A stretch of DNA of 64,000 nucleotides from Ancylobacter radicis (lineage in GTDB: Bacteria; Pseudomonadota; Alphaproteobacteria; Rhizobiales; Xanthobacteraceae). Under the pieces are notes generated by a model. It saw only the letters and a program-made list of their open reading frames with translations. It ran no database searches and had not been told where the DNA came from. Made by a program: the position numbers and the translations under genes. How positions within the stretch are numbered: position 1 is the stretch's first letter; every line of letters begins with the position of its first letter. Positions 1 to 64,000 of the stretch are shown piece by piece. The stretch lies in NCBI RefSeq assembly GCF_018449475.1, contig NZ_JAHCQH010000017.1, positions 248,001 through 312,000 of the forward strand, written 5' to 3'.

Positions 1-1163
1 CGGCCAATTCCGCCGCCTTCAAGATCGCCGGCATCACAGAGGATGTCGGCATGCTGCCGGGCGGCGGGCATTTCGGGCGCGGCCCGGACGGCAAGCTGAA
101 CGGGCTGATCTATGAAGAAAGCGCCATGCTGAAATTCGTCTCGCATGGCCTGCCCAAGATCACGCCGGCGATTTTCACCAAGGCGATGACCGACTATTTC
201 AAGATGAGCGCCGCGCTCGGCAATACGGCGACCCATGAGCCGGGCACCATACAGCCGGACTGGATCGACGGGCTGGTCAAGCTGACCGCATCGGGAACCG
301 GTCGTCTGAGCGCCAGCCTGATGTATGACGACATGGCCGGCGGCGATGCCTACAAGGCGCTCGGTCGCGGCGCCAAGGCGGCGCTGTTCCCCGATTGCCG
401 CTTCTCGCTCTACGGCATCAAGATCATCGGCGACGGCTCCAACCAGACCAAGACCGGCGCGCAGACGATCCCCTATCTCGGGGGTACCGATAAGGGCCAG
501 CCCAATTATGCGCCGGACGAACTGAAGACCATGGTGGCAGCCACAAAGGCGGCCGGCTGGCCGGTGCAGATCCACTGCAATGGCGACTTCACCATCGACA
601 ATGCGCTCGATGCCATCGAAGCCGGCTATGGGGCCAATCCGTCGACCGGGATCAACCGCATCGAGCATTGCACCATGGTGCGGCCCGACCAGCTGGTGCG
701 GATGAAGAAGCTGGGTGTCGAGCCGAGCTTCCTGATGAACCATGTCTATCTCTACGGCGCCGCCTATCGCGACCAGCTTTTCGGGCCGGAGCGGACGGCG
801 TTCATGGACCCGGCGGGGGCCTGCGTGACGGAGAACCTGCCTTTCACCCTGCACACGGACGGGCCCTGCTCGCCGCTCGGCACGCTGCGCCTCGTCCAGA
901 CGGCGGTGACGCGGCGCTGCGCGATCGACAATTCCATCATCGGTCCCGACCAGAAGATAGCCGTGCTCGACGCGCTGCGAGCGGTAACCTCGGCGGCGGC
1001 GGCGGCGCAGATCGGTCAGGGCGACCGGCTCGGCACGCTGGACGCGGGCAAGCAGGCGGATCTGGTCGTGCTGGAACAGGACCCGTTCAAGGTCGCGCCC
1101 GACGACATCATGAAGATCAAGGTCTCGCAGACCTGGGTCGGCGGCGAGAAGATCTTCGGCTGA
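1..1163 (+). CDS. Amidohydrolase family 3 (YtcJ-like) protein, 5' truncated by the window edge
   Basis: The open frame runs in from the left edge (first full codon at base 3) and reads ANSAAFKIAGIT before the first internal ATG at base 51, so the true start lies upstream. Visible motifs fit a metal-dependent amidohydrolase of the YtcJ group: a buried His in IHCNGD, the IEHCTMV strand, an LHTDGPCSPLG metal-site segment, and a C-terminal DAGKQADLVVLEQDPF, where such proteins rejoin the small beta domain. Substrates of this group are varied and often unknown, so no specific reaction is assigned. It converges on the secreted-protein gene at 1275-1712 and is not obviously part of the PQQ locus. 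Confidence 0.85.
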   Translation, partial: ANSAAFKIAGITEDVGMLPGGGHFGRGPDGKLNGLIYEESAMLKFVSHGLPKITPAIFTKAMTDYFKMSAALGNTATHEPGTIQPDWIDGLVKLTASGTGRLSASLMYDDMAGGDAYKALGRGAKAALFPDCRFSLYGIKIIGDGSNQTKTGAQTIPYLGGTDKGQPNYAPDELKTMVAATKAAGWPVQIHCNGDFTIDNALDAIEAGYGANPSTGINRIEHCTMVRPDQLVRMKKLGVEPSFLMNHVYLYGAAYRDQLFGPERTAFMDPAGACVTENLPFTLHTDGPCSPLGTLRLVQTAVTRRCAIDNSIIGPDQKIAVLDALRAVTSAAAAAQIGQGDRLGTLDAGKQADLVVLEQDPFKVAPDDIMKIKVSQTWVGGEKIFG

Positions 1164-1207
1164 GGCCGCATCCCCGGCGGGCTATGCCAGGCATCGGCCC
1201 GCCGGCC

Positions 1208-1248
1208 GACGCCGAACGGTTCGGCGTCGCTCGCGGCATGCGAGCGAC
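1208..1248. terminator. Two overlapping hairpins between convergent genes
   Basis: Two perfect 9-bp stems lie back to back. GACGCCGAA/TTCGGCGTC spans 1208-1228 with a 3-nt loop, and GTCGCTCGC/GCGAGCGAC spans 1226-1248 with a 5-nt loop. They share three bases, so only one can form fully at a time. They sit between the 3' ends of two convergent genes, as expected for a bidirectional terminator, but no T-run follows on either strand. Confidence 0.5.
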
Positions 1249-1274
1249 GCCATCAGGCGCGCCGATCACCCGCC

Positions 1275-1712
1275 TCAATAGAAGCAGGTGACTTCCGCCT
1301 CGGCCTGGGCGCGGCGCAGATCCGCCACCATGTCGCGGAACATGCCGGTGGAGCGGAAGACTTCCGCCTGCTGGCCGGCGACCTGGCCGACGCTGAGGAT
1401 GGTCTCGGCCTCGACATATTTCTCATAGGGCAGGATGGTCGCGATGGTATCGATCGAGCAGGAGCACTTCTCCAGCGCCTGCCGGCTCTGGCCGTTCGCC
1501 GCCATGCAGCCGAACACATAGTCGGCGCGGGCGACTGTCGGGTAGTCATTGACCAGCCCGGCGCCGGGCAGGACCACCGGGGCGGGACGGCTGGCGCCGG
1601 CAGCCACCGGGGCCATGGTGGAGGCATCGGCCGGCGCGCCACCGGACGACTGCGCGGCGGCGGCGCCCGCTCCCAGAGCGACACTCAAAACAAGGGCGGC
1701 AATGATGCGCAT
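1275..1712 (-). CDS. Secreted protein of unknown function, last gene of the pqq operon
   Basis: A 145-residue protein starting at ATG 1712, chosen because GGGAGGAAACC directly precedes it; a longer in-frame start at 1757 has no such site. Residues 1-20 form a signal peptide (MRIIAALVLSVALGAGAAAA). The mature part has a Ser/Ala/Pro-rich linker, then a compact cysteine-bearing domain with CMAANG, a CSCSIDTIA motif and a final CFY. Four cysteines suggest a disulfide-stabilised or metal-binding periplasmic protein. It follows the 226-residue protein gene by 44 bp and is probably co-transcribed with pqqE. I do not recognise a characterised family. Confidence 0.75.
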   Translation of the reverse strand: MRIIAALVLSVALGAGAAAAQSSGGAPADASTMAPVAAGASRPAPVVLPGAGLVNDYPTVARADYVFGCMAANGQSRQALEKCSCSIDTIATILPYEKYVEAETILSVGQVAGQQAEVFRSTGMFRDMVADLRRAQAEAEVTCFY

Positions 1713-1756
1713 GGTTTCCTCCCGGCCGCGCTTTCGGCGGCTCGTTTGTGGCGGCA

Positions 1757-2437
1757 CTATGGGACGGGCGGGGTCGCCCCCGCCGATGTGGAACCCGTCA
1801 GCGTCAGGCTGGTCTCGATGATGTTGGACGCGCCGTCCTTGGCGGGCGTGACGACGCGGATGGCATAGAGCCCGCCCGGCACCTCGTCGGAGAACAGGAA
1901 TTCGTAGCGGCGCTGGGCCAGTTCCTGGAGCTTGTCCTTGTTCGGGTCCTCGGCGAAGGGCCGCATGATGAGCTTCCAGCCGTCCACCGTCTTGCCGCCG
2001 AATTCGAAGCGCGTCGGCTCCACCGTGCCGCTGGCGAGGTGCTCGCGCAGCCGGTTGCGCAGATAGAACGGGCTGCCCTTGCTGAGCTGCGCCATCTCCT
2101 TCACGTCGCGCTCCAGCAGCACGAGGGAAATCGGGTTGCCGTTCATGGTGGGGAACGGGCCGGCCTCGCTCTCGCGTGCGCCGCGATGGATTTCCACGCT
2201 GGCGATGCGTTTGGTGGTGTCATCGGCCGGGGCCGTCACCTCCATGTCGATGGTCTCGTCGAAACCCTCGCCGAAATCCGCCTTCGCCGTGACGTGCTTG
2301 TAGACATAGTTCAGCGTGGTGCCCGGCGCGACGCGCGACAGATAGGGCGCTTCGAAGAAAATCTCATTGCCCGTGGGGGCCGCGTGAGCGGCGCCGGCGA
2401 GCAGCGTGGCGGCGAGGATCAAGGCAAGGCGCCGCAT
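1757..2437 (-). CDS. Secreted protein of unknown function downstream of pqqE
   Basis: A 226-residue protein with a clear signal peptide (residues 1-19, ending AHA|AP) and no cysteines or transmembrane segments after it. The mature part looks all-beta, with many alternating polar/hydrophobic strands and a central FPTMNGNPISLVLLERDVKEM segment. GGGAG lies about 8 bp before the start. It begins 22 bp after pqqE and is likely in the same transcript. The position suggests a periplasmic role linked to PQQ or quinoprotein maturation, but that is inference; no enzymatic motif is visible. Confidence 0.75.
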   Translation of the reverse strand: MRRLALILAATLLAGAAHAAPTGNEIFFEAPYLSRVAPGTTLNYVYKHVTAKADFGEGFDETIDMEVTAPADDTTKRIASVEIHRGARESEAGPFPTMNGNPISLVLLERDVKEMAQLSKGSPFYLRNRLREHLASGTVEPTRFEFGGKTVDGWKLIMRPFAEDPNKDKLQELAQRRYEFLFSDEVPGGLYAIRVVTPAKDGASNIIETSLTLTGSTSAGATPPVP

Positions 2438-2459
2438 CGGGCGTTACTCCCGTCAGTTT

Positions 2460-3629
2460 CTAGTTATTGCGGTCCGGCACGCTGTAGCGCCGGTAGTCAT
2501 ATTCGGCCTCGCCGGTGGCGGCATCCGCCTCGGCCAGCGCCAGAAGATGGGCGTGCAGGGGTGATTTGTGGCAGGCGGGATCGGTCGCGGCGGCGTCCCC
2601 GGCGATCGCCATCGCCTGGCAGCGGCAGCCGCCCCAGTCGACTTCCTTGCGCTCGCAGCTCTGGCACAGCTCCGGCATCCAGTCGGTGCCACGAAACGCG
2701 TTGAAGGACGGCGCGTTCAGCCAGACATCGCTGAGCGAATGATCGCGCACATTCCAGAAATCGAGGTTCGGAATGGTCTCGGCCGCGTGGCAGGGCAGCA
2801 CCCGGCCCGAGGGCGTGACATTGAGCGACTGCCGGCCCCAGCCATTCATGCAGGGCTTGGGATATTTGGCGTAATAGTCCGGCACCACGGCGTCGATGGT
2901 GAGCCGGCCCTTGAGCCGCACGCGGGCTTCCTCCACCACGTCGAGCGCCCAGAACACCTGGTCGCGCGTCGGCATCAGCGCCCCGCGATTGCGCAGCGCC
3001 CAGCCATAATATTGCGAATGGGCGATTTCGATGCGCTTGGCGTCGAGTTCGAGCGCCAGTTCGATGAAGGCCGGGATCTGGTGGATGTTGGCGCGGTGCA
3101 CCACCGAATTGACGGTGAGCGGCAGGCCGAGCCGGCGCACCTCGCGCGCCACGGCGAGCTTCCTCTCATGCGCGCCGCGGAAGTTCGAGACCTTGTCGGT
3201 CACCTCCGCCGTGGCGCCCTGGAAGGAAAGCTGCACATGGTCGATGCCGGCATCCGAGATGGATTGCAGCCGCTCGGGCGTGACGCCGACGCCGGCGGTG
3301 ATGAGGTTGGTATAGAGCCCGACCTCGACGCAATGGCGGATCATCTGTTCGAGATCGCGCCGCGCGGTTGGCTCGCCGCCGGACAGGTGAACCTGGAGCA
3401 CGCCGAGCTTGGCCGCCTCCGAGAAGACGCGCAGCCAGGTCTCGGTATCCAGCTCGACATTGCGGCGGTCGAGCTCCACCGGATTCGAGCAATACGGGCA
3501 TTGCAGCGGGCAGCGATGGGTCAGCTCGGCCAGCATGCCATAGGGGATGGGTGGTGCCGGGCGGGGGGAGAGTGTCGCCTCGCTCACCAGTTCCTTTGCC
3601 TTGTCGACGAGATCGGTGATGACGTTCAT
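2460..3629 (-). CDS. pqqE: PQQ synthase PqqE, radical SAM enzyme
   Basis: A 389-residue protein, the usual PqqE length. The radical-SAM iron-sulfur motif CPLQCPYC (Cys40, Cys44, Cys47) is followed by [16 protein letters not shown]-terminal SPASM-type cysteine cluster includes [16 protein letters not shown]. PqqE forms the carbon-carbon bond between Glu and Tyr of the PqqA peptide while PqqD presents it. The ATG overlaps the pqqD stop by 4 bp, so translation is probably coupled. PQQ made here is the cofactor for XoxF encoded about 18 kb away. Confidence 0.97.
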
Positions 3630-3937
3630 GACGCGGCATCCCCGATGACCGCCGGGCGCAACTCCACCATGCCCTTTTCGGCGAGTCCGGCGAGGAAGGC
3701 GTCGACATCCGTCGCCACGCGGTCGCGATCGACGGTGAAGGCGCTCGCCAGCTCATCGACGATGACGTCGATGGAACGGGCGCCGTCGACCCTCTTGAGA
3801 ATCTCCACCGCGACCGGATCGGGATTCAGCACCCGCTCCGGGGCCAGCAGCACCCACTGGCCGCGCGCATCGTCGTGACGCAGCCGCACGCCGCGCGCGA
3901 GCTTGGGCACATCGGTCGCGGCGAAGGTGGCGGTCAT
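3626..3937 (-). CDS. pqqD: PqqA-binding chaperone PqqD
   Basis: A 103-residue protein starting at ATG 3937, chosen because it overlaps the pqqC stop as ATGA and matches family length. It has the winged-helix-like PqqD pattern [24 protein letters not shown], then [16 protein letters not shown] and a C-terminal helix with a hydrophobic [13 protein letters not shown] end. PqqD binds the PqqA precursor and delivers it to PqqE. In some bacteria it is fused to PqqC; here it is a separate gene with overlaps on both sides. Confidence 0.95.
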
Positions 3938-4671
3938 CGCGTCTCCTTGGGCACGAAGGCGCCCGGATAAGCCATTTTGGGCTCGACATAGGCGAAGTAC
4001 AGCGCGTCGAGCTGCACCCAGAGCACATCGCATTTGAATTCGAGGGCGCGGATGGCGGCCTCCTGCTGCTCCGGCGTGCGCGCGTGGCGCTTCACATAAT
4101 CGAGCGCGAAATCCGCGTCGCGCGGCGCCTCGGTGAGACGCTTGTCGAAATAGGCCAGCGTCTCCTTCGAGACGAAATCATAGTTCTTCAGCATGCCGGC
4201 GACACGCTCGCCGATGATGCCCGGCGAGAACATCTCCGTGAGCGAGGAGGCGATGGCCTCCAGCAGGCTCTTTTCGCGCACGAAATGCACATAGGCATCC
4301 ACCGCGAAGCGGGTGGCGGGAAGCAGGCCGCGCAGCGAGGTGACGTAATCGCGGTCGAGCCCGACGCCATCGGTGAGCGTCAGCCAGCGGGCAATGCCGC
4401 CCTCGCCCTCGTGATTGCCGTCATGGTCGATGATGCGCTGGCGCCAGGCGCGGCGCAGCTCCGGCTCCTCCATGCGGGCGAGGATCGAGGAATCCTTCAC
4501 CGGGATCATCGCCTGATAGTAATAGCGATTGAGCGCCCAGGCCTGCACCTGCCCGAAGCTCAGCTTGCCGTCATGCAGCAGCCGGTGAAACGGGTGAAGG
4601 CTGTGATAGCGGCGCTTGCCGACATCGCGCAGCCGCGCCTCGAGTTCCTCGGGCGACATCAGCGTGGTCAT
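3934..4671 (-). CDS. pqqC: PQQ synthase PqqC
   Basis: A 245-residue all-helical oxidase starting at ATG 4671, which overlaps the pqqB stop by 4 bp; an upstream in-frame ATG at 4707 lies inside pqqB and is rejected. Conserved signatures include YHSLHPFHRLLHDGKLS near the N-terminus, NRYYYQAMIPVKDS, and the IDHDGNHEGEGGIARWL segment whose histidine and acidic residues line the active site in the family. PqqC carries out the final ring closure and eight-electron oxidation to PQQ using O2, without a metal. A neighbour-coupled member of the pqqBCDE chain. Confidence 0.97.
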   Translation of the reverse strand: MTTLMSPEELEARLRDVGKRRYHSLHPFHRLLHDGKLSFGQVQAWALNRYYYQAMIPVKDSSILARMEEPELRRAWRQRIIDHDGNHEGEGGIARWLTLTDGVGLDRDYVTSLRGLLPATRFAVDAYVHFVREKSLLEAIASSLTEMFSPGIIGERVAGMLKNYDFVSKETLAYFDKRLTEAPRDADFALDYVKRHARTPEQQEAAIRALEFKCDVLWVQLDALYFAYVEPKMAYPGAFVPKETR

Positions 4672-5606
4672 AGAACAATCTCCATCCCGTCTTCGGCGAT
4701 TTCCCACCCGGCCCGGTTGGCCGTGACGCGCTCGGGCGAGCCGTCGATCAGCACCGGGTTCGTATTGTTGATATGCACGTAGATGCGCCGGCCGATATCG
4801 AGGCCGGCCAGAGCCGCCATCGAGCCTTCGTCGCCCGACATGCTCATATGACCCATGCGCTTGCCGGTCTTGGTGCCGACACCGGCCTGCACCATCTCGT
4901 CATCGCGCCAGAGCGTGCCGTCGAAGAACACCGCATCGGCGCCAGCGAGGCGGTCGCGCAGGGCGTTGGTCATGGTCGCGCAGCCAGGAATATACAGGGC
5001 GCGCCGGCCGCCGGCCTCGATTTCGACGCCGATGGTCTGCTCACCCTCGATATCGGTCACGAGGGCGCCCGTCTGTGCTTCCTCGGTCTTTTCCAGATAG
5101 AGCGCGATCTTGCCCGGAACCGGGAAGATGGTCGCCGTGACCCCTTCGACCAGTTCAAACGAGGCGCCCAGCTCCACATCGCGGCGGGCCACCACATCCT
5201 CGGCGAGGACGTCGAAGGCGCTGCTGGCGCGCAGCACGCGATGGATGGCCGGGGTGGCGAACAGGGTGAAGGGCTGCGCCTCGCGCAGGCTCAGCAGCCC
5301 GGCGACATGGTCGATATCGCCATTGGTCAAAAGCACGGAGGCCACCGGCGAATGCCGGCGGCCTCCTCGCGGATGCAGTGCCGGCACAGCTTGAATTTGC
5401 GTCACTATTTCAGGGGCGCAGTTCACCAATGCCCACCGCTCGCCATCCGCACTGACCGCCAGGGACGACTGGGTCCGGCGGCGGACACGGGGATCACCAT
5501 CCCAAGCGAGGGTGCAAACCGGACATCGGCAGTTCCATTGGGGAAAGCCCCCGCCGGCTGCCGAGCCGAGGACAGTGAGATGCAGGCGGGACGCGGAATT
5601 AAGCAT
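4668..5606 (-). CDS. pqqB: PqqB, metallo-beta-lactamase-fold PQQ biosynthesis protein
   Basis: A 312-residue protein. The N-terminus LTVLGSAAGGGFPQWNCRCPVC is typical of PqqB and holds the Cys cluster. The beta-lactamase HxHxDH metal motif is degenerate here (NGDIDHVAGLL), as is normal in PqqB. Near the C-terminus MGHMSMSGDEGSM and YVHINNTNPVL are also family signatures. PqqB is thought to hydroxylate the crosslinked Glu-Tyr intermediate in the cytoplasm. The gene follows pqqA by 35 bp and overlaps pqqC. Confidence 0.96.
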   Translation of the reverse strand: MLNSASRLHLTVLGSAAGGGFPQWNCRCPVCTLAWDGDPRVRRRTQSSLAVSADGERWALVNCAPEIVTQIQAVPALHPRGGRRHSPVASVLLTNGDIDHVAGLLSLREAQPFTLFATPAIHRVLRASSAFDVLAEDVVARRDVELGASFELVEGVTATIFPVPGKIALYLEKTEEAQTGALVTDIEGEQTIGVEIEAGGRRALYIPGCATMTNALRDRLAGADAVFFDGTLWRDDEMVQAGVGTKTGKRMGHMSMSGDEGSMAALAGLDIGRRIYVHINNTNPVLIDGSPERVTANRAGWEIAEDGMEIVL

Positions 5607-5641
5607 GGATACGCCGTTCCCGCGCCGCCCGCGCCTCAGGC

Positions 5642-5719
5642 TCAGAAATCAGCCGGGAAATAGGCGTTGACTTCCATGCCGACGCAGACTTCGACGATAC
5701 GAGGAGTGTTCCAGGCCAT
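5642..5719 (-). CDS. pqqA: PQQ precursor peptide PqqA (25 residues)
   Basis: A 25-codon gene reading MAWNTPRIVEVCVGMEVNAY with a short FPADF tail. Glu16 and Tyr20 form the EVNAY core that is crosslinked and excised to become PQQ. GGAGGAAGTT lies directly before the ATG at 5719. An in-frame ATG 12 bp upstream (5731) would add MEEV but has no better ribosome site. It is the first gene of the pqq operon and lies just downstream of the duplicated TTCTTATG element at 5754-5772. Confidence 0.97.
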   Translation of the reverse strand: MAWNTPRIVEVCVGMEVNAYFPADF

Positions 5720-5753
5720 AACTTCCTCCATGTAATTTTGCTTCCATTTACTT

Positions 5754-5772
5754 CATAAGAAGATCATAAGAA
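5754..5772 (-). promoter_or_regulatory. Tandem TTCTTATG direct repeat upstream of pqqA
   Basis: On the coding strand of pqqA, TTCTTATG occurs twice (5772-5765 and 5761-5754) with an 11-bp period and spacer ATC. The second copy ends 34 bp before the pqqA start codon. The same 8-mer with the same period occurs at 13090-13108. An 11-bp direct repeat is characteristic of OmpR/PhoB-family binding sites, and such a regulator is encoded at 5900-6589. Assignment of the regulator is inference. Confidence 0.6.
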
Positions 5773-5899
5773 GCAGTTGATTTTACGGCTTAATTAGCCG
5801 CATGAGTGATTGTGGTGTCTGTTTCTTTTTTCGTCAAGTAAGCCTTCACACAACTGTGTAGGCACACATAATACCAGAACACATACGCGCGAGACCAGT

Positions 5900-6589
5900 T
5901 CAGGCCACGCCCGGCTCGAACATGAATCCCCTGCCGCGCACGGTGACGATCATCTGCCCGCCCTCCGCCGTGGCTTCGGCCAGCTTGTGCCGGAGATAGC
6001 CGACATAAACGTCGACGACGTTCAGCGACGCCCCGCCATGGCCGGCCCAGAGCGCGGCGAAAATGTCCGCCCGCGCCAGCGGCTCGCCGGCATGACGCAT
6101 CAGCAGCGCCAGCAATTCCACCTCGCGCTCGGTGAGGCGTACCCTTGTGCCGCCGATCTGCGCCTGCCGCGTGTCGAGGTCGAGCGTGACCGGCCCGGCG
6201 GTGAGCACGCGCTGCTCCTCCTCGCCATTGGAGCGCCGCAGCGCCTGCACCTTCACCCGCGCCAGCAACTCCTCGAAGGCGAAGGGCTTGATGATGTAAT
6301 CGTCGGCGCCGGCCAGCAGGCCCTCGGTGCGCTCATTCACGCTGGAGCGGGCCGAGAGCATGATGATCGGCGCCGTCTGGCCGCCAGCGCGCAGCGCCCG
6401 GCACACCTCGATGCCCGAGCGGCCGGGCAGCATCACGTCGAGGATGATGGCTTCCAGCGGTTTGCCCGTGGCGGCGCGCAGCGCCTCCTCGCCGTCTCCG
6501 ACCAGTTCGACCTGATAGCTCTCCGACGCGAAGCCCCGCCGGAGCAGCGAGCCGATGTCGGGGTCGTCCTCGACGATCAGAATGGTCAT
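5900..6589 (-). CDS. OmpR/PhoB-family response regulator
   Basis: A 229-residue protein starting at ATG 6589, which overlaps the stop of the upstream kinase gene by 4 bp. The receiver domain (1-120) has the acidic pair ED at residues 7-8, the phospho-acceptor Asp51 in ILDVMLPG, and a conserved Lys in IIKPFAFEELLARV. Residues ~130-225 are a winged-helix DNA-binding domain with LTEREVELLALLMRH and VVDVYVGYLRHKL. It sits directly downstream of its kinase and tail-to-head with the pqqA promoter region, so it is the best candidate regulator for the TTCTTATG repeats in this locus. Confidence 0.93.
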   Translation of the reverse strand: MTILIVEDDPDIGSLLRRGFASESYQVELVGDGEEALRAATGKPLEAIILDVMLPGRSGIEVCRALRAGGQTAPIIMLSARSSVNERTEGLLAGADDYIIKPFAFEELLARVKVQALRRSNGEEEQRVLTAGPVTLDLDTRQAQIGGTRVRLTEREVELLALLMRHAGEPLARADIFAALWAGHGGASLNVVDVYVGYLRHKLAEATAEGGQMIVTVRGRGFMFEPGVA

Positions 6590-8202
6590 TGCGCCGCCTC
6601 CAGATTGATGTCGGGCACGCGGGCCGGCAGGCGCACGATCACGCAGGTGCCGCTCGGCGCATGTTCCCCGGTACTGCTCTCGATGTCGATCCGGCCGCCA
6701 TGCCGGTCCACGATCCATTTGGCAAGGGCCAGCCCGATGCCGAAGCCGGTGCCCTCGCGCCCCTCCCCCTGCCCGCGCCAGAACCGCTCGAAGACATGGG
6801 GCAGATCCCGCGCCGGAATGCCGGTGCCACGGTCGCGCACGCGGATCACCATGGCGTCGCCGTCGCGGGCGGCTTCAAGCCGCACCGGCTGGCCGGGCGT
6901 GGAATGGCGCACCGCGTTGGCCACCAGTCCGTCGAGCACCTGCCGCAGCCACTCGCGGTCGGCCTCCAGCGCGAGGCCGTCACCGGCGCAGACCACCTCC
7001 AGCGGCAGTCCCGCCGCGCGGGCCACCGGCAACATGCTCTCGCGCACATCCTCCAGCAGATCGGCGACGAGGAACGGCCGGCGCTCCAGCTCGATCTGGC
7101 CGCTCTCCGAGCGGGCGATGCGCAGCAGGTCCTCGACGCGCCGGTGCAGCCGGCGGGCGCGGTTCTGGATCACCAGCAACGCCGCGCGCAGATCCTCCTC
7201 GCTCGGACGCCCGCCGCGCAGCGTCACCTCCGCTTCGCCGAGGATCACGGTGAGCGGGGTCCGCAGTTCATGGCTGACATCGGTGAAGAAGCGGCGCCGG
7301 GCGAGATCGACATTTTCCAGCCGGACATTGGCCGCGCGCAGCTCCGCGGTGCGGGCATCGACGATTTCCTGAAGCCGGCGCTGGTCGGAGATCAGCCGCT
7401 GCTCGCGCCGGGCGAGATGAGCGGCCATGCGGTTGAACCGCGCCATGGCAAGGCTCAGCTCGTCATGGCCGGTGACCGTCAGGCGGGTATCGGAACGCCC
7501 CTGCGCGATGGCGGCGGCGGCGGTCGCGACATCGGCGACGCGCTGCACCAGCGAGGAGCCGAGCCGGTGATAGATGAAGATGGAGGCGACAAAGGCCAGC
7601 AGCACGCCGGCCAGCCCCCAGCGGATGACGCGCCCGCGCAGGTCCTGCACCGCGAGCTGGGCGGCGCGGGCATCGGTGCGCTCCTCCTCCATAGCCTGGC
7701 TCAGCGGCGCGCCGAAGCCGGCGGCGAACACATCGAGCGCGACGCGCACGCTGGTGGACGGGTCCGGCCCGGAAAGGGCCGTGGTGATCTGCCGGTCCAT
7801 CACCTCGAAATGGGCGTGCAGGCGGGCGACGGTGCGGCTGCGCGCCGCCATCAGCGTGCGCTGCTCCTCGTCGCCATAGCGCATCACATCATTGGCGAGC
7901 GCCATCTCGAAACGATGGAAGGCGGCCAGCGTGGCCGCCCGCGCGGCACCCAGCGCCTCCTCGCCCCGCGGGCCGGGCTGCTGCGCGGCCTGAAGCGAGA
8001 TCAGCGCGTAATCGCCGATTCGGCCGGAGATCGAGGACAGCAATTCCAGCCGGCTCTGCGCCGAGACGAGGCGGTCCAACTGGTTGTTGGTCGTGCCGAG
8101 GGCCGCGACCAGAAGTGCGGCGGAAGCGGCCGTCACCAGCACGGCAACCGCGAGCAGCAGCGCCATGCGCGTGCGCAGCGAGGAAAACAGGACCCGCCCC
8201 AT
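6586..8202 (-). CDS. Membrane sensor histidine kinase partnered with the adjacent regulator
   Basis: A 538-residue protein. One transmembrane helix lies at about 12-35 and another at 194-213, enclosing a ~155-residue, mostly helical periplasmic sensor with no recognised ligand motif. A HAMP segment follows, then the dimerisation helix with His311 in FTDVSHELRTPLTVI, the N box DGLVANAVRHS, and ATP-binding glycine boxes RDRGTGIPARDLPHVFERFW and GTGFGIGLAL. It overlaps the response-regulator gene by 4 bp. Location between the pqq genes and fae suggests sensing of an alcohol, formaldehyde or metal signal, but the signal cannot be read from sequence. Confidence 0.93.
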   Translation of the reverse strand: MGRVLFSSLRTRMALLLAVAVLVTAASAALLVAALGTTNNQLDRLVSAQSRLELLSSISGRIGDYALISLQAAQQPGPRGEEALGAARAATLAAFHRFEMALANDVMRYGDEEQRTLMAARSRTVARLHAHFEVMDRQITTALSGPDPSTSVRVALDVFAAGFGAPLSQAMEEERTDARAAQLAVQDLRGRVIRWGLAGVLLAFVASIFIYHRLGSSLVQRVADVATAAAAIAQGRSDTRLTVTGHDELSLAMARFNRMAAHLARREQRLISDQRRLQEIVDARTAELRAANVRLENVDLARRRFFTDVSHELRTPLTVILGEAEVTLRGGRPSEEDLRAALLVIQNRARRLHRRVEDLLRIARSESGQIELERRPFLVADLLEDVRESMLPVARAAGLPLEVVCAGDGLALEADREWLRQVLDGLVANAVRHSTPGQPVRLEAARDGDAMVIRVRDRGTGIPARDLPHVFERFWRGQGEGREGTGFGIGLALAKWIVDRHGGRIDIESSTGEHAPSGTCVIVRLPARVPDINLEAAQ

Positions 8203-8371
8203 GCCTTTGCCCGAATCCCCGCCTTGCCCCGAATCCCGGCCAGAAAGACATCACCAGCCGACGCAGCGAACCTGCCGCAGCGAGAATGATTCCATGGACG
8301 CTGCCCCAGCGCACGCTGCGACGCAGCAGAGCGCGGGCGGCACGGTCAAGGTGGAAGGCTGAAGGCGGGCC

Positions 8372-8581
8372 TCAGATGTCCTGGCCGGCCTTCCCGGGAG
8401 GCGCACAGCGCCACTTCAGCACCTTCCACTTGGGATGGGTGCCGCTCCACTCGGCGATCACCGGCAGCGCGCTCATCATGCATTGCGCCGGTACACCGGT
8501 GGATTCGAGGCTGACCGACAGCGCCTCTTCCCGGCAGGTGCCGGGGCTGGCGATCAGGCAGATAGACAGGATCAGTTCCAT
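8372..8581 (-). CDS. Small conserved protein of unknown function (69 residues)
   Basis: Starts at ATG 8581 (MELILSICLIASPGTC); the longer frame upstream lacks protein-like composition. It has four cysteines (8, 17, 34, 59), a CMMSALPVIAEW helix and an HPKWKVLKWRC segment. I recall similar small proteins, with a C-terminal W-x-HP-x-W-x-V-x-x-W-x-C pattern, across alphaproteobacteria, all without assigned function. The hydrophobic N-terminus could be a buried strand rather than a signal peptide. Upstream and downstream it is flanked by TGCTGC/GCAGCA dyads. No link to methanol oxidation is established. Confidence 0.65.
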   Translation of the reverse strand: MELILSICLIASPGTCREEALSVSLESTGVPAQCMMSALPVIAEWSGTHPKWKVLKWRCAPPGKAGQDI

Positions 8582-9055
8582 GCAGCAGGTCCTCTGGCGT
8601 GAGACACGGATCCCGGGCGCTTCCTTTCTGTGTCCGGGAACGTTCTCGATCGCGTTTCCGGCCCTGCTGCGGTGCAGCAATTCTTGGACCAGTTTAGCGG
8701 ATGCTGCCTATACGCAGCAACCGGGGGATGAGTTCAGCTTGCGGTCGCCAAAAGATTGAGCTGCCGGACCGGGGAGTGCTCACGGCTTGCCCATGGCGCG
8801 TTCTTCCGCATCGGCGGTGCCGGGCGGAGGCCTTTTGACGCGCCCCGCCGGAAAGCGGCGACCTGCGTCGGGCGAGCCGAAGAATCCCTTGCAGTTAAAG
8901 GCGAAGCAAGCCTAGTCTCTGCCCCGTAACGTGTCTGGTCGTGCTATCGGGCCAACCGGTTTGGTGACCCAAACGCTGCAACAAAGATAGCCGGGACATT
9001 GATGGAGGGCATTCCCAGCCCTCATTCATGCAACCCCGTTCCTGGGAGGAATTAC
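8582..9055. other. 474-bp intergenic region between the small protein and fae
   Basis: No convincing gene. It contains two TGCTGC/GCAGCA inverted repeats (8665-8679 and 8702-8719). A possible sigma-70-like promoter for fae has TTGCAG at 8889-8894 and TAGTCT at 8913-8918 with an 18-bp spacer. The palindrome AACCGGTT lies near 8955. No copy of the TTCTTATG element was found here, so fae may be controlled differently from pqq and xox. Confidence 0.5.
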
Positions 9056-9565
9056 ATGGCCAAGATCAATAAGGTGATGATCGGCGAGTCGCTCGTCGGC
9101 GACGGCAACGAAGTTGCCCATATCGACCTGATCATCGGACCGCGCGGCAGCGCGGCGGAAAGCGCCTTCCTCAATGCGCTGACCAACAACAAGGACGGCT
9201 TCACCTCGCTCCTCGCGGTGGTGACCCCGAACCTGCTCGCCAAGCCCAACACGATCCTCTTCAACAAGGTTACCATCAAGGACGCCCGTCAGGCCGTCCA
9301 GATGTTCGGACCGGCGCAGTACGGCGTCGCCAAGGCGGTCGTGGACAGCGTCGCCGAAGGCGTGATCCCGGAAGAAGAAGCCGACGACCTGTACATCTCG
9401 GTCGGCGTGTTCATCCACTGGGAAGCGGCGGACGACGCCAAGATCCAGCAGTTCAACTATGAGGCGACCAAAGAGGCGCTCAAGCGCGCTGTCGAAGGCT
9501 CGCCGTCGGTAAAGGAAGTGCTGGCTCAGGCCGGCACCGCCAAGCACCCCTTCGCCGCCGCTTAG
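9056..9565 (+). CDS. fae: Formaldehyde-activating enzyme Fae
   Basis: A 169-residue protein starting at ATG 9056 after GGGAGGAATTAC; an in-frame ATG at 8999 is rejected for lack of homology in the extension. The sequence is highly typical of Fae: [20 protein letters not shown] with catalytic His22, [26 protein letters not shown] and GVFIHWEA. Fae condenses formaldehyde with tetrahydromethanopterin to methylene-H4MPT in the cytoplasm, detoxifying and channelling the product of methanol oxidation. H4MPT-pathway genes beyond fae are not in this window. Transcribed alone and followed by two terminators. Confidence 0.97.
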
Positions 9566-9740
9566 ATCGGAAGCAACCCTGGGCAGAAAACACCACCGCC
9601 CGCGGCCCCTACCTATCCGAAGGGCCTGCTCCAGCGGTTGGCTGCGATCTTTCTGAACAAGTGACATCGGCGTGCCGGCGTGACTTGAGCGATGGAGATG
9701 GCGGGCAGTCCGCCCTCTCCCTACCGCCGACTTTCTCCCA

Positions 9741-9809
9741 AGCCCGGAGCTTTCGCTCCGGGCTTTTTCATGTCGGAACCCTTGCCCGGAGCCTTCGCTC
9801 CGGGCTTTT
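9741..9809 (+). terminator. fae: Tandem duplicated rho-independent terminators after fae
   Basis: AGCCCGGAGC/GCTCCGGGCT with a TTTC loop and following T-run (9741-9768) is repeated nearly exactly as GCCCGGAGC/GCTCCGGGC with a CTTC loop and T-run (9784-9809). Both stems are perfect and T-rich 3' ends follow. The two copies share flanking TTC-x-x-GTCGGA-like sequence, so this is probably a local duplication. It insulates highly expressed fae from the convergent ABC operon. Confidence 0.85.
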
Positions 9810-9832
9810 CAAGTTCGGACGTCAGGGCGGGT

Positions 9833-10576
9833 TCAGCCGCGCGGCGTTGCCGGCTCGGTCCGCGGGATGATCCCCATGCGGATGAGGAAGGCGTCGGCCA
9901 GTGCCGGCGAGGCGCGCTCGCGCAGCCCGAGCGTCACCTTCACATCCCGCGCTACGGTGGCGGGACTGCCCTCTAGCAGAACGATGCGGCTCGCCAGCGC
10001 CACCGCCTCGCGCGGGTCATGAGTGACGAACATCACGCTCGCCGGGCGGCGGGCCAATAGCCGGCGCAGCAACTCGCGCAACCGCTCGGCGGCGGGCTGG
10101 TCGAGCGAGACGAAGGGCTCATCCATCAGCAGCACGTCCGGCTCTATGGCAAAGGCGCGGGCGAGCGCGGCGCGGCGCTGCTGGCCGAGCGAGAGCCGCT
10201 CGGGATAGGCGCTCGCGAGTTCGGCGAGCCCCACCTCCTCCAGCATGCGCCGCGCGCTCGTACGGGCAGCCATCCCCTCGCCCAGCGGCAGGGCGACGTT
10301 CTCCAGCACCGTCCGCCAGGGCAGGAGACGCGGATTCTGGAAGGCATAGGCAATGCGCGGATTCGCCGTACCGAAGCGCACCGCGCCGCGATAGGTGTCG
10401 TCCAGACCGGCGGCGATGTTGAGCAGCGTCGTCTTGCCGAGCCCCGAGGACCCGAGCAGCACGAGGAACTCACCCGCCGCCACATCGAGGCGAAAATCGC
10501 GAAAGATCTCCCGCGCCGGCGTGCCGGTTCGGGCGGGATACCGCTTCTCGGCGATGTCGAGGGTGATCGCGCTCAT
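9833..10576 (-). CDS. ABC transporter ATP-binding protein, nitrate/sulfonate/taurine type
   Basis: A 247-residue ATPase starting at ATG 10576, overlapping the permease stop by 4 bp. Walker A is GSSGLGKTT, the Q-loop YAFQNPRLLPWRTV is typical of the SsuB/TauB/NrtD group, the signature is LSLGQ rather than LSGGQ, and Walker B is VLLMDEPF followed by the H-loop FVTHDPREA. It energises import with the permease and binding protein encoded upstream. The substrate is unknown; placement within the methanol-oxidation locus is suggestive only. Confidence 0.92.
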   Translation of the reverse strand: MSAITLDIAEKRYPARTGTPAREIFRDFRLDVAAGEFLVLLGSSGLGKTTLLNIAAGLDDTYRGAVRFGTANPRIAYAFQNPRLLPWRTVLENVALPLGEGMAARTSARRMLEEVGLAELASAYPERLSLGQQRRAALARAFAIEPDVLLMDEPFVSLDQPAAERLRELLRRLLARRPASVMFVTHDPREAVALASRIVLLEGSPATVARDVKVTLGLRERASPALADAFLIRMGIIPRTEPATPRG

Positions 10577-11322
10577 CGCCGCCACCCGTTGGCCCAGCGT
10601 TCCCAGGGCTGGAGAAGGCCCATCTCGATGATCTGCACCACCACGGTGAAGGCGAGCGCATAAGCGAGCACGGTCGCCACGTCGAACATCTGGAACGCTG
10701 TCTGCAACTCGAAACCGACGCCGTTGGAGCGGCCGAGCAGTTCCACCACCAGCACGATCTTCCAGGTGAGCGCGAGGCCCGAGCGGGCGCTGGCGGTGAA
10801 GAAGGGCACGAGCTGCGGCAGAGTCACATGGCGCAGCGTGCGCCAGCGCCCGAAACGATAGACCCGCGCCATCTCGTCAAGATCACGCGAGAGGGCGGCC
10901 GCGCCCTCGCGCATCGTCACCGCCACATTGGGGATCTTGTTGATCGACACGGCGGTGATCGCCGCCGCTTCGGTGAGGCCGAACCAGACATAGCAGAGGA
11001 TGATGACGACCAGCGCCGGCAAATTGAGCAGTACGATCACCCACGGCCCGAACAGCTCGTTCAGGCGGGGCGAGCGGCCGAGCGCGATGCCGAGGGCCGA
11101 GCCGATCGCCATGGCGATGAAGAACGCCGCCGCCACCCGCGCCAGCGTGATGGCGATGTTGCGCTGAAGCGCCCCGCCCTCCGCCGCCCGCTGCATCGCC
11201 GCCAGCACGGCGGCCGGGCTCGGCAGCAACGGGGACGCCGCCCAGAGCGCCGCCCCCTGCCAGACCAGCAGCAGCGCGAGCAGGGACGCTGCCGTCATGC
11301 CGAGGCGAGAGGCGGTGGACAC
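10573..11322 (-). CDS. ABC transporter permease, nitrate/sulfonate/taurine type
   Basis: A 249-residue membrane protein. I start it at GTG 11322, 7 bp past the binding-protein stop; ATG 11298 (MTAASLL) is an alternative, while the longer frame upstream overlaps the neighbour. About six transmembrane helices are visible, with the inner-membrane coupling motif EMARVYRFGRWRTLRHVTLPQ typical of BPD_transp_1 permeases. Overlaps the ATPase gene by 4 bp. Middle gene of a four-gene importer operon with the DUF3280-like protein. Confidence 0.88.
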   Translation of the reverse strand: MSTASRLGMTAASLLALLLVWQGAALWAASPLLPSPAAVLAAMQRAAEGGALQRNIAITLARVAAAFFIAMAIGSALGIALGRSPRLNELFGPWVIVLLNLPALVVIILCYVWFGLTEAAAITAVSINKIPNVAVTMREGAAALSRDLDEMARVYRFGRWRTLRHVTLPQLVPFFTASARSGLALTWKIVLVVELLGRSNGVGFELQTAFQMFDVATVLAYALAFTVVVQIIEMGLLQPWERWANGWRR

Positions 11323-11329
11323 GAGCGCC

Positions 11330-12325
11330 CTACTCCCCGATCGGCGCGAAAAGCGCGCGGTCAAAGCGCGGGCTCTGCCCGACCAGATCCGCCCCGCCAA
11401 GCTGCGCCAGCACCGCAAACAGCTTGTCGCAGGAGGCGCGCTCGGGCTCGCCGAAACTGCCGGGAATGCCAGCGCGGTAATAGTCGCGCAGCCGGGTGAA
11501 CTCCGCATCGTCGGCCGCCTGCATGATCGGGCGGATGCGCGTCCAGGCGTCGTCCGAGGTGGCGAGCACCGTGTTCGCCGCCGCCGCCGCGCGCAGGAAG
11601 CTGGCGAGGACGGCGCCCTTCTCGCCCATGATGGCGGTGCGCCAGACATAGCCGACCAGCGGCGGAGACGGGTCGATGCCGAGGCCGGTGACGACCTCCT
11701 TCATGTCGAGCAGGCGGCGGAAGCCGCGCGCGTCGAGCCGCGCGGCATAGGGCCAGAAGGTCAGCACGGCATCGACACGGCCGAGCGCGAGCTGTTCGCT
11801 CACCAGAGGCGCGGCGCCATAGACCGGCTCGCATATATCGATGAGGTCGGCACCGAGCCTCGCCTTGGCATAGGCGCGCAGCAGCAGCCAGCTCTTGTCC
11901 ACCGCCCCGCCGGCCACGCCGAGCTTGCGGCCCTTGAGATCGGCCAGCGTCTTCACCGGCCCGTCCGGGGCCACCATCAGCGCGCCCAGCGCCGTTGAGA
12001 AGGGGGCAAAGCGCATGGGCTCGCCATCGTTGAGGCGACGCATGGCCCAGAGCCAATCGCTGACGATGAGGTCGATATCGCCCGCCTGCAGCGCCACCGT
12101 GGTCGCCTGACCGCCGGCGAAGTTGACGCTCTCAAGCGCGAAACCCTCGCGGGCATCGAGCTTCTCGGCGCGGATGGTGTCGAGCAGCCAGTTGAGCGTG
12201 CCGAATTTCAGCGTGCCGACCCGCAGCTTCGGCAGCGCGGGCTGCGCCGTGGCGCGCGTGGCGAGCGGCGCCAGCGCGGCGGCGGCGAGCAGCGCGCGGC
12301 GCGTCAGCGCGATGGAGGGGATCAT
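11330..12325 (-). CDS. ABC transporter substrate-binding protein (SsuA/NMT1-like)
   Basis: A 331-residue protein with a twin-arginine-like signal (LTRRALLAAAALAPLATRATA). The mature fold resembles the SsuA/THI5-like periplasmic binding proteins: VGTLKFGTLNWLLDTI, ALQAGDIDLIVSDWLWA, GRKLGVAGGAVDKSWLLLR and GRVDAVLTFWPYAARL. Ligands of this class include sulfonates, nitrate, taurine and pyrimidine precursors. The recurring placement of such an importer with DUF3280 genes beside PQQ-alcohol dehydrogenase genes hints at a cofactor, metal-complex or C1 substrate, which is inference. Start overlaps the upstream gene by 4 bp. Confidence 0.88.
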   Translation of the reverse strand: MIPSIALTRRALLAAAALAPLATRATAQPALPKLRVGTLKFGTLNWLLDTIRAEKLDAREGFALESVNFAGGQATTVALQAGDIDLIVSDWLWAMRRLNDGEPMRFAPFSTALGALMVAPDGPVKTLADLKGRKLGVAGGAVDKSWLLLRAYAKARLGADLIDICEPVYGAAPLVSEQLALGRVDAVLTFWPYAARLDARGFRRLLDMKEVVTGLGIDPSPPLVGYVWRTAIMGEKGAVLASFLRAAAAANTVLATSDDAWTRIRPIMQAADDAEFTRLRDYYRAGIPGSFGEPERASCDKLFAVLAQLGGADLVGQSPRFDRALFAPIGE

Positions 12326-12858
12326 GGGGCGGCCTTTCCGGTCATCGGCGGATCGAGCAATCGGTTGCGCACCAGATAGGAGATCCCCCGCGCCCAGGAT
12401 TCATCCGTGTTGTTGCGAATGTCGGCGCTGCCGGCGCGCAGCACGGCGCCGGTGGCCACGTCGCGCACCTGGAAATTGATGTTGAGGATGAGGTTGGAGA
12501 CCTTCTGCACGAGGCCGATCACCTCGATATCGGCGCCAAGCGCGCGGGCGATCGGCAATTCGCAGCCATTGCAGTTGCGCAGCGGCGCCGCCTCGGTAAG
12601 CGCCGCCTGCTGGGGCGCGAGATCGACCACCTGATAGCCGGCCGCCGTGAGACGGGCGCGGACATCCGCGCTGATCTGCGCGAGGCGGCGCATTTCCTCG
12701 GGTTTGGGACCACGCGGATCAAACTCGCCGCTGGTATCCAACAACTCGAAATCAAACACCGCCACGCGCGTCGCCGCCTGGGCGGGGGCCACAAGGGCGG
12801 CGCTCACCAGCCCGACCGTCAGCAGCATGAGGGCGCCGATCCGCGACAGCTCTGTCAT
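12322..12858 (-). CDS. DUF3280/DUF2380-like secreted protein
   Basis: A 178-residue protein starting at ATG 12858. A longer frame to 13080 exists, but the signal peptide MTELSRIGALMLLTVGL...PAQA fits the shorter start. The mature region has AVFDFELLDTS, AGYQVVDLAPQQAAL, a RNCNGCELPIARALGAD motif and VQKVSNLILNINFQVRD, matching the DUF3280-type domain as I know it. The C-x-x-C pair (CNGC) may form a disulfide. It is the promoter-proximal gene of the importer operon, diverging from the plus-strand transport operon. Confidence 0.82.
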   Translation of the reverse strand: MTELSRIGALMLLTVGLVSAALVAPAQAATRVAVFDFELLDTSGEFDPRGPKPEEMRRLAQISADVRARLTAAGYQVVDLAPQQAALTEAAPLRNCNGCELPIARALGADIEVIGLVQKVSNLILNINFQVRDVATGAVLRAGSADIRNNTDESWARGISYLVRNRLLDPPMTGKAAP

Positions 12859-13029
12859 TCCCTGGCCTTCCGATGGTGCCGGCACGTCGCCCGAACAGCC
12901 TGACTGGCTGATCGAGGAACCCGTCTCCGGCTTATGGCGCGGGAACGCCGCTCCCGGCCTCGTTTCCGGTCTCCGGCGCGGCGTCTCGCGGGTGGCGATC
13001 ATATCGTCTGGAATCTTGCCCGCAATAGC

Positions 13030-13064
13030 CGGGAAAAAGTTCCCGAATTTATACGTCACGTATA
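13030..13064. promoter_or_regulatory. Two adjacent operator-like dyads in the divergent promoter
   Basis: CGGGAA-AAAG-TTCCCG is a perfect 6-bp inverted repeat (13030-13045). TATACG-TCA-CGTATA is a second perfect 6-bp inverted repeat (13050-13064). They are 4 bp apart, lie 26 bp before the TTCTTATT/TTCTTATG tandem, and have the size of dimeric regulator sites. No partner regulator can be named. Confidence 0.45.
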
Positions 13065-13089
13065 GTGAGATCATCAACAATAGTTCATA

Positions 13090-13108
13090 TTCTTATTAAA
13101 TTCTTATG
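13090..13108 (+). promoter_or_regulatory. Tandem TTCTTATT/TTCTTATG direct repeat upstream of the plus-strand transport operon
   Basis: TTCTTATT (13090-13097), spacer AAA and TTCTTATG (13101-13108) repeat with an 11-bp period on the plus strand, 85 bp before the ATG at 13194. The 8-mer, period and orientation relative to the downstream gene match the element before pqqA. This is directly visible; binding by the local OmpR-type regulator is inferred. Confidence 0.6.
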
Positions 13109-13193
13109 TTATCTAATGTGTTGAATACTTCGATATGTCTGCTTAGACTTTTACCCGACGGCATAGAAAAGTTCCGAGAACGTCAGCCGTGGG

Positions 13194-14453
13194 ATGGAAA
13201 CGCCAATGAGATCGAGGGCTCGCGCCGCCGCCACGGCGCTCGTCGTCTTTGCTTGCGCCGCCCTGCCGGCCGCAGCCCAGAACGCCACGCCGCCCGCCGG
13301 CGCGCCGGCGGCCCCCCCGCTCGCGGCCAAGCCGGCGGCCGCCATCGCGCCCGAGCAGACCTTCCGCATCGGGGTGATCCGCCAGATTCCCGAGCCGCCG
13401 CCCTGGATCGCCCCGCTGCAGATGCCGCCGGACAATCTCGGCATCGCCGGCGCCGAACTCGGCATCAAGGACAATCTGACCAGCGGGCGCTTCCTCAAGC
13501 TCGACTACAAGCTGGCCACCGAGACCGTGCCGACCGATGGCGATCCGCTGCCGGTGGCGCAGAAACTGGTCGAGGACGGCAACCGCTTCCTCCTGCTGGA
13601 TGTGCCGGCCGAGCAGCTTCTGCGCATCGCCGACGCGCTGAAGGACAAGGACGTCCTGCTGATCAATGTCGGCGCGACCGATGACCGCCTGCGCATGGCC
13701 GATTGCCGGGCGAACGTGTTCCACATCGCGCCGAGCCGGTCGATGCTGACGGACGCGCTGGCCCAGTTCCTCGTCACCAAGCAATGGCGCAACTGGTTCC
13801 TGATGGTCGGGCGCACCGATGCCGACAAGCTTTATGCCGAGGCGGTGCGCCGCTCGGCCCGGAAGTTCGGCGGCAAGATCGTCGCCGAGAAGACCTGGGA
13901 TTATGGCCCGGATGCCCGCGCCACCGCGCAGTCGGAAGTGCCGCGCGGCACGCAGGTCGGCGAGTACGACATGCTGATCGTCGCCGACGAGCTGGGCGAG
14001 TTCGGCGATATCCTGCCCTACAATACCTGGCTTTCCCGGCCGATCGCCGGCACGCAGGGGCTGATGCCGCTCTCCTGGCACCCGACCATGGAGAACTGGG
14101 GCGCCTCGCAGCTTCAGAGCCGTTTCTTCAAGCTGTCCAACCGCCTGATGCAACCGCTGGACTTCCAGATGTGGGAGGGCGTGTTCGCCATCGGCTCGGC
14201 GAGCCTGAAGACGCGCTCCAGCGACACGGCCAAGGTGCGTGCGCAACTGCTGGCGCCCGATTACGACCTGCCGGTCTTCAAGGGCGTGGCGGCCAGCTTC
14301 CGCGACTGGGACCACCAGTTGCGCCAGCCGATCCTGCTGACCCACGCCACCAATACGGTGACGCTCTCGCCGCAGGCCGGCTTCCTGCACCAGTCCTCGC
14401 CGCTCGACACGCTCGGCTTCGACCGGCCGGAGACGACGTGCACGTTCAAATGA
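13194..14453 (+). CDS. ABC substrate-binding protein of the PQQ-dependent-catabolism type
   Basis: A 419-residue secreted protein; ATG 13194 is taken, with ATG 13206 (MRSRARAAATAL) an equally plausible start. Signal peptide to about residue 29, then a Pro/Ala-rich linker and a periplasmic-binding fold with FRIGVIRQIPEPPPWIAPLQ, RFLLLDVPAEQLLRIAD and NVFHIAPSRSMLTDALAQFL. It fits the family named PQQ-dependent catabolism-associated ABC transporter substrate-binding protein, related to branched-chain amino-acid binding proteins. First gene of a six-gene operon with a propeller, a cupredoxin-like protein and an ABC exporter-type pair. Confidence 0.85.
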   Translation: METPMRSRARAAATALVVFACAALPAAAQNATPPAGAPAAPPLAAKPAAAIAPEQTFRIGVIRQIPEPPPWIAPLQMPPDNLGIAGAELGIKDNLTSGRFLKLDYKLATETVPTDGDPLPVAQKLVEDGNRFLLLDVPAEQLLRIADALKDKDVLLINVGATDDRLRMADCRANVFHIAPSRSMLTDALAQFLVTKQWRNWFLMVGRTDADKLYAEAVRRSARKFGGKIVAEKTWDYGPDARATAQSEVPRGTQVGEYDMLIVADELGEFGDILPYNTWLSRPIAGTQGLMPLSWHPTMENWGASQLQSRFFKLSNRLMQPLDFQMWEGVFAIGSASLKTRSSDTAKVRAQLLAPDYDLPVFKGVAASFRDWDHQLRQPILLTHATNTVTLSPQAGFLHQSSPLDTLGFDRPETTCTFK

Positions 14454-14490
14454 ACAACCGCGCCAGAACAATAATCGCCTGGAGGAACCG

Positions 14491-15474
14491 ATGAAACGCC
14501 ACCTGCTGCTTTCCGCCAGCCTCGCGCTCGGCGGACTCCTGATGGCCGACGCCCTGCCGGCGTTCGCCCAATCCCGCGCCTTCATCTCCAATGAGCGCGA
14601 TCACACCATGACCGTGCTCGACATGGACACGCTGAAGGTGATCGAGACGGTGAAGACCGGCCGCCGGCCGCGCGGCATCACGGCGAGCCCGGACGGCAAG
14701 CTGATCTATGTCTGCGCCTCCGACGACAACCGCGTCGAGGTTTATGACGCCAAGACGCTAAAGCTGGTGAAGACGCTGCGCTCGGGGCCCGACCCGGAAC
14801 TGTTCGTGCTGCACCCGTCGGGCAACCCGCTCTACATCGCCAACGAAGATGACAACATGGTCACGGTGGTGAATGTCGAGAATAACGACCTGATCGCCGA
14901 GATCCCGGTCGGCGTCGAGCCGGAAGGCATGGGCATCAGCCCGGACGGCAAATACATGGTCAATACGTCCGAAACCACCAACATGGCCCATGTGGTGGAC
15001 ACGGCGACCAATGAGATCATCGAGAACATTCTCGTCGATTCCCGCCCGCGCATCGCCGAGTTCTCGGCCGACGGCAAGCAGCTCTGGGTCTCCTCCGAGG
15101 TCGGCGGCACCGTGTCGGTGATCGACCCGGCGACCTGGAAGATCATCAAGAAGATCTCCTTCAAGATCCCCGGCGTGGCCGATGATGCCATTCAGCCGGT
15201 CGGCGTGCGTATCACCAAGGACGGCTCGAAGGCCTTCGTCGCGCTTGGCCCGGCGAACCGCGTGGCAGTCATCAATCCGAAGACGCTGGAAGTGGAGAAA
15301 TATCTCCTCGTCGGCCAGCGCGTCTGGCAGCTCGGCTTCACGCCGGACCAGAAATTCCTGATCTCGACCAACGGCAATTCCAACGACGTGTCGATCATCG
15401 ACGTCGCCGCCGAGAAGGTCACCAAATCCGTGACGACCGGCCGCGCCCCCTGGGGCGTCGTGGTCGTCCCGTAG
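14491..15474 (+). CDS. YVTN beta-propeller protein of the PQQ-dependent-catabolism type
   Basis: A 327-residue secreted protein with a signal peptide ending about residue 26 (AFA|QSRA) and a GGAGG site before ATG 14491. Repeated blade motifs TVLDMDTLKVIETVKTGRRP, EVYDAKTLKLVKTL, TVVNVENNDLIAEIPVG and SVIDPATWKIIKKI show a YVTN seven-bladed propeller. The family is known beside PQQ alcohol dehydrogenase genes. Homologous ABC-associated genes (ped system) in Pseudomonas putida are reported to support growth that depends on rare-earth elements, so a role in handling the metal or its carrier is plausible. Confidence 0.9.
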   Translation: MKRHLLLSASLALGGLLMADALPAFAQSRAFISNERDHTMTVLDMDTLKVIETVKTGRRPRGITASPDGKLIYVCASDDNRVEVYDAKTLKLVKTLRSGPDPELFVLHPSGNPLYIANEDDNMVTVVNVENNDLIAEIPVGVEPEGMGISPDGKYMVNTSETTNMAHVVDTATNEIIENILVDSRPRIAEFSADGKQLWVSSEVGGTVSVIDPATWKIIKKISFKIPGVADDAIQPVGVRITKDGSKAFVALGPANRVAVINPKTLEVEKYLLVGQRVWQLGFTPDQKFLISTNGNSNDVSIIDVAAEKVTKSVTTGRAPWGVVVVP

Positions 15475-15521
15475 GTCCCGCTTTTCCCATCAAGAACACC
15501 ACGCAATTCGGAGGATCCGCC

Positions 15522-15947
15522 ATGAAGATGCATCTCGCCGCCACCCTCGCGGCCACGCTCGCCCTCACCGGCGCCGCCTATGCCAAGGGCGACCTGACGC
15601 TGAAGCCGGTCGAACTGCCCGAGCTCACCGTCGGCACCGGCAATGCCGGCTTCGGCGTCTCGCAGACGACCTATGAGCTGGAGACCGGCAAGGCCTATAC
15701 GCTGACCGTCAAGTCGACCGGCAAGAAGGAATGCGCCTGGCAGGCGCCGGGACTTTTCCAGTCGATCTATCTGCGCAAGGTCGAAGCCGGCGGCATGGAG
15801 ATCAAGGCGATGACCCTCACCGAGCTGGAGTTCGAGGAGGAGGGCGAGGCCGAAATGTTCTTCGTGCCGATCAAGCCCGGCACCTTCGCCTGGTTCTGCA
15901 AGGGCATGGAAGAGCGCGGCATGAAGGGCGAGTTCATCGTCAAGTGA
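15522..15947 (+). CDS. Cupredoxin-like secreted protein lacking histidines
   Basis: A 141-residue protein after GGAGGA, with a signal peptide ending at Ala21. The mature part has a cupredoxin-like strand order: AYTLTVKSTGKKECAWQAP early, and a C-terminal FAWFCKGMEERGMKGEFIV resembling the copper-loop strand. However, the mature chain contains no histidine at all, so a classical blue-copper site is impossible. It has two cysteines (71 and 126) and an acidic patch with seven Glu between residues 101 and 111. Encoded between the propeller and the ABC ATPase. Function unknown; an electron carrier of normal cupredoxin type is unlikely. Confidence 0.8.
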   Translation: MKMHLAATLAATLALTGAAYAKGDLTLKPVELPELTVGTGNAGFGVSQTTYELETGKAYTLTVKSTGKKECAWQAPGLFQSIYLRKVEAGGMEIKAMTLTELEFEEEGEAEMFFVPIKPGTFAWFCKGMEERGMKGEFIVK

Positions 15948-15980
15948 GCTTGCCGGCCACACTCTCCTCGTGACACCTTC

Positions 15981-16003
15981 ATCCCCGGCCTTGCGCCGGG
16001 GAT
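15981..16003 (+). terminator. Intra-operon hairpin between the cupredoxin-like gene and the ABC ATPase gene
   Basis: ATCCCCGGC/GCCGGGGAT forms a perfect 9-bp stem with a 5-nt loop, followed by TTCCTTC rather than a full T-run. It lies in the 81-bp gap before the ATPase start, so it may be a partial terminator or mRNA-stabilising structure separating secreted components from the transporter genes. Confidence 0.5.
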
Positions 16004-16028
16004 TTCCTTCAGTGGACCGGACGACGCG

Positions 16029-16826
16029 ATGACGGCCCTGCCCATGCCGGAACTGCCGGGATCGCTCCCCCTCGGAAGCGCACCCGCCCTCACCGTCAAC
16101 CACGTCACCCACGCCTTCGGCGCCCGCAAGGCGCTGGACGATGTGAGCCTCTCTGTGCCGACCGGCAGCTTCACCGCCCTGCTCGGCCCCAATGGCGCGG
16201 GCAAGACCACCCTCTTTTCCCTCATCACCCGGCTTTACGACAACCGCACCGGCCGCATCGACGTGCTGGGCCATGATGTGCGGCGCGCGCCCGCCGCGGC
16301 GCTGAGCAAGCTTGGCGTGGTGTTCCAGGCCCGCACGCTCGATCTCGAACTGTCCGTGGTTCAAAACCTGCTCTATCACGCCACCCTGCACGGCATGGGT
16401 TTTGCCGCCGGGCGGCGCCGGGCGCTGGAGGTGCTCGCGCAGGCGGGCCTCGCCGACCGGGCCGGCGACAAGGTGCGCCGCCTCTCCGGCGGGCAGATGC
16501 GCCGGGTCGAGATCGCCCGCGCGTTGATGCACCGCCCGAGCCTGCTGCTGCTCGACGAGCCGACCGTCGGCCTCGATATCGCCTCGCGCGCCGCGCTGGT
16601 GGCGCAGGTGCGCGCGCTGGTGGCGCAGGAAGGCATCGGCGTGCTCTGGGCGACCCATATCATCGAGGAAATCACCGCCACGGATCGGATCGTCGTGCTG
16701 CATCGCGGCCGCATCCGCGCCGAGGGCGCCCATGACGCCGTGCTGGCGCAGGCCGGTGCCGCCGATGTCTCCGAGGCATTCCTCACGCTGGTCGGCGATG
16801 GGCCGGATGCGGGAGCCGCGGCATGA
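16029..16826 (+). CDS. ABC transporter ATP-binding protein of the PQQ-dependent-catabolism type
   Basis: A 265-residue ATPase. Walker A GPNGAGKTTL, Q-loop VVFQARTLD, signature LSGGQMRRVEIARAL, Walker B LLLLDEPT and the H-loop WATHIIEEI are intact. The NodI/DrrA-like architecture pairs with an ABC-2 permease, normally an exporter arrangement. The gene overlaps the permease gene by 4 bp. The family is annotated as PQQ-dependent catabolism-associated; the related P. putida ped transporter is linked with rare-earth-dependent growth. Confidence 0.93.
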   Translation: MTALPMPELPGSLPLGSAPALTVNHVTHAFGARKALDDVSLSVPTGSFTALLGPNGAGKTTLFSLITRLYDNRTGRIDVLGHDVRRAPAAALSKLGVVFQARTLDLELSVVQNLLYHATLHGMGFAAGRRRALEVLAQAGLADRAGDKVRRLSGGQMRRVEIARALMHRPSLLLLDEPTVGLDIASRAALVAQVRALVAQEGIGVLWATHIIEEITATDRIVVLHRGRIRAEGAHDAVLAQAGAADVSEAFLTLVGDGPDAGAAA

Positions 16827-17665
16827 GCGAGGCCCCGCGCCCCTTCCGCCTGTCGCTCGCCGGCTATGCGATCTGCATGGCCGGCATCTGCTGGCGCGAG
16901 GGGCTGCGCTTTCTCAACCAGCGCGGCCGCTTCCTCTCGGCGCTGGTGCGCCCGCTGGTGTGGCTGTTCATCTTCGCCGCCGGATTTCGTTCGGTGCTGG
17001 GCGTCTCGATCATCCCGCCCTATGACACCTATGTGCTCTATGAAGTCTATGTGACGCCGGGTCTGGTGGCGATGATCCAGCTGTTCAACGGCCTGCAATC
17101 CTCGCTCTCGATGGTCTATGACCGCGAGGTCGGGGCGATGCGCATCCTGCTGGTCAGCCCCTATCCGCGCTGGTTCCTGCTGGTCTCCAAGCTCGTCGCC
17201 GGCATCTGCGTGTCGCTGTTGCAGGTCTATGCCTTCCTCGCCGTCGCCTGGTTCTGGGAGGTGGAGCTGCCGCCGATCGGCTATCTCGCGGTGGTCCCGG
17301 CGCTGCTGCTCTCCGGGCTGATGCTCGGCGCCATGGGGCTGCTGATGTCGTCCGTGTTCCGGCAGATGGAAAACTTCGCCAGCGTGATGAACTTCGTCAT
17401 CTTCCCGATGTTCTTCGCCTCCTCCGCCCTCTACCCGCTATGGCGGGTGCAGGAGAGCAGCCTCGTCCTGTGGTGGATCTGCACCTTCAATCCGTTCACC
17501 TATGCGGTGGAACTGATACGCTTCGCGCTCTACGGTCAGTTCAATCCTCTCGCCGCGCTGGTGGTGGCGGGTTGCGCGCTTGTGTTCCTTGCCGCCTCGA
17601 TCCTCGCTTATGATCCGTCCGCCGGCGTCATGGCCCGTCGCGGCGGGCCGGAAGACGCCAAATGA
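16823..17665 (+). CDS. ABC-2 type permease of the PQQ-dependent-catabolism type
   Basis: A 280-residue protein with about six transmembrane helices, including LVRPLVWLFIFAAGFRSVLG, LLVSKLVAGICVSLLQVYAF and a PxxFASSALYPLWRV segment typical of ABC-2 permeases. ATG overlaps the ATPase stop by 4 bp. The ATPase/permease pair probably forms a homodimeric-type ABC-2 complex in the inner membrane. Direction of transport is not evident; the operon also encodes a periplasmic binding protein, which would be unusual for a pure exporter. Confidence 0.9.
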   Translation: MSEAPRPFRLSLAGYAICMAGICWREGLRFLNQRGRFLSALVRPLVWLFIFAAGFRSVLGVSIIPPYDTYVLYEVYVTPGLVAMIQLFNGLQSSLSMVYDREVGAMRILLVSPYPRWFLLVSKLVAGICVSLLQVYAFLAVAWFWEVELPPIGYLAVVPALLLSGLMLGAMGLLMSSVFRQMENFASVMNFVIFPMFFASSALYPLWRVQESSLVLWWICTFNPFTYAVELIRFALYGQFNPLAALVVAGCALVFLAASILAYDPSAGVMARRGGPEDAK

Positions 17666-17712
17666 GCCGCGCTCAAGACGCGGCCGACAACGAAAAGCCC
17701 GGAGGAACGCCC

Positions 17713-18363
17713 ATGTCCCAGATGCTCCAGATCGCCGCAAGGCTCCCGCGCGCCGCGCGGGCGCTCGCCGCCGGCGCCACCCTTGCCGTCATCCTCAGTG
17801 CCGCCCCGGCACTGGCCGCCTCCCCCACCGAGCTGTGGCCGTGCATCCAGCCGCGCGTCGCCAGCCTTGGCGCCGGGCAGATGTGGGCCGGTCCGCCGGT
17901 CGAGGGGCTCAACTGGCGCGATGACCAGGCGGTGTCCGATCTCGTGCCGGTGCTCGCTGCCCGGCGCACGCCGCTCGAACAGGCGGACACGCTGATCGCC
18001 GATTTCGCCAAGACCGCCGGGCCGGACAAGAACCAGCGCCTGACGCTGCTCTTTGCCGGGGTGTTCGACCAGATCAACACACTGCGGGCCCGCATCCTCT
18101 CGGGCATCGAACGCTACGCCAAGCACCAGATCGACCTCTCCCAGCGCATCAAGGATGAGAGCCTGCAACTCGCCAAGGCGAAGAAGGCGGCGGCGAGCGA
18201 CGAGGAAAAGGCCAAGGCCGGCGAGCTGGAAAAGCAGGTGCTGTGGGACACCCGCATCTATGACACCCGTGCCCAGGCCGTGACCGCGGTGTGCGAAAGC
18301 CCGGTGATCCTCGAACAGCGCGCCTTCGCGCTCGCCCGCGCGATCCAGAACGCGATGGATTGA
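17713..18363 (+). CDS. Secreted helical protein of unknown function in the transport operon
   Basis: A 216-residue protein starting at ATG 17713 after GGAGGAACGCCC; a start at 17662 that overlaps the permease stop is possible but would bury the signal peptide. Signal peptide to about residue 36 (PALAA|SP). The mature chain begins TELWPCIQPRVASLGAGQMWAG and continues with long amphipathic helices, including a Lys/Ala/Glu-rich coiled-coil stretch around AKAKKAAASDEEKAK. Two cysteines (WPC and VCES) may pair. Last gene of the operon; its stop is 3 bp from the convergent HXXEE gene. No family recognised. Confidence 0.75.
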   Translation: MSQMLQIAARLPRAARALAAGATLAVILSAAPALAASPTELWPCIQPRVASLGAGQMWAGPPVEGLNWRDDQAVSDLVPVLAARRTPLEQADTLIADFAKTAGPDKNQRLTLLFAGVFDQINTLRARILSGIERYAKHQIDLSQRIKDESLQLAKAKKAAASDEEKAKAGELEKQVLWDTRIYDTRAQAVTAVCESPVILEQRAFALARAIQNAMD

Positions 18364-18366
18364 GGA

Positions 18367-18954
18367 TCAGCGATCCAGCCGGCGCAGCCGCAGGGCGACG
18401 CTGGCGATGATGACCGCGTGCAGGATGAGCGCGCCGCCCAGGCCGGCGGCGTGCTCGGCGAGGCTGACCTCGGGCTCGCGGCCGATGACCGTGATCGTCA
18501 CCAGCGCCAGCGGCAGGAACAGCAGGATCGCCGTGACAAGGCCGGGATTGTAGCGCCGCAGCCGCGCCGCCGCGCCGATATGGGTGACCGCGTTCACCAC
18601 CATGGCGTAGGGAGCGATCAGCCCGTAGCCCGGCCCGGCGAAGGCGGCGGCATACAGCGCGCCGAGATTGAGCGTCCAGACCGCGCCGACATTGACGACG
18701 AGCACGCTGGCCGTGGTCAGCCCCTCGCGCCCGCCAAACATCACCACATTGGCGAAGCGACGGAAGCGGTCGCCGGTGTGCTCCTCGACCTGATGGATCA
18801 TGTAGCCGGGATTGTGCAGAAAGATCAGCAGGAGCGGCAGCGCGAAGGCCGATTCCAGCACCGGCACCAGCGCCAGCATCACGGCGGCCATGAATCCGGC
18901 GGCGACGACCCAGCGGGTGGCGAGCCAAAGCTTGAACTGCGTCAGACGCTGCAT
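18367..18954 (-). CDS. HXXEE-domain membrane protein
   Basis: A 195-residue protein with about six transmembrane helices and the motif HNPGYMIHQVEEHTGDRFRRF, which places it in the HXXEE-domain family. The histidine/glutamate motif at the membrane edge suggests metal binding or catalysis, but the function of the family is unknown to me. It is the distal gene of the minus-strand xox group, 45 bp after the CXXXCW protein gene, and converges with the plus-strand transport operon. Confidence 0.75.
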   Translation of the reverse strand: MQRLTQFKLWLATRWVVAAGFMAAVMLALVPVLESAFALPLLLIFLHNPGYMIHQVEEHTGDRFRRFANVVMFGGREGLTTASVLVVNVGAVWTLNLGALYAAAFAGPGYGLIAPYAMVVNAVTHIGAAARLRRYNPGLVTAILLFLPLALVTITVIGREPEVSLAEHAAGLGGALILHAVIIASVALRLRRLDR

Positions 18955-18999
18955 TTTCCCCGCCTTTGCGCCCTGCCGCGCGGCGAAGGACCGCCGCGC

Positions 19000-19596
19000 T
19001 CATTCCATCGGTGTGGCCTTGTCCAGCGGCAGGCCGGCCTTCGCCCAACCGTCGCTGCCGGCAGGATACCAGATCACCGAGGTATAACCGTAGGACAGCG
19101 CACGACGCGCCGCGTTCCAGCTCATCCAGCAATCGGTCTGGCAATAGAAGACCAGCATTGCATCGGGCTTGCCGCCGCTGAGCGTCGCAAGTCCGCGCCG
19201 GAAATAGCTGTCCATATCGGGGCTGAGCGCGCCATAGCCGACATTGGGCAGCCAGACGCTGCCCGGCACATGGTCGCGCGGCTTGTCGCGCCAGATGGTG
19301 CCGGCGGGAAGGTTCGCCGGCTTCACGTCGCGCGGCATCACGTCGACGAAGACCGCCGTCTTGGCTTTCCAGAGCGCCTCGGCGGCGCGGGTGTCGATGA
19401 CACGCGCGCCGGTGAGCGTCGCCGGGGTGGGCGCGCGATAGGCGTCCATTCGGTAGCTGTCGGGTTCGTCCGGGAGAGCCCCCTCGCTGGAGACCGGCGA
19501 GAGGGCGAGCAGCACCGCGGCAAGACCCGCAATGCCCAGCCAGGCGAGACGGCTGAGCGGCGGTTCAGGGCGGGGGCTGCGCCGGCGTGGAAACAT
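19000..19596 (-). CDS. PQQ-dependent-catabolism-associated Cys motif protein, rhodanese-like
   Basis: A 198-residue protein starting at ATG 19596 (MFPRRRSP). An N-terminal helix at about 17-36 anchors or exports it. The core is rhodanese-like, with ARVIDTRAAEALWKAKTAVFVDV, GSVWLPNVGYG and the active-loop FYCQTDCWMSWNAARRAL. The motif here has three residues between the cysteines (CQTDCW). The family co-occurs with PQQ alcohol dehydrogenases, possibly in thiol chemistry or cytochrome/quinoprotein maturation in the periplasm. It lies 28 bp after xoxJ. Confidence 0.88.
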   Translation of the reverse strand: MFPRRRSPRPEPPLSRLAWLGIAGLAAVLLALSPVSSEGALPDEPDSYRMDAYRAPTPATLTGARVIDTRAAEALWKAKTAVFVDVMPRDVKPANLPAGTIWRDKPRDHVPGSVWLPNVGYGALSPDMDSYFRRGLATLSGGKPDAMLVFYCQTDCWMSWNAARRALSYGYTSVIWYPAGSDGWAKAGLPLDKATPME

Positions 19597-19624
19597 GACA
19601 TCCTCCCTGGCGCCGCCCACGCGC

Positions 19625-20500
19625 TCAGGGCGCAGGTTGCAGCGGCCGGTTCTGCGCGTCGAGCAACGGCACGCCGTAGTCGAGCAGGATCTTGTCGATG
19701 GCCGCCTGTTCCTGGGTGATGAACTGGTTGAGCTGATGCTTCCAGTTCAGTTCGCCCGGACGGATGCCGAAGGTGATGCGGTAGACGAGCGCGGGATCGC
19801 CCTTCTCCTTCACCAGCGGAATCACCGCGAGCGGCTTCTCCGATTTCTTGGCGAAATAGCCGCCGATCGGGCCCCAGAGGATGCCGGCATCGATCTCGCC
19901 GTCATTGATGTCAGCGATCATCGCCTCGGCCGGGCTTTCGAAGCGCCGGTCGACCATCAGCGAATAAGGCCGTGCCATGCCCATCAGGCCATTGCGGGCC
20001 ATCAGGTCGCCGGGCGGGGTTCCGGCCACCACGCCGATGCGCCGTCCCTTGAGGAGCGGATCCTCCAGCGTGGTCACGCCGGCGAGATCGCCGCCTTTCG
20101 GGGTGATCAGCACCCAGGCGGAGCGGTAATAGGGATTGGTGTTGAGCACCGGATCCCCGCCCGCCACATAGCCCATCACGACGTCGCAGCGTTTGGAGCC
20201 GAGCGTCATCCGGTAGAAGCCGGTCGCCTGCGGAAACCAGGTGTAATCGAGTGTCAGGCCGAGCTTCTCGGCCAGCAACTCCGCCACCTTGTTCTCGAAG
20301 CCCTCGCCGGCCTCGTCGGTGAAGGGCATGTTGGCCGGGTCGGCGCACACCCTCAACGTCGACCGGTCGACGAGGTCGGAAACCTGTGCGCTGGCTGGGG
20401 TGGATATCCCCACGCCGCACAGGGCGGCGAGAGCCAGCGCGCAGGCGCCGGCCGCTCGCCTCAAGCCCTTAGCTTGCTCGTCCGAAGCACTGGTTTTCAT
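19625..20500 (-). CDS. xoxJ: XoxJ, quinoprotein dehydrogenase-associated periplasmic binding protein
   Basis: A 291-residue secreted protein. The best ATG is at 20500 (MKTSASDEQAKGL), giving a signal peptide ending STPASA|Q and a 32-bp overlap with the 3' end of xoxG. Family signatures include STLRVCADPANMPFTDEAGEGFENKVAELLA, DYTWFPQATGFYRMTL and CDVVMGYVAGGDPVLNTNPYYRS. XoxJ is related to solute-binding proteins but is thought to help activate or mature the apo-dehydrogenase. Order xoxF-xoxG-xoxJ is the usual one. Confidence 0.92.
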   Translation of the reverse strand: MKTSASDEQAKGLRRAAGACALALAALCGVGISTPASAQVSDLVDRSTLRVCADPANMPFTDEAGEGFENKVAELLAEKLGLTLDYTWFPQATGFYRMTLGSKRCDVVMGYVAGGDPVLNTNPYYRSAWVLITPKGGDLAGVTTLEDPLLKGRRIGVVAGTPPGDLMARNGLMGMARPYSLMVDRRFESPAEAMIADINDGEIDAGILWGPIGGYFAKKSEKPLAVIPLVKEKGDPALVYRITFGIRPGELNWKHQLNQFITQEQAAIDKILLDYGVPLLDAQNRPLQPAP

Positions 20501-21062
20501 TTGCGGTGTACGCCTTCGTCTTGTCCTCGCGCTTGCTCGGGCGCTCGCGGCCGAGCGCGCCATCGGCGCGGGCCTTGAGGTAGACATAGATGTCATCGAG
20601 ATAGCACATGACGTTCTTGTTCTCGCCGAAGGCCGGCATCACCTGATCCGCCGTGCCGACGCCGATGTTCTGCTTGCCGTTGACGACGATTTCCATGAAC
20701 TGCTCGTAAGTCATGGTCTTCAGCGAGTTGGCGAGCGCCGGCGCATAGCTCGATCCCATGCCATCCGGGCCGTGGCAGACATGGCACTCCGCGTGATAGC
20801 GGCGGTAGCCGCTATAGGTGTACCAGTCCAGCGTGCCGTCCGGCTGGATGTTGTAGATCGGCGTGCCGTCCTCGGTCGTGTACTTGCCGAGATCGTCCTT
20901 CTCCTTGGCAGGAGCCGGAGCGGCGGCGGCGGGAGCGGCAGGTGCCTCCTGAGCCGACGCTGCGCCGCTGAAGGCGAGAGTGGCGGCAAGGAGCAGCGCC
21001 GACAGGCAGGCGGACGCCGGCAGCGCGCCGGAAACAAGCCATCCGCGAAGAGAGTTCTTCAT
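20469..21062 (-). CDS. xoxG: XoxG, cytochrome c electron acceptor of XoxF
   Basis: A 197-residue protein with a signal peptide (cleavage near ASA|QE), an Ala/Pro linker, and a single c-type heme site CHVCH (Cys93, Cys96, His97). QVMPAFGENKNVMCYLDDIYVYL supplies a likely axial Met and matches methanol-metabolism cytochromes. It would accept electrons from reduced PQQ in XoxF in the periplasm. Encoded 240 bp downstream of xoxF after a strong hairpin; its own upstream region has a weak copy of the TTCTTATG tandem. Confidence 0.93.
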   Translation of the reverse strand: MKNSLRGWLVSGALPASACLSALLLAATLAFSGAASAQEAPAAPAAAAPAPAKEKDDLGKYTTEDGTPIYNIQPDGTLDWYTYSGYRRYHAECHVCHGPDGMGSSYAPALANSLKTMTYEQFMEIVVNGKQNIGVGTADQVMPAFGENKNVMCYLDDIYVYLKARADGALGRERPSKREDKTKAYTANENQCFGRAS

Positions 21063-21163
21063 TTATGTGTCTCCTGAAGGCACCCCGCGGGGGCCGAAAG
21101 TCTGGTCGCGGCGCGCGGGCGCCTTGGTGAGATCCGGCGCGAGGAGCGCCGAGTTGGGATTGT

Positions 21164-21182
21164 TCTAAGATTCTCATAAGGA
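21164..21182 (-). promoter_or_regulatory. xoxG: Weak tandem copy of the TTCTTATG element upstream of xoxG
   Basis: On the coding strand TCCTTATG (7 of 8 matches) is followed after AGA by ATCTTAGA (5 of 8), with the same 11-bp period as the pqqA and 13090 elements. It lies 101 bp before the xoxG start. The second half is degenerate, so this is a tentative site. Confidence 0.35.
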
Positions 21183-21200
21183 CGGTCGGCCTGAGACGCT

Positions 21201-21239
21201 GGGGCCTGGCGCGCCGGTAAAAACCAGCGGCCAGGCCCC
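21201..21239 (-). terminator. Hairpin between xoxF and xoxG
   Basis: GGGGCCTGGC and GCCAGGCCCC form a perfect 10-bp stem around a 19-nt loop, 63 bp after the xoxF stop. There is no T-run after the stem on the xoxF strand. It may act as a partial terminator or a 3' stabiliser that lets xoxF accumulate above xoxG. Confidence 0.55.
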
Positions 21240-21302
21240 CACGCGGTGTCCCTCGTGTCGTCTGTGGAGTGGCGGGCCGCAGCCCGCCCTCCGGCCGTTT
21301 CG

Positions 21303-23108
21303 TCAGTTCGGCAGAGCGAAGACCGTGAGCTGGCCACCGAGATTGGTGTAGCTGGAGAGCGCCGCATAGCCGCCCACCGCGCCAAGACCGGCGTTCGGGT
21401 CGGTCAGGCCGGCCGCAAGGCCGATACCCGCCCAGCCACCGACACCCGACAGGATGGCGAGGTACTGCTTGCCCTTGTGCTCATAGGTCGTGACGTTGCC
21501 GATGATGCCCGACGGGGTCTTGAACTTGTAGAGTTCCTTGCCCGTCTTGGCGTCGACCGCCTTCAGATAGCCTTCCAGCGTGCCGTAGAAGACCACGTCG
21601 CCCGCGGTGGCGAGAGCGCCGGACCACACCGAGAAGGGCTCGGGGAGCGACCAGACGATCTTGCCCTTGGTGTTGTCCCAGGCGATGAAGTTGCCCATGC
21701 CGCCATGGCTGCCCGGCGCGGGATACATCGACAGGGTGGCACCGACATAGGGCTGGCCCGCCGTGTAGCTGACGCGGAACGGCTCATAGTCCATGCAGAC
21801 GTGGTTGGTGGGCACGTAGAACAGGTTGGTCTTGGGCGAGAAGGCCGCCGGCTGCTGGTCCTTGGTACCCAGAGCCGCCGGGCAGATGCCCTTGGTATTC
21901 ACGTCCTCGCCCTGCTGGGCCGTCGAGAACTGCGGCACGACCAGCGGACGACCATAGGTCTTGCTGTTCTTGTCCATGTCGACCTTGGTGGCCCAATTGA
22001 CCACCGGATCGAACTTCTCGGCCACCAGCAGCTCGCCGGTCACACGATCAAGCGTGTAGCCGAAGCCGTTGCGGTCGAAATGGGTGAGCAGCTTGCGGGG
22101 CTTGCCGTTGAAGTCCTGATCCGTGAGGATCATTTCGTTCACGCCGTCGAAGTCCCATTCGTCATGGGGGGTCATCTGGTAGACCCACTTGGCCATGCCG
22201 GTGTCGGCGTCACGCGCCCAAATGGTCATGGACCACTTGTTGTCGCCGGGACGCTGGGACGGGTTCCAGGTCGAGGGGTTGCCCGAACCGTAATAGACGA
22301 GGTTGGTCTCGGGATCGTAGGAATACCAGCCCCAGGTGCAACCGCCGCCGATCTTCCACTGATCGCCTTCCCAGGTCTTCAGCGAGGAGTCCTTGCCGAT
22401 CGGCTTGCCGAGATCGGTGGTCTTCTCCGGGTCGACCAGCAGATCGCTGTCCGGGCCCATCGAATAGCCGCGCCAGATCTGCTTGCCGGTCTTGGTGTCA
22501 TAGGCGGTGACGTGGCAGCGCACGCCGAACTCGCCGCCCGAGATACCGACGATGACCTTGTCCTTCACCGGCAGAACGGTGGCGGTGTTGGTCTCGCCCT
22601 TCTTCGGGTCGCCATTGACGACGGACCACTTCTTGGCCCCCGTCTTGGCGTCAAGCGCGACGAGCGTGGTGTCGGCCTGATGCAGGAAGATCGTTCCGTC
22701 CGAATAGGCGAGACCGCGGTTCACGGTATCGCAGCACATCACCGGGATGACGTTCGGATCCTGCTTGGGCTCATACTTCCAGATGATCTTGCCGTCGTCG
22801 TTGAGGTCGAGGGCATAGACGATGTTCGGGAAGGGCGTGTGAACATACATCACGTCGCCGATGATGAGCGGGCCGCCTTCGTGACCGCGCAGAACGCCGG
22901 TCGAGAAGGTCCAGGCTACCTGGATCTTGCCGACATTGCCGGCATTGATCTGGTCGAGTTTGGAATAGCGGGTGTTGGCGTAGTCACCCGTCTGGATGCC
23001 CCATTGTTTGGGGTCCTTGATGATATTCATAAGCCCGTCATTGGCCGAAGCCGGCCAAGCATAGGCCGCCGCAGCACCAAGCAGTGCCACCGCAAGAACC
23101 TTGCGCAT
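21303..23108 (-). CDS. xoxF: XoxF, lanthanide-dependent PQQ methanol dehydrogenase
   Basis: A 601-residue periplasmic quinoprotein starting at ATG 23108 after GGAGGAGAAAGC, with a signal peptide ending near SA|NDGL. Hallmarks are the vicinal disulfide Cys125-Cys126 that stacks on PQQ, Glu193 (GGEFGV) and Asn277 (GSGNPSTW) as metal ligands, and [11 protein letters not shown] with catalytic Asp319 and extra Asp321. That extra Asp marks rare-earth rather than calcium enzymes; calcium MxaF has Ala there. Tryptophan-docking repeats such as WTFSTG and WKYEP show the eight-bladed propeller. It oxidises methanol and other short alcohols, passing electrons to XoxG. No mxaF is present in the window. 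Confidence 0.97.
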
Positions 23109-23189
23109 GCTTTCTCCTCCTGAACGATCCTCCGGGACCAACCCTCAAGGGCGGCCCGTCGCGGCTTGTTTGCCGTTCTGACCTTCTTT

Positions 23190-23314
23190 GTCTTCGGCAG
23201 CGTGTCACGACCGGCTGGGGGAGAAGGCAGCCGGACTTCACGGGAGCAACCGCCCCAAGCTGGCCTACGAACCGGGTCGGGAGCGAACCCCCGATAGCCG
23301 TTGAAGCCGAAGAC
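23190..23314 (-). promoter_or_regulatory. xoxF: Candidate structured 5' leader of xoxF
   Basis: GTCTTCGGC at 23190-23198 is the exact inverse of GCCGAAGAC at 23306-23314, a 9-bp pairing closing 107 nt. Inside it CCGGCTG (23211-23217) pairs with CAGCCGG (23228-23234) across a 10-nt loop. If transcription starts near the AT-rich zone at about 23350, both elements are in the xoxF leader. The inverted repeats are visible; folding and function are inferred. Confidence 0.35.
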
Positions 23315-23348
23315 TGAAACGAGGCTAATCCGAATTCCAGTAACGCGC

Positions 23349-23380
23349 AATAAGAACTCTTATGAAATACGTTTCTTATT
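23349..23380. promoter_or_regulatory. xoxF: Three TTCTTAT half-sites upstream of xoxF
   Basis: AATAAGAA (23349-23356) abuts CTCTTATG (23357-23364), making a dyad ATAAGA-AC-TCTTAT. TTCTTATT follows at 23373-23380 and is the inverse of the first half-site. The half-site is the one found before pqqA and at 13090, but the spacing (inverted, and 16 bp between the two plus-strand copies) differs from the 11-bp tandem. It lies about 240-270 bp before the xoxF start. Confidence 0.5.
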
Positions 23381-23492
23381 ATGATTTTGCTGCAAGAGCG
23401 AAATGATATAAAATATACCACGAAATGAATGCTGCGTTTTCGTGGTTTTGTAGCGAGTATTCGCGCATGGCGCGAGTGTGCAGTGCAGCATA

Positions 23493-24500
23493 CTACTCCC
23501 ACTCGAGCTCGTGATAGGCGGCGATGGCGTTGCGCGCGTTGAACTCGTCATAGAGCGCCCAGCGCCCTGCTTCCGACCGCGCCGCCACCTCGGGCGCCGT
23601 GCTCATGGCACCGCCCGAGGCGATCAGCGCCGCCACATCGGAGCGCAGCCGCGCGAGATAGCGGCGCTCATCCGCGGCGGCACCGGGCCAGCCGGCGCTG
23701 GCCGGTCCGTGTCCGGGAATCGCGCGCGATGCCGATTCGGCGGTGATCGCGTCCAGCAAGGCGAGCCACCCCTTCAGGCTGCCGTCCAGCGTCGGTATAT
23801 GACCGATGAAAAGCAGATCGCCCATCACCCAGCTGCCCGTCGCCGTGTCGCGCACGGTGAGGTCATTGTCGGTATGGGCGGTCGGATGCGCGCGCAGATG
23901 CAGCGCCCGCCCGCCCAGATCGAGCGTCAGTTCGTCGTCCACCAGCAGCTCCGGCAGCACGATCCGGGTGCCTTCGGCCTGCGGGCCGAGCAGCCGCTCG
24001 GCCTGGGCGAGATAGGTTTCGGCACGCACGCTCAGGGCGCGGGGCATCTTGCGATGCGCGACGAACTGCACGCCGGGCGCGACGAAAGCCGCGTTCCCCA
24101 GCGTGTGATCGGGATGCATATGCGTATTGACGACATAGCGCAGCGGCCGGTCCGTCGCCGCGCGCACCGCGGCCAGCATGCGGGCGCCGGCGATATAGCT
24201 GTTGCCGGTGTCGATCACCGCCGCCGCCTCGCTGCCGACGATCAGCGTCATGTTGGCGATGGCGCCCTGATTCGCGGGCGTCACCAGTTCATAAGGCGCG
24301 CGGTAGACGAACACGCCCTCGGCGACCCGCTCCAGCGGCAGGGGATCGGCGGGGCCCGCAGATCCGCCGGCTCCGCCACTCGTCTGCGCCAACGAAGGCA
24401 AAGGCCCACCGCTCGCCCACAGGCCGCCCAAAGCGAGCGACAGGCGGGCGAGCAGCGTGCGGCGATCCCTGGAAAAACCGGCCGATTTGCCTGCCGTCAT
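23493..24500 (-). CDS. Quinoprotein-relay zinc metallohydrolase (metallo-beta-lactamase fold)
   Basis: A 335-residue exported protein with a twin-arginine-like signal (DRRTLLARLSLALGG). The zinc motif THMHPDHTLGN is intact, with VIDTGNSYIAGARML before it, AHPTAHTDNDLTV and a final IPGHGP histidine site. It matches the SoxH-related metallohydrolases named quinoprotein relay system zinc metallohydrolase, and ends in the family-typical YHELEWE. The family accompanies PQQ dehydrogenases; its substrate is not established. Located between a cytochrome c gene (40-bp gap) and xoxF. Confidence 0.88.
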   Translation of the reverse strand: MTAGKSAGFSRDRRTLLARLSLALGGLWASGGPLPSLAQTSGGAGGSAGPADPLPLERVAEGVFVYRAPYELVTPANQGAIANMTLIVGSEAAAVIDTGNSYIAGARMLAAVRAATDRPLRYVVNTHMHPDHTLGNAAFVAPGVQFVAHRKMPRALSVRAETYLAQAERLLGPQAEGTRIVLPELLVDDELTLDLGGRALHLRAHPTAHTDNDLTVRDTATGSWVMGDLLFIGHIPTLDGSLKGWLALLDAITAESASRAIPGHGPASAGWPGAAADERRYLARLRSDVAALIASGGAMSTAPEVAARSEAGRWALYDEFNARNAIAAYHELEWE

Positions 24501-24540
24501 GGCGGCGCTCCGCGCCGCCGGGCGAGGTGGCCCGGCGTCC

Positions 24541-24945
24541 CTATTTCTTGGTGCCGTCGGCGTTGAAGGTGCCGAGATAGGCCAGAAGGTCGGCCCGGTC
24601 GGTCTCCTTGGGCAGGCCGGCGAACACCATCTTGATGCCCGGCATGTAACCCTTCGGATTCTGGAGATAGGCGCTCAGCACCTCGGCGGTCCACACATCG
24701 CCCTTGGCGTTATGCTCCTTGAGCGTGTCGGAATAGTTGAAGCCTTCGATCGCGCCCATCTTGCGATCGATGATGCCGTTGAGCTCGGGGCCGACCTTGT
24801 TCTTCGCGCCTTCACCCACGGCATGGCAGGCCATGCACTTCTTGAAGACATTGGCACCCTTGGCAGGGTCGCCGGCCGGGCTCTGGGCCACAGCGGCGGT
24901 GGAACCGAGCGCGAACAATGCAGCGGTGATGACGAAGCGATTCAT
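24541..24945 (-). CDS. Class I cytochrome c
   Basis: A 134-residue secreted protein with a signal peptide ending VAQ|S. One heme site CMACH (Cys37, Cys40, His41) is followed by NKVGPELNGIIDRKMGAIEGF and KGYMPGIKMVFAGL, giving a c2/c550-like cytochrome with a Met axial ligand. It is probably a diffusible periplasmic carrier between XoxG or XoxF and a terminal oxidase. First gene of the minus-strand xox group. Its leader contains a GCGCCG/CGGCGC dyad at 24973-24991. Confidence 0.92.
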   Translation of the reverse strand: MNRFVITAALFALGSTAAVAQSPAGDPAKGANVFKKCMACHAVGEGAKNKVGPELNGIIDRKMGAIEGFNYSDTLKEHNAKGDVWTAEVLSAYLQNPKGYMPGIKMVFAGLPKETDRADLLAYLGTFNADGTKK

Positions 24946-24972
24946 GGCGTCCTTCCAGGCAACATCATTGAG

Positions 24973-24991
24973 GCGCCGTCAAATGCGGCGC
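24973..24991 (-). promoter_or_regulatory. GCGCCG/CGGCGC dyad in the cytochrome c leader
   Basis: A perfect 6-bp inverted repeat with a 7-bp spacer, 28 bp upstream of the cytochrome c start codon. It could be an operator or a leader hairpin near the ribosome site. No matching copy was noticed elsewhere in the window. Confidence 0.3.
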
Positions 24992-25224
24992 TTGTGAGCG
25001 GCGCGCAGGATAGCGCGTCGGTTAGAATGATCCTAGAGGCCGAAAGGTCCATCCCGATGCGGCGCAAGATCACGGCGCATTTCGTCGCGCCCCCGGCCGG
25101 CGACCCTCATCCCCATGGCGCTCGACACCCCACCTCTCGAGATACCGTCTCTGGCCGAGGAGCGGCGAAAGCCGTTATTAGTCCCCGCGCGCGGCGGCGC
25201 CTCGGTCACCTCAGGCGGCGACGG

Positions 25225-26124
25225 CTACCGATTGATGCGCTGCCACTGGCCGGGACTCACGCCGACCATCCCCGAGAAGACTCGCGTGAAATTGTTCTGA
25301 TCGCCGAACCCGCACGCCAGCGAGATTTCGGCGAGCGAGAGTTCGCCCTCGAGCAACCGGGCCTTGGCTGTCTCGATGCGGTGCAGGGTCAGCCAGCGGT
25401 GCGGCTGCATTCCCGTGCTCTGGCGGAACGCGCGGGTAAAATGGCTCGGCGAGAGGCCGCATTCGCGCGCGATGTCGGAAATGCTCAGTGAGGCGGCGGA
25501 ATGCTGCTGCATGTAGTCCTTGGCGCGCCGCTCCTGCCAGGGCGCCAATCCGCCTTTGGTGACCAGCCGCCGCGCCTCCACGCCGCCATAGGCCGAAGCC
25601 AGATGGGCGCGGATGGCAAGGCCGACATGCTGCACGAAAAGCGACTTCGGATCGGCGCGACCGTCCAGCGCGGGGATCAGCAGCCGACCCAGCGTCGCCA
25701 ATGTCGAATCCTCAACGCCGCGGGGCCCGTGCAATTCACTGACGCTGTGCCCGTCATGCTCGCGGGACATGTCGTCGAGTGAGGATTGCGTGAGGTAAAA
25801 GACGAGATAATCGAAGGCGCTGCCGGGAAGGCACACCGGCTTCTGCCGGAGATCGACGACGCTGACGGTGTTTTCCCCATACGGCCCCTGATAGGCGTGC
25901 TTGCCGTCAAGCCAGAGCTTATGGTCCGGGATATCCCGCAACTGAAGGCTGACGAAATAGGCTGGCTCGCTCGGAAAAGGTGTCGTGGGGGCCGGCAGGG
26001 CCGTCTCGGAGCGAAGACGGGTTACCGCCATCTGCATGTTCGTCGGCGGACCGACCGTGAGGCTGGGGGCTTCGCTCAGATGAACGTGCCGCGCGACATT
26101 GGCGCCGTAATTCCTGCCTCTCAC
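25225..26124 (-). CDS. AraC-family regulator, paralog 1
   Basis: A 299-residue protein with a GTG start at 26124; the next ATG (26037) would remove N-terminal sequence that aligns with paralog 3. The N-terminal ~180 residues are a cupin-like sensing domain (YFVSLQLRDIPDHKLWLDG). The C-terminal ~105 residues contain two helix-turn-helix units: LSISDIARECGLSPSHFTRAFRQSTG and LSLAEISLACGFGDQNNFTRVF. The linker GLAPWQERRAKDYM is nearly the same in the two other AraC proteins nearby. It diverges from the nitrilase-like gene and probably controls it. Confidence 0.9.
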   Translation of the reverse strand: MRGRNYGANVARHVHLSEAPSLTVGPPTNMQMAVTRLRSETALPAPTTPFPSEPAYFVSLQLRDIPDHKLWLDGKHAYQGPYGENTVSVVDLRQKPVCLPGSAFDYLVFYLTQSSLDDMSREHDGHSVSELHGPRGVEDSTLATLGRLLIPALDGRADPKSLFVQHVGLAIRAHLASAYGGVEARRLVTKGGLAPWQERRAKDYMQQHSAASLSISDIARECGLSPSHFTRAFRQSTGMQPHRWLTLHRIETAKARLLEGELSLAEISLACGFGDQNNFTRVFSGMVGVSPGQWQRINR

Positions 26125-26363
26125 CGGCGTGTCCTCAGCGGGATGAACGTCCCGTCACGCAGATGCGCGACCGCCGGCACTCTAGCGCCTGTCGGCCGGA
26201 GGCGATATCGTCGGGTGGCAGATTGGGCCGCAACATGGTGGGCGAGCGCAGCGATTGATACCCACAGGGTTGGCGAGAGCGACACTGCGGGAACGCATCG
26301 CATAGGGAGAGTGCCGCTCACAATGGCGTTTGGACGTCGTCACGAGTTGGGCTGGAGGCTCTA

Positions 26364-27152
26364 TTGCGCGTAGCGTTCGTCCAATGGCCCGACGGCTTGA
26401 TCCCGCACAGCCCGGAATGGCAACAGATCGCGCGCGCCGTCGAGGATGCGGGTCCTGATCTTCTGGTGACCAACCAGCTTCCCTTCGGGAGCTGGGTCGC
26501 GGGCTCGCCACGCTATGACGAGAAGACGGCCGCCGAGACCATCGACATTCACGACGAGGGCATCAAGGCCCTGTCCGATCTCGACCTTCCCGCCGTCATC
26601 ACCTCCCGTCCGGTCTGGTCGGACGGGCTGCTGGCCAATGAAAGCGTGGTGCTGGAAGGCCGGCGCGTGCGCTATCTGCACCGCAAGCTGGTGCTGCCGG
26701 ATCAGGAGGGCTGGCGGGAACGGACATGGTTCCGGCCCGGCCGCGGCGGCCCGCTGCTGGCCGATGTCCTCGGCATAAGGGTCGGCGTGCTGCTCTGCAC
26801 CGAATTGATGTTCAACGAGATGGCCCGCCATCTCGGCGGCGACGGGGCTGAACTCATCGTCGTGCCGCGAGCCACCGACGCGCCCTCGCCCTGCATGACC
26901 GCGGGCGCCATGGCCGCCATTGTCTCCGGGAGCTATGTGGTCAGTTCGAACCGCGTCGGCCGCGCAGGCAACAACCCGGAATTCGGCGGACCCGGCTTTG
27001 CCTTCGCGCCCGATGGCGCGCTGATGGCGACTACCTCGGCGGACGAGAACATCGTCGTCGTCGAGATCGATGCGCGAGCCGCGCGGCGCCAGAAGTGCCG
27101 ATATCCGTGCTATCTCGCGGAAGACGGAAAGCTCGAAGCCGCGCTCGGCTGA
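26364..27152 (+). CDS. Nitrilase-superfamily (C-N hydrolase) protein with altered catalytic triad
   Basis: A 262-residue protein. The frame begins at TTG 26364 with GGAGG 5 bp upstream. The superfamily needs Glu-Lys-Cys. Lys108 (LHRKLVLP) and Cys145 (LLCTELMF) are present, but the N-terminal site reads LVTNQLPFG, with Gln38 (CAG) where Glu is expected. One base change (GAG to CAG) explains it. If real, amidase activity should be lost or greatly reduced. The remaining fold (GVLLCTELMFNEMAR, VVSSNRVG, GGPGFAFAPDG) is intact. Flanked by AraC regulators on both sides. Confidence 0.85.
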   Translation: MRVAFVQWPDGLIPHSPEWQQIARAVEDAGPDLLVTNQLPFGSWVAGSPRYDEKTAAETIDIHDEGIKALSDLDLPAVITSRPVWSDGLLANESVVLEGRRVRYLHRKLVLPDQEGWRERTWFRPGRGGPLLADVLGIRVGVLLCTELMFNEMARHLGGDGAELIVVPRATDAPSPCMTAGAMAAIVSGSYVVSSNRVGRAGNNPEFGGPGFAFAPDGALMATTSADENIVVVEIDARAARRQKCRYPCYLAEDGKLEAALG

Positions 27153-27171
27153 GCCGTTGCGGCAGCCGCCC

Positions 27172-28089
27172 TCAGCACCGTATGTGCCGGCGCCAGGCGG
27201 CCGGCGTCAGCCCGGTGGCGGAGGCGAAGGCGCGCGTGAGATGCGCCTGATCGGCAAAGCCGCATTTGTCCGCGACTTCGGCGATCGGCTCGTCGGTTTC
27301 GGAGAGAAGCTGTCTCGCCTTGCGCAAACGAAAATCGGCCATCCAGCGATGCGGCGGCAGGCCCGTCGACCTCTTGAAGGCCCGGACGAAATAGCTGCGC
27401 GAGAGCCGGCATTCGGACGCGATCCAGGACACCGACACGGCGCCGCGCGCCTCCGCGGCTGCCGCCAGCAACTCGATAGCGCGCCGCTTCTGCCAGTCGG
27501 CCAGCCCCCCATTCTTCCGTGGACCGGACGTGCCGGCGTCCCCATAGGTGGTCGTAAGGTGGGAGAGCAGTGCCATTGCGGCGGCATCGACAAAGATGCT
27601 CTCGCTCTCCGGCCGCCGATGCAATGTCGGCAGCAGGGCGCGGCAAAGATCTGCCGCTACGGGATCGCGCGTGACCGGGAGGCAGGTCAGTGATGTCACC
27701 TCCCCTGCCCCCACTTCCTGCGCGATGGCGCTGATGGCCTCGCGCGAGACGTAGCAAAGGGCAAAGTCGAATGGTGTCAGCAGGTCGGCTTTGTAAGCTT
27801 CGTCCAGATAATGGATGCTTATCGAATCCCGGCCATAGACATGCATCTCCACGCCATCGCCCTTGTAGACGCGCCGGGCATGCAAATCTCCAAGCTGAAC
27901 GCTGACGAGAAAGCCGGGCGCGCCGGCGTCGACCGAGATTTCACCGAAATTGGCGTGGTCAGAGCTGATCCGCGCCATTTCCAGCGACGCCTTGCAGCCG
28001 GGGCTGGTGCTGAGAATGTCGTCAGGGACCGAGCCGAACCCCGCGAGATGCTCTTTCAACGCCGCCGATCGCGCCGGCTGCCCTGTCAT
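27172..28089 (-). CDS. AraC-family regulator, paralog 2
   Basis: A 305-residue protein starting at ATG 28089 after GGAGG; an upstream in-frame start at 28143 lacks a ribosome site. N-terminal sensing domain (GFLVSVQLGDLHARRVYKGD) and C-terminal double helix-turn-helix: VSWIASECRLSRSYFVRAFKRSTG and IAEVADKCGFADQAHLTRAF. Shares the GLADWQKRRAIELL linker with the other two AraC genes here. Converges on the nitrilase-like gene with a 19-bp gap, so it may regulate that gene or a distant target. Confidence 0.9.
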   Translation of the reverse strand: MTGQPARSAALKEHLAGFGSVPDDILSTSPGCKASLEMARISSDHANFGEISVDAGAPGFLVSVQLGDLHARRVYKGDGVEMHVYGRDSISIHYLDEAYKADLLTPFDFALCYVSREAISAIAQEVGAGEVTSLTCLPVTRDPVAADLCRALLPTLHRRPESESIFVDAAAMALLSHLTTTYGDAGTSGPRKNGGLADWQKRRAIELLAAAAEARGAVSVSWIASECRLSRSYFVRAFKRSTGLPPHRWMADFRLRKARQLLSETDEPIAEVADKCGFADQAHLTRAFASATGLTPAAWRRHIRC

Positions 28090-28274
28090 CCCGACCTCCC
28101 GAACAAGCTGGAGTGCGCGTGCACAGTAAGGACAGGGCGGCAACGGCGATTGGCGAATTTATCGCTAAATATCCAATTTCGCGCGCAACCATCAGGTCCG
28201 GCGGCAGGGCCGCGCGGCGAACCACTGACCGCCCGCCGACGCTGATTGACGCGGAAAGACGGGACAGGAACGGC

Positions 28275-29168
28275 TCAGCGCAGCATGGTCGGCAGGTTCT
28301 GCGCCATGAAATCCACGAAAGCCGCCAGCTTCACAGGGAAACCGGGACCTCCCGGCCAGACGGCGGAAACCGCCCGCTGATTGGGCGTCTGCTCGGCCAG
28401 AAGATGGCGCAACGTGCCGCGGTCGATGTGCTCATCGGCCCAGAAGCTCGGCAGGCAGGCGATACCCACCCCGTCCAGCGCGGCCATCAGCAGCATCGCA
28501 TAGTGATCGGCCACCAGCTTGTTGGAGAGCCCCGCATTCACATGCGCATGGTCGGGACCGAGCGGCCAATTGTCGATCCGCCGGCTCGAGACATTGCGAT
28601 TGCGCAGACACGCATGGCCCAGAAGATCCTCGATCGTCTGGGGCGTTCCATGCCGTGCGAGATAGTCGGGCGCCGCGACCAGCCGCAGGCTGAACACGCC
28701 CAGACGGCGGGTGAGAAGGCGCGAATCCTGGAGCGGGCCAATTCGCAAAACGACGTCAAAGCCCTCCTCTACAAGATCGACGATCCGATTGGTGTAGCTG
28801 ATATCGAGATCGATTTCGGGAAAGCGGTTCATGAACTGGAGAAAGACGCGGTTCCACCCCTCGCTCACCACGGGGGCGCTGACGCGCAACTTTCCGCTTG
28901 GCTGTGCATGAGCACTTGAGAAGCTCACCTCTGCCGCGGCCAGCTCCGCCATGATGCGACGGCAGTGAGCGAGGAAGACCGCCCCCTCCGGCGTCAGTCC
29001 GATGCTCCGGTTGTTGCGATGAAACAGCCGGATGCCGATGCGCTCCTCCAGCCGCACGATGGCCTTGCCAATGGCGGACGCGGATACGCCGAGCACGCGG
29101 CCGGCCGCAGCATAACTGCCGGAATCGCTCACCTGAACGAAGACGGAAATACCGTCGAGCTTATTCAT
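28275..29168 (-). CDS. LysR-family transcriptional regulator
   Basis: A 297-residue protein. The N-terminal winged helix reads MNKLDGISVFVQVSDSGSYA with AIGKAIVRLEERIGIRLFHR, then an effector-binding domain with LRVSAPVVSEGWNRVFLQF and VVLRIGPLQDSRLLTRRLG. LysR proteins usually regulate the divergent gene, which here is the third AraC paralog (78-bp gap). No effector can be deduced. Confidence 0.92.
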   Translation of the reverse strand: MNKLDGISVFVQVSDSGSYAAAGRVLGVSASAIGKAIVRLEERIGIRLFHRNNRSIGLTPEGAVFLAHCRRIMAELAAAEVSFSSAHAQPSGKLRVSAPVVSEGWNRVFLQFMNRFPEIDLDISYTNRIVDLVEEGFDVVLRIGPLQDSRLLTRRLGVFSLRLVAAPDYLARHGTPQTIEDLLGHACLRNRNVSSRRIDNWPLGPDHAHVNAGLSNKLVADHYAMLLMAALDGVGIACLPSFWADEHIDRGTLRHLLAEQTPNQRAVSAVWPGGPGFPVKLAAFVDFMAQNLPTMLR

Positions 29169-29246
29169 GCGGAATTTTCGGCCGCGTCATCCGGCACCCG
29201 ATCCCAGTTTCGCAGGGTCTTCAAATTACATAGCCTCCTGCGTTCG

Positions 29247-30209
29247 ATGACCTATGAAAGTCCGGCAGCAATGCAATCAAGTAACGGAGAGCCCGAGACA
29301 GGTCAGGGATATTTCGGTGAGCGAATCTGTCAGCACCTGATGGTCAACGGATCGTTGATTGCTGGCGTTGATCAGCCCCTACAACTTCCTTTTGCCGTGA
29401 CCTATATCAATTGCCCGAAGAATGAGCGGCCGAGAACCGAGCCGATCGCGGCCGAGGATGCCTTTAGCGTACTTCATCAGTTGAAGGATATCGAGCGTCA
29501 CGCGCGTTGGGTGGGCGGGGTCCTGCGCTTCTCGGGCGCTTTCGCGGCGGGGACGGCGAGCGTCGTGCACCTTCACGAAACGCCGCAATGCGAGTTCACC
29601 GGCCCTCTGGAAGCCCTGCAATTCCATCTGCCACGAGCCGTGCTCGACGACTTCTTCCGCGAGCATAAGGGCGGGACTGTCGACACGCTGCGATGGCCGC
29701 GCGATAGACCGGACGAGACAATGGCGGCGCTGTCGCGTGTGCTGCTGGCGGTCTCCCGGCAACCCGCCACGGCGAACCGGCTGTTTGTCGACCAGTTGGG
29801 GCTGAGCCTGCTCGCCCATATCGCCGAGAGCTATGGCGGCCTCGATGTGCAACGCACCCGGCTCCATGCCGGCCTCGCGCCATGGCAGCAGCGCCGTACG
29901 ATGGAGATGATGCAGGCACGGATCAGCGGCCAGATCACGATCGAGGAAATCGCGCGCGAGTGCCAGATCACGCCGAGCCATTTCGCGCGCGCCTTTCGCG
30001 TGAGTTTCGGCAGCACGCCGCATCGCTATCTCTCGGATCTGCGAATTGCCGAAGCCAAGCGCCTGATGAGGAACACGGACTGGACGCTGGCCGACATCGC
30101 CCTGATGTGCGGCTTCACCGAGCAGAGCCATTTCACGCGCGTGTTCCGACGCCTGGTCGGCGCCAGCCCCGGCTCGTGGCGGCAGCAACTCGCGCTCAAG
30201 GATTACTGA
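29247..30209 (+). CDS. AraC-family regulator, paralog 3
   Basis: A 320-residue protein from ATG 29247; the longer open frame upstream overlaps the LysR gene and is rejected. N-terminal sensing domain GYFGERICQHLMV through FSVLHQLKDIERHARWVGG aligns with paralog 1. C-terminal helix-turn-helix units are ITIEEIARECQITPSHFARAF and WTLADIALMCGFTEQSHFTRVF, preceded by GLAPWQQRRTMEMM. It lies 181 bp upstream of the FUSC efflux operon in the same direction and could be its activator. Confidence 0.9.
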   Translation: MTYESPAAMQSSNGEPETGQGYFGERICQHLMVNGSLIAGVDQPLQLPFAVTYINCPKNERPRTEPIAAEDAFSVLHQLKDIERHARWVGGVLRFSGAFAAGTASVVHLHETPQCEFTGPLEALQFHLPRAVLDDFFREHKGGTVDTLRWPRDRPDETMAALSRVLLAVSRQPATANRLFVDQLGLSLLAHIAESYGGLDVQRTRLHAGLAPWQQRRTMEMMQARISGQITIEEIARECQITPSHFARAFRVSFGSTPHRYLSDLRIAEAKRLMRNTDWTLADIALMCGFTEQSHFTRVFRRLVGASPGSWRQQLALKDY

Positions 30210-30390
30210 GCCTCGACCCGCCGTCATGCGGGTTCCATTTCATGAGGGCTGGCGCAGCGACGGCACGGACTCCCTGCCAAGGCCGCCATACCAAAGTGCG
30301 ATGCGCGGCCACCGCTGTATAATTTCCTCCTGTCGCAGCCCGCCTATGCTCCATCGCCAGTGATGTTTTCAGGATCAGGCGGGGAATGCG

Positions 30391-32451
30391 ATGAGGGACG
30401 TCTGCGGCTCCGTCTCGGCGGCTGCGCCAGGCCTGCTTGCCCGGTTGGAGGGCGCGCTGCGTTCCATCGGTCCTGTCGGCCCGCGCCTGCTGTTCGGCGT
30501 GCGTCTGGCCGCATCTGTGTGCCTCGCGCTTTACATCACCTACTTTCTCGAACTGCAGAACTCCTTCTGGGCGGCGACGACCGCCGCCATCGTGTGTCAG
30601 CCGAACCTCGGCGCCTCCCTGCAGAAGGGGCGCTACCGCGCCATCGGCACGATCGTCGGCGCGTTGGTGATGGTGGCCTTGCTGGCGATGTTCCCACAGC
30701 AGCGCAACACCCTGCTGCTGTCCCTCGCCCTCTGGTGCGGCCTGTGCGGCTTCGCCGTGGTGATGCTGCGCAATTTCGCCTCCTATGCCGCCGCACTGGC
30801 CGGCATCACCGCCGCGATCATCTTCGCCGACACGCTGACGGACCCCAGCACGGCTTTCTTCCTCGCCGTCATCCGCGTCGGTGAGATCTGCATCGGCATC
30901 GCCGCCGCCAGCTTTGTGATGATGCTCACCGACTTCGGCTCCGCCAGCCGCCAGCTCGCCCGCACCGTGCGGCAGGTCGCCGATCAGGTCGCGAGCGGCT
31001 TCCTGGGAACGCTGGCGCAGACCGGCGAGACGCCGGAGCTTCAGGCCGCGCGGCGAAATGTGGTGCGCTCGCTTGGTCTGCTCGAAACCCAGATCGACGC
31101 GGCCATCGGCGAATCCTCGTTCCTGCGCGCGCGCACCAGCAATCTCCGGCTCATGAATGAGGCGCTCGTCAACGCGCTGGTCGCCTGGCGGAACGTTGGC
31201 AACCATCATGGCCGTCACGGCGACGGTCAGGCACTGATCCGCGAGACGCTGGTTCCTCTCCTCAGGAGAATCGACCTCGCGCAGCTCGACCGCGCCCCCT
31301 TTGAGGTGCAGCGCATCTGCCGGGAGGTTGTGTCGCGCCTCCGAAATACGCCCAGCATCGACACCACCAGTTGCATCGCGACCGACGCGGCGCGCGACGT
31401 TGCGCTCGGCCTCGCCGCTCTGGTCGATGGCATCATTCTGCTGCGCGAACACGAGGGGGCGCGTCTCACGCGGCCGTTCCCCCCTCTCGTCGTCGCAGAC
31501 CCGCTGCCCGCTGTGTTGAACGGCCTGCGCGTTTTCGTGGCGGTGCTCGCCACCGCCGCCTTCTGGGTGGTCTCGGCCTGGCCGAGCGGCCCCTTCGCCA
31601 TCGTGTTCGCCGCCATCGGCACGCTGGTTTTCGGCTCGTTCGGCGATCAGGCCCGCGCTCTTGCGAAAGACTACGCGATCGGCGCCGCCTTGATGGCCGC
31701 ACTCGGGGCCGGGCTCTATTTCGGTGTCCTGCCGTCGCTGTCGAGCTTTCCGGCGCTGATCGCCGTGCTCGCCCTGCTGTTCATTCCCCTTGGGGTGATG
31801 CAGGCCGGTCCCTGGCACAGCGTCGTCTTCCTTGCCATGTCGATCGCCTCGCTTCCCCTGCTGGGCGTCGGCAACCCCATTTCCTACAACGCCTCCGACT
31901 ATTTCAATCTCGCCTTTGCAATCGTGACGGGCACCGTCATCGGCACCTTGTTCTTCGTCGTCATGCCGACCATCCCGCCGCAGGTCCGGGCTCGCCGCCT
32001 TGTGGCGCTGTCGCTGCGCGATTTCCGCTGTGTGGCGGACGGCACCTGGCGGACGGATCACGCTCACTGGACCACGCTGCTGACGCGGCGCACCGAAGCC
32101 CTGCCCCCGCAGACCACGCCGGAGCAGGCCGGCGAGCTGATGGCGCTGCTCGCGCTCGGGCAGGCGGTCATCCACCTGCGACAGGTGGTGACCCTTGAAC
32201 CCGCCGCCGGCCTGCTGTCCCAGGCCCTCCATGCTCTCGCCGACGCGCGGCTCATGGTGGCCCGTGATGCCTTCGGCGCGCTGGTCCGCGCCAGCGACGA
32301 AGGGCCGGTGTCAACGGCGGAGGCCGATAGGTCTCGGCCGGTGCATCTGCGCGCGGCGGTAGCGGTGATCACCGACGCCATCGACCTCCATGGCGCGCTG
32401 CTGGCCGCGCGGATCGATCCGCGCGTTCTCTTCCTGTCGTCCTTCAGTTGA
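30391..32451 (+). CDS. FUSC-family inner-membrane efflux protein (AaeB-like)
   Basis: A 686-residue protein with two sets of transmembrane helices (about residues 30-170 and 375-525) separated by a cytoplasmic domain, plus a C-terminal soluble domain. Motifs TYFLELQNSFWAATTAAIVCQPNLGASLQKGRYRAIGT and the second-half SFGDQARALAKDYAIG fit the FUSC/p-hydroxybenzoic acid efflux group. It probably exports aromatic acids or similar toxic compounds. Operon with a DUF1656 protein and an HlyD-type adaptor, all with overlapping or touching ends. Confidence 0.92.
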   Translation: MRDVCGSVSAAAPGLLARLEGALRSIGPVGPRLLFGVRLAASVCLALYITYFLELQNSFWAATTAAIVCQPNLGASLQKGRYRAIGTIVGALVMVALLAMFPQQRNTLLLSLALWCGLCGFAVVMLRNFASYAAALAGITAAIIFADTLTDPSTAFFLAVIRVGEICIGIAAASFVMMLTDFGSASRQLARTVRQVADQVASGFLGTLAQTGETPELQAARRNVVRSLGLLETQIDAAIGESSFLRARTSNLRLMNEALVNALVAWRNVGNHHGRHGDGQALIRETLVPLLRRIDLAQLDRAPFEVQRICREVVSRLRNTPSIDTTSCIATDAARDVALGLAALVDGIILLREHEGARLTRPFPPLVVADPLPAVLNGLRVFVAVLATAAFWVVSAWPSGPFAIVFAAIGTLVFGSFGDQARALAKDYAIGAALMAALGAGLYFGVLPSLSSFPALIAVLALLFIPLGVMQAGPWHSVVFLAMSIASLPLLGVGNPISYNASDYFNLAFAIVTGTVIGTLFFVVMPTIPPQVRARRLVALSLRDFRCVADGTWRTDHAHWTTLLTRRTEALPPQTTPEQAGELMALLALGQAVIHLRQVVTLEPAAGLLSQALHALADARLMVARDAFGALVRASDEGPVSTAEADRSRPVHLRAAVAVITDAIDLHGALLAARIDPRVLFLSSFS

Positions 32452-32465
32452 GAAGGTCCGAACCC

Positions 32466-32672
32466 TTGTACACAGAGATCAACATCCTCGGGGTCTATGT
32501 CGCGCCCTTCGCCGTGATGATGCTGGCGGCCTGGGTGGCGACCATCCCGCTCAGCCTGATCGCCAATCGCTACGGCATCGCCCGCAAGGTCTGGCATCCC
32601 GGCCTGTTCAACCTCTGCATCTACATCATCGTTCTTTCCCTCATCGTCCTGTTTGTGGGTGCGCGCCAATGA
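32466..32672 (+). CDS. DUF1656 small membrane protein
   Basis: A 68-residue protein. I start it at TTG 32466, because AGAAGG lies 9 bp upstream and family members begin near xxEINI; an upstream TTG at 32448 overlaps the FUSC stop. Two transmembrane helices: IYVAPFAVMMLAAWVATIPLSL region and LFNLCIYIIVLSLIVLFVG. The family (AaeX-like) is always found between FUSC and HlyD genes and presumably supports the efflux complex. Confidence 0.85.
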   Translation: MYTEINILGVYVAPFAVMMLAAWVATIPLSLIANRYGIARKVWHPGLFNLCIYIIVLSLIVLFVGARQ

Positions 32673-33622
32673 CCACCATCGATCCGGCCGGCGACCGGCC
32701 CTCGCGGCTTCGCGCCGTCCTGCCCGTCCTGTTCACGCTCGGCGCTCTGGCGGGTGCCGGTGTGCTCGGCTGGTGGATGTGGCAGGCCTACATGGCCAGT
32801 CCGTGGACGCGCGACGGCACCGTGCGGGCCTATGTGGTCACCGTCACGCCGCAGATATCGGGGCGGATCGTCGATCTGCCGATCAAGGGCGACCAGTTCG
32901 TGCACAAGGGCGACCTGCTGATCGTCATCGAGCCTGATGACTTCCAGATCGCCCTCGCCAATGCCGAAGCCGCCGTTGCGCGCGCCAAGGCCGACCTCGA
33001 CAACAAGCAGGCCGAAGCGCAGCGGCGCGCCGAACTCACCGCGATCGCCGTGTCAAAGGAGGAGCAGCAGAGCTTCGCGGCGGTGGCCGATATGGCGGCG
33101 GCGGCCTATCAGGAGGCGCTCGCCAATCGCGACCAAGCCAGGCTGAACCTCAGCCGCACCCGGATTGTCGCGCCGGTTGACGGCTACATCACCAATCTTC
33201 TCGCACAGGCCGGGGACTATGCCACCAGCGGCCAGCGCGTGCTGTCGGTGGTGGACAGCGACAGTTTCTGGGTCGACGCCTATTTCGAGGAATCCGTGCT
33301 CAACGGCATCCGCGTCGGCGATGCGGCCCAGGTCTCGCTGATGGCCTATCCCGACAAGCTGAAGGGCCATGTCACGGGCATCGGGCGCGGCATCGCGGTT
33401 TCCAATGCGCAGCCGGATGGCTCGGGTCTGGCCACGGTGAACCCGGTCTTCACCTGGGTCCGGCTCGCCCAGCGCGTGCCGGTGCGGGTGGTTCTGGACC
33501 ATGTGCCGCCCTCGGTCACGCTGGTCGCCGGCCTGACGGCAACCGTGTCGATCACCGGCCATGCCGACGCCACCCCCGGCACCCCGCCTGCCGCCGCGCC
33601 GGGCCCGGCCCCGGCACCCTGA
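32669..33622 (+). CDS. HlyD-family periplasmic adaptor (AaeA-like)
   Basis: A 317-residue protein anchored by one helix at about 17-38. Lipoyl-like halves read VRAYVVTVTPQISGRIVDLPI and RTRIVAPVDGYITNLLAQAGD, separated by a helical hairpin (residues ~90-150), followed by a beta-barrel domain and a Pro/Ala-rich tail. ATG overlaps the DUF1656 stop by 4 bp. It links the FUSC pump to the outer membrane; no outer-membrane factor gene is adjacent. Confidence 0.93.
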   Translation: MTTIDPAGDRPSRLRAVLPVLFTLGALAGAGVLGWWMWQAYMASPWTRDGTVRAYVVTVTPQISGRIVDLPIKGDQFVHKGDLLIVIEPDDFQIALANAEAAVARAKADLDNKQAEAQRRAELTAIAVSKEEQQSFAAVADMAAAAYQEALANRDQARLNLSRTRIVAPVDGYITNLLAQAGDYATSGQRVLSVVDSDSFWVDAYFEESVLNGIRVGDAAQVSLMAYPDKLKGHVTGIGRGIAVSNAQPDGSGLATVNPVFTWVRLAQRVPVRVVLDHVPPSVTLVAGLTATVSITGHADATPGTPPAAAPGPAPAP

Positions 33623-33746
33623 TCGCCGGCGCAACGGCGCTCAGACGGTCGTATGACGGAACGAACCCAATAGCCGATAACGCCGCCCCGCCAATCCTTC
33701 TAGCGTGAGGGTGACCAATGGGCCCCCGAGGGGCAAGGAGCAGATG

Positions 33747-34523
33747 ATGAAAATCGATCTTTCCGGTAAATCCGCCCTCGTTACCGGCTCCACGGAGGGC
33801 ATCGGCTTCGCCATCGCGAAGGGCCTTCAGGAGGCCGGCGCGCATGTCGTCATCAATGGCCGTACGCAGGCGAAGGTGGATGCCGCGCTCGCTCGCCTTA
33901 GCGGTGCCGCACGGGGTGTGGCCATTGATCTGGCCACCGAGGGCGGTAGCCGCGCGCTTGTCGCAGCGGAGCCCTCCTTCGACATCGTGGTCAACAATCT
34001 CGGCATCTTCCAGCCGTCGGACTTCTTCGACACCGCCGACGAGGTGTGGGAGCGCCATTGGCAGGTCAACGTCATGTCCGGCGTTCGCCTCGCCCGCGCC
34101 TATCTGCCGGGCATGGCCGCGCGCGGCTGGGGCCGCATGCTGTTCCTCGGCTCGGAATCCGGCTTCAACATCCCCGTCGAGATGATCCATTACGGCGTCT
34201 CCAAGACCGCCGACATCGCGCTGGCCCGTGGATTGGCCAAGCGCATGGCCGGCACCGGCGTCACCGTCAATTCGATCCTGCCGGGGCCGACGCTCTCCGA
34301 GGGCGTGGCGGAAATGCTCAAGGCCGAGGTGGCCGCCGGAAAGACGCTGGAACAGGCCGGCGAGGACTTCGTGAAGGCGCACCGGCCGGGCTCGCTCATC
34401 GGCCGGCCCGCGACCGTCGAGGAAGTGGCGAACATGGCGGTCTACATCGCCTCGCCGCTCGCCTCGGCCACCACAGGCGCCGCCCTGCGGGTCGATGGCG
34501 GCGTGATCGACTTCATCGTCTGA
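33747..34523 (+). CDS. Short-chain dehydrogenase/reductase
   Basis: A 258-residue protein. Two consecutive ATG codons (33744 and 33747) follow AAGGAG; the second has better spacing. Rossmann motif VTGSTEGIGFAIAKGL, NNLG, catalytic Ser in FLGSESG, Tyr-x-x-x-Lys as YGVSK, and a C-terminal ATTGAALRVDGG. An NAD(P)-dependent oxidoreductase of unknown substrate. It lies 24 bp before the FAD monooxygenase gene, so the pair may act in one catabolic step. Confidence 0.92.
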   Translation: MKIDLSGKSALVTGSTEGIGFAIAKGLQEAGAHVVINGRTQAKVDAALARLSGAARGVAIDLATEGGSRALVAAEPSFDIVVNNLGIFQPSDFFDTADEVWERHWQVNVMSGVRLARAYLPGMAARGWGRMLFLGSESGFNIPVEMIHYGVSKTADIALARGLAKRMAGTGVTVNSILPGPTLSEGVAEMLKAEVAAGKTLEQAGEDFVKAHRPGSLIGRPATVEEVANMAVYIASPLASATTGAALRVDGGVIDFIV

Positions 34524-34547
34524 CGCTGCGCTTCAGGGAAACACATC

Positions 34548-35663
34548 ATGAGCGCGCGTATCCTCATCGTCGGCGGCTCGATCGGCGGCCTGTTCGCCGC
34601 CGTGCTGCTGAACCGGGCCGGCTTCGATGTCACCGTCACCGAACGTTCGGTGCACGGCCTCGAAGGACGCGGCGCCGGTCTGGTCGCCCAGCGCGAGGTG
34701 TTCGATATCCTGCGCGATGTCGGTGTCGAACATGTCGCGCAGATCGGCGTCATCGCCCACGAGCGCATCTATCTCGACCGCGCCGGCGGCATCATCCACC
34801 AGCAGCGCACGCCGCAGACGCAATTGTCTTGGGACGTGCTGTTCCGCACTTTCCGCGACCTGCTGCCCGACGCCCGCTACCAGATCGGCCGGCGCGCCGT
34901 CGAGGTCATCCAGGAGGCCGATGGCGTCCGGGTGCGCTACGCCGATGGCCGCGAGGAGCGCGCGGATCTGCTGATCGGCGCCGATGGCATCGGCTCGCAG
35001 GTGCGGGCCACGGTTGCCGGTCCGCACTCCCTGCCGGACTATGTCGGCTACGCCACCTGGCGCGGCCTGCTCCCCGAAGCCGAAGTCCCCAAGGCCGCTG
35101 CCGATCAGCTTTTCGACCGCTTCGCCTTCTACGAGATGCCCGGATCGCACATCCTCGGCTATCTCGTCGCCGGCCCGGATGGCTCCAACGCCGTTGGACG
35201 CCGCCGTTATAATTGGGTCTGGTACCGCCGCTACACCCCGGAAGAACTCGACGCGGTACTCACCGACAGGGATGGCCAGCGCCGTCCCTTCTCCCTCGCC
35301 CCTGGCCATGTGCGGCCCGAGGTGGTCGCCGCCATGCGCGCGGATGCCCAGCGGCTGCTGCCCCCGTCCTTCGCGGCGGCGGTGACGGCCGAGCCCCGGC
35401 CTTTCATCCACGCCATTTTCGACTATGCGCCCCCGCATATGGTGGCGGGCCGCGTGGCGCTGATGGGGGACGCCGCGTTCGTGGCGCGCCCGCACACCGC
35501 CATGGGCGTCGCCAAGGCGGCCGGTGACGCCTTCGCCCTGCGCAACGCCCTGCTTGGAACGCCCGACATCGACGCCGCGCTGGCCACCTATGAGGCGGAA
35601 CGCGCGCCGGTCGGGCGCTCCATCGTCGCCTATGGGCAGCGGCTGGGGAAGTCGCTGGAATAG
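34548..35663 (+). CDS. FAD-dependent aromatic hydroxylase-like monooxygenase
   Basis: A 371-residue flavoprotein. FAD-binding motif ILIVGGSIGGLFAAVLLNRAG at the N-terminus, a DG motif LLIGADGIGSQVRA, and VALMGDAAFVARPHTAMGVAKA for the ribityl/pyrophosphate contact. The overall pattern resembles 2,6-dihydroxypyridine 3-monooxygenase and related hydroxylases. Ends at TAG 35661-35663, after which 27 further codons stay open in frame with coding-like composition. Co-directional with the SDR gene. Confidence 0.9.
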   Translation: MSARILIVGGSIGGLFAAVLLNRAGFDVTVTERSVHGLEGRGAGLVAQREVFDILRDVGVEHVAQIGVIAHERIYLDRAGGIIHQQRTPQTQLSWDVLFRTFRDLLPDARYQIGRRAVEVIQEADGVRVRYADGREERADLLIGADGIGSQVRATVAGPHSLPDYVGYATWRGLLPEAEVPKAAADQLFDRFAFYEMPGSHILGYLVAGPDGSNAVGRRRYNWVWYRRYTPEELDAVLTDRDGQRRPFSLAPGHVRPEVVAAMRADAQRLLPPSFAAAVTAEPRPFIHAIFDYAPPHMVAGRVALMGDAAFVARPHTAMGVAKAAGDAFALRNALLGTPDIDAALATYEAERAPVGRSIVAYGQRLGKSLE

Positions 35664-35747
35664 GTCCCCCACCCGAACCTGTCGCGCGAGACGGCCGAAG
35701 GCCTGCCGCACCGCGCACTGTTCATGACGCCGCCGGCTGGCAAATAG
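35664..35747 (+). other. In-frame coding-like extension after the monooxygenase stop codon
   Basis: Directly after TAG, the same frame continues for 27 sense codons (VPHPNLSRETAEGLPHRALF and a short tail) to a second TAG at 35745. Of these codons 23 end in G or C, as in the flanking genes. This may be a C-terminus lost to a recent nonsense mutation, a read-through region, or chance. No ribosome site or start codon marks it as a separate gene. Confidence 0.35.
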
Positions 35748-35870
35748 GCCGGCAGGGAACCATTTGGACCATCATCGACGCATAGCGACGGACCTGACGA
35801 TTTCCGTCGCCCGACCTACCCGCAACCCGCCGTTTCGGCTTTGCCGTCGGCTGAACCAGAGGCCATTGCC

Positions 35871-36062
35871 ATGCCGGACGCCGCCACCCTGATCGAACTG
35901 GATGAGCGCATCGCCATCCTGCGCAGCAACCTGTCGGAGCTGACCGAACAGGCCACCGCCTATTCCGGCGCCGCGGACGAGGATCGTGCCGCCGAACGGA
36001 TCGCGCAGCAGCAGCAATTGCTCGACACTCTTCTGAAACAGCGCGAGGAGATGGCCCGCTAG
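35871..36062 (+). CDS. Small coiled-coil protein of unknown function (63 residues)
   Basis: Starts at ATG 35871 (MPDAATLIELDERIAILRSN). The whole chain is charged and helical with heptad-like leucines, ending QQQQLLDTLLKQREEMAR, and lacks cysteines and membrane segments. Codon use is normal for the neighbourhood. Followed by a GCGCGGCGC/GCGCCGCGC hairpin. I know of no assigned function. Confidence 0.6.
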   Translation: MPDAATLIELDERIAILRSNLSELTEQATAYSGAADEDRAAERIAQQQQLLDTLLKQREEMAR

Positions 36063-36073
36063 CGCGGAACGGG

Positions 36074-36097
36074 GCGCGGCGCGTTCCAGCGCCGCGC
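36074..36097 (+). terminator. Hairpin after the small coiled-coil gene
   Basis: GCGCGGCGC/GCGCCGCGC is a perfect 9-bp stem with a 6-nt loop, 12 bp after the stop codon. No T-run follows. It lies between convergent genes, so it may terminate both. Confidence 0.45.
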
Positions 36098-36139
36098 ATC
36101 GGTTGGTGGATCGGGTCGGCGGGTCGGGATGGCGGCCGG

Positions 36140-38179
36140 TCAGTGCTTCGTCGGCATCGACGGGTCAGCCTGCGTAGTCTGCCAGTCCGGGCTCGAAGCG
36201 CCGGCCGCGCGATCTGCGCTCGCCATCGGGTCGTGAGCCCGGCCAGCGTCCCGGACAGGGTGATGTTGCTTCTTGGCCGGCGCGTTGATCTCCATCGGCA
36301 CGATGAAGGAGACCGTCGCGCCGACCCCGCTATTGTTCTCCGCCCGGATGGTGCCGCCATGGGCCTCGACAATGGAGCGGCAGATCGCCAGCCCCATGCC
36401 CATGCCGTTCGCCTTCGTCGTGCGGAAGGGCTGGAAGATCTCGTTGGGATTGTCGAGCGCGATGCCGGTGCCATTGTCGCGCACCTCGACATTCATCATG
36501 CGATCCGGCGCCGAACTCAGGCAGACGACGACCTCCCGCGGCCGGCCCTCGACCTTGTCCATGGCCTGAATCGCGTTGAGCACCAGATTGACGATGACCT
36601 GCTGGATCTGGACGCGATTGGCGAAGGCGGCGGGCAATCCCGGTTCGATCAGCTCGCGGATGCGCGTCTCGTGCGCGTTTGCCTCGCGCTGCACCATGCG
36701 GACGGATTCGGCGATGAGACCGGCGAGGTCGAACGCCTCGAGCTGGGGCGTGCCCTTGCGTGCCAGCGAGCGCACATGGGCCAGGGTTTCGGAGGCGCGC
36801 GCGGTCGCCGTGATGACGCCATCGAGGCAGAGCTCGACTTCGCTCATGTCGGGGATGGGCGCGGCAAGCCATCTTCTGGCGGATTCAGCATAGGTCTTGA
36901 TCGCCGCCAGCGGCTGGCTGACCTCATGGGCGATGGAGGCGGAGAGCTGCCCGAGGGTGGAAATGCGCGCGGCATGGGCAAGGTCGGCCGATGCCTGTTC
37001 CAGCTTCAGACGCGCATTGTTGCGGTCCGTCACATCGATGGCGGTGATCAGCACGCGAGACCATTCGCTCTTGCCCTGCAAGAGCGTCGCCCGCCAAAGC
37101 ACGTCGATCACCTTGCCCTGCGCCGTGCGGAACTGCGTTTCGACTTCCCGCATATGCCCGCCCTCAAGGAAGGTTGCGAAAATCTCCGCGAGGGCCGCTT
37201 CGGTTGACGGCATGTAGTGCGCGACGAAGGTCTTGCCGACCATCGCGTGAGGCGTCTCGGTGCCGAACAGGACCGCCGTCGCCCGGTTGGCGATATGCGT
37301 CGAGCCCAGATGGCGCGCGACCGCTATCTGGTCGTTGCTGGCCCTGAGCGATTGCGGCGTCACCCCGGTCGCTTTCAGATGGGCCAGCACGCGGGTCCAG
37401 TCGGATTCCCATATCGAGACCGGCGATTCATGAAAGATCGCTTCATAGCGTTCTTCCGAAACGCGGCGCGCCTCATGGGCCTGCCATTCCGCCGTCAGGT
37501 CGGAACTGGTCTCGATCACGCCGATGCGGCGCCCCCGGCGATCCTGTCGGACCAGCCAGCGGCTCGCCAGCACGACCGGGGTGCCGTCGCGCCGTTGGCG
37601 GCGCAGTTCGCCGACCCAGTTGCCGGTGCCGGAAAGGGCGTTTTCGGCCTCTGCTTTCGGGTATTCCGAGTGCAGCAAATCGTGACAATTGGCGCCAAGG
37701 GCCTCGTCACGCGACCAGCCGTAAAGGCGTTCCGCCCCTTCATTCCAGTAGACGATGCGATCGGCTGTATTGCAGACAATGACCGTGTCGTGGGTGAGTT
37801 CCAGTATGCGCGCCTGTTCGAACAGGGGGGCGTTCTGCACGCTCAGCCGGAGAGCGAGCGCCGTTACGCAGGCGATCACCAGGGTGCTGACGATGAGATC
37901 GGGCGTTGCATTCGGATTGGTCGCAGTAACCGGCGAGACGAAATAGGCGATCACCGTCAGGAGCAGGCAGATCGCGCCGGCGGGAAGCACCAGCCTGTGC
38001 AGGCCACCGCCGGCGACGATCAAGACAACGACGATATAAAGCGCCGCGATCGCGCTATGGACCGGAAGCCAAAGGTCGGCGACGAACACCGCGCCCAAGG
38101 CCGCCGCCGCGACAGCCAGATAAACGGCTTTAGCTTTCTCACCACCGGTGGATCCGCCCAGCGCATCACTCACGGGCAT
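36140..38179 (-). CDS. PAS-domain membrane histidine kinase, orphan
   Basis: A 679-residue protein. Four transmembrane helices lie within about residues 18-112. A PAS domain follows (~122-235, with WNEGAERLYGWSRDEALG), then a second PAS-like domain (~245-385). The kinase core has His418 in SASIAHEVSQPLAAIKTYAE, N box VIVNLVLNAIQAM, and RDNGTGIALDNPNEIFQPF. The kinase subclass (HEVxQPL) resembles FixL/DctB-like enzymes. No response regulator is adjacent, so its partner is elsewhere. Confidence 0.92.
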   Translation of the reverse strand: MPVSDALGGSTGGEKAKAVYLAVAAAALGAVFVADLWLPVHSAIAALYIVVVLIVAGGGLHRLVLPAGAICLLLTVIAYFVSPVTATNPNATPDLIVSTLVIACVTALALRLSVQNAPLFEQARILELTHDTVIVCNTADRIVYWNEGAERLYGWSRDEALGANCHDLLHSEYPKAEAENALSGTGNWVGELRRQRRDGTPVVLASRWLVRQDRRGRRIGVIETSSDLTAEWQAHEARRVSEERYEAIFHESPVSIWESDWTRVLAHLKATGVTPQSLRASNDQIAVARHLGSTHIANRATAVLFGTETPHAMVGKTFVAHYMPSTEAALAEIFATFLEGGHMREVETQFRTAQGKVIDVLWRATLLQGKSEWSRVLITAIDVTDRNNARLKLEQASADLAHAARISTLGQLSASIAHEVSQPLAAIKTYAESARRWLAAPIPDMSEVELCLDGVITATARASETLAHVRSLARKGTPQLEAFDLAGLIAESVRMVQREANAHETRIRELIEPGLPAAFANRVQIQQVIVNLVLNAIQAMDKVEGRPREVVVCLSSAPDRMMNVEVRDNGTGIALDNPNEIFQPFRTTKANGMGMGLAICRSIVEAHGGTIRAENNSGVGATVSFIVPMEINAPAKKQHHPVRDAGRAHDPMASADRAAGASSPDWQTTQADPSMPTKH

Positions 38180-38374
38180 GTCTCCGCTTCCCCTGCGAAA
38201 CGTATAATGCGAAAGCCGCTACGCTCTCCCAGCGCATCTATGTGGCAATCCCGCTAGCTGTCTTGAACGTCTGTGCCCATTCGGAAAAGAGTCGCGGTTG
38301 CGCACCGGCAACGCGGCAAGCTACGCCTATGCGCGAATCATCAGATACCGATCATTATTCAAAAATTCGAACGA

Positions 38375-38402
38375 TTAGACTTGGCGGACTAGACTTGGCA
38401 GG
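38375..38402 (+). repeat. Two 14-bp tandem repeats before the hydrolase start
   Basis: TTAGACTTGGCGGA and CTAGACTTGGCAGG lie head to tail with 11 of 14 matches. The second copy contributes the AGG of the likely ribosome-binding site for the hydrolase at 38413. They may be a regulator site or a simple local duplication. Confidence 0.6.
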
Positions 38403-38412
38403 AATGCTCATC

Positions 38413-39291
38413 ATGAGCCCAACAAACGTCCCTGAGAGACCCTCGGAGATGAGCCGTACCTTCCTGACGGGAGACGGGGTGGAACTGCACTACATCGCCG
38501 CCGGAGCCGGCCGACCCGTCATCCTGATCCCCGGCTGGTCGCAGACGGCCGAGGAATGGACCTTCCAGATCGAAAGCCTCAGCACCGCGTATCGCGTCAT
38601 CGCGATCGACATGCGTGGGCACGGCCGCAGCGGGAAGCCCGATCACGGGTATCGCGTGGCGCGGCTGGCCGCCGACCTTCATGATCTGATCCGCGCCCAG
38701 GATCTGACCGATGTGACGCTGATCGGACACTCCATGGGGTCGTCGGTGATCTGGAGCTATCTGGAGCAGTTTGGCGAGAGCAATATCGACCGCATGGTCT
38801 TCGTCGATCAGGCGTCCGCCATCGTCAGCGAACCCGGCTGGTCCGAGGCGGAGCGTCTCGACGCCGGCGCCATCCTGTCCGCGCAGGAAGCCGCCGATCT
38901 CGTCGCGCAGCTGGCGCAGGATGATGGCCCGCTCAGCCGGTCCTTTGTCACCGCCATGTTCAGCGGGACCTATCCGGCGAACGACCTCGACTGGGTGCAC
39001 GCGCAGAATGCCTTGTTCCCGCGCCCCTATGCGGCACGGCTGCTCTATGATCACGCCTTCAAGAACTGGCGGGACGTCATCGCGCGCATCGGGCGCCCGT
39101 GCCTGTGCGTGGGAGCCCGCCGCAGCATCGTGCCCTGGCAGGCCATGGAGGCGACGGGCCGGGCGATCGCCGGGGCGCAGACCGTCATATTCGAAATCGA
39201 CGAGGGCGGATCGCATTTCATGTTTCTGGAGAACCCCTTGAAATTCAACGCCCTTCTTCACGCCTTCCTCGAAGACAGGCCCATTGCCTAG
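38413..39291 (+). CDS. Alpha/beta-fold hydrolase
   Basis: A 292-residue protein. ATG 38413 is chosen (AGGA 10 bp upstream); 38404 and 38449 are alternatives. Catalytic pattern: oxyanion region IPGWSQTAEEW, GRSGKPDHGYR, nucleophile Ser in LIGHSMGSSV, an acid after FVDQAS/CVGARRS, and His in EGGSHFMFLENP. It resembles non-heme haloperoxidase/epoxide or ester hydrolases of the abhydrolase_1 class. It diverges from the orphan histidine kinase. Confidence 0.88.
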   Translation: MSPTNVPERPSEMSRTFLTGDGVELHYIAAGAGRPVILIPGWSQTAEEWTFQIESLSTAYRVIAIDMRGHGRSGKPDHGYRVARLAADLHDLIRAQDLTDVTLIGHSMGSSVIWSYLEQFGESNIDRMVFVDQASAIVSEPGWSEAERLDAGAILSAQEAADLVAQLAQDDGPLSRSFVTAMFSGTYPANDLDWVHAQNALFPRPYAARLLYDHAFKNWRDVIARIGRPCLCVGARRSIVPWQAMEATGRAIAGAQTVIFEIDEGGSHFMFLENPLKFNALLHAFLEDRPIA

Positions 39292-39331
39292 GATCTGCTT
39301 TGGCCTGAGCCGGTCTCGGCAATCGGGCGTG

Positions 39332-42300
39332 TCATCGGTGGAACGGCCGAAAGGTCCGTAGCCGATCAAGGCAGAGATAGATGACGGGCGTGGTGTAGAG
39401 CGTCAGCACCTGACTCACCATCAGCCCGCCGACGATGGCGTAGCCGAGCGGCTGGCGCAGTTCCGATCCCGTGCCGCTGCCGAGCATCAGCGGCACGCCG
39501 GCGAGCAGCGCGGCGAAGGTGGTCATCAGGATCGGCCGGAAGCGCAGGAGGCATGCCTCGCGTATGGCGTCCCGCGCCGTCATCCCGCCCGCCCGTTCGC
39601 GCGCGATGGCGAAGTCGACGATCATGATGCCGTTCTTCTTCACGATGCCGATCAGCAGAATGATCCCGATCAGCGCAATGATCGAGAAGTCGAAGCCGAA
39701 CAGCCAGAGCATGACCAGCGCGCCGAGCCCGGCCGATGGCAAGGTCGAGAGGATGGTGATCGGGTGGACATAGCTCTCATACAGCACGCCGAGGATCACA
39801 TAGATCACCACCAGCGCCGCCAGCACCAGCATCGGCTCGCTCGCCAGCGAGGACTGGAAGGCCTGCGCATTGCCTTGGAAGGTGCCGATCAGGGTCGGTG
39901 GCTTGCCGATCTGCGCTTCCGCCGCGTGGATCGCCGCCACCGCATCGCCGAGCGCCACGCCGGGGGCGAGGTTGAAGGACAGGGTCACGGCCGGGAACTG
40001 CGACTGATGATTGATCGACAGGAAGCTCGTCGGCTCGGTGGTCCATTTGGCGAGAACCGAGAGCGGCACCTTGGTGCCCGAGGCCGGCGCGGGAATGTAG
40101 ATGTCGTCCAGCGCATGAGGCGAGGCCTGTAGTTGCGGGGTCAGCTCAAGGATCACGTGATAGGAGTTGAGCTGGGTGAAGTACTGCGCCACCTGACGCT
40201 GGCCGAAGGCGTCATAGAGCGTGTTGTCGATATCGGCCGGGCTGATGCCGAGGGCCGACGCCTGGTCGCGGTCGATCTCAAGCGTCAGCGTGGCTCCGCT
40301 GGTCTGCTGGTCGGAGGCGAGGCTGGCAACTTCCGGCAGCGTCTTCAGCCGGGCCAGCAGCTTCGGCGCCCAGACGCTCAGCTCGTCGATATCGTTGTCC
40401 TGTAGCGTGTACTGAAACTGCGTCCGCGACACCCGCCCGCCGACATTGAGGTCCTGTGCCGCCTGCAGGAACAGCGCCGCGCCTTCGACCTGGGCGAGCT
40501 TGCCGTTCAGCCGCTCGATGATCTCGAACGCGGAGGCCTGCCGCTGCTCGCGCGGCTTCAGGGTAATGAACATGCGCCCGTTATTGACGGTCTGTCCGGC
40601 GACCGAGCCCACCCCCATGCCGACGCTGGCGACGTCGGGGTCCGCGGCGACGATCCGGCCGAGTTCGATCTGGTGCTGCGCCATCCGCGCGAAGGAGATG
40701 TCCTGCGCCGCCTCGGACACGCCGATGATGAGGCCGGTGTCCTGCAACGGAAAGAAGCCCTTGGGGATCTCGTAGAACAGCACGCCGGTCGCCGCCAGCG
40801 CGGCGAAGAACACGCCGAGCGTGATCGCAACATGGTCGAGTGCCAGGTCGAGCGTGCGGCGATAGCCCGCCTGCAGCGCGTCGAAGGCGCTCTCCAGCGC
40901 GCGATAGCCCCGGCCATGCGCCCGCTCCTCGCCCCGTGGCCGCAGGAACAGCGCGGCGAGCATCGGGGTCAGTGTGAGCGACACCACGGCCGAGATGGCG
41001 ATGGTGATCGTCACCGTGACGGCGAATTCGCGGAACAGCTTGCCCACCAGCCCGCCCATCAGCAGGAGGGGAATGAACACGGCGGTCAGCGACAGGCTGA
41101 TCGACAATATGGTGAAGCCGATCTCCGCCGACCCGTCGAGCGCCGCCTGCAGCGGCGTCTTGCCCATCTCCAGATGCCGCTCGATGTTCTCCAGCATGAC
41201 GATGGCGTCGTCGACAACGAAGCCGACCGCGATGGACAGGCCCATCAGCGAGAGATTGTCGAGACTGTAGCCCAGCCCATACATCGCGGCGAAGGTGCCG
41301 ACGATCGCCAGGGGAACCGCCACGGCGGGGATGACCGTCGCCCGCAAATTGCGCAGGAAGACGAAGATCACCGCCACCACGAGCACGACGGTGATGATCA
41401 GCGTCTTCTCGACATCCTCGACGGAGGCCCGGATCGTCCCCGTGCGATCGCTCAGTATCTCAAGATTCAGCCCGGCCGGCGCGTTGGCGAGCAACAGGGG
41501 CAGTTGCGCCTTGATGTCGTCGACCGTGGCGATGACATTGGCGCCGGGCAGCTTGAACGCCGGCATCAGGATCGACCGCTCGCCATTCGCCCAGGCCGCG
41601 AGCTGATTGTTTTCGGGGGCGTCGACCGCCGTCCCGATGTCGCGAACGCGCACCGGCGCGCCGTCGCGCCAGGCGAGGATGGCGTCCCGCCACGGTCCGG
41701 CGGCGGTCAACTGGTCATTGTCGAACAGGGTGAAGGTGCGCTCATGCCCCTGCACGGTGCCTTTGGGATCGTTCACCGAGAGCGAGACGATCGCCTGCCG
41801 GATGTCCTCCAGCGACAGGCCGAGATTGGCGAGCTTGGCGGGATCGACCTGGATGCGCACCGATGGTTTCTGCTGGCCGTAGATCAGCACCTGCCCGACG
41901 CCGGAAATCTGGCTGATATGCTGTTCGAGCACATTCTCGGCGAAGTCGTCGACCTGCGTGATTGGCAATGTCTTGGAGTTCAGGGCCAGCACCAGAATGG
42001 GCGGGTCGGCCGGATTCACCTTGCGATAGGTCGGGGGCGCCGGCAGGTTGCTCGGCAATTGCCCCCCGGCGGCGTTGATCGCGGTCTGAACGTCTCCCGC
42101 CGCCGCATTGATGTCGACGTCGAGCCCGAATTGCAGGGTGATCGAGGAATTGCCGAGCGTCGAAACGGAGGTCATCTGGGCGAGGCCCGGTATCTCGCCG
42201 AGCTGGCGCTCCAGCGGCTGCGTCACCGAGGAGGCGATGATCTGAGGGCTGGCGCCGGGAAGCTGGGTCGAGACCGAGAGCGTCGGAAAATCGACTTCCG

Positions 42301-42412
42301 GCAGCGGCGCCACCGGCAGGCGCGGAAACGCGGCCATGCCGAGCATCAGGAGGCCGGCCATCAGCAGCGAGGTGCCGATGGGGTGGCGGATGAACCAGGA
42401 GGACAGCGACAC
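39332..42412 (-). CDS. RND multidrug efflux permease (MdtC-like)
   Basis: A 1026-residue HAE1-family pump, full length. The start is GTG 42412, 2 bp after the adaptor stop. N-terminus MSLSSWFIRHPIGTSLLMAG, large periplasmic loops with DFPTLSVSTQLPGASP and VGQVLIYGQQKPS, proton-relay acidic pair in IAVGFVVDDAIVMLENIERH, and the C-terminal LIGIVKKNGIMIVDFAI. The MdtB/MdtC type usually works as a heterotrimer, but only one permease gene is here. Co-transcribed with its adaptor. Confidence 0.94.
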   Translation of the reverse strand: MSLSSWFIRHPIGTSLLMAGLLMLGMAAFPRLPVAPLPEVDFPTLSVSTQLPGASPQIIASSVTQPLERQLGEIPGLAQMTSVSTLGNSSITLQFGLDVDINAAAGDVQTAINAAGGQLPSNLPAPPTYRKVNPADPPILVLALNSKTLPITQVDDFAENVLEQHISQISGVGQVLIYGQQKPSVRIQVDPAKLANLGLSLEDIRQAIVSLSVNDPKGTVQGHERTFTLFDNDQLTAAGPWRDAILAWRDGAPVRVRDIGTAVDAPENNQLAAWANGERSILMPAFKLPGANVIATVDDIKAQLPLLLANAPAGLNLEILSDRTGTIRASVEDVEKTLIITVVLVVAVIFVFLRNLRATVIPAVAVPLAIVGTFAAMYGLGYSLDNLSLMGLSIAVGFVVDDAIVMLENIERHLEMGKTPLQAALDGSAEIGFTILSISLSLTAVFIPLLLMGGLVGKLFREFAVTVTITIAISAVVSLTLTPMLAALFLRPRGEERAHGRGYRALESAFDALQAGYRRTLDLALDHVAITLGVFFAALAATGVLFYEIPKGFFPLQDTGLIIGVSEAAQDISFARMAQHQIELGRIVAADPDVASVGMGVGSVAGQTVNNGRMFITLKPREQRQASAFEIIERLNGKLAQVEGAALFLQAAQDLNVGGRVSRTQFQYTLQDNDIDELSVWAPKLLARLKTLPEVASLASDQQTSGATLTLEIDRDQASALGISPADIDNTLYDAFGQRQVAQYFTQLNSYHVILELTPQLQASPHALDDIYIPAPASGTKVPLSVLAKWTTEPTSFLSINHQSQFPAVTLSFNLAPGVALGDAVAAIHAAEAQIGKPPTLIGTFQGNAQAFQSSLASEPMLVLAALVVIYVILGVLYESYVHPITILSTLPSAGLGALVMLWLFGFDFSIIALIGIILLIGIVKKNGIMIVDFAIARERAGGMTARDAIREACLLRFRPILMTTFAALLAGVPLMLGSGTGSELRQPLGYAIVGGLMVSQVLTLYTTPVIYLCLDRLRTFRPFHR

Positions 42413-42414
42413 GG

Positions 42415-43545
42415 TCAGCTATCCCCCTTGGGGGCCGCCGTCACCGCCGTTCCGGGCGCGAGGCGATACTGCCCCCGCACCACAACCGTCTGACCCGCCT
42501 CAAGGCCGGTCTCGATCACCGCGATGCCATTGGCGATCAACCCCGCCTGTACCGGGACCGTGGTGACCCGGCTGTCGCTCCCCACCACGAACACATAGTC
42601 GCCCGAGGGACCGCGCTGCACCGTATCCGACGGCACCGTCAGGGCGTTTTGGCGCGTTGCAACCTTGAACCGGACCGCGATGAACTGGCCGGGCCACAGC
42701 ATGTCGTCGGCGTTGGGGAACACCGATTTCACCTGCAGGGCGCCGCTTTGCGGATCGACCTTGTTGTCGATCAGCGCCACCGTGCCGGTCGCGAGCCGCC
42801 GGCTGCCGTCGCGCGACACGGCCTGCGCTTCCACCGCGGAAGCGTCGAGCGCGGTGCGGATGGTCGCCACCTCGTCCTGCGGCAGCGTCGAGATGACGGC
42901 GATGGGATGCAACTGGTTGAGGACGACGAGGCCATTCGCATCGGCGGCATGGACGATGTTGCCCTCATCCACCAGCCGAAGGCCCGCCCGTCCGTCGATC
43001 GGCGCGGTGATCTGCGTGTAGGAAAGCTGCGTCTGCGCCACGGAGATCGCCGCCCGATCCTGCGCGATCTGGGCCGCCAACTGGTCCACCGAGCTGCCCT
43101 GATTGTCGACGGCCTGCTGGCTGGCGAAGGCGTCCTTGCCGAGCTGGGTGTCGCGGGCAAAGATCTTCTGCGCATTGGTCAGGGACGCCTCGTCCTGCTG
43201 CAGCTTCGCCTGCGCCTGATCGAGCGCCGCCTGAAAGGTGCGCGGGTCGATGACCGCCAGCAGGTCGCCCTTGCGCACGTCCTGGCCTTCCTTGAACAGA
43301 ACCTGCTGCAACTCACCATCGACACGCGAGCGCACGGTGACGCTGTTGAAGGGCTGTACCGTGCCGACGCTGGTGAGGAACACCGGCACGTCGCGTCGGA
43401 CGACCTGCGTCATCTCGACCGGCACGGGCGCGGGAGCCGGCGGCGTGGCATGGGTCCGGGTACTGACCGCCCAGAGGGCGGCCCCTCCCGCCAGCGCCAC
43501 CATCACGGAGGCACCCAGCATGAGGGTAAGACGGCGGCCGGGCAT
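42415..43545 (-). CDS. RND efflux periplasmic adaptor (MdtA-like)
   Basis: A 376-residue membrane-fusion protein starting at ATG 43545 (MPGRRLTLMLGASVMVALAG, a signal or anchor helix). PVFLTSVGTVQPFNSVTVRSRVDGELQQVLFKEGQDVRKGDLLAVI is the first lipoyl half, followed by the helical hairpin and TQITAPIDGRAGLRLVDEGN. Partner of the downstream RND permease. No outer-membrane channel gene is present, so a shared TolC-like protein is likely. Confidence 0.93.
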   Translation of the reverse strand: MPGRRLTLMLGASVMVALAGGAALWAVSTRTHATPPAPAPVPVEMTQVVRRDVPVFLTSVGTVQPFNSVTVRSRVDGELQQVLFKEGQDVRKGDLLAVIDPRTFQAALDQAQAKLQQDEASLTNAQKIFARDTQLGKDAFASQQAVDNQGSSVDQLAAQIAQDRAAISVAQTQLSYTQITAPIDGRAGLRLVDEGNIVHAADANGLVVLNQLHPIAVISTLPQDEVATIRTALDASAVEAQAVSRDGSRRLATGTVALIDNKVDPQSGALQVKSVFPNADDMLWPGQFIAVRFKVATRQNALTVPSDTVQRGPSGDYVFVVGSDSRVTTVPVQAGLIANGIAVIETGLEAGQTVVVRGQYRLAPGTAVTAAPKGDS

Positions 43546-43670
43546 GGAGCGGCCCTCCAAATGGGTACAACAGCTCCATCCGTGCGCCCGAACGGCGCCG
43601 CTTTCTTTCGCGAACGCGCCCAACTTGCCGATCCGCCGCGTGGCGGTGCCAGTGGGGGATGGCGCGTGCC

Positions 43671-44576
43671 TCAGCCCCCTTCCAGGAACAGCTGCAAACG
43701 GGGACACACGAAATCGAGAAACACCCGCACCCGCTGGGGCAGGCGCGCGCCGCCGAGATAGACGGCATTGACCTGCTCCTCGTCGCCCTCCACGGCATCC
43801 GCCAGCACCTCGATCAGCCGGCCCGCCGCGATGTCGTCGCGCGCGTGATAGTCGCCGAGGCGCGCCAGCCCGACCCCGGCCACCGCCATGCGCCGGACGG
43901 TCTCGCCATTATTGGCGAGCAGCGAGCCATGGACCGCGCGATCGACGATGCGCCCGCTTTCCTTCAGCGGCCACACCGGCGCGGCGCGGCGGAAGTTGAA
44001 GCCGAGGCAGTTGTGATGGGCGAGGTCCTCGATGGTCCGCGGCGTGCCGTGGCGTTCGAGATAGGCGGGAGCGGCGACGATCTTGCGGTGCGCGGCGCCG
44101 ATCCGGCGCGCCATCATGCCGGAATCCGGCAGGGGCCCGACCCGGAACGCGACATCCGTCCGGTCGAGATACAGATCGACGATCTCGTCTGACAGGGAGA
44201 GATCGACGACGATCGGCGCATGAGCCTCCCAGAAGGCGGGAAGCAGCGGCTCCAGCCCGAGCGCGCCAAGGGCGACCGAGGCATTGACCCGGATCGTCCC
44301 GCCCGCGCGTGCCGCGCCTTGCGACAGCCCCTTTTCGAGGTCGTCCAGCTCGCCAAGCAGGGCCAGGCTCCGCTCGTAATAGACCTGCCCCTCCGCCGTC
44401 AGCGACAGCCGCCGCGTGGAGCGTTCGAGCAGGCGCACGCCCAGCCGCGCCTCGATGCGGCCGATCAGCTTGCTGACGGTCGACGGGGTCATCAGCAGCG
44501 CGCGCGCCGCCTCGGAAAAGCTGCCCGCTTCCACGACCCGCACGAACACCTGCATCTCTCCGGCGCGGTTATCCAT
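43671..44576 (-). CDS. LysR-family regulator divergent from the LLM oxidoreductase
   Basis: A 301-residue protein. ATG 44576 (MDNRAGEMQVFV) has GGAG 6 bp upstream and is preferred over ATG 44588, which lies inside a 23-bp dyad. Winged helix with AGSFSEAARALLMTPSTVSKLIGRIEARLG; effector domain from about residue 90. Close to regulators of redox enzymes such as aldo/keto-reductase clusters. Probably controls the divergent oxidoreductase operon. Confidence 0.92.
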   Translation of the reverse strand: MDNRAGEMQVFVRVVEAGSFSEAARALLMTPSTVSKLIGRIEARLGVRLLERSTRRLSLTAEGQVYYERSLALLGELDDLEKGLSQGAARAGGTIRVNASVALGALGLEPLLPAFWEAHAPIVVDLSLSDEIVDLYLDRTDVAFRVGPLPDSGMMARRIGAAHRKIVAAPAYLERHGTPRTIEDLAHHNCLGFNFRRAAPVWPLKESGRIVDRAVHGSLLANNGETVRRMAVAGVGLARLGDYHARDDIAAGRLIEVLADAVEGDEEQVNAVYLGGARLPQRVRVFLDFVCPRLQLFLEGG

Positions 44577-44586
44577 GCGCGGCTCC

Positions 44587-44609
44587 ATCTGTGAAATCGT
44601 TTCTCAGAT
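44587..44609. promoter_or_regulatory. 23-bp operator-like dyad in the LysR/LLM divergent promoter
   Basis: ATCTG-x-GAAA-TCG-TTTC-x-CAGAT is symmetrical at nine of eleven positions per arm. It lies immediately upstream of the LysR ribosome-binding site and about 55 bp before the LLM start, so bound protein could control both genes. The likely binder is the adjacent LysR protein. Confidence 0.55.
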
Positions 44610-44664
44610 AAAGTGGAAAGCGAGCCAATTATCAAGGACCGTCCCGCGGCCTATTTCAGCTTCC

Positions 44665-44709
44665 ATGAAACAGGACGCGATGAAACCAGACTCGGTGAAA
44701 CGAGGCTCG
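44665..44709 (+). repeat. Three 15-bp tandem repeats at the start of the LLM gene
   Basis: ATGAAACAGGACGCG, ATGAAACCAGACTCG and GTGAAACGAGGCTCG follow head to tail and encode MKQDA, MKPDS and VKRGS. Each begins with a usable start codon. Confidence 0.8.
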
Positions 44710-45678
44710 GCTCTGGACCTGATCCGCAAGCCGGATCGCCTCACCCTCGGCATCGAATTGCCGCTGGACAATGACTGGTCGCCCGCTGGCGAGGCCCGGC
44801 GGGTGGCACAGGGCCGCCTGCCCGGCGTGCCCGACCTCTCCGTGCAGACCGACCTCGTGCGCCGGGCCGATGAGCTCGGCTTCGCGGCGGTGTGGATGCG
44901 CGACGTGCCGGTCTTCGACCAGGTGAACATGGGCGATGCCGGTTCGGTGCACGATGTTTTCGTGCTGCTCGGCCATCTTGCCGGGCTGACCCGCACCATC
45001 GCGCTGGGCACCGCCGCCGTCGTGCTGCCGATCCGCCATCCCCTGATGACGGCGAAAGCGGCCGCCTCGGTCGACGCGCTGTCCGGCGGGCGGCTCATTC
45101 TCGGCGTCGCCTCCGGCGATCGGCCGGTGGAATATCCGCTGCTCGGCCTCGATTTCGCAGCGCGCGGCGCCGCGTTCCGGGACGCGGTCGATTATCTCCG
45201 GGCGGCCTGGCAGCCCGGCGGCCTGCCGGTGAACGGCACGCGCCTGCCAAGCCTGCATCTGCTGCCGCGCCCGGCGCAGCCGGCCATTCCGCTCGTCGTT
45301 GCCGGACAGGCCCGGCAGGATGATGACTGGCTCGCCGCCCATATGGACGGGCGCTTCGTCTATCCCGGCAGCATCGAGGCGATGACGGCGCAGGCGACGC
45401 GCTGGCGGGAGGCGACCGCCGGTCGCGGCGCCTTCATCAGCGCCTGCCATCTCGACCTGCTGGACGACGCCAACGCTCCCTTCCAGCCCATCCGTTTCGG
45501 CGCCCGCCTCGGGCGAAAGAGCCTGATCGCGCATCTCGACGCGCTGGCCGGCGCGGGCGTCGATCATCTCGCCTTCAACATGCGGCAGTCGGCCCGTCCG
45601 CCTGCCGAGATCATCGAGGAACTGGCGTCCGACGTGATGCCGGCGCTCATCACCCGCAGCCGGGCGCACGCCGCCTGA
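44665..45678 (+). CDS. LLM-class flavin-dependent oxidoreductase
   Basis: A 337-residue luciferase-like monooxygenase-fold protein: TLGIELPLDNDWSP, DLVRRADELGFAAVWMRDVP, TRTIALGTAAVVLPIRHPLMTAKAAAS and GGRLILGVASGDRPVEYPLLG. It likely uses FMN or F420-type flavin. The N-terminus is three 15-bp tandem repeats, each starting with ATG, ATG or GTG (44665, 44680, 44695), so the start is uncertain by up to ten residues. First gene of a cluster with an aldo/keto reductase and an MFS pump. Confidence 0.9.
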   Translation: MKQDAMKPDSVKRGSALDLIRKPDRLTLGIELPLDNDWSPAGEARRVAQGRLPGVPDLSVQTDLVRRADELGFAAVWMRDVPVFDQVNMGDAGSVHDVFVLLGHLAGLTRTIALGTAAVVLPIRHPLMTAKAAASVDALSGGRLILGVASGDRPVEYPLLGLDFAARGAAFRDAVDYLRAAWQPGGLPVNGTRLPSLHLLPRPAQPAIPLVVAGQARQDDDWLAAHMDGRFVYPGSIEAMTAQATRWREATAGRGAFISACHLDLLDDANAPFQPIRFGARLGRKSLIAHLDALAGAGVDHLAFNMRQSARPPAEIIEELASDVMPALITRSRAHAA

Positions 45679-45694
45679 ACGAAAGGACTCCCTG

Positions 45695-46516
45695 ATGACT
45701 ATCGTGAAAGCCCATGGCGCGGAGATTCCCGCCCTCGGCTTCGGCGTGTTCCGCATGTCGGACGCCGAGGTCGAGGCGGTCGTGCCCGCCGCGCTCGAAG
45801 CCGGGTTCCGCCATTTCGATACGGCGCAGGCCTACCGCAACGAGGCGGCCCTCGGGCGTGCTCTGGCCGCGTCGGGGGTGCGCCGGGACGACCTCTTCCT
45901 GACCACCAAGGTCTGGGTCGATCAATACGGCAAGCAGAGCTTCGCCGCCTCGGTGGACGAAAGCCTGGACAAGCTGAAGGTCGACCGGGTCGATCTCCTG
46001 CTGCTGCATTGGCCCACCGACAAGGTCGCCATCGCCGACCAGATCGAGCGGCTCAACGAGGTACAGGCGGCCGGCAAGACCCGCTTCATCGGCGTGAGCA
46101 ACCAGAATATCGCGCAAATGACGCAATCGGCCGCGCTGAGCCGGGCGCCGATCGTCACCAACCAGATCGAGGCGCATCCCTATCTCGACCAGAGCGCGGT
46201 CGCGGCAGCGGCGAAGGCGCTGGGCGTATCCATCACCGCCTATTTCGGCATGGCCGACGGCGCCGTGCCGCGCGATCCGCTGCTGCGGGAGATCGGCGCC
46301 CGGCACGGCAAGAGCGCCGCTCAGGTGGCGCTGCGCTGGCTGATCCAGCTCGGCTACATCGCCTTGTCGAAGACCGCCCGGCCCGAACGGGTGGCGGAGA
46401 ACATCGCCATCTTCGACTTCGCGCTGACCGATGAGGACATGGCCCGGATCGGCACGCTGGCCCGCCCGGACGGACGGCTGGTGAGCCCGCCCGGACTGGC
46501 CCCGGACTGGGATTGA
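45695..46516 (+). CDS. Aldo/keto reductase
   Basis: A 273-residue NADPH-dependent reductase. The tetrad is present: Asp and Tyr in FDTAQAYRNEAALG, Lys in LTTKVW, and His in LLLLHWP. FIGVSNQN and IALSKTARPERV complete the cofactor site. It is 16 bp after the LLM gene and 11 bp before the MFS gene, so the three are likely one transcript for detoxifying or metabolising a small carbonyl compound. Confidence 0.93.
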   Translation: MTIVKAHGAEIPALGFGVFRMSDAEVEAVVPAALEAGFRHFDTAQAYRNEAALGRALAASGVRRDDLFLTTKVWVDQYGKQSFAASVDESLDKLKVDRVDLLLLHWPTDKVAIADQIERLNEVQAAGKTRFIGVSNQNIAQMTQSAALSRAPIVTNQIEAHPYLDQSAVAAAAKALGVSITAYFGMADGAVPRDPLLREIGARHGKSAAQVALRWLIQLGYIALSKTARPERVAENIAIFDFALTDEDMARIGTLARPDGRLVSPPGLAPDWD

Positions 46517-46527
46517 GGAGCCTCGCA

Positions 46528-47745
46528 ATGAACGACACCATCTCATCCCCGACCTCTTCCCCGACGCAGGGCGCCCGCCCGTCGTTCAACTGGCCGCTGC
46601 TGGCGCTGGCCGTCGGCGCCTTCGGCATCGGCACCACCGAGTTCACACCGATGGGTCTGCTGCCCGTGATCGCGCAGGGGGTGGACGTGTCGATCCCCAC
46701 CGCCGGCATGCTGGTCAGCGCCTATGCGATCGGCGTGATGGTGGGCGCCCCCTTCATGACGCTCGCCTTCAGCCGCTTCGGCAAGCGCACCGCCCTGATG
46801 CTGCTGATGGCGATCTTCACCCTCGGCAACATCCTCTCGGCTCTGTCGCCGGACTACTACACGCTGCTCGCCTCCCGTGTCGTCACCAGCCTCAACCACG
46901 GCGCCTTCTTCGGTCTCGGCGCCATCGTCGCGGCCAGCGTGGTGCCGAAAGACAAACAGGCCAGCGCCATCGCGACCATGTTCATGGGCCTGACCATCGC
47001 CAATGTCGGCGGCGTGCCGGCCGCCACCTGGATCGGCCAGCAGGTCGGCTGGCGCATCGCCTTTGCCGGCACGGCCCTGCTCGGCCTGCTCACCATCGTC
47101 GCCCTGTGGCTGGCGCTGCCGCGCGGCGAGGCGGGGAAGATGCCGGATATTCGCCGTGAGCTGGGCGTCCTCACCCGGCCGGCGGTGCTGCTCGCCATGG
47201 CGACCACGGTGATGGGCGCGGGTGCCATGTTCACGCTCTACACCTATCTCGCGCCGACCCTCGCCGATCTGACCGGTGCGTCGGAAAGCTTCGTGACGCT
47301 CGCTCTGGTGCTGGTCGGTATCGGCTTCACCATTGGCAACGGCCTCGGCGGCAGGCTCGCCGATTGGTCGCTCGACGGGGCGACGAAGATCTTCCTCGCG
47401 GCCATCGCGCTCATCATGCTGGTGCTGCCCTTCGCCCTGACCAGCCATGTCGGCGCAGCCATCGGCCTGCTGGCCTGGGGCGCGGCAACCTTCGCCCTCG
47501 TGCCGCCGGTGCAGATGCGGGTGATGCAGGCGGCGTCCGAGGCGCCGGGGCTGGCCTCGTCGATCAATGTCGGCGCCTTCAACCTCGGCAATGCCCTGGG
47601 TGCGGCGGTCGGCGGCGGCGTCATCAGCCTTGGCCTCGGCTATGCGGCGGTTCCCCTCGCCGGCGGGGTTCTCGCCGCGGCCGGCCTCGTGCTGGTCTGG
47701 CTGGGCGCCCGCCAGCGCACCGCGCTGCGTCCCTGCGAGGCCTGA
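46528..47745 (+). CDS. MFS transporter, DHA1/AraJ-like
   Basis: A 405-residue protein starting at ATG 46528 after GAGGAG, with 12 predicted helices. GTTEFTPMGLLPVIAQGVDVSIPTAGMLVSAYAIGVMVGAPF is typical of the AraJ/YdhP efflux group, and the loop after helix 2 reads SRFGKRTALM. Probably exports a drug, sugar or metabolite related to the preceding redox genes. A long hairpin (47754-47804) follows. Confidence 0.92.
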   Translation: MNDTISSPTSSPTQGARPSFNWPLLALAVGAFGIGTTEFTPMGLLPVIAQGVDVSIPTAGMLVSAYAIGVMVGAPFMTLAFSRFGKRTALMLLMAIFTLGNILSALSPDYYTLLASRVVTSLNHGAFFGLGAIVAASVVPKDKQASAIATMFMGLTIANVGGVPAATWIGQQVGWRIAFAGTALLGLLTIVALWLALPRGEAGKMPDIRRELGVLTRPAVLLAMATTVMGAGAMFTLYTYLAPTLADLTGASESFVTLALVLVGIGFTIGNGLGGRLADWSLDGATKIFLAAIALIMLVLPFALTSHVGAAIGLLAWGAATFALVPPVQMRVMQAASEAPGLASSINVGAFNLGNALGAAVGGGVISLGLGYAAVPLAGGVLAAAGLVLVWLGARQRTALRPCEA

Positions 47746-47753
47746 AGGACCAG

Positions 47754-47804
47754 GACGCCGGGTCGCCGGCGGCAGCCGCGCGCTGCCCGCCGGAATCCGG
47801 CGTC
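47754..47804 (+). terminator. Long hairpin after the MFS gene
   Basis: GACGCCGG (47754-47761) pairs with CCGGCGTC (47797-47804), and the interior CCGGCGGCAG/CTGCCCGCCGG region continues the stem. It ends the LLM/AKR/MFS cluster. No T-run follows. Confidence 0.5.
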
Positions 47805-47840
47805 ACGGCCCTATTATTCGTGTGGAGGAGACAAAGCGAC

Positions 47841-48272
47841 ATGGCTGAGATCCAACGTCACATCCCCGTCCCCGGCGGCTTCCTCATGGTGCTGCGCCAG
47901 GGCGACGATGTCCTGGCGCATCTTGAGGCGCTGATGCGGGAGGCGGATATTCCCGCCGCCTCGGTCCGCGGCTTCGGCTTTGCCGGCTTGATCCGCTTCG
48001 GCTTCTTCGATTTCGAGCGGCGCGATTATGAGCCCCGCGATTTCCGCGACATGGAGGTCACGGCGCTTCTGGGAACCCTCGCCTGGAAAGACGGCGCGCC
48101 GGCGATCCACGCCCATGCCACCGCCACCGGCGCCGACTTCAACGCCGTCGGCGGCCACCTTCTCGCCCTCACCGTCGGGCGCGGCTCGTTCGAACTGACG
48201 ATCACCACCCACGACCGCCGGCTGGAGCGCCGGTTCGAGGAAGACATCGGCGCCAACGTGCTGCGACTGTAA
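47841..48272 (+). CDS. PPC (DUF296) domain protein
   Basis: A 143-residue single-domain protein after GGAGGAG. The pattern PGGFLMVLRQGDDVLAHLEALMREADIPAASVRGFG, then HAHATATGADFNAVGGHL with its histidine pair, is the plant-and-prokaryote-conserved domain. Bacterial members form trimers; some bind nucleic acid or metal, and most have no known role. Convergent with guaA. Confidence 0.88.
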   Translation: MAEIQRHIPVPGGFLMVLRQGDDVLAHLEALMREADIPAASVRGFGFAGLIRFGFFDFERRDYEPRDFRDMEVTALLGTLAWKDGAPAIHAHATATGADFNAVGGHLLALTVGRGSFELTITTHDRRLERRFEEDIGANVLRL

Positions 48273-48293
48273 AGCCGCCGCGCGCGTGGCGAA

Positions 48294-49865
48294 TTATTCC
48301 CACTCAATCGTCCCCGGCGGCTTGCTGGTCACGTCGTAGACCACGCGGTTGACGCCCTTGACCTCGTTGACGATGCGGGTGGCGACGCGGCCGAGGAAGG
48401 CCATGTCGAAGGGGTAGAAATCCGCCGTCATGCCGTCGACCGAGGTCACGGCGCGCAGGCCGACCACATAGTCATAGGTACGGTAATCGCCCATCACGCC
48501 CACGGTCTTCACCGGCAGGATCACGGCGAAGGCCTGCCAGATCTCCTCATAGAGGCCGTGGCGGCGGATTTCCTCGAGATACACCTCGTCGGCGAGGCGG
48601 AGGATGTCGAGCTTCTCGCGGGTGATCTCGCCCGGGCAGCGAATGGCGAGGCCCGGCCCCGGGAAGGGGTGGCGGCCGACGAAGATGTCGGGCAGGCCCA
48701 GCTCGCGGCCGAGCGCGCGGACCTCGTCCTTGAACAATTCGCGCAGCGGCTCGACCAGCTGCATGTTCATGCGCGCGGGCAGGCCGCCGACATTGTGGTG
48801 GCTCTTGATCGTCACCGACGGGCCGCCGGAGAAGCTGACGCTCTCGATCACGTCGGGGTAGAGCGTGCCCTGGGCGAGGAAACCCGCGCCGCCGATCTTC
48901 TTGGCCTCGTCCTCGAACACGTCGATGAACAGCTTGCCGATGGTCTTGCGCTTCACTTCCGGGTCGGTCACGCCTTCCAGCGCGCCGAGGAACATCTCGG
49001 AAGCGTCCACATGCACCAGCGGGATGTTGTAGGCGTCGCGGAACAGGGTGACGACCTTCTCGGCCTCGCCGAGGCGCAGCAGGCCGTGGTCGACGAACAC
49101 GCAGGTGAGCTGGTCGCCGATCGCCTCATGGATCAGCACCGCCGCCACGGACGAGTCGACGCCGCCGGACAGGCCGCAGATCACCCTTCCCTCGCCCACC
49201 TGCTCGCGGATGCGGCGGATCGCCTCCTCGCGGAACGCCTTCATGCTCCAGTCGGCGCGGGCGCCGGAGATCTTGCGCACGAAATTGCGGATCAGCGCGG
49301 CGCCGTTCGGCGTGTGCATCACTTCCGGGTGGAACATGGTGGTGTAGATGCGGCGCTCCTCGTTCACCGCCACGGCGCAGGGCGCGTTCTCGGAGGTGGC
49401 GACGACCTCGAAGCCTTCCGGCAGCTTGGTCACGCGGTCGCCATGGCTCATCCACACCGGATAGGCGCCGCCGACCTCCCACACGCCCTCATAGAGCGCG
49501 CTGGGCTTGTGCACGGTCACCTCGGCGCGGCCGAATTCGGCGGCGTGGCCGCCTTCCACCGTGCCGCCGAGCTGCACGGCGCAGGTCTGCTGGCCATAGC
49601 AGATGGCGAAGATCGGCACGCCGGCGTCGAAGGCTTCCTGCGGCGCGCGCGGGCTGTTCTCATCGAGCACCGAGGCCGGGCCGCCGGAGAAGATGATGCC
49701 CTTCGGCTTCACGCGGGTGAAGGCCTCCGCCGCGCTCTGGAACGGCACGATCTCGGAATAGACCCCCTCCTCGCGCACGCGGCGGGCGATGAGCTGGGTG
49801 ACCTGCGAGCCGAAATCGATGATCAGGATCGTGTCGTGCTCTTGTGTCGTCTCGGTCTGGCTCAT
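48294..49865 (-). CDS. guaA: GMP synthase (glutamine-hydrolysing)
   Basis: A 523-residue protein of standard length. The class I amidotransferase half has IFAICYGQQ (nucleophile Cys) and the FHPEVMHT histidine/glutamate. The ATP-pyrophosphatase half has the P-loop [12 protein letters not shown]. The C-terminal dimerisation domain ends [11 protein letters not shown]. It converts XMP to GMP in the cytoplasm. guaB, the preceding step, lies 1.9 kb upstream on the same strand, separated by rRNA methyltransferase and MAPEG genes. Confidence 0.98.
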
Positions 49866-49910
49866 GTCGATCTCTGTCCGCTCGTTCGGCAGGTTGCGTT
49901 CATATCCGGC

Positions 49911-51236
49911 TCAGGCGTCGCGCACCATGATGGCGACGAAGAAACCGTCGGTTCCGGTGCGGCGCGGTGTCAGCAGAATGCCTTCCGGGCGCATCAGCGC
50001 GGCTTCCGCCAGCGCCAGCCCGCGCTCGCCCAGCGCCAGCACGGTCTCGGCCGGCGGGATGACGCGGAAGGCGGGGTGGCGCGCGGTGAAGGCGCGGATC
50101 TGCGCGACATTCTCCTCGTCCAGCAGCGAGCAGGTGACATAGGCGAGCCGCCCGCCGGGCTTCACGAAGCGCGCGGCATCGTCGAGGATTTCCGCCTGCT
50201 CCTTCACCCGCTCGGCCAGTGCGCCCGGCCGCATGCGCCATTTGGCGTCGGGGTTGCGGCGCCAGGTGCCGGTGCCGGTGCAGGGCGCGTCGACCAGCAC
50301 GAGGTCCATGCGGGATTCCAGATCGGCCAGCACGTCGGCGCGCGCCGGGCCGCGGCCCTTGGGCGAGCGGACCTGCACATTATGGATGCCGGCGCGCTGG
50401 ATGCGCTCATGGATCGGCGCGAGGCGGCGCAGATCGTCGTCATAGGCGTAGAGCTGGCCGGCATTGTCCATCAGCGCGGCGAGTTCCAGCGTCTTGCCGC
50501 CACCGCCGGCGCAGATGTCCAGCACCTGCCCGCCGCGCGGCGGGGCGGCGAGAATGGCGGCGATCTGCGAGCCCTCGTCCTGGATCTCGACCAGCCCCTT
50601 GAGATAGGCCGGCTCGACGGTGAGCGGGGGCGCCTTGCCATCCGCCTCCAGCGCGATGCGCAGGGTGAGCGGCGACCACGCGCCGGGCGTCACCGAGAGA
50701 TGTTCAAGCTGCTGCTGCGCCTTGTCGATGCCGCCCTTCAGCGAATTGACCCGCAGGTCGAGCGGGGCGCGATCGGCCAGCGCCGCGCCCTCGGCATCGC
50801 GCGCCTCGCCGAACACGGCTTCAAGCGGCGCGTCGAGCCATTCCGGGTAATCGCCGCGCACATGGGCAGGTGCGTCATCGAGCGTGGCGTCGGTGAGGCG
50901 GGCGCGCTCGGCCTCGGTCAGCGGTGCGGGGGCGAAGCGCGACCCGTCGCACAGAGCGGCGATGGCGTCCGCCTCCATGCCGCGGCCGAGCCGGAGCATG
51001 CCGAGAATGAGCGCGCGCGGCGTCTCCTCGCCCAGTGTCTCGCCCATCAGGAAGGCGGCGGAGGCGCGGCGGCGCAGCGCGTCATAGACCAGCGAAGAGA
51101 GCGCGGCGCGGTCGCCCGAGCCGGCGAAGCGGTGGGCGCGGCCCCAGTCCTTCAACACGTCGGCGGCCGGGCGGCGTTCGGCGAGGATGGTGCCGATCAC
51201 CTCGATGGCGGCGGAAAGCCGGGCTGCCGGTGTCAT
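49911..51236 (-). CDS. RsmB/NOP-family RNA cytosine-C5 methyltransferase
   Basis: A 441-residue protein with an N-terminal NusB-like helical region and a C-terminal methyltransferase. SAM site VLDICAGGGGKTLELAALM, catalytic cysteine loop VDAPCTGTGTWRRNPD, and second cysteine in YVTCSLLDEEN. It methylates C5 of a cytosine in rRNA (the RsmB target is C967 in E. coli), though substrate specificity among paralogs is uncertain. Lies between guaA and the MAPEG gene. Confidence 0.93.
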   Translation of the reverse strand: MTPAARLSAAIEVIGTILAERRPAADVLKDWGRAHRFAGSGDRAALSSLVYDALRRRASAAFLMGETLGEETPRALILGMLRLGRGMEADAIAALCDGSRFAPAPLTEAERARLTDATLDDAPAHVRGDYPEWLDAPLEAVFGEARDAEGAALADRAPLDLRVNSLKGGIDKAQQQLEHLSVTPGAWSPLTLRIALEADGKAPPLTVEPAYLKGLVEIQDEGSQIAAILAAPPRGGQVLDICAGGGGKTLELAALMDNAGQLYAYDDDLRRLAPIHERIQRAGIHNVQVRSPKGRGPARADVLADLESRMDLVLVDAPCTGTGTWRRNPDAKWRMRPGALAERVKEQAEILDDAARFVKPGGRLAYVTCSLLDEENVAQIRAFTARHPAFRVIPPAETVLALGERGLALAEAALMRPEGILLTPRRTGTDGFFVAIMVRDA

Positions 51237-51246
51237 GTAAGCTCCG

Positions 51247-51678
51247 TCACGGCATGGCCGGCGCGAACAGGATCGCCAGCGCGAAAAGGATCCACATCAG
51301 CATGAGCACGACCACGCCCACCATATAGGCGGGGAAGCGGATGCTCAGCGCGTTGCTGGTCACATGCACGACGGCATGGACGATGCGGGAGAGAACGAAA
51401 ACCCAGGACAGCACCACGAACAGCCCGTCCGCCTGCCGCGTGACCAGCGCGAAGGCGACCAGCGCATAGAACAGCACCGGCACCTCGAACTGGTTGCGGA
51501 AGCAGTTGCTGGCCTGCCGCACCTGCGCCGGCCAGCCGCTGTCGTCGATCAGCACGCGCTCCCGCTCGACGCTGCCCGCCTTTACCGCGCGCAGGCGCAC
51601 CGCCCCCAGCCGGAACAGCACGGCGAAGGTGAGCGCGACCTGCACGAAGACCGGCAGCAGAATGGCGGGAATGGTCAC
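51247..51678 (-). CDS. MAPEG-family membrane protein
   Basis: A 143-residue protein with four transmembrane helices. VRQASNCFRNQFEVPVLFYALVAFALV is the MAPEG signature region, and helix 4 reads AYMVGVVVLMLMWILFALAI. The family includes glutathione-dependent membrane enzymes in eukaryotes; bacterial roles are mostly unknown. Encoded between guaB and the methyltransferase gene on the same strand. Confidence 0.9.
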   Translation of the reverse strand: MTIPAILLPVFVQVALTFAVLFRLGAVRLRAVKAGSVERERVLIDDSGWPAQVRQASNCFRNQFEVPVLFYALVAFALVTRQADGLFVVLSWVFVLSRIVHAVVHVTSNALSIRFPAYMVGVVVLMLMWILFALAILFAPAMP

Positions 51679-51723
51679 GTGGTGGCATCCCTGTTCAGGC
51701 GGAAGCGACGTTCCGCGGGGGCC

Positions 51724-53551
<1,828 letters not shown>

Positions 53552-54985
53552 GTGCGCATCGAACGTCTCGTCCCGCTCATCGTCGCCTGCGCTCTGTTCA
53601 TGGAGCAGCTCGATTCGACCGTGCTCGCCACCTCGCTGCCGGCCATCGCCAGGGATCTCAACGAGGACCCGATCGCGCTCAAGCTGGCGCTGACCTCCTA
53701 TCTGCTCAGCCTCGCCGTGTTCATCCCGGCCAGCGGCTGGTTCGCCGACCGATTCGGCTCGCGCACCGTGTTCCGCGCGGCGATCATCGTCTTCACCTTC
53801 GGCTCGCTCTTGTGCGGCCTCGCGCAGTCACTGCCGGACTTCGTGATCTACCGCATCATCCAGGGCATGGGCGGGGCGATGATGGTGCCGGTGGGGCGGC
53901 TGGTCATCCTGCGCACCGTGCCGAAGGATGAACTCGTCTCCGCGCTCGCCTGGCTCACCGTGCCGGCGCTGCTCGGGCCGGTGTTCGGCCCGCCGCTCGG
54001 CGGCTTCATCACCACCTATTTCGACTGGCGCTACATCTTCTTCCTCAACATCCCGATCGGCATGGTCGGCGTGGCGCTGGCCTCGCGCTTCATTCCCGAC
54101 ATTCGCGAGCCGGACGTGCCGCCCTTCGATTTCAGGGGCATGATGCTCTCGGGCGTCGGGCTGGCCGGCCTGGTCTTCGGCTTCGCCCTGCTCGGCCAGC
54201 ACGCGGTCGACCCGAGGATCGCGTTCGGCATCATCGTCGTCGGCGCGGTGGCGATGAGCTTCTATGTGCGCCATGCGCGCCGCACCGAGCGCCCGATCCT
54301 CGACCTGACGCTGCTGCGCATCCCGACCTTCTTCGCCGGCGTGGTCGGCGCCTCGCTGTTCCGTATCGGCATCGGCGCCATGCCCTTTCTGCTGCCCTTA
54401 ATGCTCCAGCTCGGCTTCGGCATGTCGCCCTTCGCCTCCGGGCTGATCACCTTCGTCTCGGCGGCGGGGGCGATGACGATGAAGTTCTCGGCCGCACCGA
54501 TCATCCGTGCCTTCGGCTTCCGCCGGGTGCTGATCGTCAACTGCTTCATCGCCTCGGCCTTCATCGCGGTGGCCGCCTTGTTCACCCCGTCGACGCCGCA
54601 TCTGGTGCTGATGGGGGCGCTGCTGCTCGGCGGCTTCTTCCGCTCGCTGCAATTCACCAGTACCAACGCGCTGTCCTATGCCGACGTGCCGGCCGAGGCG
54701 ATGAGCCGGGCGACCAGCTTCGCCAGCGTCGCCCAGCAGGTGGCGATCTCCACCGGCGTCGCGGTGGCCGCGCTGGTGATCGACGGCATGCGCGCCTTTC
54801 ACGGGCGGATGCACCTCACGCTCGACGATTTCAGCGTCGCCTTCCTGGTGGTCGGCGCGATCGCGGTGTGCTCGGTGTTCTTCTTCATCCGCCTGCCGGC
54901 CAATGCCGGCGCCGAGCTTGCCCAGCGCAAGGTCAAGCCGGCGCAGATGCCCGAGTCGCCCGGCGAGATGGGGAGCGCGGGGTAA
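53552..54985 (+). CDS. MFS transporter, DHA2 (EmrB-like) drug efflux
   Basis: A 477-residue protein. I start it at GTG 53552 (VRIERLVPLIVACALFMEQL), which matches the usual start before helix 1; ATG 53444 and 53489 add non-conserved residues. About 14 helices. LDSTVLATSLPAIARDLNEDP and GWFADRFGSRTVFR are DHA2 signatures, and GRLVILRTVPKDE is motif B/C. A proton-driven exporter of lipophilic toxicants, by family. Confidence 0.9.
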   Translation: MRIERLVPLIVACALFMEQLDSTVLATSLPAIARDLNEDPIALKLALTSYLLSLAVFIPASGWFADRFGSRTVFRAAIIVFTFGSLLCGLAQSLPDFVIYRIIQGMGGAMMVPVGRLVILRTVPKDELVSALAWLTVPALLGPVFGPPLGGFITTYFDWRYIFFLNIPIGMVGVALASRFIPDIREPDVPPFDFRGMMLSGVGLAGLVFGFALLGQHAVDPRIAFGIIVVGAVAMSFYVRHARRTERPILDLTLLRIPTFFAGVVGASLFRIGIGAMPFLLPLMLQLGFGMSPFASGLITFVSAAGAMTMKFSAAPIIRAFGFRRVLIVNCFIASAFIAVAALFTPSTPHLVLMGALLLGGFFRSLQFTSTNALSYADVPAEAMSRATSFASVAQQVAISTGVAVAALVIDGMRAFHGRMHLTLDDFSVAFLVVGAIAVCSVFFFIRLPANAGAELAQRKVKPAQMPESPGEMGSAG

Positions 54986-55043
54986 GGGATTTGTCGGCGC
55001 TCTCCGGCTAATCTGGCGGCTTACGTCAGGATTCTTGCGCCTC

Positions 55044-56009
55044 ATGCCGATGCCGACCGCCCAGACCTACGCCTTCGATCCGACCCATGGCTTCGACCTT
55101 GCCGGGCTGGCCATGCTGCGCCCGCCCCCGCTGGCGCCGGGTTTCGACGCCTTCTGGCAGCCGCGCTATGAGCGGGCGCTGGCGCGCGATCCCGTCCCGC
55201 GGCTCACCCGCAGCGCGCTGCGCCATCCCTCCTGGCAGGTCTACGACCTCGCTTATGTCTCGACCGACGACTTCCCGATCGGCGGCTGGCTGCTGCTGCC
55301 GAAATCCGGGACGGTGACGCGGGGCGTCATTGTCGGCCATGGCTATGGCGGGCGCACCGGGCCGGATCTCGATCTGCCACTGCGTGATGCGGCGGTGCTG
55401 TTTCCCTGCCTGCGCGGCCTCTCGCGCAGCCGGCGCCCGCCGATCTCGGACGATCCCGCCTTCCATGTGCTTGATAATATCGACAAGCCGGAGCGGTACA
55501 TTCTCGGCGGCTGCGTCGAGGATATCTGGCTCGCGGTCTCGGCCCTGCTCGCGCTGTTCCCGACGCTGAAGGGGCGCATCGGCTATATGGGCGTCAGCTT
55601 TTCCGGCGGGCTCGGGGCGCTGGCGCTGGCCTTCGAGACGCGGATCGCGCGCGCCCATCTGAACGTGCCGACCTTCGGCAACATGCCGCTCTGGCTCACC
55701 CTGCCGAGCCTCGGCAGCGCGCGGGCGGTGCAGGCCTATCAGGCGACGCACGGCCCGGTGGCGGACACGCTCGCTCTGTTCGACGCGGCGAGCGCGGCGA
55801 CCCGCATCGACGTCCCGCTGCTGGTCGCGGCGGCGCGGTTCGATCCGGCGGTGGCGCCGCCCTGCCAGTTCTCGGTGGCCAATGCCGGCACTACATCAAA
55901 CCGACACGAGACCGTCATTCTGGATGCGGGACATGTCGATTATCCCGGCGAGGGCGCGCAGCACGCGCTGCTCCGGGAAAAGCTCAGACGGTTCTTCGAC
56001 ACATCATGA
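55044..56009 (+). CDS. Acetyl-xylan-esterase-like hydrolase
   Basis: A 321-residue alpha/beta hydrolase from ATG 55044. FWQPRYERAL, GGWLLLPKSGTVTRGVIVGHGYGGR, nucleophile Ser in GYMGVSFSGGLGALAL and a C-terminal LDAGHVDYPGEG histidine match carbohydrate esterase family 7-type proteins. The family motif GxSxGG is kept. It overlaps the next hydrolase gene by 4 bp. The true substrate is unknown; such proteins deacetylate small esters. Confidence 0.88.
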   Translation: MPMPTAQTYAFDPTHGFDLAGLAMLRPPPLAPGFDAFWQPRYERALARDPVPRLTRSALRHPSWQVYDLAYVSTDDFPIGGWLLLPKSGTVTRGVIVGHGYGGRTGPDLDLPLRDAAVLFPCLRGLSRSRRPPISDDPAFHVLDNIDKPERYILGGCVEDIWLAVSALLALFPTLKGRIGYMGVSFSGGLGALALAFETRIARAHLNVPTFGNMPLWLTLPSLGSARAVQAYQATHGPVADTLALFDAASAATRIDVPLLVAAARFDPAVAPPCQFSVANAGTTSNRHETVILDAGHVDYPGEGAQHALLREKLRRFFDTS

Positions 56010-56734
56010 AGCGGGACTATCGGCGCTGGTACAGTTCGCGGCTCCAACGCGAGATGGAGCTGCTGGTGTTCGGCCATGCGGGCGCGAAAGTGCTCATGTT
56101 CCCCACGCGGGAGGGCCGGTTCTTCGAATATGAGGATCTGCGCGTCGTCGACAGCCTCGCCGACAAGGTGCGGGCCGGCCAGCTCCAGCTGTTCTGCATC
56201 GAGGGTCTGGCGCGCGAGAGCTTCTATGATGCCGCCCGCCCGCCGGCCGCGCGCATCGCCCGCCATGCGGCGCTGGAAGACTATGTGCTGCATGAGGTGA
56301 TGCCGCTGATGGACGCGCTCAACCCGCATGAGTGCACCATCTCGATGGGCTGCAGCCTCGGCGCCTTCCAGGCCGCCAGCCTCGCCTTCCGCCACCCGCA
56401 CCGCTTCCGCAAGCTGGTCGCCTTCTCCGGCCGCTACGATCTGAGCCAGAAGGTTGAATGTTTCGGCGATCTGTTCGAGGGCTATTACGACGAGACCATC
56501 TATTTCCACACGCCGCTGCATTTCCTGCCCAACCTCGCCTGCCCGTGGCGGCTGGAGGGGCTGCGCCGGCTCGACATCGTCATGACCATTGGCGACGCCG
56601 ACCCGTTCCTCGACAATAACCGGCGCCTCAGCGGGCTTCTGGCGGACAAGGGCGTCGATCACCGCCTGCACATCTGGAACGGCCGCGCCCACCGCGCCGG
56701 CGCCTGGCGACAGATGGCGCCGCTGTATGTGTGA
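56006..56734 (+). CDS. Esterase-like alpha/beta hydrolase
   Basis: A 242-residue protein beginning MKRDYRRWYSSRLQREMELL. It belongs to the esterase D/YqiA-like group (VFGHAGAKVLMFPTREGRFFEYED, nucleophile Ser in ISMGCSLGAFQAASLAF, and His in DHRLHIWNGRAHRAGAW). The ATG overlaps the stop of the previous hydrolase gene, so the pair is translationally coupled. Beyond it, composition drops sharply into the AT-rich ATPase gene. Confidence 0.87.
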   Translation: MKRDYRRWYSSRLQREMELLVFGHAGAKVLMFPTREGRFFEYEDLRVVDSLADKVRAGQLQLFCIEGLARESFYDAARPPAARIARHAALEDYVLHEVMPLMDALNPHECTISMGCSLGAFQAASLAFRHPHRFRKLVAFSGRYDLSQKVECFGDLFEGYYDETIYFHTPLHFLPNLACPWRLEGLRRLDIVMTIGDADPFLDNNRRLSGLLADKGVDHRLHIWNGRAHRAGAWRQMAPLYV

Positions 56735-56846
56735 GGTAAGTCTTGAATGCCGGTGGCGGACACACAAATCGCCTAGTCACGAATAAAGGCGCGCTGACAC
56801 GTCAATTGCAGCACGATCTGAGCAGCACCGCGTAGTGAAAATATAC

Positions 56847-58649
56847 TTAGCCATTCTCCGTCCGCACCAAGGCATCGACGAAATCTATCAACTCAACGAC
56901 AGAATCGCGGTGATCACTAAGAATTACTTTAAGAAGCTCGACGCCATCGACAACTTTCCTATATGCGTGTATACTATTAGATGCCCGATGGAATATATCT
57001 ACAAGGAGGTTCGCTCCATCTACGACCTTCAGAAACTCGCCTGTACCAAATTCGCCTGAAAAATTCGGCGGAACTCGACGGTGAGAGCACTCACGCAACA
57101 AACTTTGAATCACCTCTGCCGTTACATCCACCTCGCCGTATTTATTGAGAACTTTGGCAATCGCATCCGGATTAAGAAAGTAATTCTCGGTCATCCTCCT
57201 CTCAAGAAACCGGACTTTCCCGCCGAGTCGACGCTTTATTTCACTCATTGTATCAGCCGTTTTCCCCTCGCTATCAAAAGAAAAAACGACGGACAGCGGC
57301 ATAATTGATCCACCGCGAGTTATTGAGTTATATATATCTAAAGCCGCTTCCGCCTGTTTTCCAGTTAAATCGCCAGTATTCCTTAATGCAAGGAACGATA
57401 CACCTGCAATTGGCCCCCCAAGCTGGGTATTCAAAATAAAATCAAAGCATTCGCGCTCGGTCACGCCCTCCACCCATATGACACGCTCTGCACTCAGAAC
57501 ATCCGAAAGCGACACACCTATTTCCGCCAAAATGAGACGCTTATCGTTCACTTCAGCGTCGCCAAATGTCTTCACCGACGCCACATTTCCATCGTTCGTA
57601 ATTAAATGAAGATTTGCGGGCTGCGCCGCCGCTATAACCTCCGGCGCATGCGTCGACACAATATACTGGTGCTGACTATACCTCTTCAATACGTTAATTA
57701 ACTTCTTTGATGCGCCTGAATTAAGAAAACTATTAGGCTCATCAATAACTATTACCCCGGGAGGAAGAGTCATAGCCACATACAGAATTGAGAGCACCTG
57801 GCCAACCCCCGCCCCGCACTCGCTAAGCGGAACCGCAAGATCATCACGACGGGTCGAAGGATCGACACCCCAGATCAATATCTGAAATTCATCATTCCTC
57901 GGCGTAACAGATACACCCCTAATCCCATCTATTATCTCACTTAAATTTCTATTAAACTCTGCAAATAAGTCAATATTCGCAGACATCTTAGATAAAACTA
58001 CAGCCAAATTACTAGCGTCTGGCTCAAGCTTAGATGAATCCCTGTATATATACTCTCCTCTCGCAGACCTTTTATCGTCAAAGACATAAATTCTAGACGG
58101 AAACATATAATCTATAGCAAACGGTATACTATCCATAGAGGTATTTTGAACGCGCCAATCAGATAGGTCTTTTGTACCTTGGGAATTCTCGTAAACAGCA
58201 CACAACCCGCCAGGCCGACTGGCTTCGAACAGACCATGCGATGGCCAAGCTGAGCTCGCAAGGGCGCCGGGCGAGAATAACAAGTCCACAGATATAGCGC
58301 CCATCTCCCAGAACCGCGACGGCTCAATGCTCGAACCGCCCGCCTCCGGTTGAGGAGCATACGGTAGATAAAAATCTTCTGGCGAATACTCGAAGAACTC
58401 CCTAATTAAATCAACACCTACATCAAGCCGCACATCAAAATAGGAGCCAGATGAATTGACTCTACCTCTTGGAGTATCTATACTTCTATGAGGCTTATTC
58501 TTTGTCCTCGAAAGCCTAAACGACTCCACGAATGACGTCTTACCTACATTATTTCTTCCTACGATTATATTCCAAGAGCCACTTAGATTGACAAATCCGG
58601 AATCCGAAAAGCATTTATAATTCCGAATACGAATGGATTTTATCTTCAT
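56847..58649 (-). CDS. OLD-like AAA ATPase with TOPRIM-like domain, probably acquired
   Basis: A 600-residue protein. The N-terminal RecF/SMC-type ATPase has Walker A GRNNVGKTSF (31-40), signature LSECGAGVGQ, Walker B VIVIDEPNSFLN (299-310, Glu304) and a STHAPE histidine switch. Residues ~385-500 look TOPRIM-like: Glu394 in VIWVEGVTERECF, FSFDSEGKT (Asp459, Glu461) and MTENYFLNP. The usual TOPRIM DxD is D-S-E here. OLD-family ATPases act in phage defence as nucleases. The gene is far richer in A and T than its neighbours and stands alone between an esterase gene and rlmE. No partner nuclease gene is adjacent. Confidence 0.88.
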   Translation of the reverse strand: MKIKSIRIRNYKCFSDSGFVNLSGSWNIIVGRNNVGKTSFVESFRLSRTKNKPHRSIDTPRGRVNSSGSYFDVRLDVGVDLIREFFEYSPEDFYLPYAPQPEAGGSSIEPSRFWEMGAISVDLLFSPGALASSAWPSHGLFEASRPGGLCAVYENSQGTKDLSDWRVQNTSMDSIPFAIDYMFPSRIYVFDDKRSARGEYIYRDSSKLEPDASNLAVVLSKMSANIDLFAEFNRNLSEIIDGIRGVSVTPRNDEFQILIWGVDPSTRRDDLAVPLSECGAGVGQVLSILYVAMTLPPGVIVIDEPNSFLNSGASKKLINVLKRYSQHQYIVSTHAPEVIAAAQPANLHLITNDGNVASVKTFGDAEVNDKRLILAEIGVSLSDVLSAERVIWVEGVTERECFDFILNTQLGGPIAGVSFLALRNTGDLTGKQAEAALDIYNSITRGGSIMPLSVVFSFDSEGKTADTMSEIKRRLGGKVRFLERRMTENYFLNPDAIAKVLNKYGEVDVTAEVIQSLLRECSHRRVPPNFSGEFGTGEFLKVVDGANLLVDIFHRASNSIHAYRKVVDGVELLKVILSDHRDSVVELIDFVDALVRTENG

Positions 58650-58732
58650 TTGATTCCCGAAACTTGGAAGGCATCAGGATAAACAACACTATCGACAGTA
58701 TCAGCAAGGATAGATACGGACAAGTTACCCCC

Positions 58733-59428
58733 TCACCCCCTAAACCCCGTCGCCACCACATAAAGCTCGGCCGAATCCGCGCGGCTCGCTTGGGGTTTGA
58801 CGTGGCGGACGGTGGTGAAGTCGCGCTTCAGCGCGGTCAGCAGCGTGCCTTCGGTGCCGCCCTGAAACACCTTGGCGATGAAGGCGCCGTTCGGGGCCAG
58901 CACCTGGCGGGCGAAGTCGATGGCGAGTTCGACGAGGCCGACGATGCGCAGATGGTCGGTCGGTCGGTGGCCGGTGGTGTTGGCGGCCATGTCGGACATG
59001 ACGAGATCGGCCGACCCGCCGAGCATGGCTTTCAGCGCCTCGGGCGCGTCGTCCTTGAGGAAGTCCATCTGCGCGAAGTCGACGCCGGCGATCGGGTCGA
59101 TCTCCAGGAGGTCGATGGCGACGATGCGCCCGCGCCCGTTCTCCAGCCCGATGCGCTGGGCCGCCACCTGGCTCCAGCCGCCGGGCGCGGCGCCGAGATC
59201 GACCACCCGCATGCCGGGCTTCAGGATCTTCACCTTGTCGTCGATCTCGATCAGCTTGAAGGCGGCGCGCGAGCGCCAGCCCTCGCGCTTGGCGCGCGCC
59301 ACATAGGGGTCGTTGAGCTGGCGCTGCAGCCATTTCTGCGAGGAGGAGGAGAGCTTGCGGGCCTTCTTCAGGCGCACCTTCAGCGGGCGCGCCTCGCCGC
59401 CCTTGCCGGCTTCCGGCTTGTCGATCAC
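58733..59428 (-). CDS. rlmE: 23S rRNA 2'-O-methyltransferase RlmE (FtsJ)
   Basis: A 231-residue protein with a basic N-terminal extension. SAM motif [15 protein letters not shown] and the catalytic K-D-K-E tetrad: Lys in [12 protein letters not shown], Asp in [12 protein letters not shown], Lys in FIAKVFQGG, Glu in SAELYVVA. It methylates U2552 of 23S rRNA during late 50S assembly. It follows the exopolyphosphatase gene almost without gap, a pairing common in alphaproteobacteria. Confidence 0.95.
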
Positions 59429-59430
59429 GT

Positions 59431-60684
59431 TCAGGCTCCGGGATTGTCGCGCCAGACACCGTCGGCGCGCATCAGTTCGACGAGAATGCCCTCGCGCAGG
59501 CCACGGTCGGCCACGCGCAGGCGATCACAGGGGAAGGCGCGGCGCACCGCTTCGAGAATGGCGCAGCCGGCGAGCACGAGATCGGCCCGCTCGATGCCGA
59601 TGCACGGATTGGCGGCGCGTTCGGCGAACGGCATGGCGAGCAGCCGGTCCACCACCACGCGCACCTGTTCGGCCACCAGCCAGGTGCCGTCGACCTGCGA
59701 GCGGTCATAGCGCGGCAGATCGAGATGCACGCCGGCGATGGTGGTCACCGTGCCGGAGGTGCCGAGCAGATGCAGCCTTCCGCAATTATGCGGGCCGACG
59801 GCGGCGACGAAGGCGTCGAGATGCGGGCGGAACTCCTGCACCATGGCCTCGAAATCATCAGGCGTGACCTTCACCCCGCCATGGCGCTCGGCCACGGTGA
59901 CGACGCCGAGCGGCACCGACACCCAGGCGCGGATGATGGCGGCGGGCGGGCCGCCGTCGCAGGTCTCCACCCGGTCGAGCCAGACCACTTCGGTCGAGCC
60001 GCCGCCAATGTCGAACAGCACGGCGCCGTCCGAATGCGGGTCGACCAGCGGCGTGCAGCCGGCGGCGGCGAGGCGCGCCTCGGTCTCGCGGTCGACGATT
60101 TCCAGCTCCAGCCCGGTCTCGCGGGCGACGCGGTCGATGAATTCGGCGCCATTGGCCGCCGAGCGGCAGGCCTCGGTCGCGATCAGCCGGCCGCCGGCGA
60201 TGCGGCGGGCGTTGATCTTGGCGGCGCAGACGGCGAGCGCGTCGACCGCCCGGGTCATCGCCGCCTCGCCCAGCCGTCCGGTGCCGATCAGCCCCTCGCC
60301 GAGCCGCACGATGCGCGAGAAGGCGTCCACCACGCGAAAGCCGGAGGCGGTCGGGCGGGCGATCAGCAGGCGGCAATTATTGGTGCCGAGGTCGAGCGCG
60401 GCATAGGACTGGTCGTGAAAGCGCGAGCGCCCGCCCTCGCCGGGACGGTTATGGGAGAGGTGGCTGGAATGATGATGCGCGCTCGCCCCCTCGCGGCGCC
60501 GCCCGTCCTCGCGGCCGCGATGCTCGTCGCGCGCGCGGGGCGCCTCTTCGCGCCCGCGGGGCGTCTCGGGGCCGGAACAGGGCCGCGCGGAATCGCCACG
60601 CCCGTTTTCCGGGCGCGCCGAATCGGGGCGCGACGACCTCTCGGCCGGCGCGGAACCTGCCCGCGTCTGGGTCTCGTCGACCAT
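59431..60684 (-). CDS. Exopolyphosphatase / guanosine pentaphosphatase (Ppx/GppA) with long disordered N-terminus
   Basis: A 417-residue protein. The first ~90 residues are rich in Arg, Glu, His, Pro and Ser and probably unstructured. The ASKHA core begins [18 protein letters not shown], with [28 protein letters not shown], and phosphate-2 loop [32 protein letters not shown] follows. It hydrolyses polyphosphate or pppGpp. It ends 2 bp before rlmE. Confidence 0.92.
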
Positions 60685-60848
60685 TTTGATTCCCCGGCCG
60701 AAGCCGTCGGCCCGCGCGCCGCAGGGGCGGCACACCGGCCTTGTGTTTCGATGTTACGGGAAATGTAGCATTCGCGCGCGCCGGCGCAAACGGCTTACTG
60801 CCCGCCCGGCGCCGGGGAGGACCGGGAGGGCATGCGGGGCGGCCGGTT

Positions 60849-62168
60849 TCAGCCGCCGGTGGCCATTTCCAGCCGGCGGTTGAAGCGCAGCGCCAAGAGG
60901 GTGCAGACCGCGCCGGAGAGCAGATAGCCGCCCGAGGCGATCAGCCCGAAATGGCTGGACAGCAGCAGCGCGGCGAGCGGGGCGAAGCCGGCGCCGAACA
61001 GCCAGGCCAGATCATTGGTTAGCGCCGAGGCGGTGTAGCGGTATTTGCGGCTGAAGGTCGAGGCGACGACGCCGGAGGACTGGCCGAAGGACAGGCCGAG
61101 CAGCACGAAGGACAGCACCATATAGATGGATTCGCCGACCACCCCGCCCGCCAGCAATTGCGGCGCGAAGCCGGAGAAGGCGGCGATCGCCACCGCCGAA
61201 CCGCCGAGCAGCGTGCGCCGCCCGACCTTGTCGGCCAGCATGCCGGAGACGAACACCGCCGCCAGACCGAAGAACGCCGCCACCGCCTCGATCAGCAGGA
61301 AGCGGGTCGGGCGCTCGGCGGTGAACAGGAACACCCAGGAGAGCGGGAACACCGTCACCATGTGGAACAGCGCGAAGGTGGCGAGCGGGGCGAAGGCGCC
61401 GACCAGAATGCCCTTGCCCTCGACCCGCAGCGTCTCGCTGATCTTTTGCGGCTCCAGGTCGCCGCTCTCGAACAGCTTCACATATTCCGGCGTCACCGCC
61501 ATGCGCAGCCGCGCGAACATCGCCACCACGTTGATCGCGAAGGCGACGAAGAACGGGTAGCGCCAGCCCCATTCGAAGAAGTCGGCGGCGGAGAGATTGC
61601 CGAGGAAGAAGGCGAACAGCGCGCTGGCGATGATCAGGCCGATCGGCGCGCCGAGCTGCGGCAGCATGGCGTACCAGCCGCGCCGGCTCTCCGGCGCCCG
61701 CATCGCCAGCAGCGGCGCGAGGCCGTCCCAGGTCCCGCCCCAGGCGAGGCCCTGGCCGATGCGCAGCCCCGCCAGCAGCCAGATCGCGGCGACGCCGATC
61801 GTGTCATAGGCCGGCAGGAAGGCGATCAGCACGGTCGAGGTGCCGAGCAGGAACAGCGCCGCCGCCAGCTTGGCGCCGCGCCCGTGATGGCGGTCGATCG
61901 CCATGAACAGCGTGGTGCCGATCGGGCGGGCGATGAAGGCGAGGGCAAAGATCGCGAAGGAATAGATCGTCCCGGTGAGCGGGTCGACGAAGGGGAAGAC
62001 CAGCTTGGGAAACACCACCACGGAGGCGATGGCATAGACGAAGAAATCGAAGAACTCGGAGGCGCGGCCGATAACCACGCCGACGGCGATCTCACCGGGG
62101 CGGACCTCACCGTCATGAGCATTGATCTGCCGGGCGTCGCGCTCAAGCGTCGTGGTTGGACTCGTCAT
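60849..62168 (-). CDS. MFS transporter, metabolite:H+ symporter-like
   Basis: A 439-residue protein with 12 helices. GRASEFFDFFVYAIASVVVFPKLVFP at helix 1, RPIGTTLFMAIDRHHGRGAKLAA in the 2-3 loop and GQGLAWGGTWDGLAPLLAM in helix 4 match the MHS group. A proton symporter for an organic acid or similar by family. It diverges from cyoA, a neighbour relationship I recall in other Hyphomicrobiales; no functional link is known. Confidence 0.9.
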   Translation of the reverse strand: MTSPTTTLERDARQINAHDGEVRPGEIAVGVVIGRASEFFDFFVYAIASVVVFPKLVFPFVDPLTGTIYSFAIFALAFIARPIGTTLFMAIDRHHGRGAKLAAALFLLGTSTVLIAFLPAYDTIGVAAIWLLAGLRIGQGLAWGGTWDGLAPLLAMRAPESRRGWYAMLPQLGAPIGLIIASALFAFFLGNLSAADFFEWGWRYPFFVAFAINVVAMFARLRMAVTPEYVKLFESGDLEPQKISETLRVEGKGILVGAFAPLATFALFHMVTVFPLSWVFLFTAERPTRFLLIEAVAAFFGLAAVFVSGMLADKVGRRTLLGGSAVAIAAFSGFAPQLLAGGVVGESIYMVLSFVLLGLSFGQSSGVVASTFSRKYRYTASALTNDLAWLFGAGFAPLAALLLSSHFGLIASGGYLLSGAVCTLLALRFNRRLEMATGG

Positions 62169-62318
62169 AGATCTGCACCGAAATGGAATAGATTTAATTT
62201 ATACTGCTGCGCCACAGCCGGCCTTTCGGCATCGCACGGCACGGTTAGCACCGTTATCGAAAGGCCGGGATGCGACACTTCGACATTGCACATTCTGCTT
62301 GATATTGGAATTGCTGCG

Positions 62319-63590
62319 ATGCAGCTATTAGCGCCAAGAGCGGAACCTCCACAGGTATACATTACGTTGCGTTGCCTTCGTCTCATAGCACTGCTGCCAC
62401 TGGTCGCCTGTCTGGGCGGCTGCAACTTCGTCGTGCTGGCCCCCACCGGGGATATCGCTGCACAGCAGCGAGACCTGCTGGTGGTGTCCACGCTGCTGAT
62501 GCTGCTGATCATCATTCCGGTGATGGCGCTGACGGCGTTCTTCGCCTGGAAATACCGGGCCTCGAACACCGATGCGCCCTATGAGCCGGAATGGAGCCAC
62601 TCCACCCAGATGGAGCTGGTGATCTGGTCGGCGCCGCTGCTCATCATCATCTGCCTGGGCGCGCTGACCTGGATGGGCACCCATCTGCTCGATCCGTACC
62701 GCCCGCTGGACCGCATCTCCGCCGACACGGCGGTGCCGGCGGAGATGACGCCGCTCGATGTCGAGGTGGTCGCGCTCGACTGGAAATGGCTGTTCATCTA
62801 TCCCGAGCAGGGCATCGCCACGGTCAATGATCTCGCCGCACCGGTCGGCCGGCCGATCCGCTTCCGCATCACCTCCTCCTCGGTGATGAACGCCTTCTAC
62901 GTGCCGACGCTGGCGGGCATGATCTACGCCATGCCGGGAATGCACACGGAGCTGCACGCCATCGCCAACAGCCCGGTGGAATCGCGCGGCTTCTCGGCCA
63001 ATTACAGCGGCGCCGGCTTCTCCGGCATGTTCTTCCGCTTCCGTGGCCTGCCCGAGGCAGATTTCGATGCGTGGGTCGCGCAGGCCAAGCAGGCGCCGGA
63101 CGCCCTCACCCGCGCCGCCTATCTCGAACTCGAAAAGCCCAGCCAGAACGTGCCGGCGCGCCAGTACTCGGCGGTCGACCCGGCTTTGTTCGACGCCATC
63201 CTCAACATGTGCGTCGAGGACGGCAAGATGTGCATGAGCGAGATGATGGCGATCGACGCCAAGGGCGGCATGGGCATCGAGAGCGCGGCCGCCAACACGC
63301 TGCCGCTGACCTATGACAAGCATTCGCGCCGCGGCACCGTGCTCGGCGGGGCGCCCTCCTATGTGGCCGGCGTGTGCACGCCGGAGGAGGCCTCGCGCCT
63401 GCTCACCCTGTCCAGCGCCGCCCGTGCGCGCGCCCCGGTAAGCGATCTCGCGCCGGTGCTCGGCGCCGGCCTTCCCGTGCCAGGCCTTTCCGCGACCGGC
63501 CTTCCCGCCGCCGGCGCGTCCGCCCTCTCCCCGATCAGCCTGCCCGCGAGCGAGGCCCTTCCGGGCCCGCGCCGGCCCTCAAACTCCTGA
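62319..63590 (+). CDS. cyoA: Cytochrome bo ubiquinol oxidase subunit II (CyoA)
   Basis: A 423-residue lipoprotein. ATG 62319 is the first good start; a TTG near 62366 is possible. The lipobox LGGC puts the modified Cys at 35. Two helices ([23 protein letters not shown] and [21 protein letters not shown]) are followed by the CuA-fold domain, in which [20 protein letters not shown] lacks copper ligands, as in quinol oxidases. A Pro/Ala/Leu-rich tail after about residue 365 is longer than usual. It reads directly into cyoB. Confidence 0.94.
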
Positions 63591-63597
63591 CGGCATC

Positions 63598-64000
63598 ATG
63601 AGCGCATCACCCACCATCGAGCCGAGCTTCCTGTTCGGCCGGCTGACCCTTGAGGCCATCCCCTATCACGAGCCGATTCTGGTCGCGACCTTCGCCGTCG
63701 TCGCCCTGGGCGGCATCGCGGTGCTGGGGGCACTGACCTATTTCCGGCTCTGGGGCTATCTCTGGCGCGAATGGTTCACCAGCGTGGACCACAAGAAGAT
63801 CGGCATCATGTACATGGTGCTCGGCACCATCATGCTGCTGCGCGGCTTCGCCGACGCCATCATGATGCGCCTCCAGCAGGCCCTGGCCTTTGGCGGCTCC
63901 GACGGCTACCTGCCGGCGCATCATTACGATCAGGTGTTCACCGCCCATGGCGTGATCATGATCTTCTTCGTGGCCATGCCCATGGTCACCGGGCTGATGA
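63598..64000 (+). CDS. cyoB: Cytochrome bo ubiquinol oxidase subunit I (CyoB), 3' truncated by the window edge
   Basis: The first 134 residues are visible from ATG 63598, 7 bp after cyo[26 protein letters not shown] and [20 protein letters not shown] carry the first heme-ligand His and the proton-channel entry typical of heme-copper oxidases. It oxidises ubiquinol and pumps protons in the inner membrane. The rest of the operon lies beyond the window. Confidence 0.96.

Follow-up and report, generated by a model that had tools for sequence, protein, structure and literature searches.

Regulators of the OmpR/PhoB family bind DNA as two monomers on direct half-sites one helical turn apart, and their tandem operators, of the pho box type, consist of two direct repeats 11 bp apart that overlap the -35 element of the activated promoter or lie just upstream of it. 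AAGAAA hexamers were reportedly described by Zhang and Lidstrom in 2003 in methanol-oxidation promoters of Methylobacterium. The closest described system is MxbDM of Methylorubrum and Methylobacterium, whose OmpR-type regulator and kinase genes stand directly before pqqA, with mxbM adjoining pqqA in the AM1 and DM4 gene order (PMC9320726). In the published accounts, as far as their available sections go, MxbDM is required for mxa expression in strain AM1 and for the lanthanide switch, MxbM is required for holding xox down in AM1, and a search found neither a described MxbM binding site nor a list of its direct targets. Lanthanide import has been demonstrated for relatives of the PedA1A2BC/LutABEF ABC importer (PMC6839425), and the accessible sections of the literature yielded no regulator box for the PedA1A2BC or LutABEF operons.

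The window analysed here, a stretch of 64,000 nucleotides from Ancylobacter radicis (contig NZ_JAHCQH010000017.1, positions 248,001 to 312,000), resembles the MxbDM locus in its gene order and in that the putative target genes, mxa and pqq, come from the same pathway (Table 1). The protein encoded at 5900-6589 has a receiver and an OmpR-type winged-helix domain, and its gene adjoins that of a sensor kinase and lies directly before pqqA. The kinase-regulator-pqqA order is common to the window and Methylobacterium fujisawaense, which also has the box described below before pqqA; the regulator and its syntenic counterpart in that species share 52% identity over 223 aa, and the helix stretch NVVDVY(V/I/L)GYLR is present in 34/34 aligned regulator orthologs. 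We found exactly one match to the regulator at E<=1e-50 in each of the 30 genus genomes and no match at that threshold in 31 genomes of other genera. Domain content and gene order thus make the pair candidates for MxbM and MxbD.

Table 1. Positions in the window of the genes, boxes and predicted elements discussed in the text
Feature	Position	Strand	Remarks
pqqA, 25-aa precursor peptide	5642..5719	-	start set by alignment
pqqA 5' leader, predicted, ~83 nt	5720..5802	-	82-89 nt in 30/30
Leader hairpin P2, encloses box	5738..5776	-	covariation in 15/30 genomes; arm-swap
pqqA box TTCTTATG-ATC-TTCTTATG	5754..5772	-	in predicted 5' leader of pqqA
Predicted leader hairpin P1, at predicted 5' end	5784..5802	-	single-sequence folds
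pqqA -10 element CACAAT, predicted	5809..5814	-	17-bp spacer; hexamer starts CA in 30/30
pqqA -35 element TTGACG, predicted	5832..5837	-	CTTGACG in 30/30 genus genomes
OmpR/PhoB-family response regulator, MxbM candidate	5900..6589	-	Pfam Response_reg + Trans_reg_C
Sensor histidine kinase, MxbD candidate	6586..8202	-	HAMP/HisKA/HATPase; synteny
Importer-operon box TTCTTATT-AAA-TTCTTATG	13090..13108	+	centre ~-57 from predicted start
Importer-operon -35 element TTGAAT, predicted	13121..13126	+	TTGA 13 bp after box, 30/30 genus genomes
Importer-operon -10 element TAGACT, predicted	13144..13149	+	17-bp spacer
Substrate-binding protein, PedA1/LutA type (TIGR03863)	13194..14453	+	above curated cut-off
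YVTN beta-propeller, PedA2 type (TIGR03866)	14491..15474	+	above curated cut-off; PedA2 described in PMC6839425
ABC ATPase, PedB/LutE type (TIGR03864)	16029..16826	+	above curated cut-off
ABC permease, PedC/LutF type (TIGR03861)	16823..17665	+	above curated cut-off
Weaker box-like TCCTTATGAGAATCTTAG, possible further site	21165..21182	-	between xoxF and xoxG

The preliminary description reported two tandem repeats in this window, and we reproduced their coordinates, strands and 11-bp period. Each box is a tandem of two directly repeated half-sites with a period of about 11 bp, as in the operators of PhoB and OmpR, whose half-site is different. Read on its complementary strand, a box shows a short purine run related to the AAGAAA hexamers, which, unlike the boxes, are not known to form a direct repeat with an 11-bp period. 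At up to three mismatches the window held two tandems, the pqqA and importer boxes only, compared to a mean of 0.15 in the shuffled window, where 1 of 100 shuffles gave two or more. The pattern TTCTTATN4TTCTTAT had two exact matches in the organism's own genome (4.2 Mb, 25 contigs), which are the same two boxes, and two further sites at one mismatch, one of them adjoining mxaF. For a one-mismatch site at G000:C6:113275 (locus L003), the other genus genomes offered no counterpart with the same letters, and it was set aside.

Across the 30 genus genomes CTTATNANNTTCTTA gave 81 matches compared to 4 for the reversed pattern: pqqA is preceded by 29 of them and the 13194 operon by 30, another 20 adjoin mxaF and 2 lie just 3' of xoxF, so that 79 of the 81 fall at three homologous places. 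With one mismatch, TTCTTATN4TTCTTAT produced 77 matches against 8 for the control in the same genomes and no excess (19 against 24) in the 31 genomes of other genera. The cores TCTTA and TTCTTA of the pqqA box and CTTAT(T/A)ANNTTCTTAT of the importer box were each retained in 30/30 genus genomes, counts that are inflated by the relatedness of the genomes. Random scatter across the genome and lack of conservation in orthologous promoters had been named beforehand as outcomes against a shared box; within the genus the scatter is absent and the orthologous promoters retain the box. Both boxes are real and well beyond chance.

The pqqA and importer boxes both lie in AT-rich gaps of a GC-rich genome. 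Such placement is what a chance match of AT-rich intergenic sequence would look like, but the count of 81 against 4 and the fixed 13-bp spacing at the importer operon in 30/30 genomes leave that explanation a negligible probability, and we rejected a chance origin for the genus on the shuffles and on both pattern counts (77 against 8; 81 against 4).

The transport operon starting at 13194, which the preliminary description called PQQ-associated, is by its four signature families likely a lanthanide importer of the PedA1A2BC/Lut type, with all four signature proteins encoded in one gene run as in the described importers (PMC6839425). Its box, in the gap between the operon and a DUF3280 gene, stands just upstream of the predicted -35 element as in PhoB/OmpR operators, and is followed in 30/30 genus genomes by a -10 element TANNNT at 16 or 17 bp spacing. 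The importer box thus appears to occupy a usual activator position. This site sets the locus apart from MxbDM as described, and we know of no earlier description of a box before a lanthanide importer. Two spaced short blocks ahead of genes of one pathway could also be read as a promoter element recognised by an alternative sigma factor, but promoter-like -35 and -10 elements lie beside the box at both window sites, the distance to the start codon ranges from ~35 to >80 nt, and the box is reversed at mxa, making this reading highly improbable.

The third place is the mxaF locus (calcium methanol dehydrogenase), where the box, in reverse orientation, lies between mxaF and divergent genes for a MoxY-type kinase and a LuxR-type regulator. 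The mxaF alignment comprised 25 of the 27 mxaF-positive genus genomes, G024 and G027 being left out; the position and strand of mxaF sites vary between genera, and other genes of the locus we take, from gene order and recall only, to be mxaJ, mxaG, mxaI, mxaR and mxaZ. In the xox region of the window, TCCTTATGAGAATCTTAG was the third-best PWM match (16.3 compared to 36), and most genus genomes have similar letters at this position.

We scored the box in other genera against the presence of a regulator of the 5900-6589 type. Before pqqA (at least 10/12 letters) it was found in 20/30 regulator-positive and 0/22 regulator-negative genomes, 14 of the 22 coming from one genus; before the importer (at least 11/14) in 20/24 and 0/6; and at mxaF (at least 12/14) in 11/24 and 0/1. 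Controls shuffled by letter, not by dinucleotide, gave ~2%, ~1% and ~1%, respectively. The pqqA scoring covered 30 of 32 regulator-positive genomes with pqqB (G148 and G370 were left out) and dropped 1 of 23 regulator-negative loci, where no pqqA was found; L205 was counted as a miss after a wrong pqqA call, its true leader having an 11-bp tandem. For the importer, 30 loci from 34 genomes with matches were scored, with L311, which ends at a contig edge, counted as a miss, and some of the matches outside genus g46 are at non-equivalent positions. The pqqA box was present in 8/8 scored genomes of genus g93, which we take to be Methylobacterium because its pqqA and regulator resemble those of M. 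fujisawaense. Genus g46, assigned to Methylopila from one identical regulator sequence, had a weak pqqA box (5/13 at >=10/12) and a strong importer box. Matches upstream of exbBD/tonB-like genes were also seen in g46. A search with TCTTAKN5TCTTAK in 33 regulator-positive genomes outside the genus showed a modest excess (29 matches, control 11); we assigned 17 of the matches to methanol-oxidation genes and 3 to the region ahead of an exbBD-like operon, and the remaining 9 were at other or unassigned places. Presence of the box follows that of the OmpR-type regulator in the genomes scored.

These results bear on whether the shared operator might belong to another co-travelling regulator, such as the LuxR-type MxaX or an MxcE/MxaB-like protein. 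The divergent kinase and LuxR-type genes beside the mxa box would fit this, as would the published action of several regulators on mxa in strain AM1. We consider it unlikely, given that box presence tracks the 5900-6589-type regulator and that G020, G022 and G029, in which no mxaF was found (the search was for mxaF, not mxaX), keep both the pqqA and importer boxes. Direct repeats at 11 bp also suit an OmpR-type protein rather than a LuxR-type dimer.

At pqqA the geometry is different. The promoter-to-box distance is 66-68 nt in 30/30 genus genomes, with a -10 hexamer that is weak apart from its conserved CA start, and the box lies ~31-49 nt downstream of the predicted start, its end ~35 nt ahead of the start codon. 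The proposal of a box ahead of each promoter therefore held for the importer operon (13 bp, 30/30) and failed for pqqA, where the box is downstream of the conserved promoter and in a structured leader; a plain pre-promoter activator site fits the former and not the latter. PhoB/OmpR operators differ in this respect, too. The box is also inside the pqqA leader in Methylobacterium-like genomes. PMC9320726 gives, for strain AM1, a mapped transcription start 95 nt upstream of pqqA; in strain DM4 the only start that dRNA-seq revealed lay before mxbM, with none immediately ahead of pqqA. The DM4 data count against the reading proposed below.

Folding of the leaders gave a mean z of -2.9, with 26/30 below and 4/30 above -1.5, and in the arm-swap test of hairpin P2 the result was 0/5000. 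Run on the complete MAFFT alignment (A1), RNAalifold returned five pairs involving the ribosome-binding region, none of them compensated, and did not find P2. Because the arms shift by 1-3 nt between leaders in A1, we placed the leaders by pairing register: 15 of the 30 share register 42 (A2), five others form A3 and the remaining ten are in neither. The P2 arms co-vary in A2 on some, not all, measures: three of five exceeded all 500 shuffles, whereas no excess was found for pair types (12, shuffles 12.6; 457/500) or for pairs with a double change (5, shuffles 4.3; 223/500), many of the latter being in the same four sequences and so perhaps reflecting few events. P2 fits poorly in the leaders of G029, G012 and G025, and in 5/30 leaders the native arm pairs no better than at least 12 of the 29 foreign ones. 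Rfam 15 gave three matches in window positions 5600-5950 (E 0.55-4.8), all far below gathering, and none at gathering in L203, L209 and L058. From its stability, the arm-swap test and most covariation measures, the existence of P2 is well supported; any role would most likely be in pqqA mRNA stability or translation.

The same evidence, together with the box's place inside the leader of Methylobacterium-like genomes, could mean that the pqqA repeat matters only as an RNA hairpin for mRNA life or translation, its likeness to the importer box being accidental. This is very unlikely, as the loop letters of P2 are invariant though pairing does without them, and the same letters recur upstream of the importer promoter and, reversed, at mxa.

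We propose, with a probability of about 0.7, that the MxbM-type regulator encoded beside pqqA uses the box as its operator, linking pqqA, the lanthanide importer and mxa. Each of two regulator monomers would occupy one of the direct half-sites, which are a helical turn apart; binding is what we infer here, as are the start sites in the genus and whether each site serves activation or repression. At the importer operon the operator would act from a fixed activator-like position ahead of the promoter, and at the mxa locus from between mxaF and the divergent regulator genes. Within the pqqA leader, the letters of the operator would also form part of P2, and bound regulator could block elongation. 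The downstream site seems poorly compatible with the role of pqqA activator that genetics reportedly assigns to MxbM. A single regulator would thereby tie PQQ-precursor synthesis and lanthanide import to the calcium enzyme, as wiring of the lanthanide switch. More tentatively, and less likely than not, the 19-nt element might have a dual use, serving the lanthanide-switch regulator as DNA operator while forming the core of an RNA hairpin that is conserved, with PqqA supply set by occupancy, through elongation block or release, and by folding. PQQ levels reportedly changed with no matching change in the pqqA transcript (Ramamoorthi and Lidstrom, 1995), which a dual-use element would explain.

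A sequence-defined MxbM site would make the regulon predictable from genomes, and the results suggest one operator common to lanthanide import, the PQQ precursor and the calcium enzyme. They also suggest that cofactor supply may be controlled at a second level, by a structured and so far undescribed leader on the pqqA mRNA.

We confirmed in the window the letters, coordinates and strands of the two tandem repeats of 11-bp period (the box) that the preliminary description had claimed before pqqA and before the transport operon at 13194. The spaced 14-base core without mismatch occurred at just these two sites when the whole genome was searched. The scan of this and related genomes that had been proposed as a check gave 81 matches to CTTATNANNTTCTTA against 4 with the reversed control in the 30 genomes of the genus (own genome included), nearly all at homologous methanol-oxidation places. 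By coordinates, 29 lie before pqqA, 30 before the 13194 operon, 20 near mxaF (at most about 450 bp from its start) and 2 just 3' of xoxF; the genome without a pqqA match (G017) reads CTTAG in its first repeat. With one mismatch allowed, TTCTTATN4TTCTTAT yielded 77 matches against 8 in the control in the same genomes, and 19 against 24 in 31 genomes of other genera. A further box-like site was found between the kinase gene and fae in nine genus genomes; at L049:4785-4802, L044:4754-4771 and L054:4975-4992 such a site lies upstream of an additional exported-protein gene.

Coordinates of the boxes, related elements and selected genes in the window
Feature	Sequence	Position	Strand
pqqA box tandem	TTCTTATG-ATC-TTCTTATG	5754-5772	-
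Importer-operon box tandem	TTCTTATT-AAA-TTCTTATG	13090-13108	+
P2, leader hairpin containing the pqqA box		5738-5776	-
Element upstream of the pqqA promoter	TGGTATTATGTG	about 5865-5876	-
Regulator gene (MxbM candidate)		5900-6589	-
Kinase gene (MxbD candidate)		6586-8202	-
DUF3280 and TauA-like genes beside the importer operon		12322-12858	-
Weaker box-like site between xoxF and xoxG	TCCTTATGAGAATCTTAG	21165-21182	-
Hairpin immediately 3' of xoxF and 5' of the xoxG box	GGGGCCTGGC...GCCAGGCCCC	about 21201-21239	-
Half-sites upstream of xoxF	CTCTTATG and TTTCTTATT	23357-23390	+

The genes for the kinase, regulator, pqqB, fae, TauA-like protein, DUF3280 protein, importer and xoxF are clustered in constant order in 30/30 genus genomes, and mxaF was found in 27/30. 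The regulator has receiver and OmpR-type winged-helix domains, and its partner is a HAMP/HisKA kinase. Four protein families of the PQQ-alcohol-dehydrogenase ABC system (substrate-binding protein, beta-propeller, ATPase, permease) are encoded in the 13194 operon; according to PMC6839425 and PMC7391723, these are the families of PedA1A2BC, a lanthanide importer in Pseudomonas putida, whose close relatives are required for lanthanide growth in M. extorquens. The DUF3280 and TauA-like genes adjoin this operon in 30/30 genus genomes and are divergent from it in the window, with similar neighbours in G112 and G120. At the third locus the box lies between mxaF, whose family match is to PQQ-dehydrogenases, and genes for an exported protein that matched no family, a MoxY-type kinase and a LuxR-type regulator; the names mxaJGIR and mxaZYX are provisional here, given from gene order.

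Every genus genome holds a single match to the regulator, whereas the 31 genomes of other genera gave none at E<=1e-50; at E<=1e-48, matches came from 42 of 397 genomes of the order (12 of 141 genera). Outside the genus, a pqqA box of at least 10/12 was present in 20 of 30 regulator-positive genomes versus 0 of 22 negatives (letter shuffles, 2%), an importer box of at least 11/14 in 20/24 versus 0/6, and an mxaF box of at least 12/14 in 11/24 versus 0/1; these counts are non-independent, since many of the genomes are closely related and one genus supplies 14 of the 22 pqqA negatives. The box also precedes the importer gene in regulator-carrying other genera, scoring 12 to 14 of 14 in 11/11 scored genomes of g46, taken as Methylopila (intact locus scored in 11/13), and lying about 11 bp before TTGACG in G156, of the genus g61. 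Genome-wide, the looser TCTTAKN5TCTTAK gave 29 matches against 11 in the control across 33 regulator-positive genomes. Of these, pqqA accounts for 8, the importer and mxaF for 2 each, the interval between pqqC and xoxF for 1 and the inside of xoxG for 4; 3 precede exbBD-like genes, and 9 fall elsewhere or were not placed. On the simplest reading, the box would serve as operator for the 5900-6589 regulator. Retention of the pqqA and importer boxes in the three genus genomes where mxaF was not found speaks against MxaX as the binder, these genomes being judged on mxaF, not mxaX. The stretch NVVDVY(V/I/L)GYLR occurs in 34/34 aligned orthologs of the regulator, with L just in Frigidibacter, the most distant; since a mycobacterial relative has a near-identical stretch, this conservation alone proves little.

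At the importer, exactly 13 bp separate the end of the box from TTGA, and TANNNT follows 16 or 17 bp after TTGA, in 30/30 genus genomes, placing the box centre near -57, a position that suggests activation. Upstream of pqqA, CTTGACG is invariant (30/30), and a -10 hexamer that starts with CA follows at 17 bp; the box core begins 66-68 nt after the -35 start and hence lies within the predicted leader of 82-89 nt. This position suggests an elongation block, or a role new for the regulator family. As mxbM is needed for pqqA transcription, the downstream box sits uneasily with that requirement. PMC9320726 maps the pqqA start of strain AM1 95 nt upstream, with promoter TTGCAG-N16-CGATAT, and reports by dRNA-seq of strain DM4 no start immediately upstream of pqqA, only one before mxbM; with either start, the pqqA box would be transcribed. 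In g93, taken as Methylobacterium, G307 has both AM1 hexamers, similar ones occur in other genomes, and the box lies 41-51 nt before the pqqA start codon in 8/8 scored genomes; L222 carries two tandem pqqA copies, with a box visible at the first only. Most genus genomes, a few divergent ones excepted, have TGGTATTATGTG (TGGTATAATGTG in many relatives), which resembles a second, extended -10 promoter.

Folded one sequence at a time, most of the 30 leaders showed a pair of hairpins; mean z across the leaders was -2.9 against dinucleotide shuffles (below -1.5 in 26/30). In the 15 leaders sharing one register (12 distinct), 94.9% of P2 cells pair, both-side changes occur in 20 cells versus 7.2 in shuffles, and the covariation score is 0.442 versus 0.238, each reached by 0/500 shuffles; the same set shows no excess of pairs with double change (5 versus 4.3; 223/500) or of pair types (12 versus 12.6; 457/500). 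Sliding the register lowers pairing to 40-53%, and exchanging right arms at random within sets of 16 or 10 dissimilar representatives costs about 4 kcal/mol (0/5000 permutations as good). Leaders in which numerous foreign arms pair no worse than the own arm are those of G029, G012, G004, G024 and G025, and a 5-genome subset gave no clear signal either way. P2 is absent from the RNAalifold result on a MAFFT alignment, and the leader matched no Rfam family at gathering score. We consider P2 likely, though not proven, to be real. It may represent an independent RNA feature, because most of its changing pairs fall beyond the box, whose letters within P2 are constant.

Near xoxF, letters similar to the weaker box-like site occur in most genus genomes, exact genus-pattern matches lie 3' of xoxF in G003 and G025, and four genomes of another family have full boxes within the xoxG start. 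The hairpin 3' of xoxF is highly conserved and is possibly an attenuator or RNA end. Half-sites similar to those upstream of xoxF occur in some genus genomes.

In Methylobacterium, both mxa expression and the lanthanide switch depend on the kinase-regulator pair MxbDM, and xox appears to be repressed by MxbM when lanthanide is absent, according to PMC5018670, PMC11845868, PMC7391723 and PMC5784242. The portions of the literature searched, with subscription journals thinly covered, described no MxbM binding site or pqqA leader structure, which is weak evidence of absence. One regulon would join the PQQ precursor, lanthanide import and the calcium enzyme. In g46, boxes at L236, L237 and L244 (near 2470-2540) lie upstream of an exported protein and exbB/exbD/tonB-like genes, named by eye, and these could tie outer-membrane metal uptake to the box regulon.
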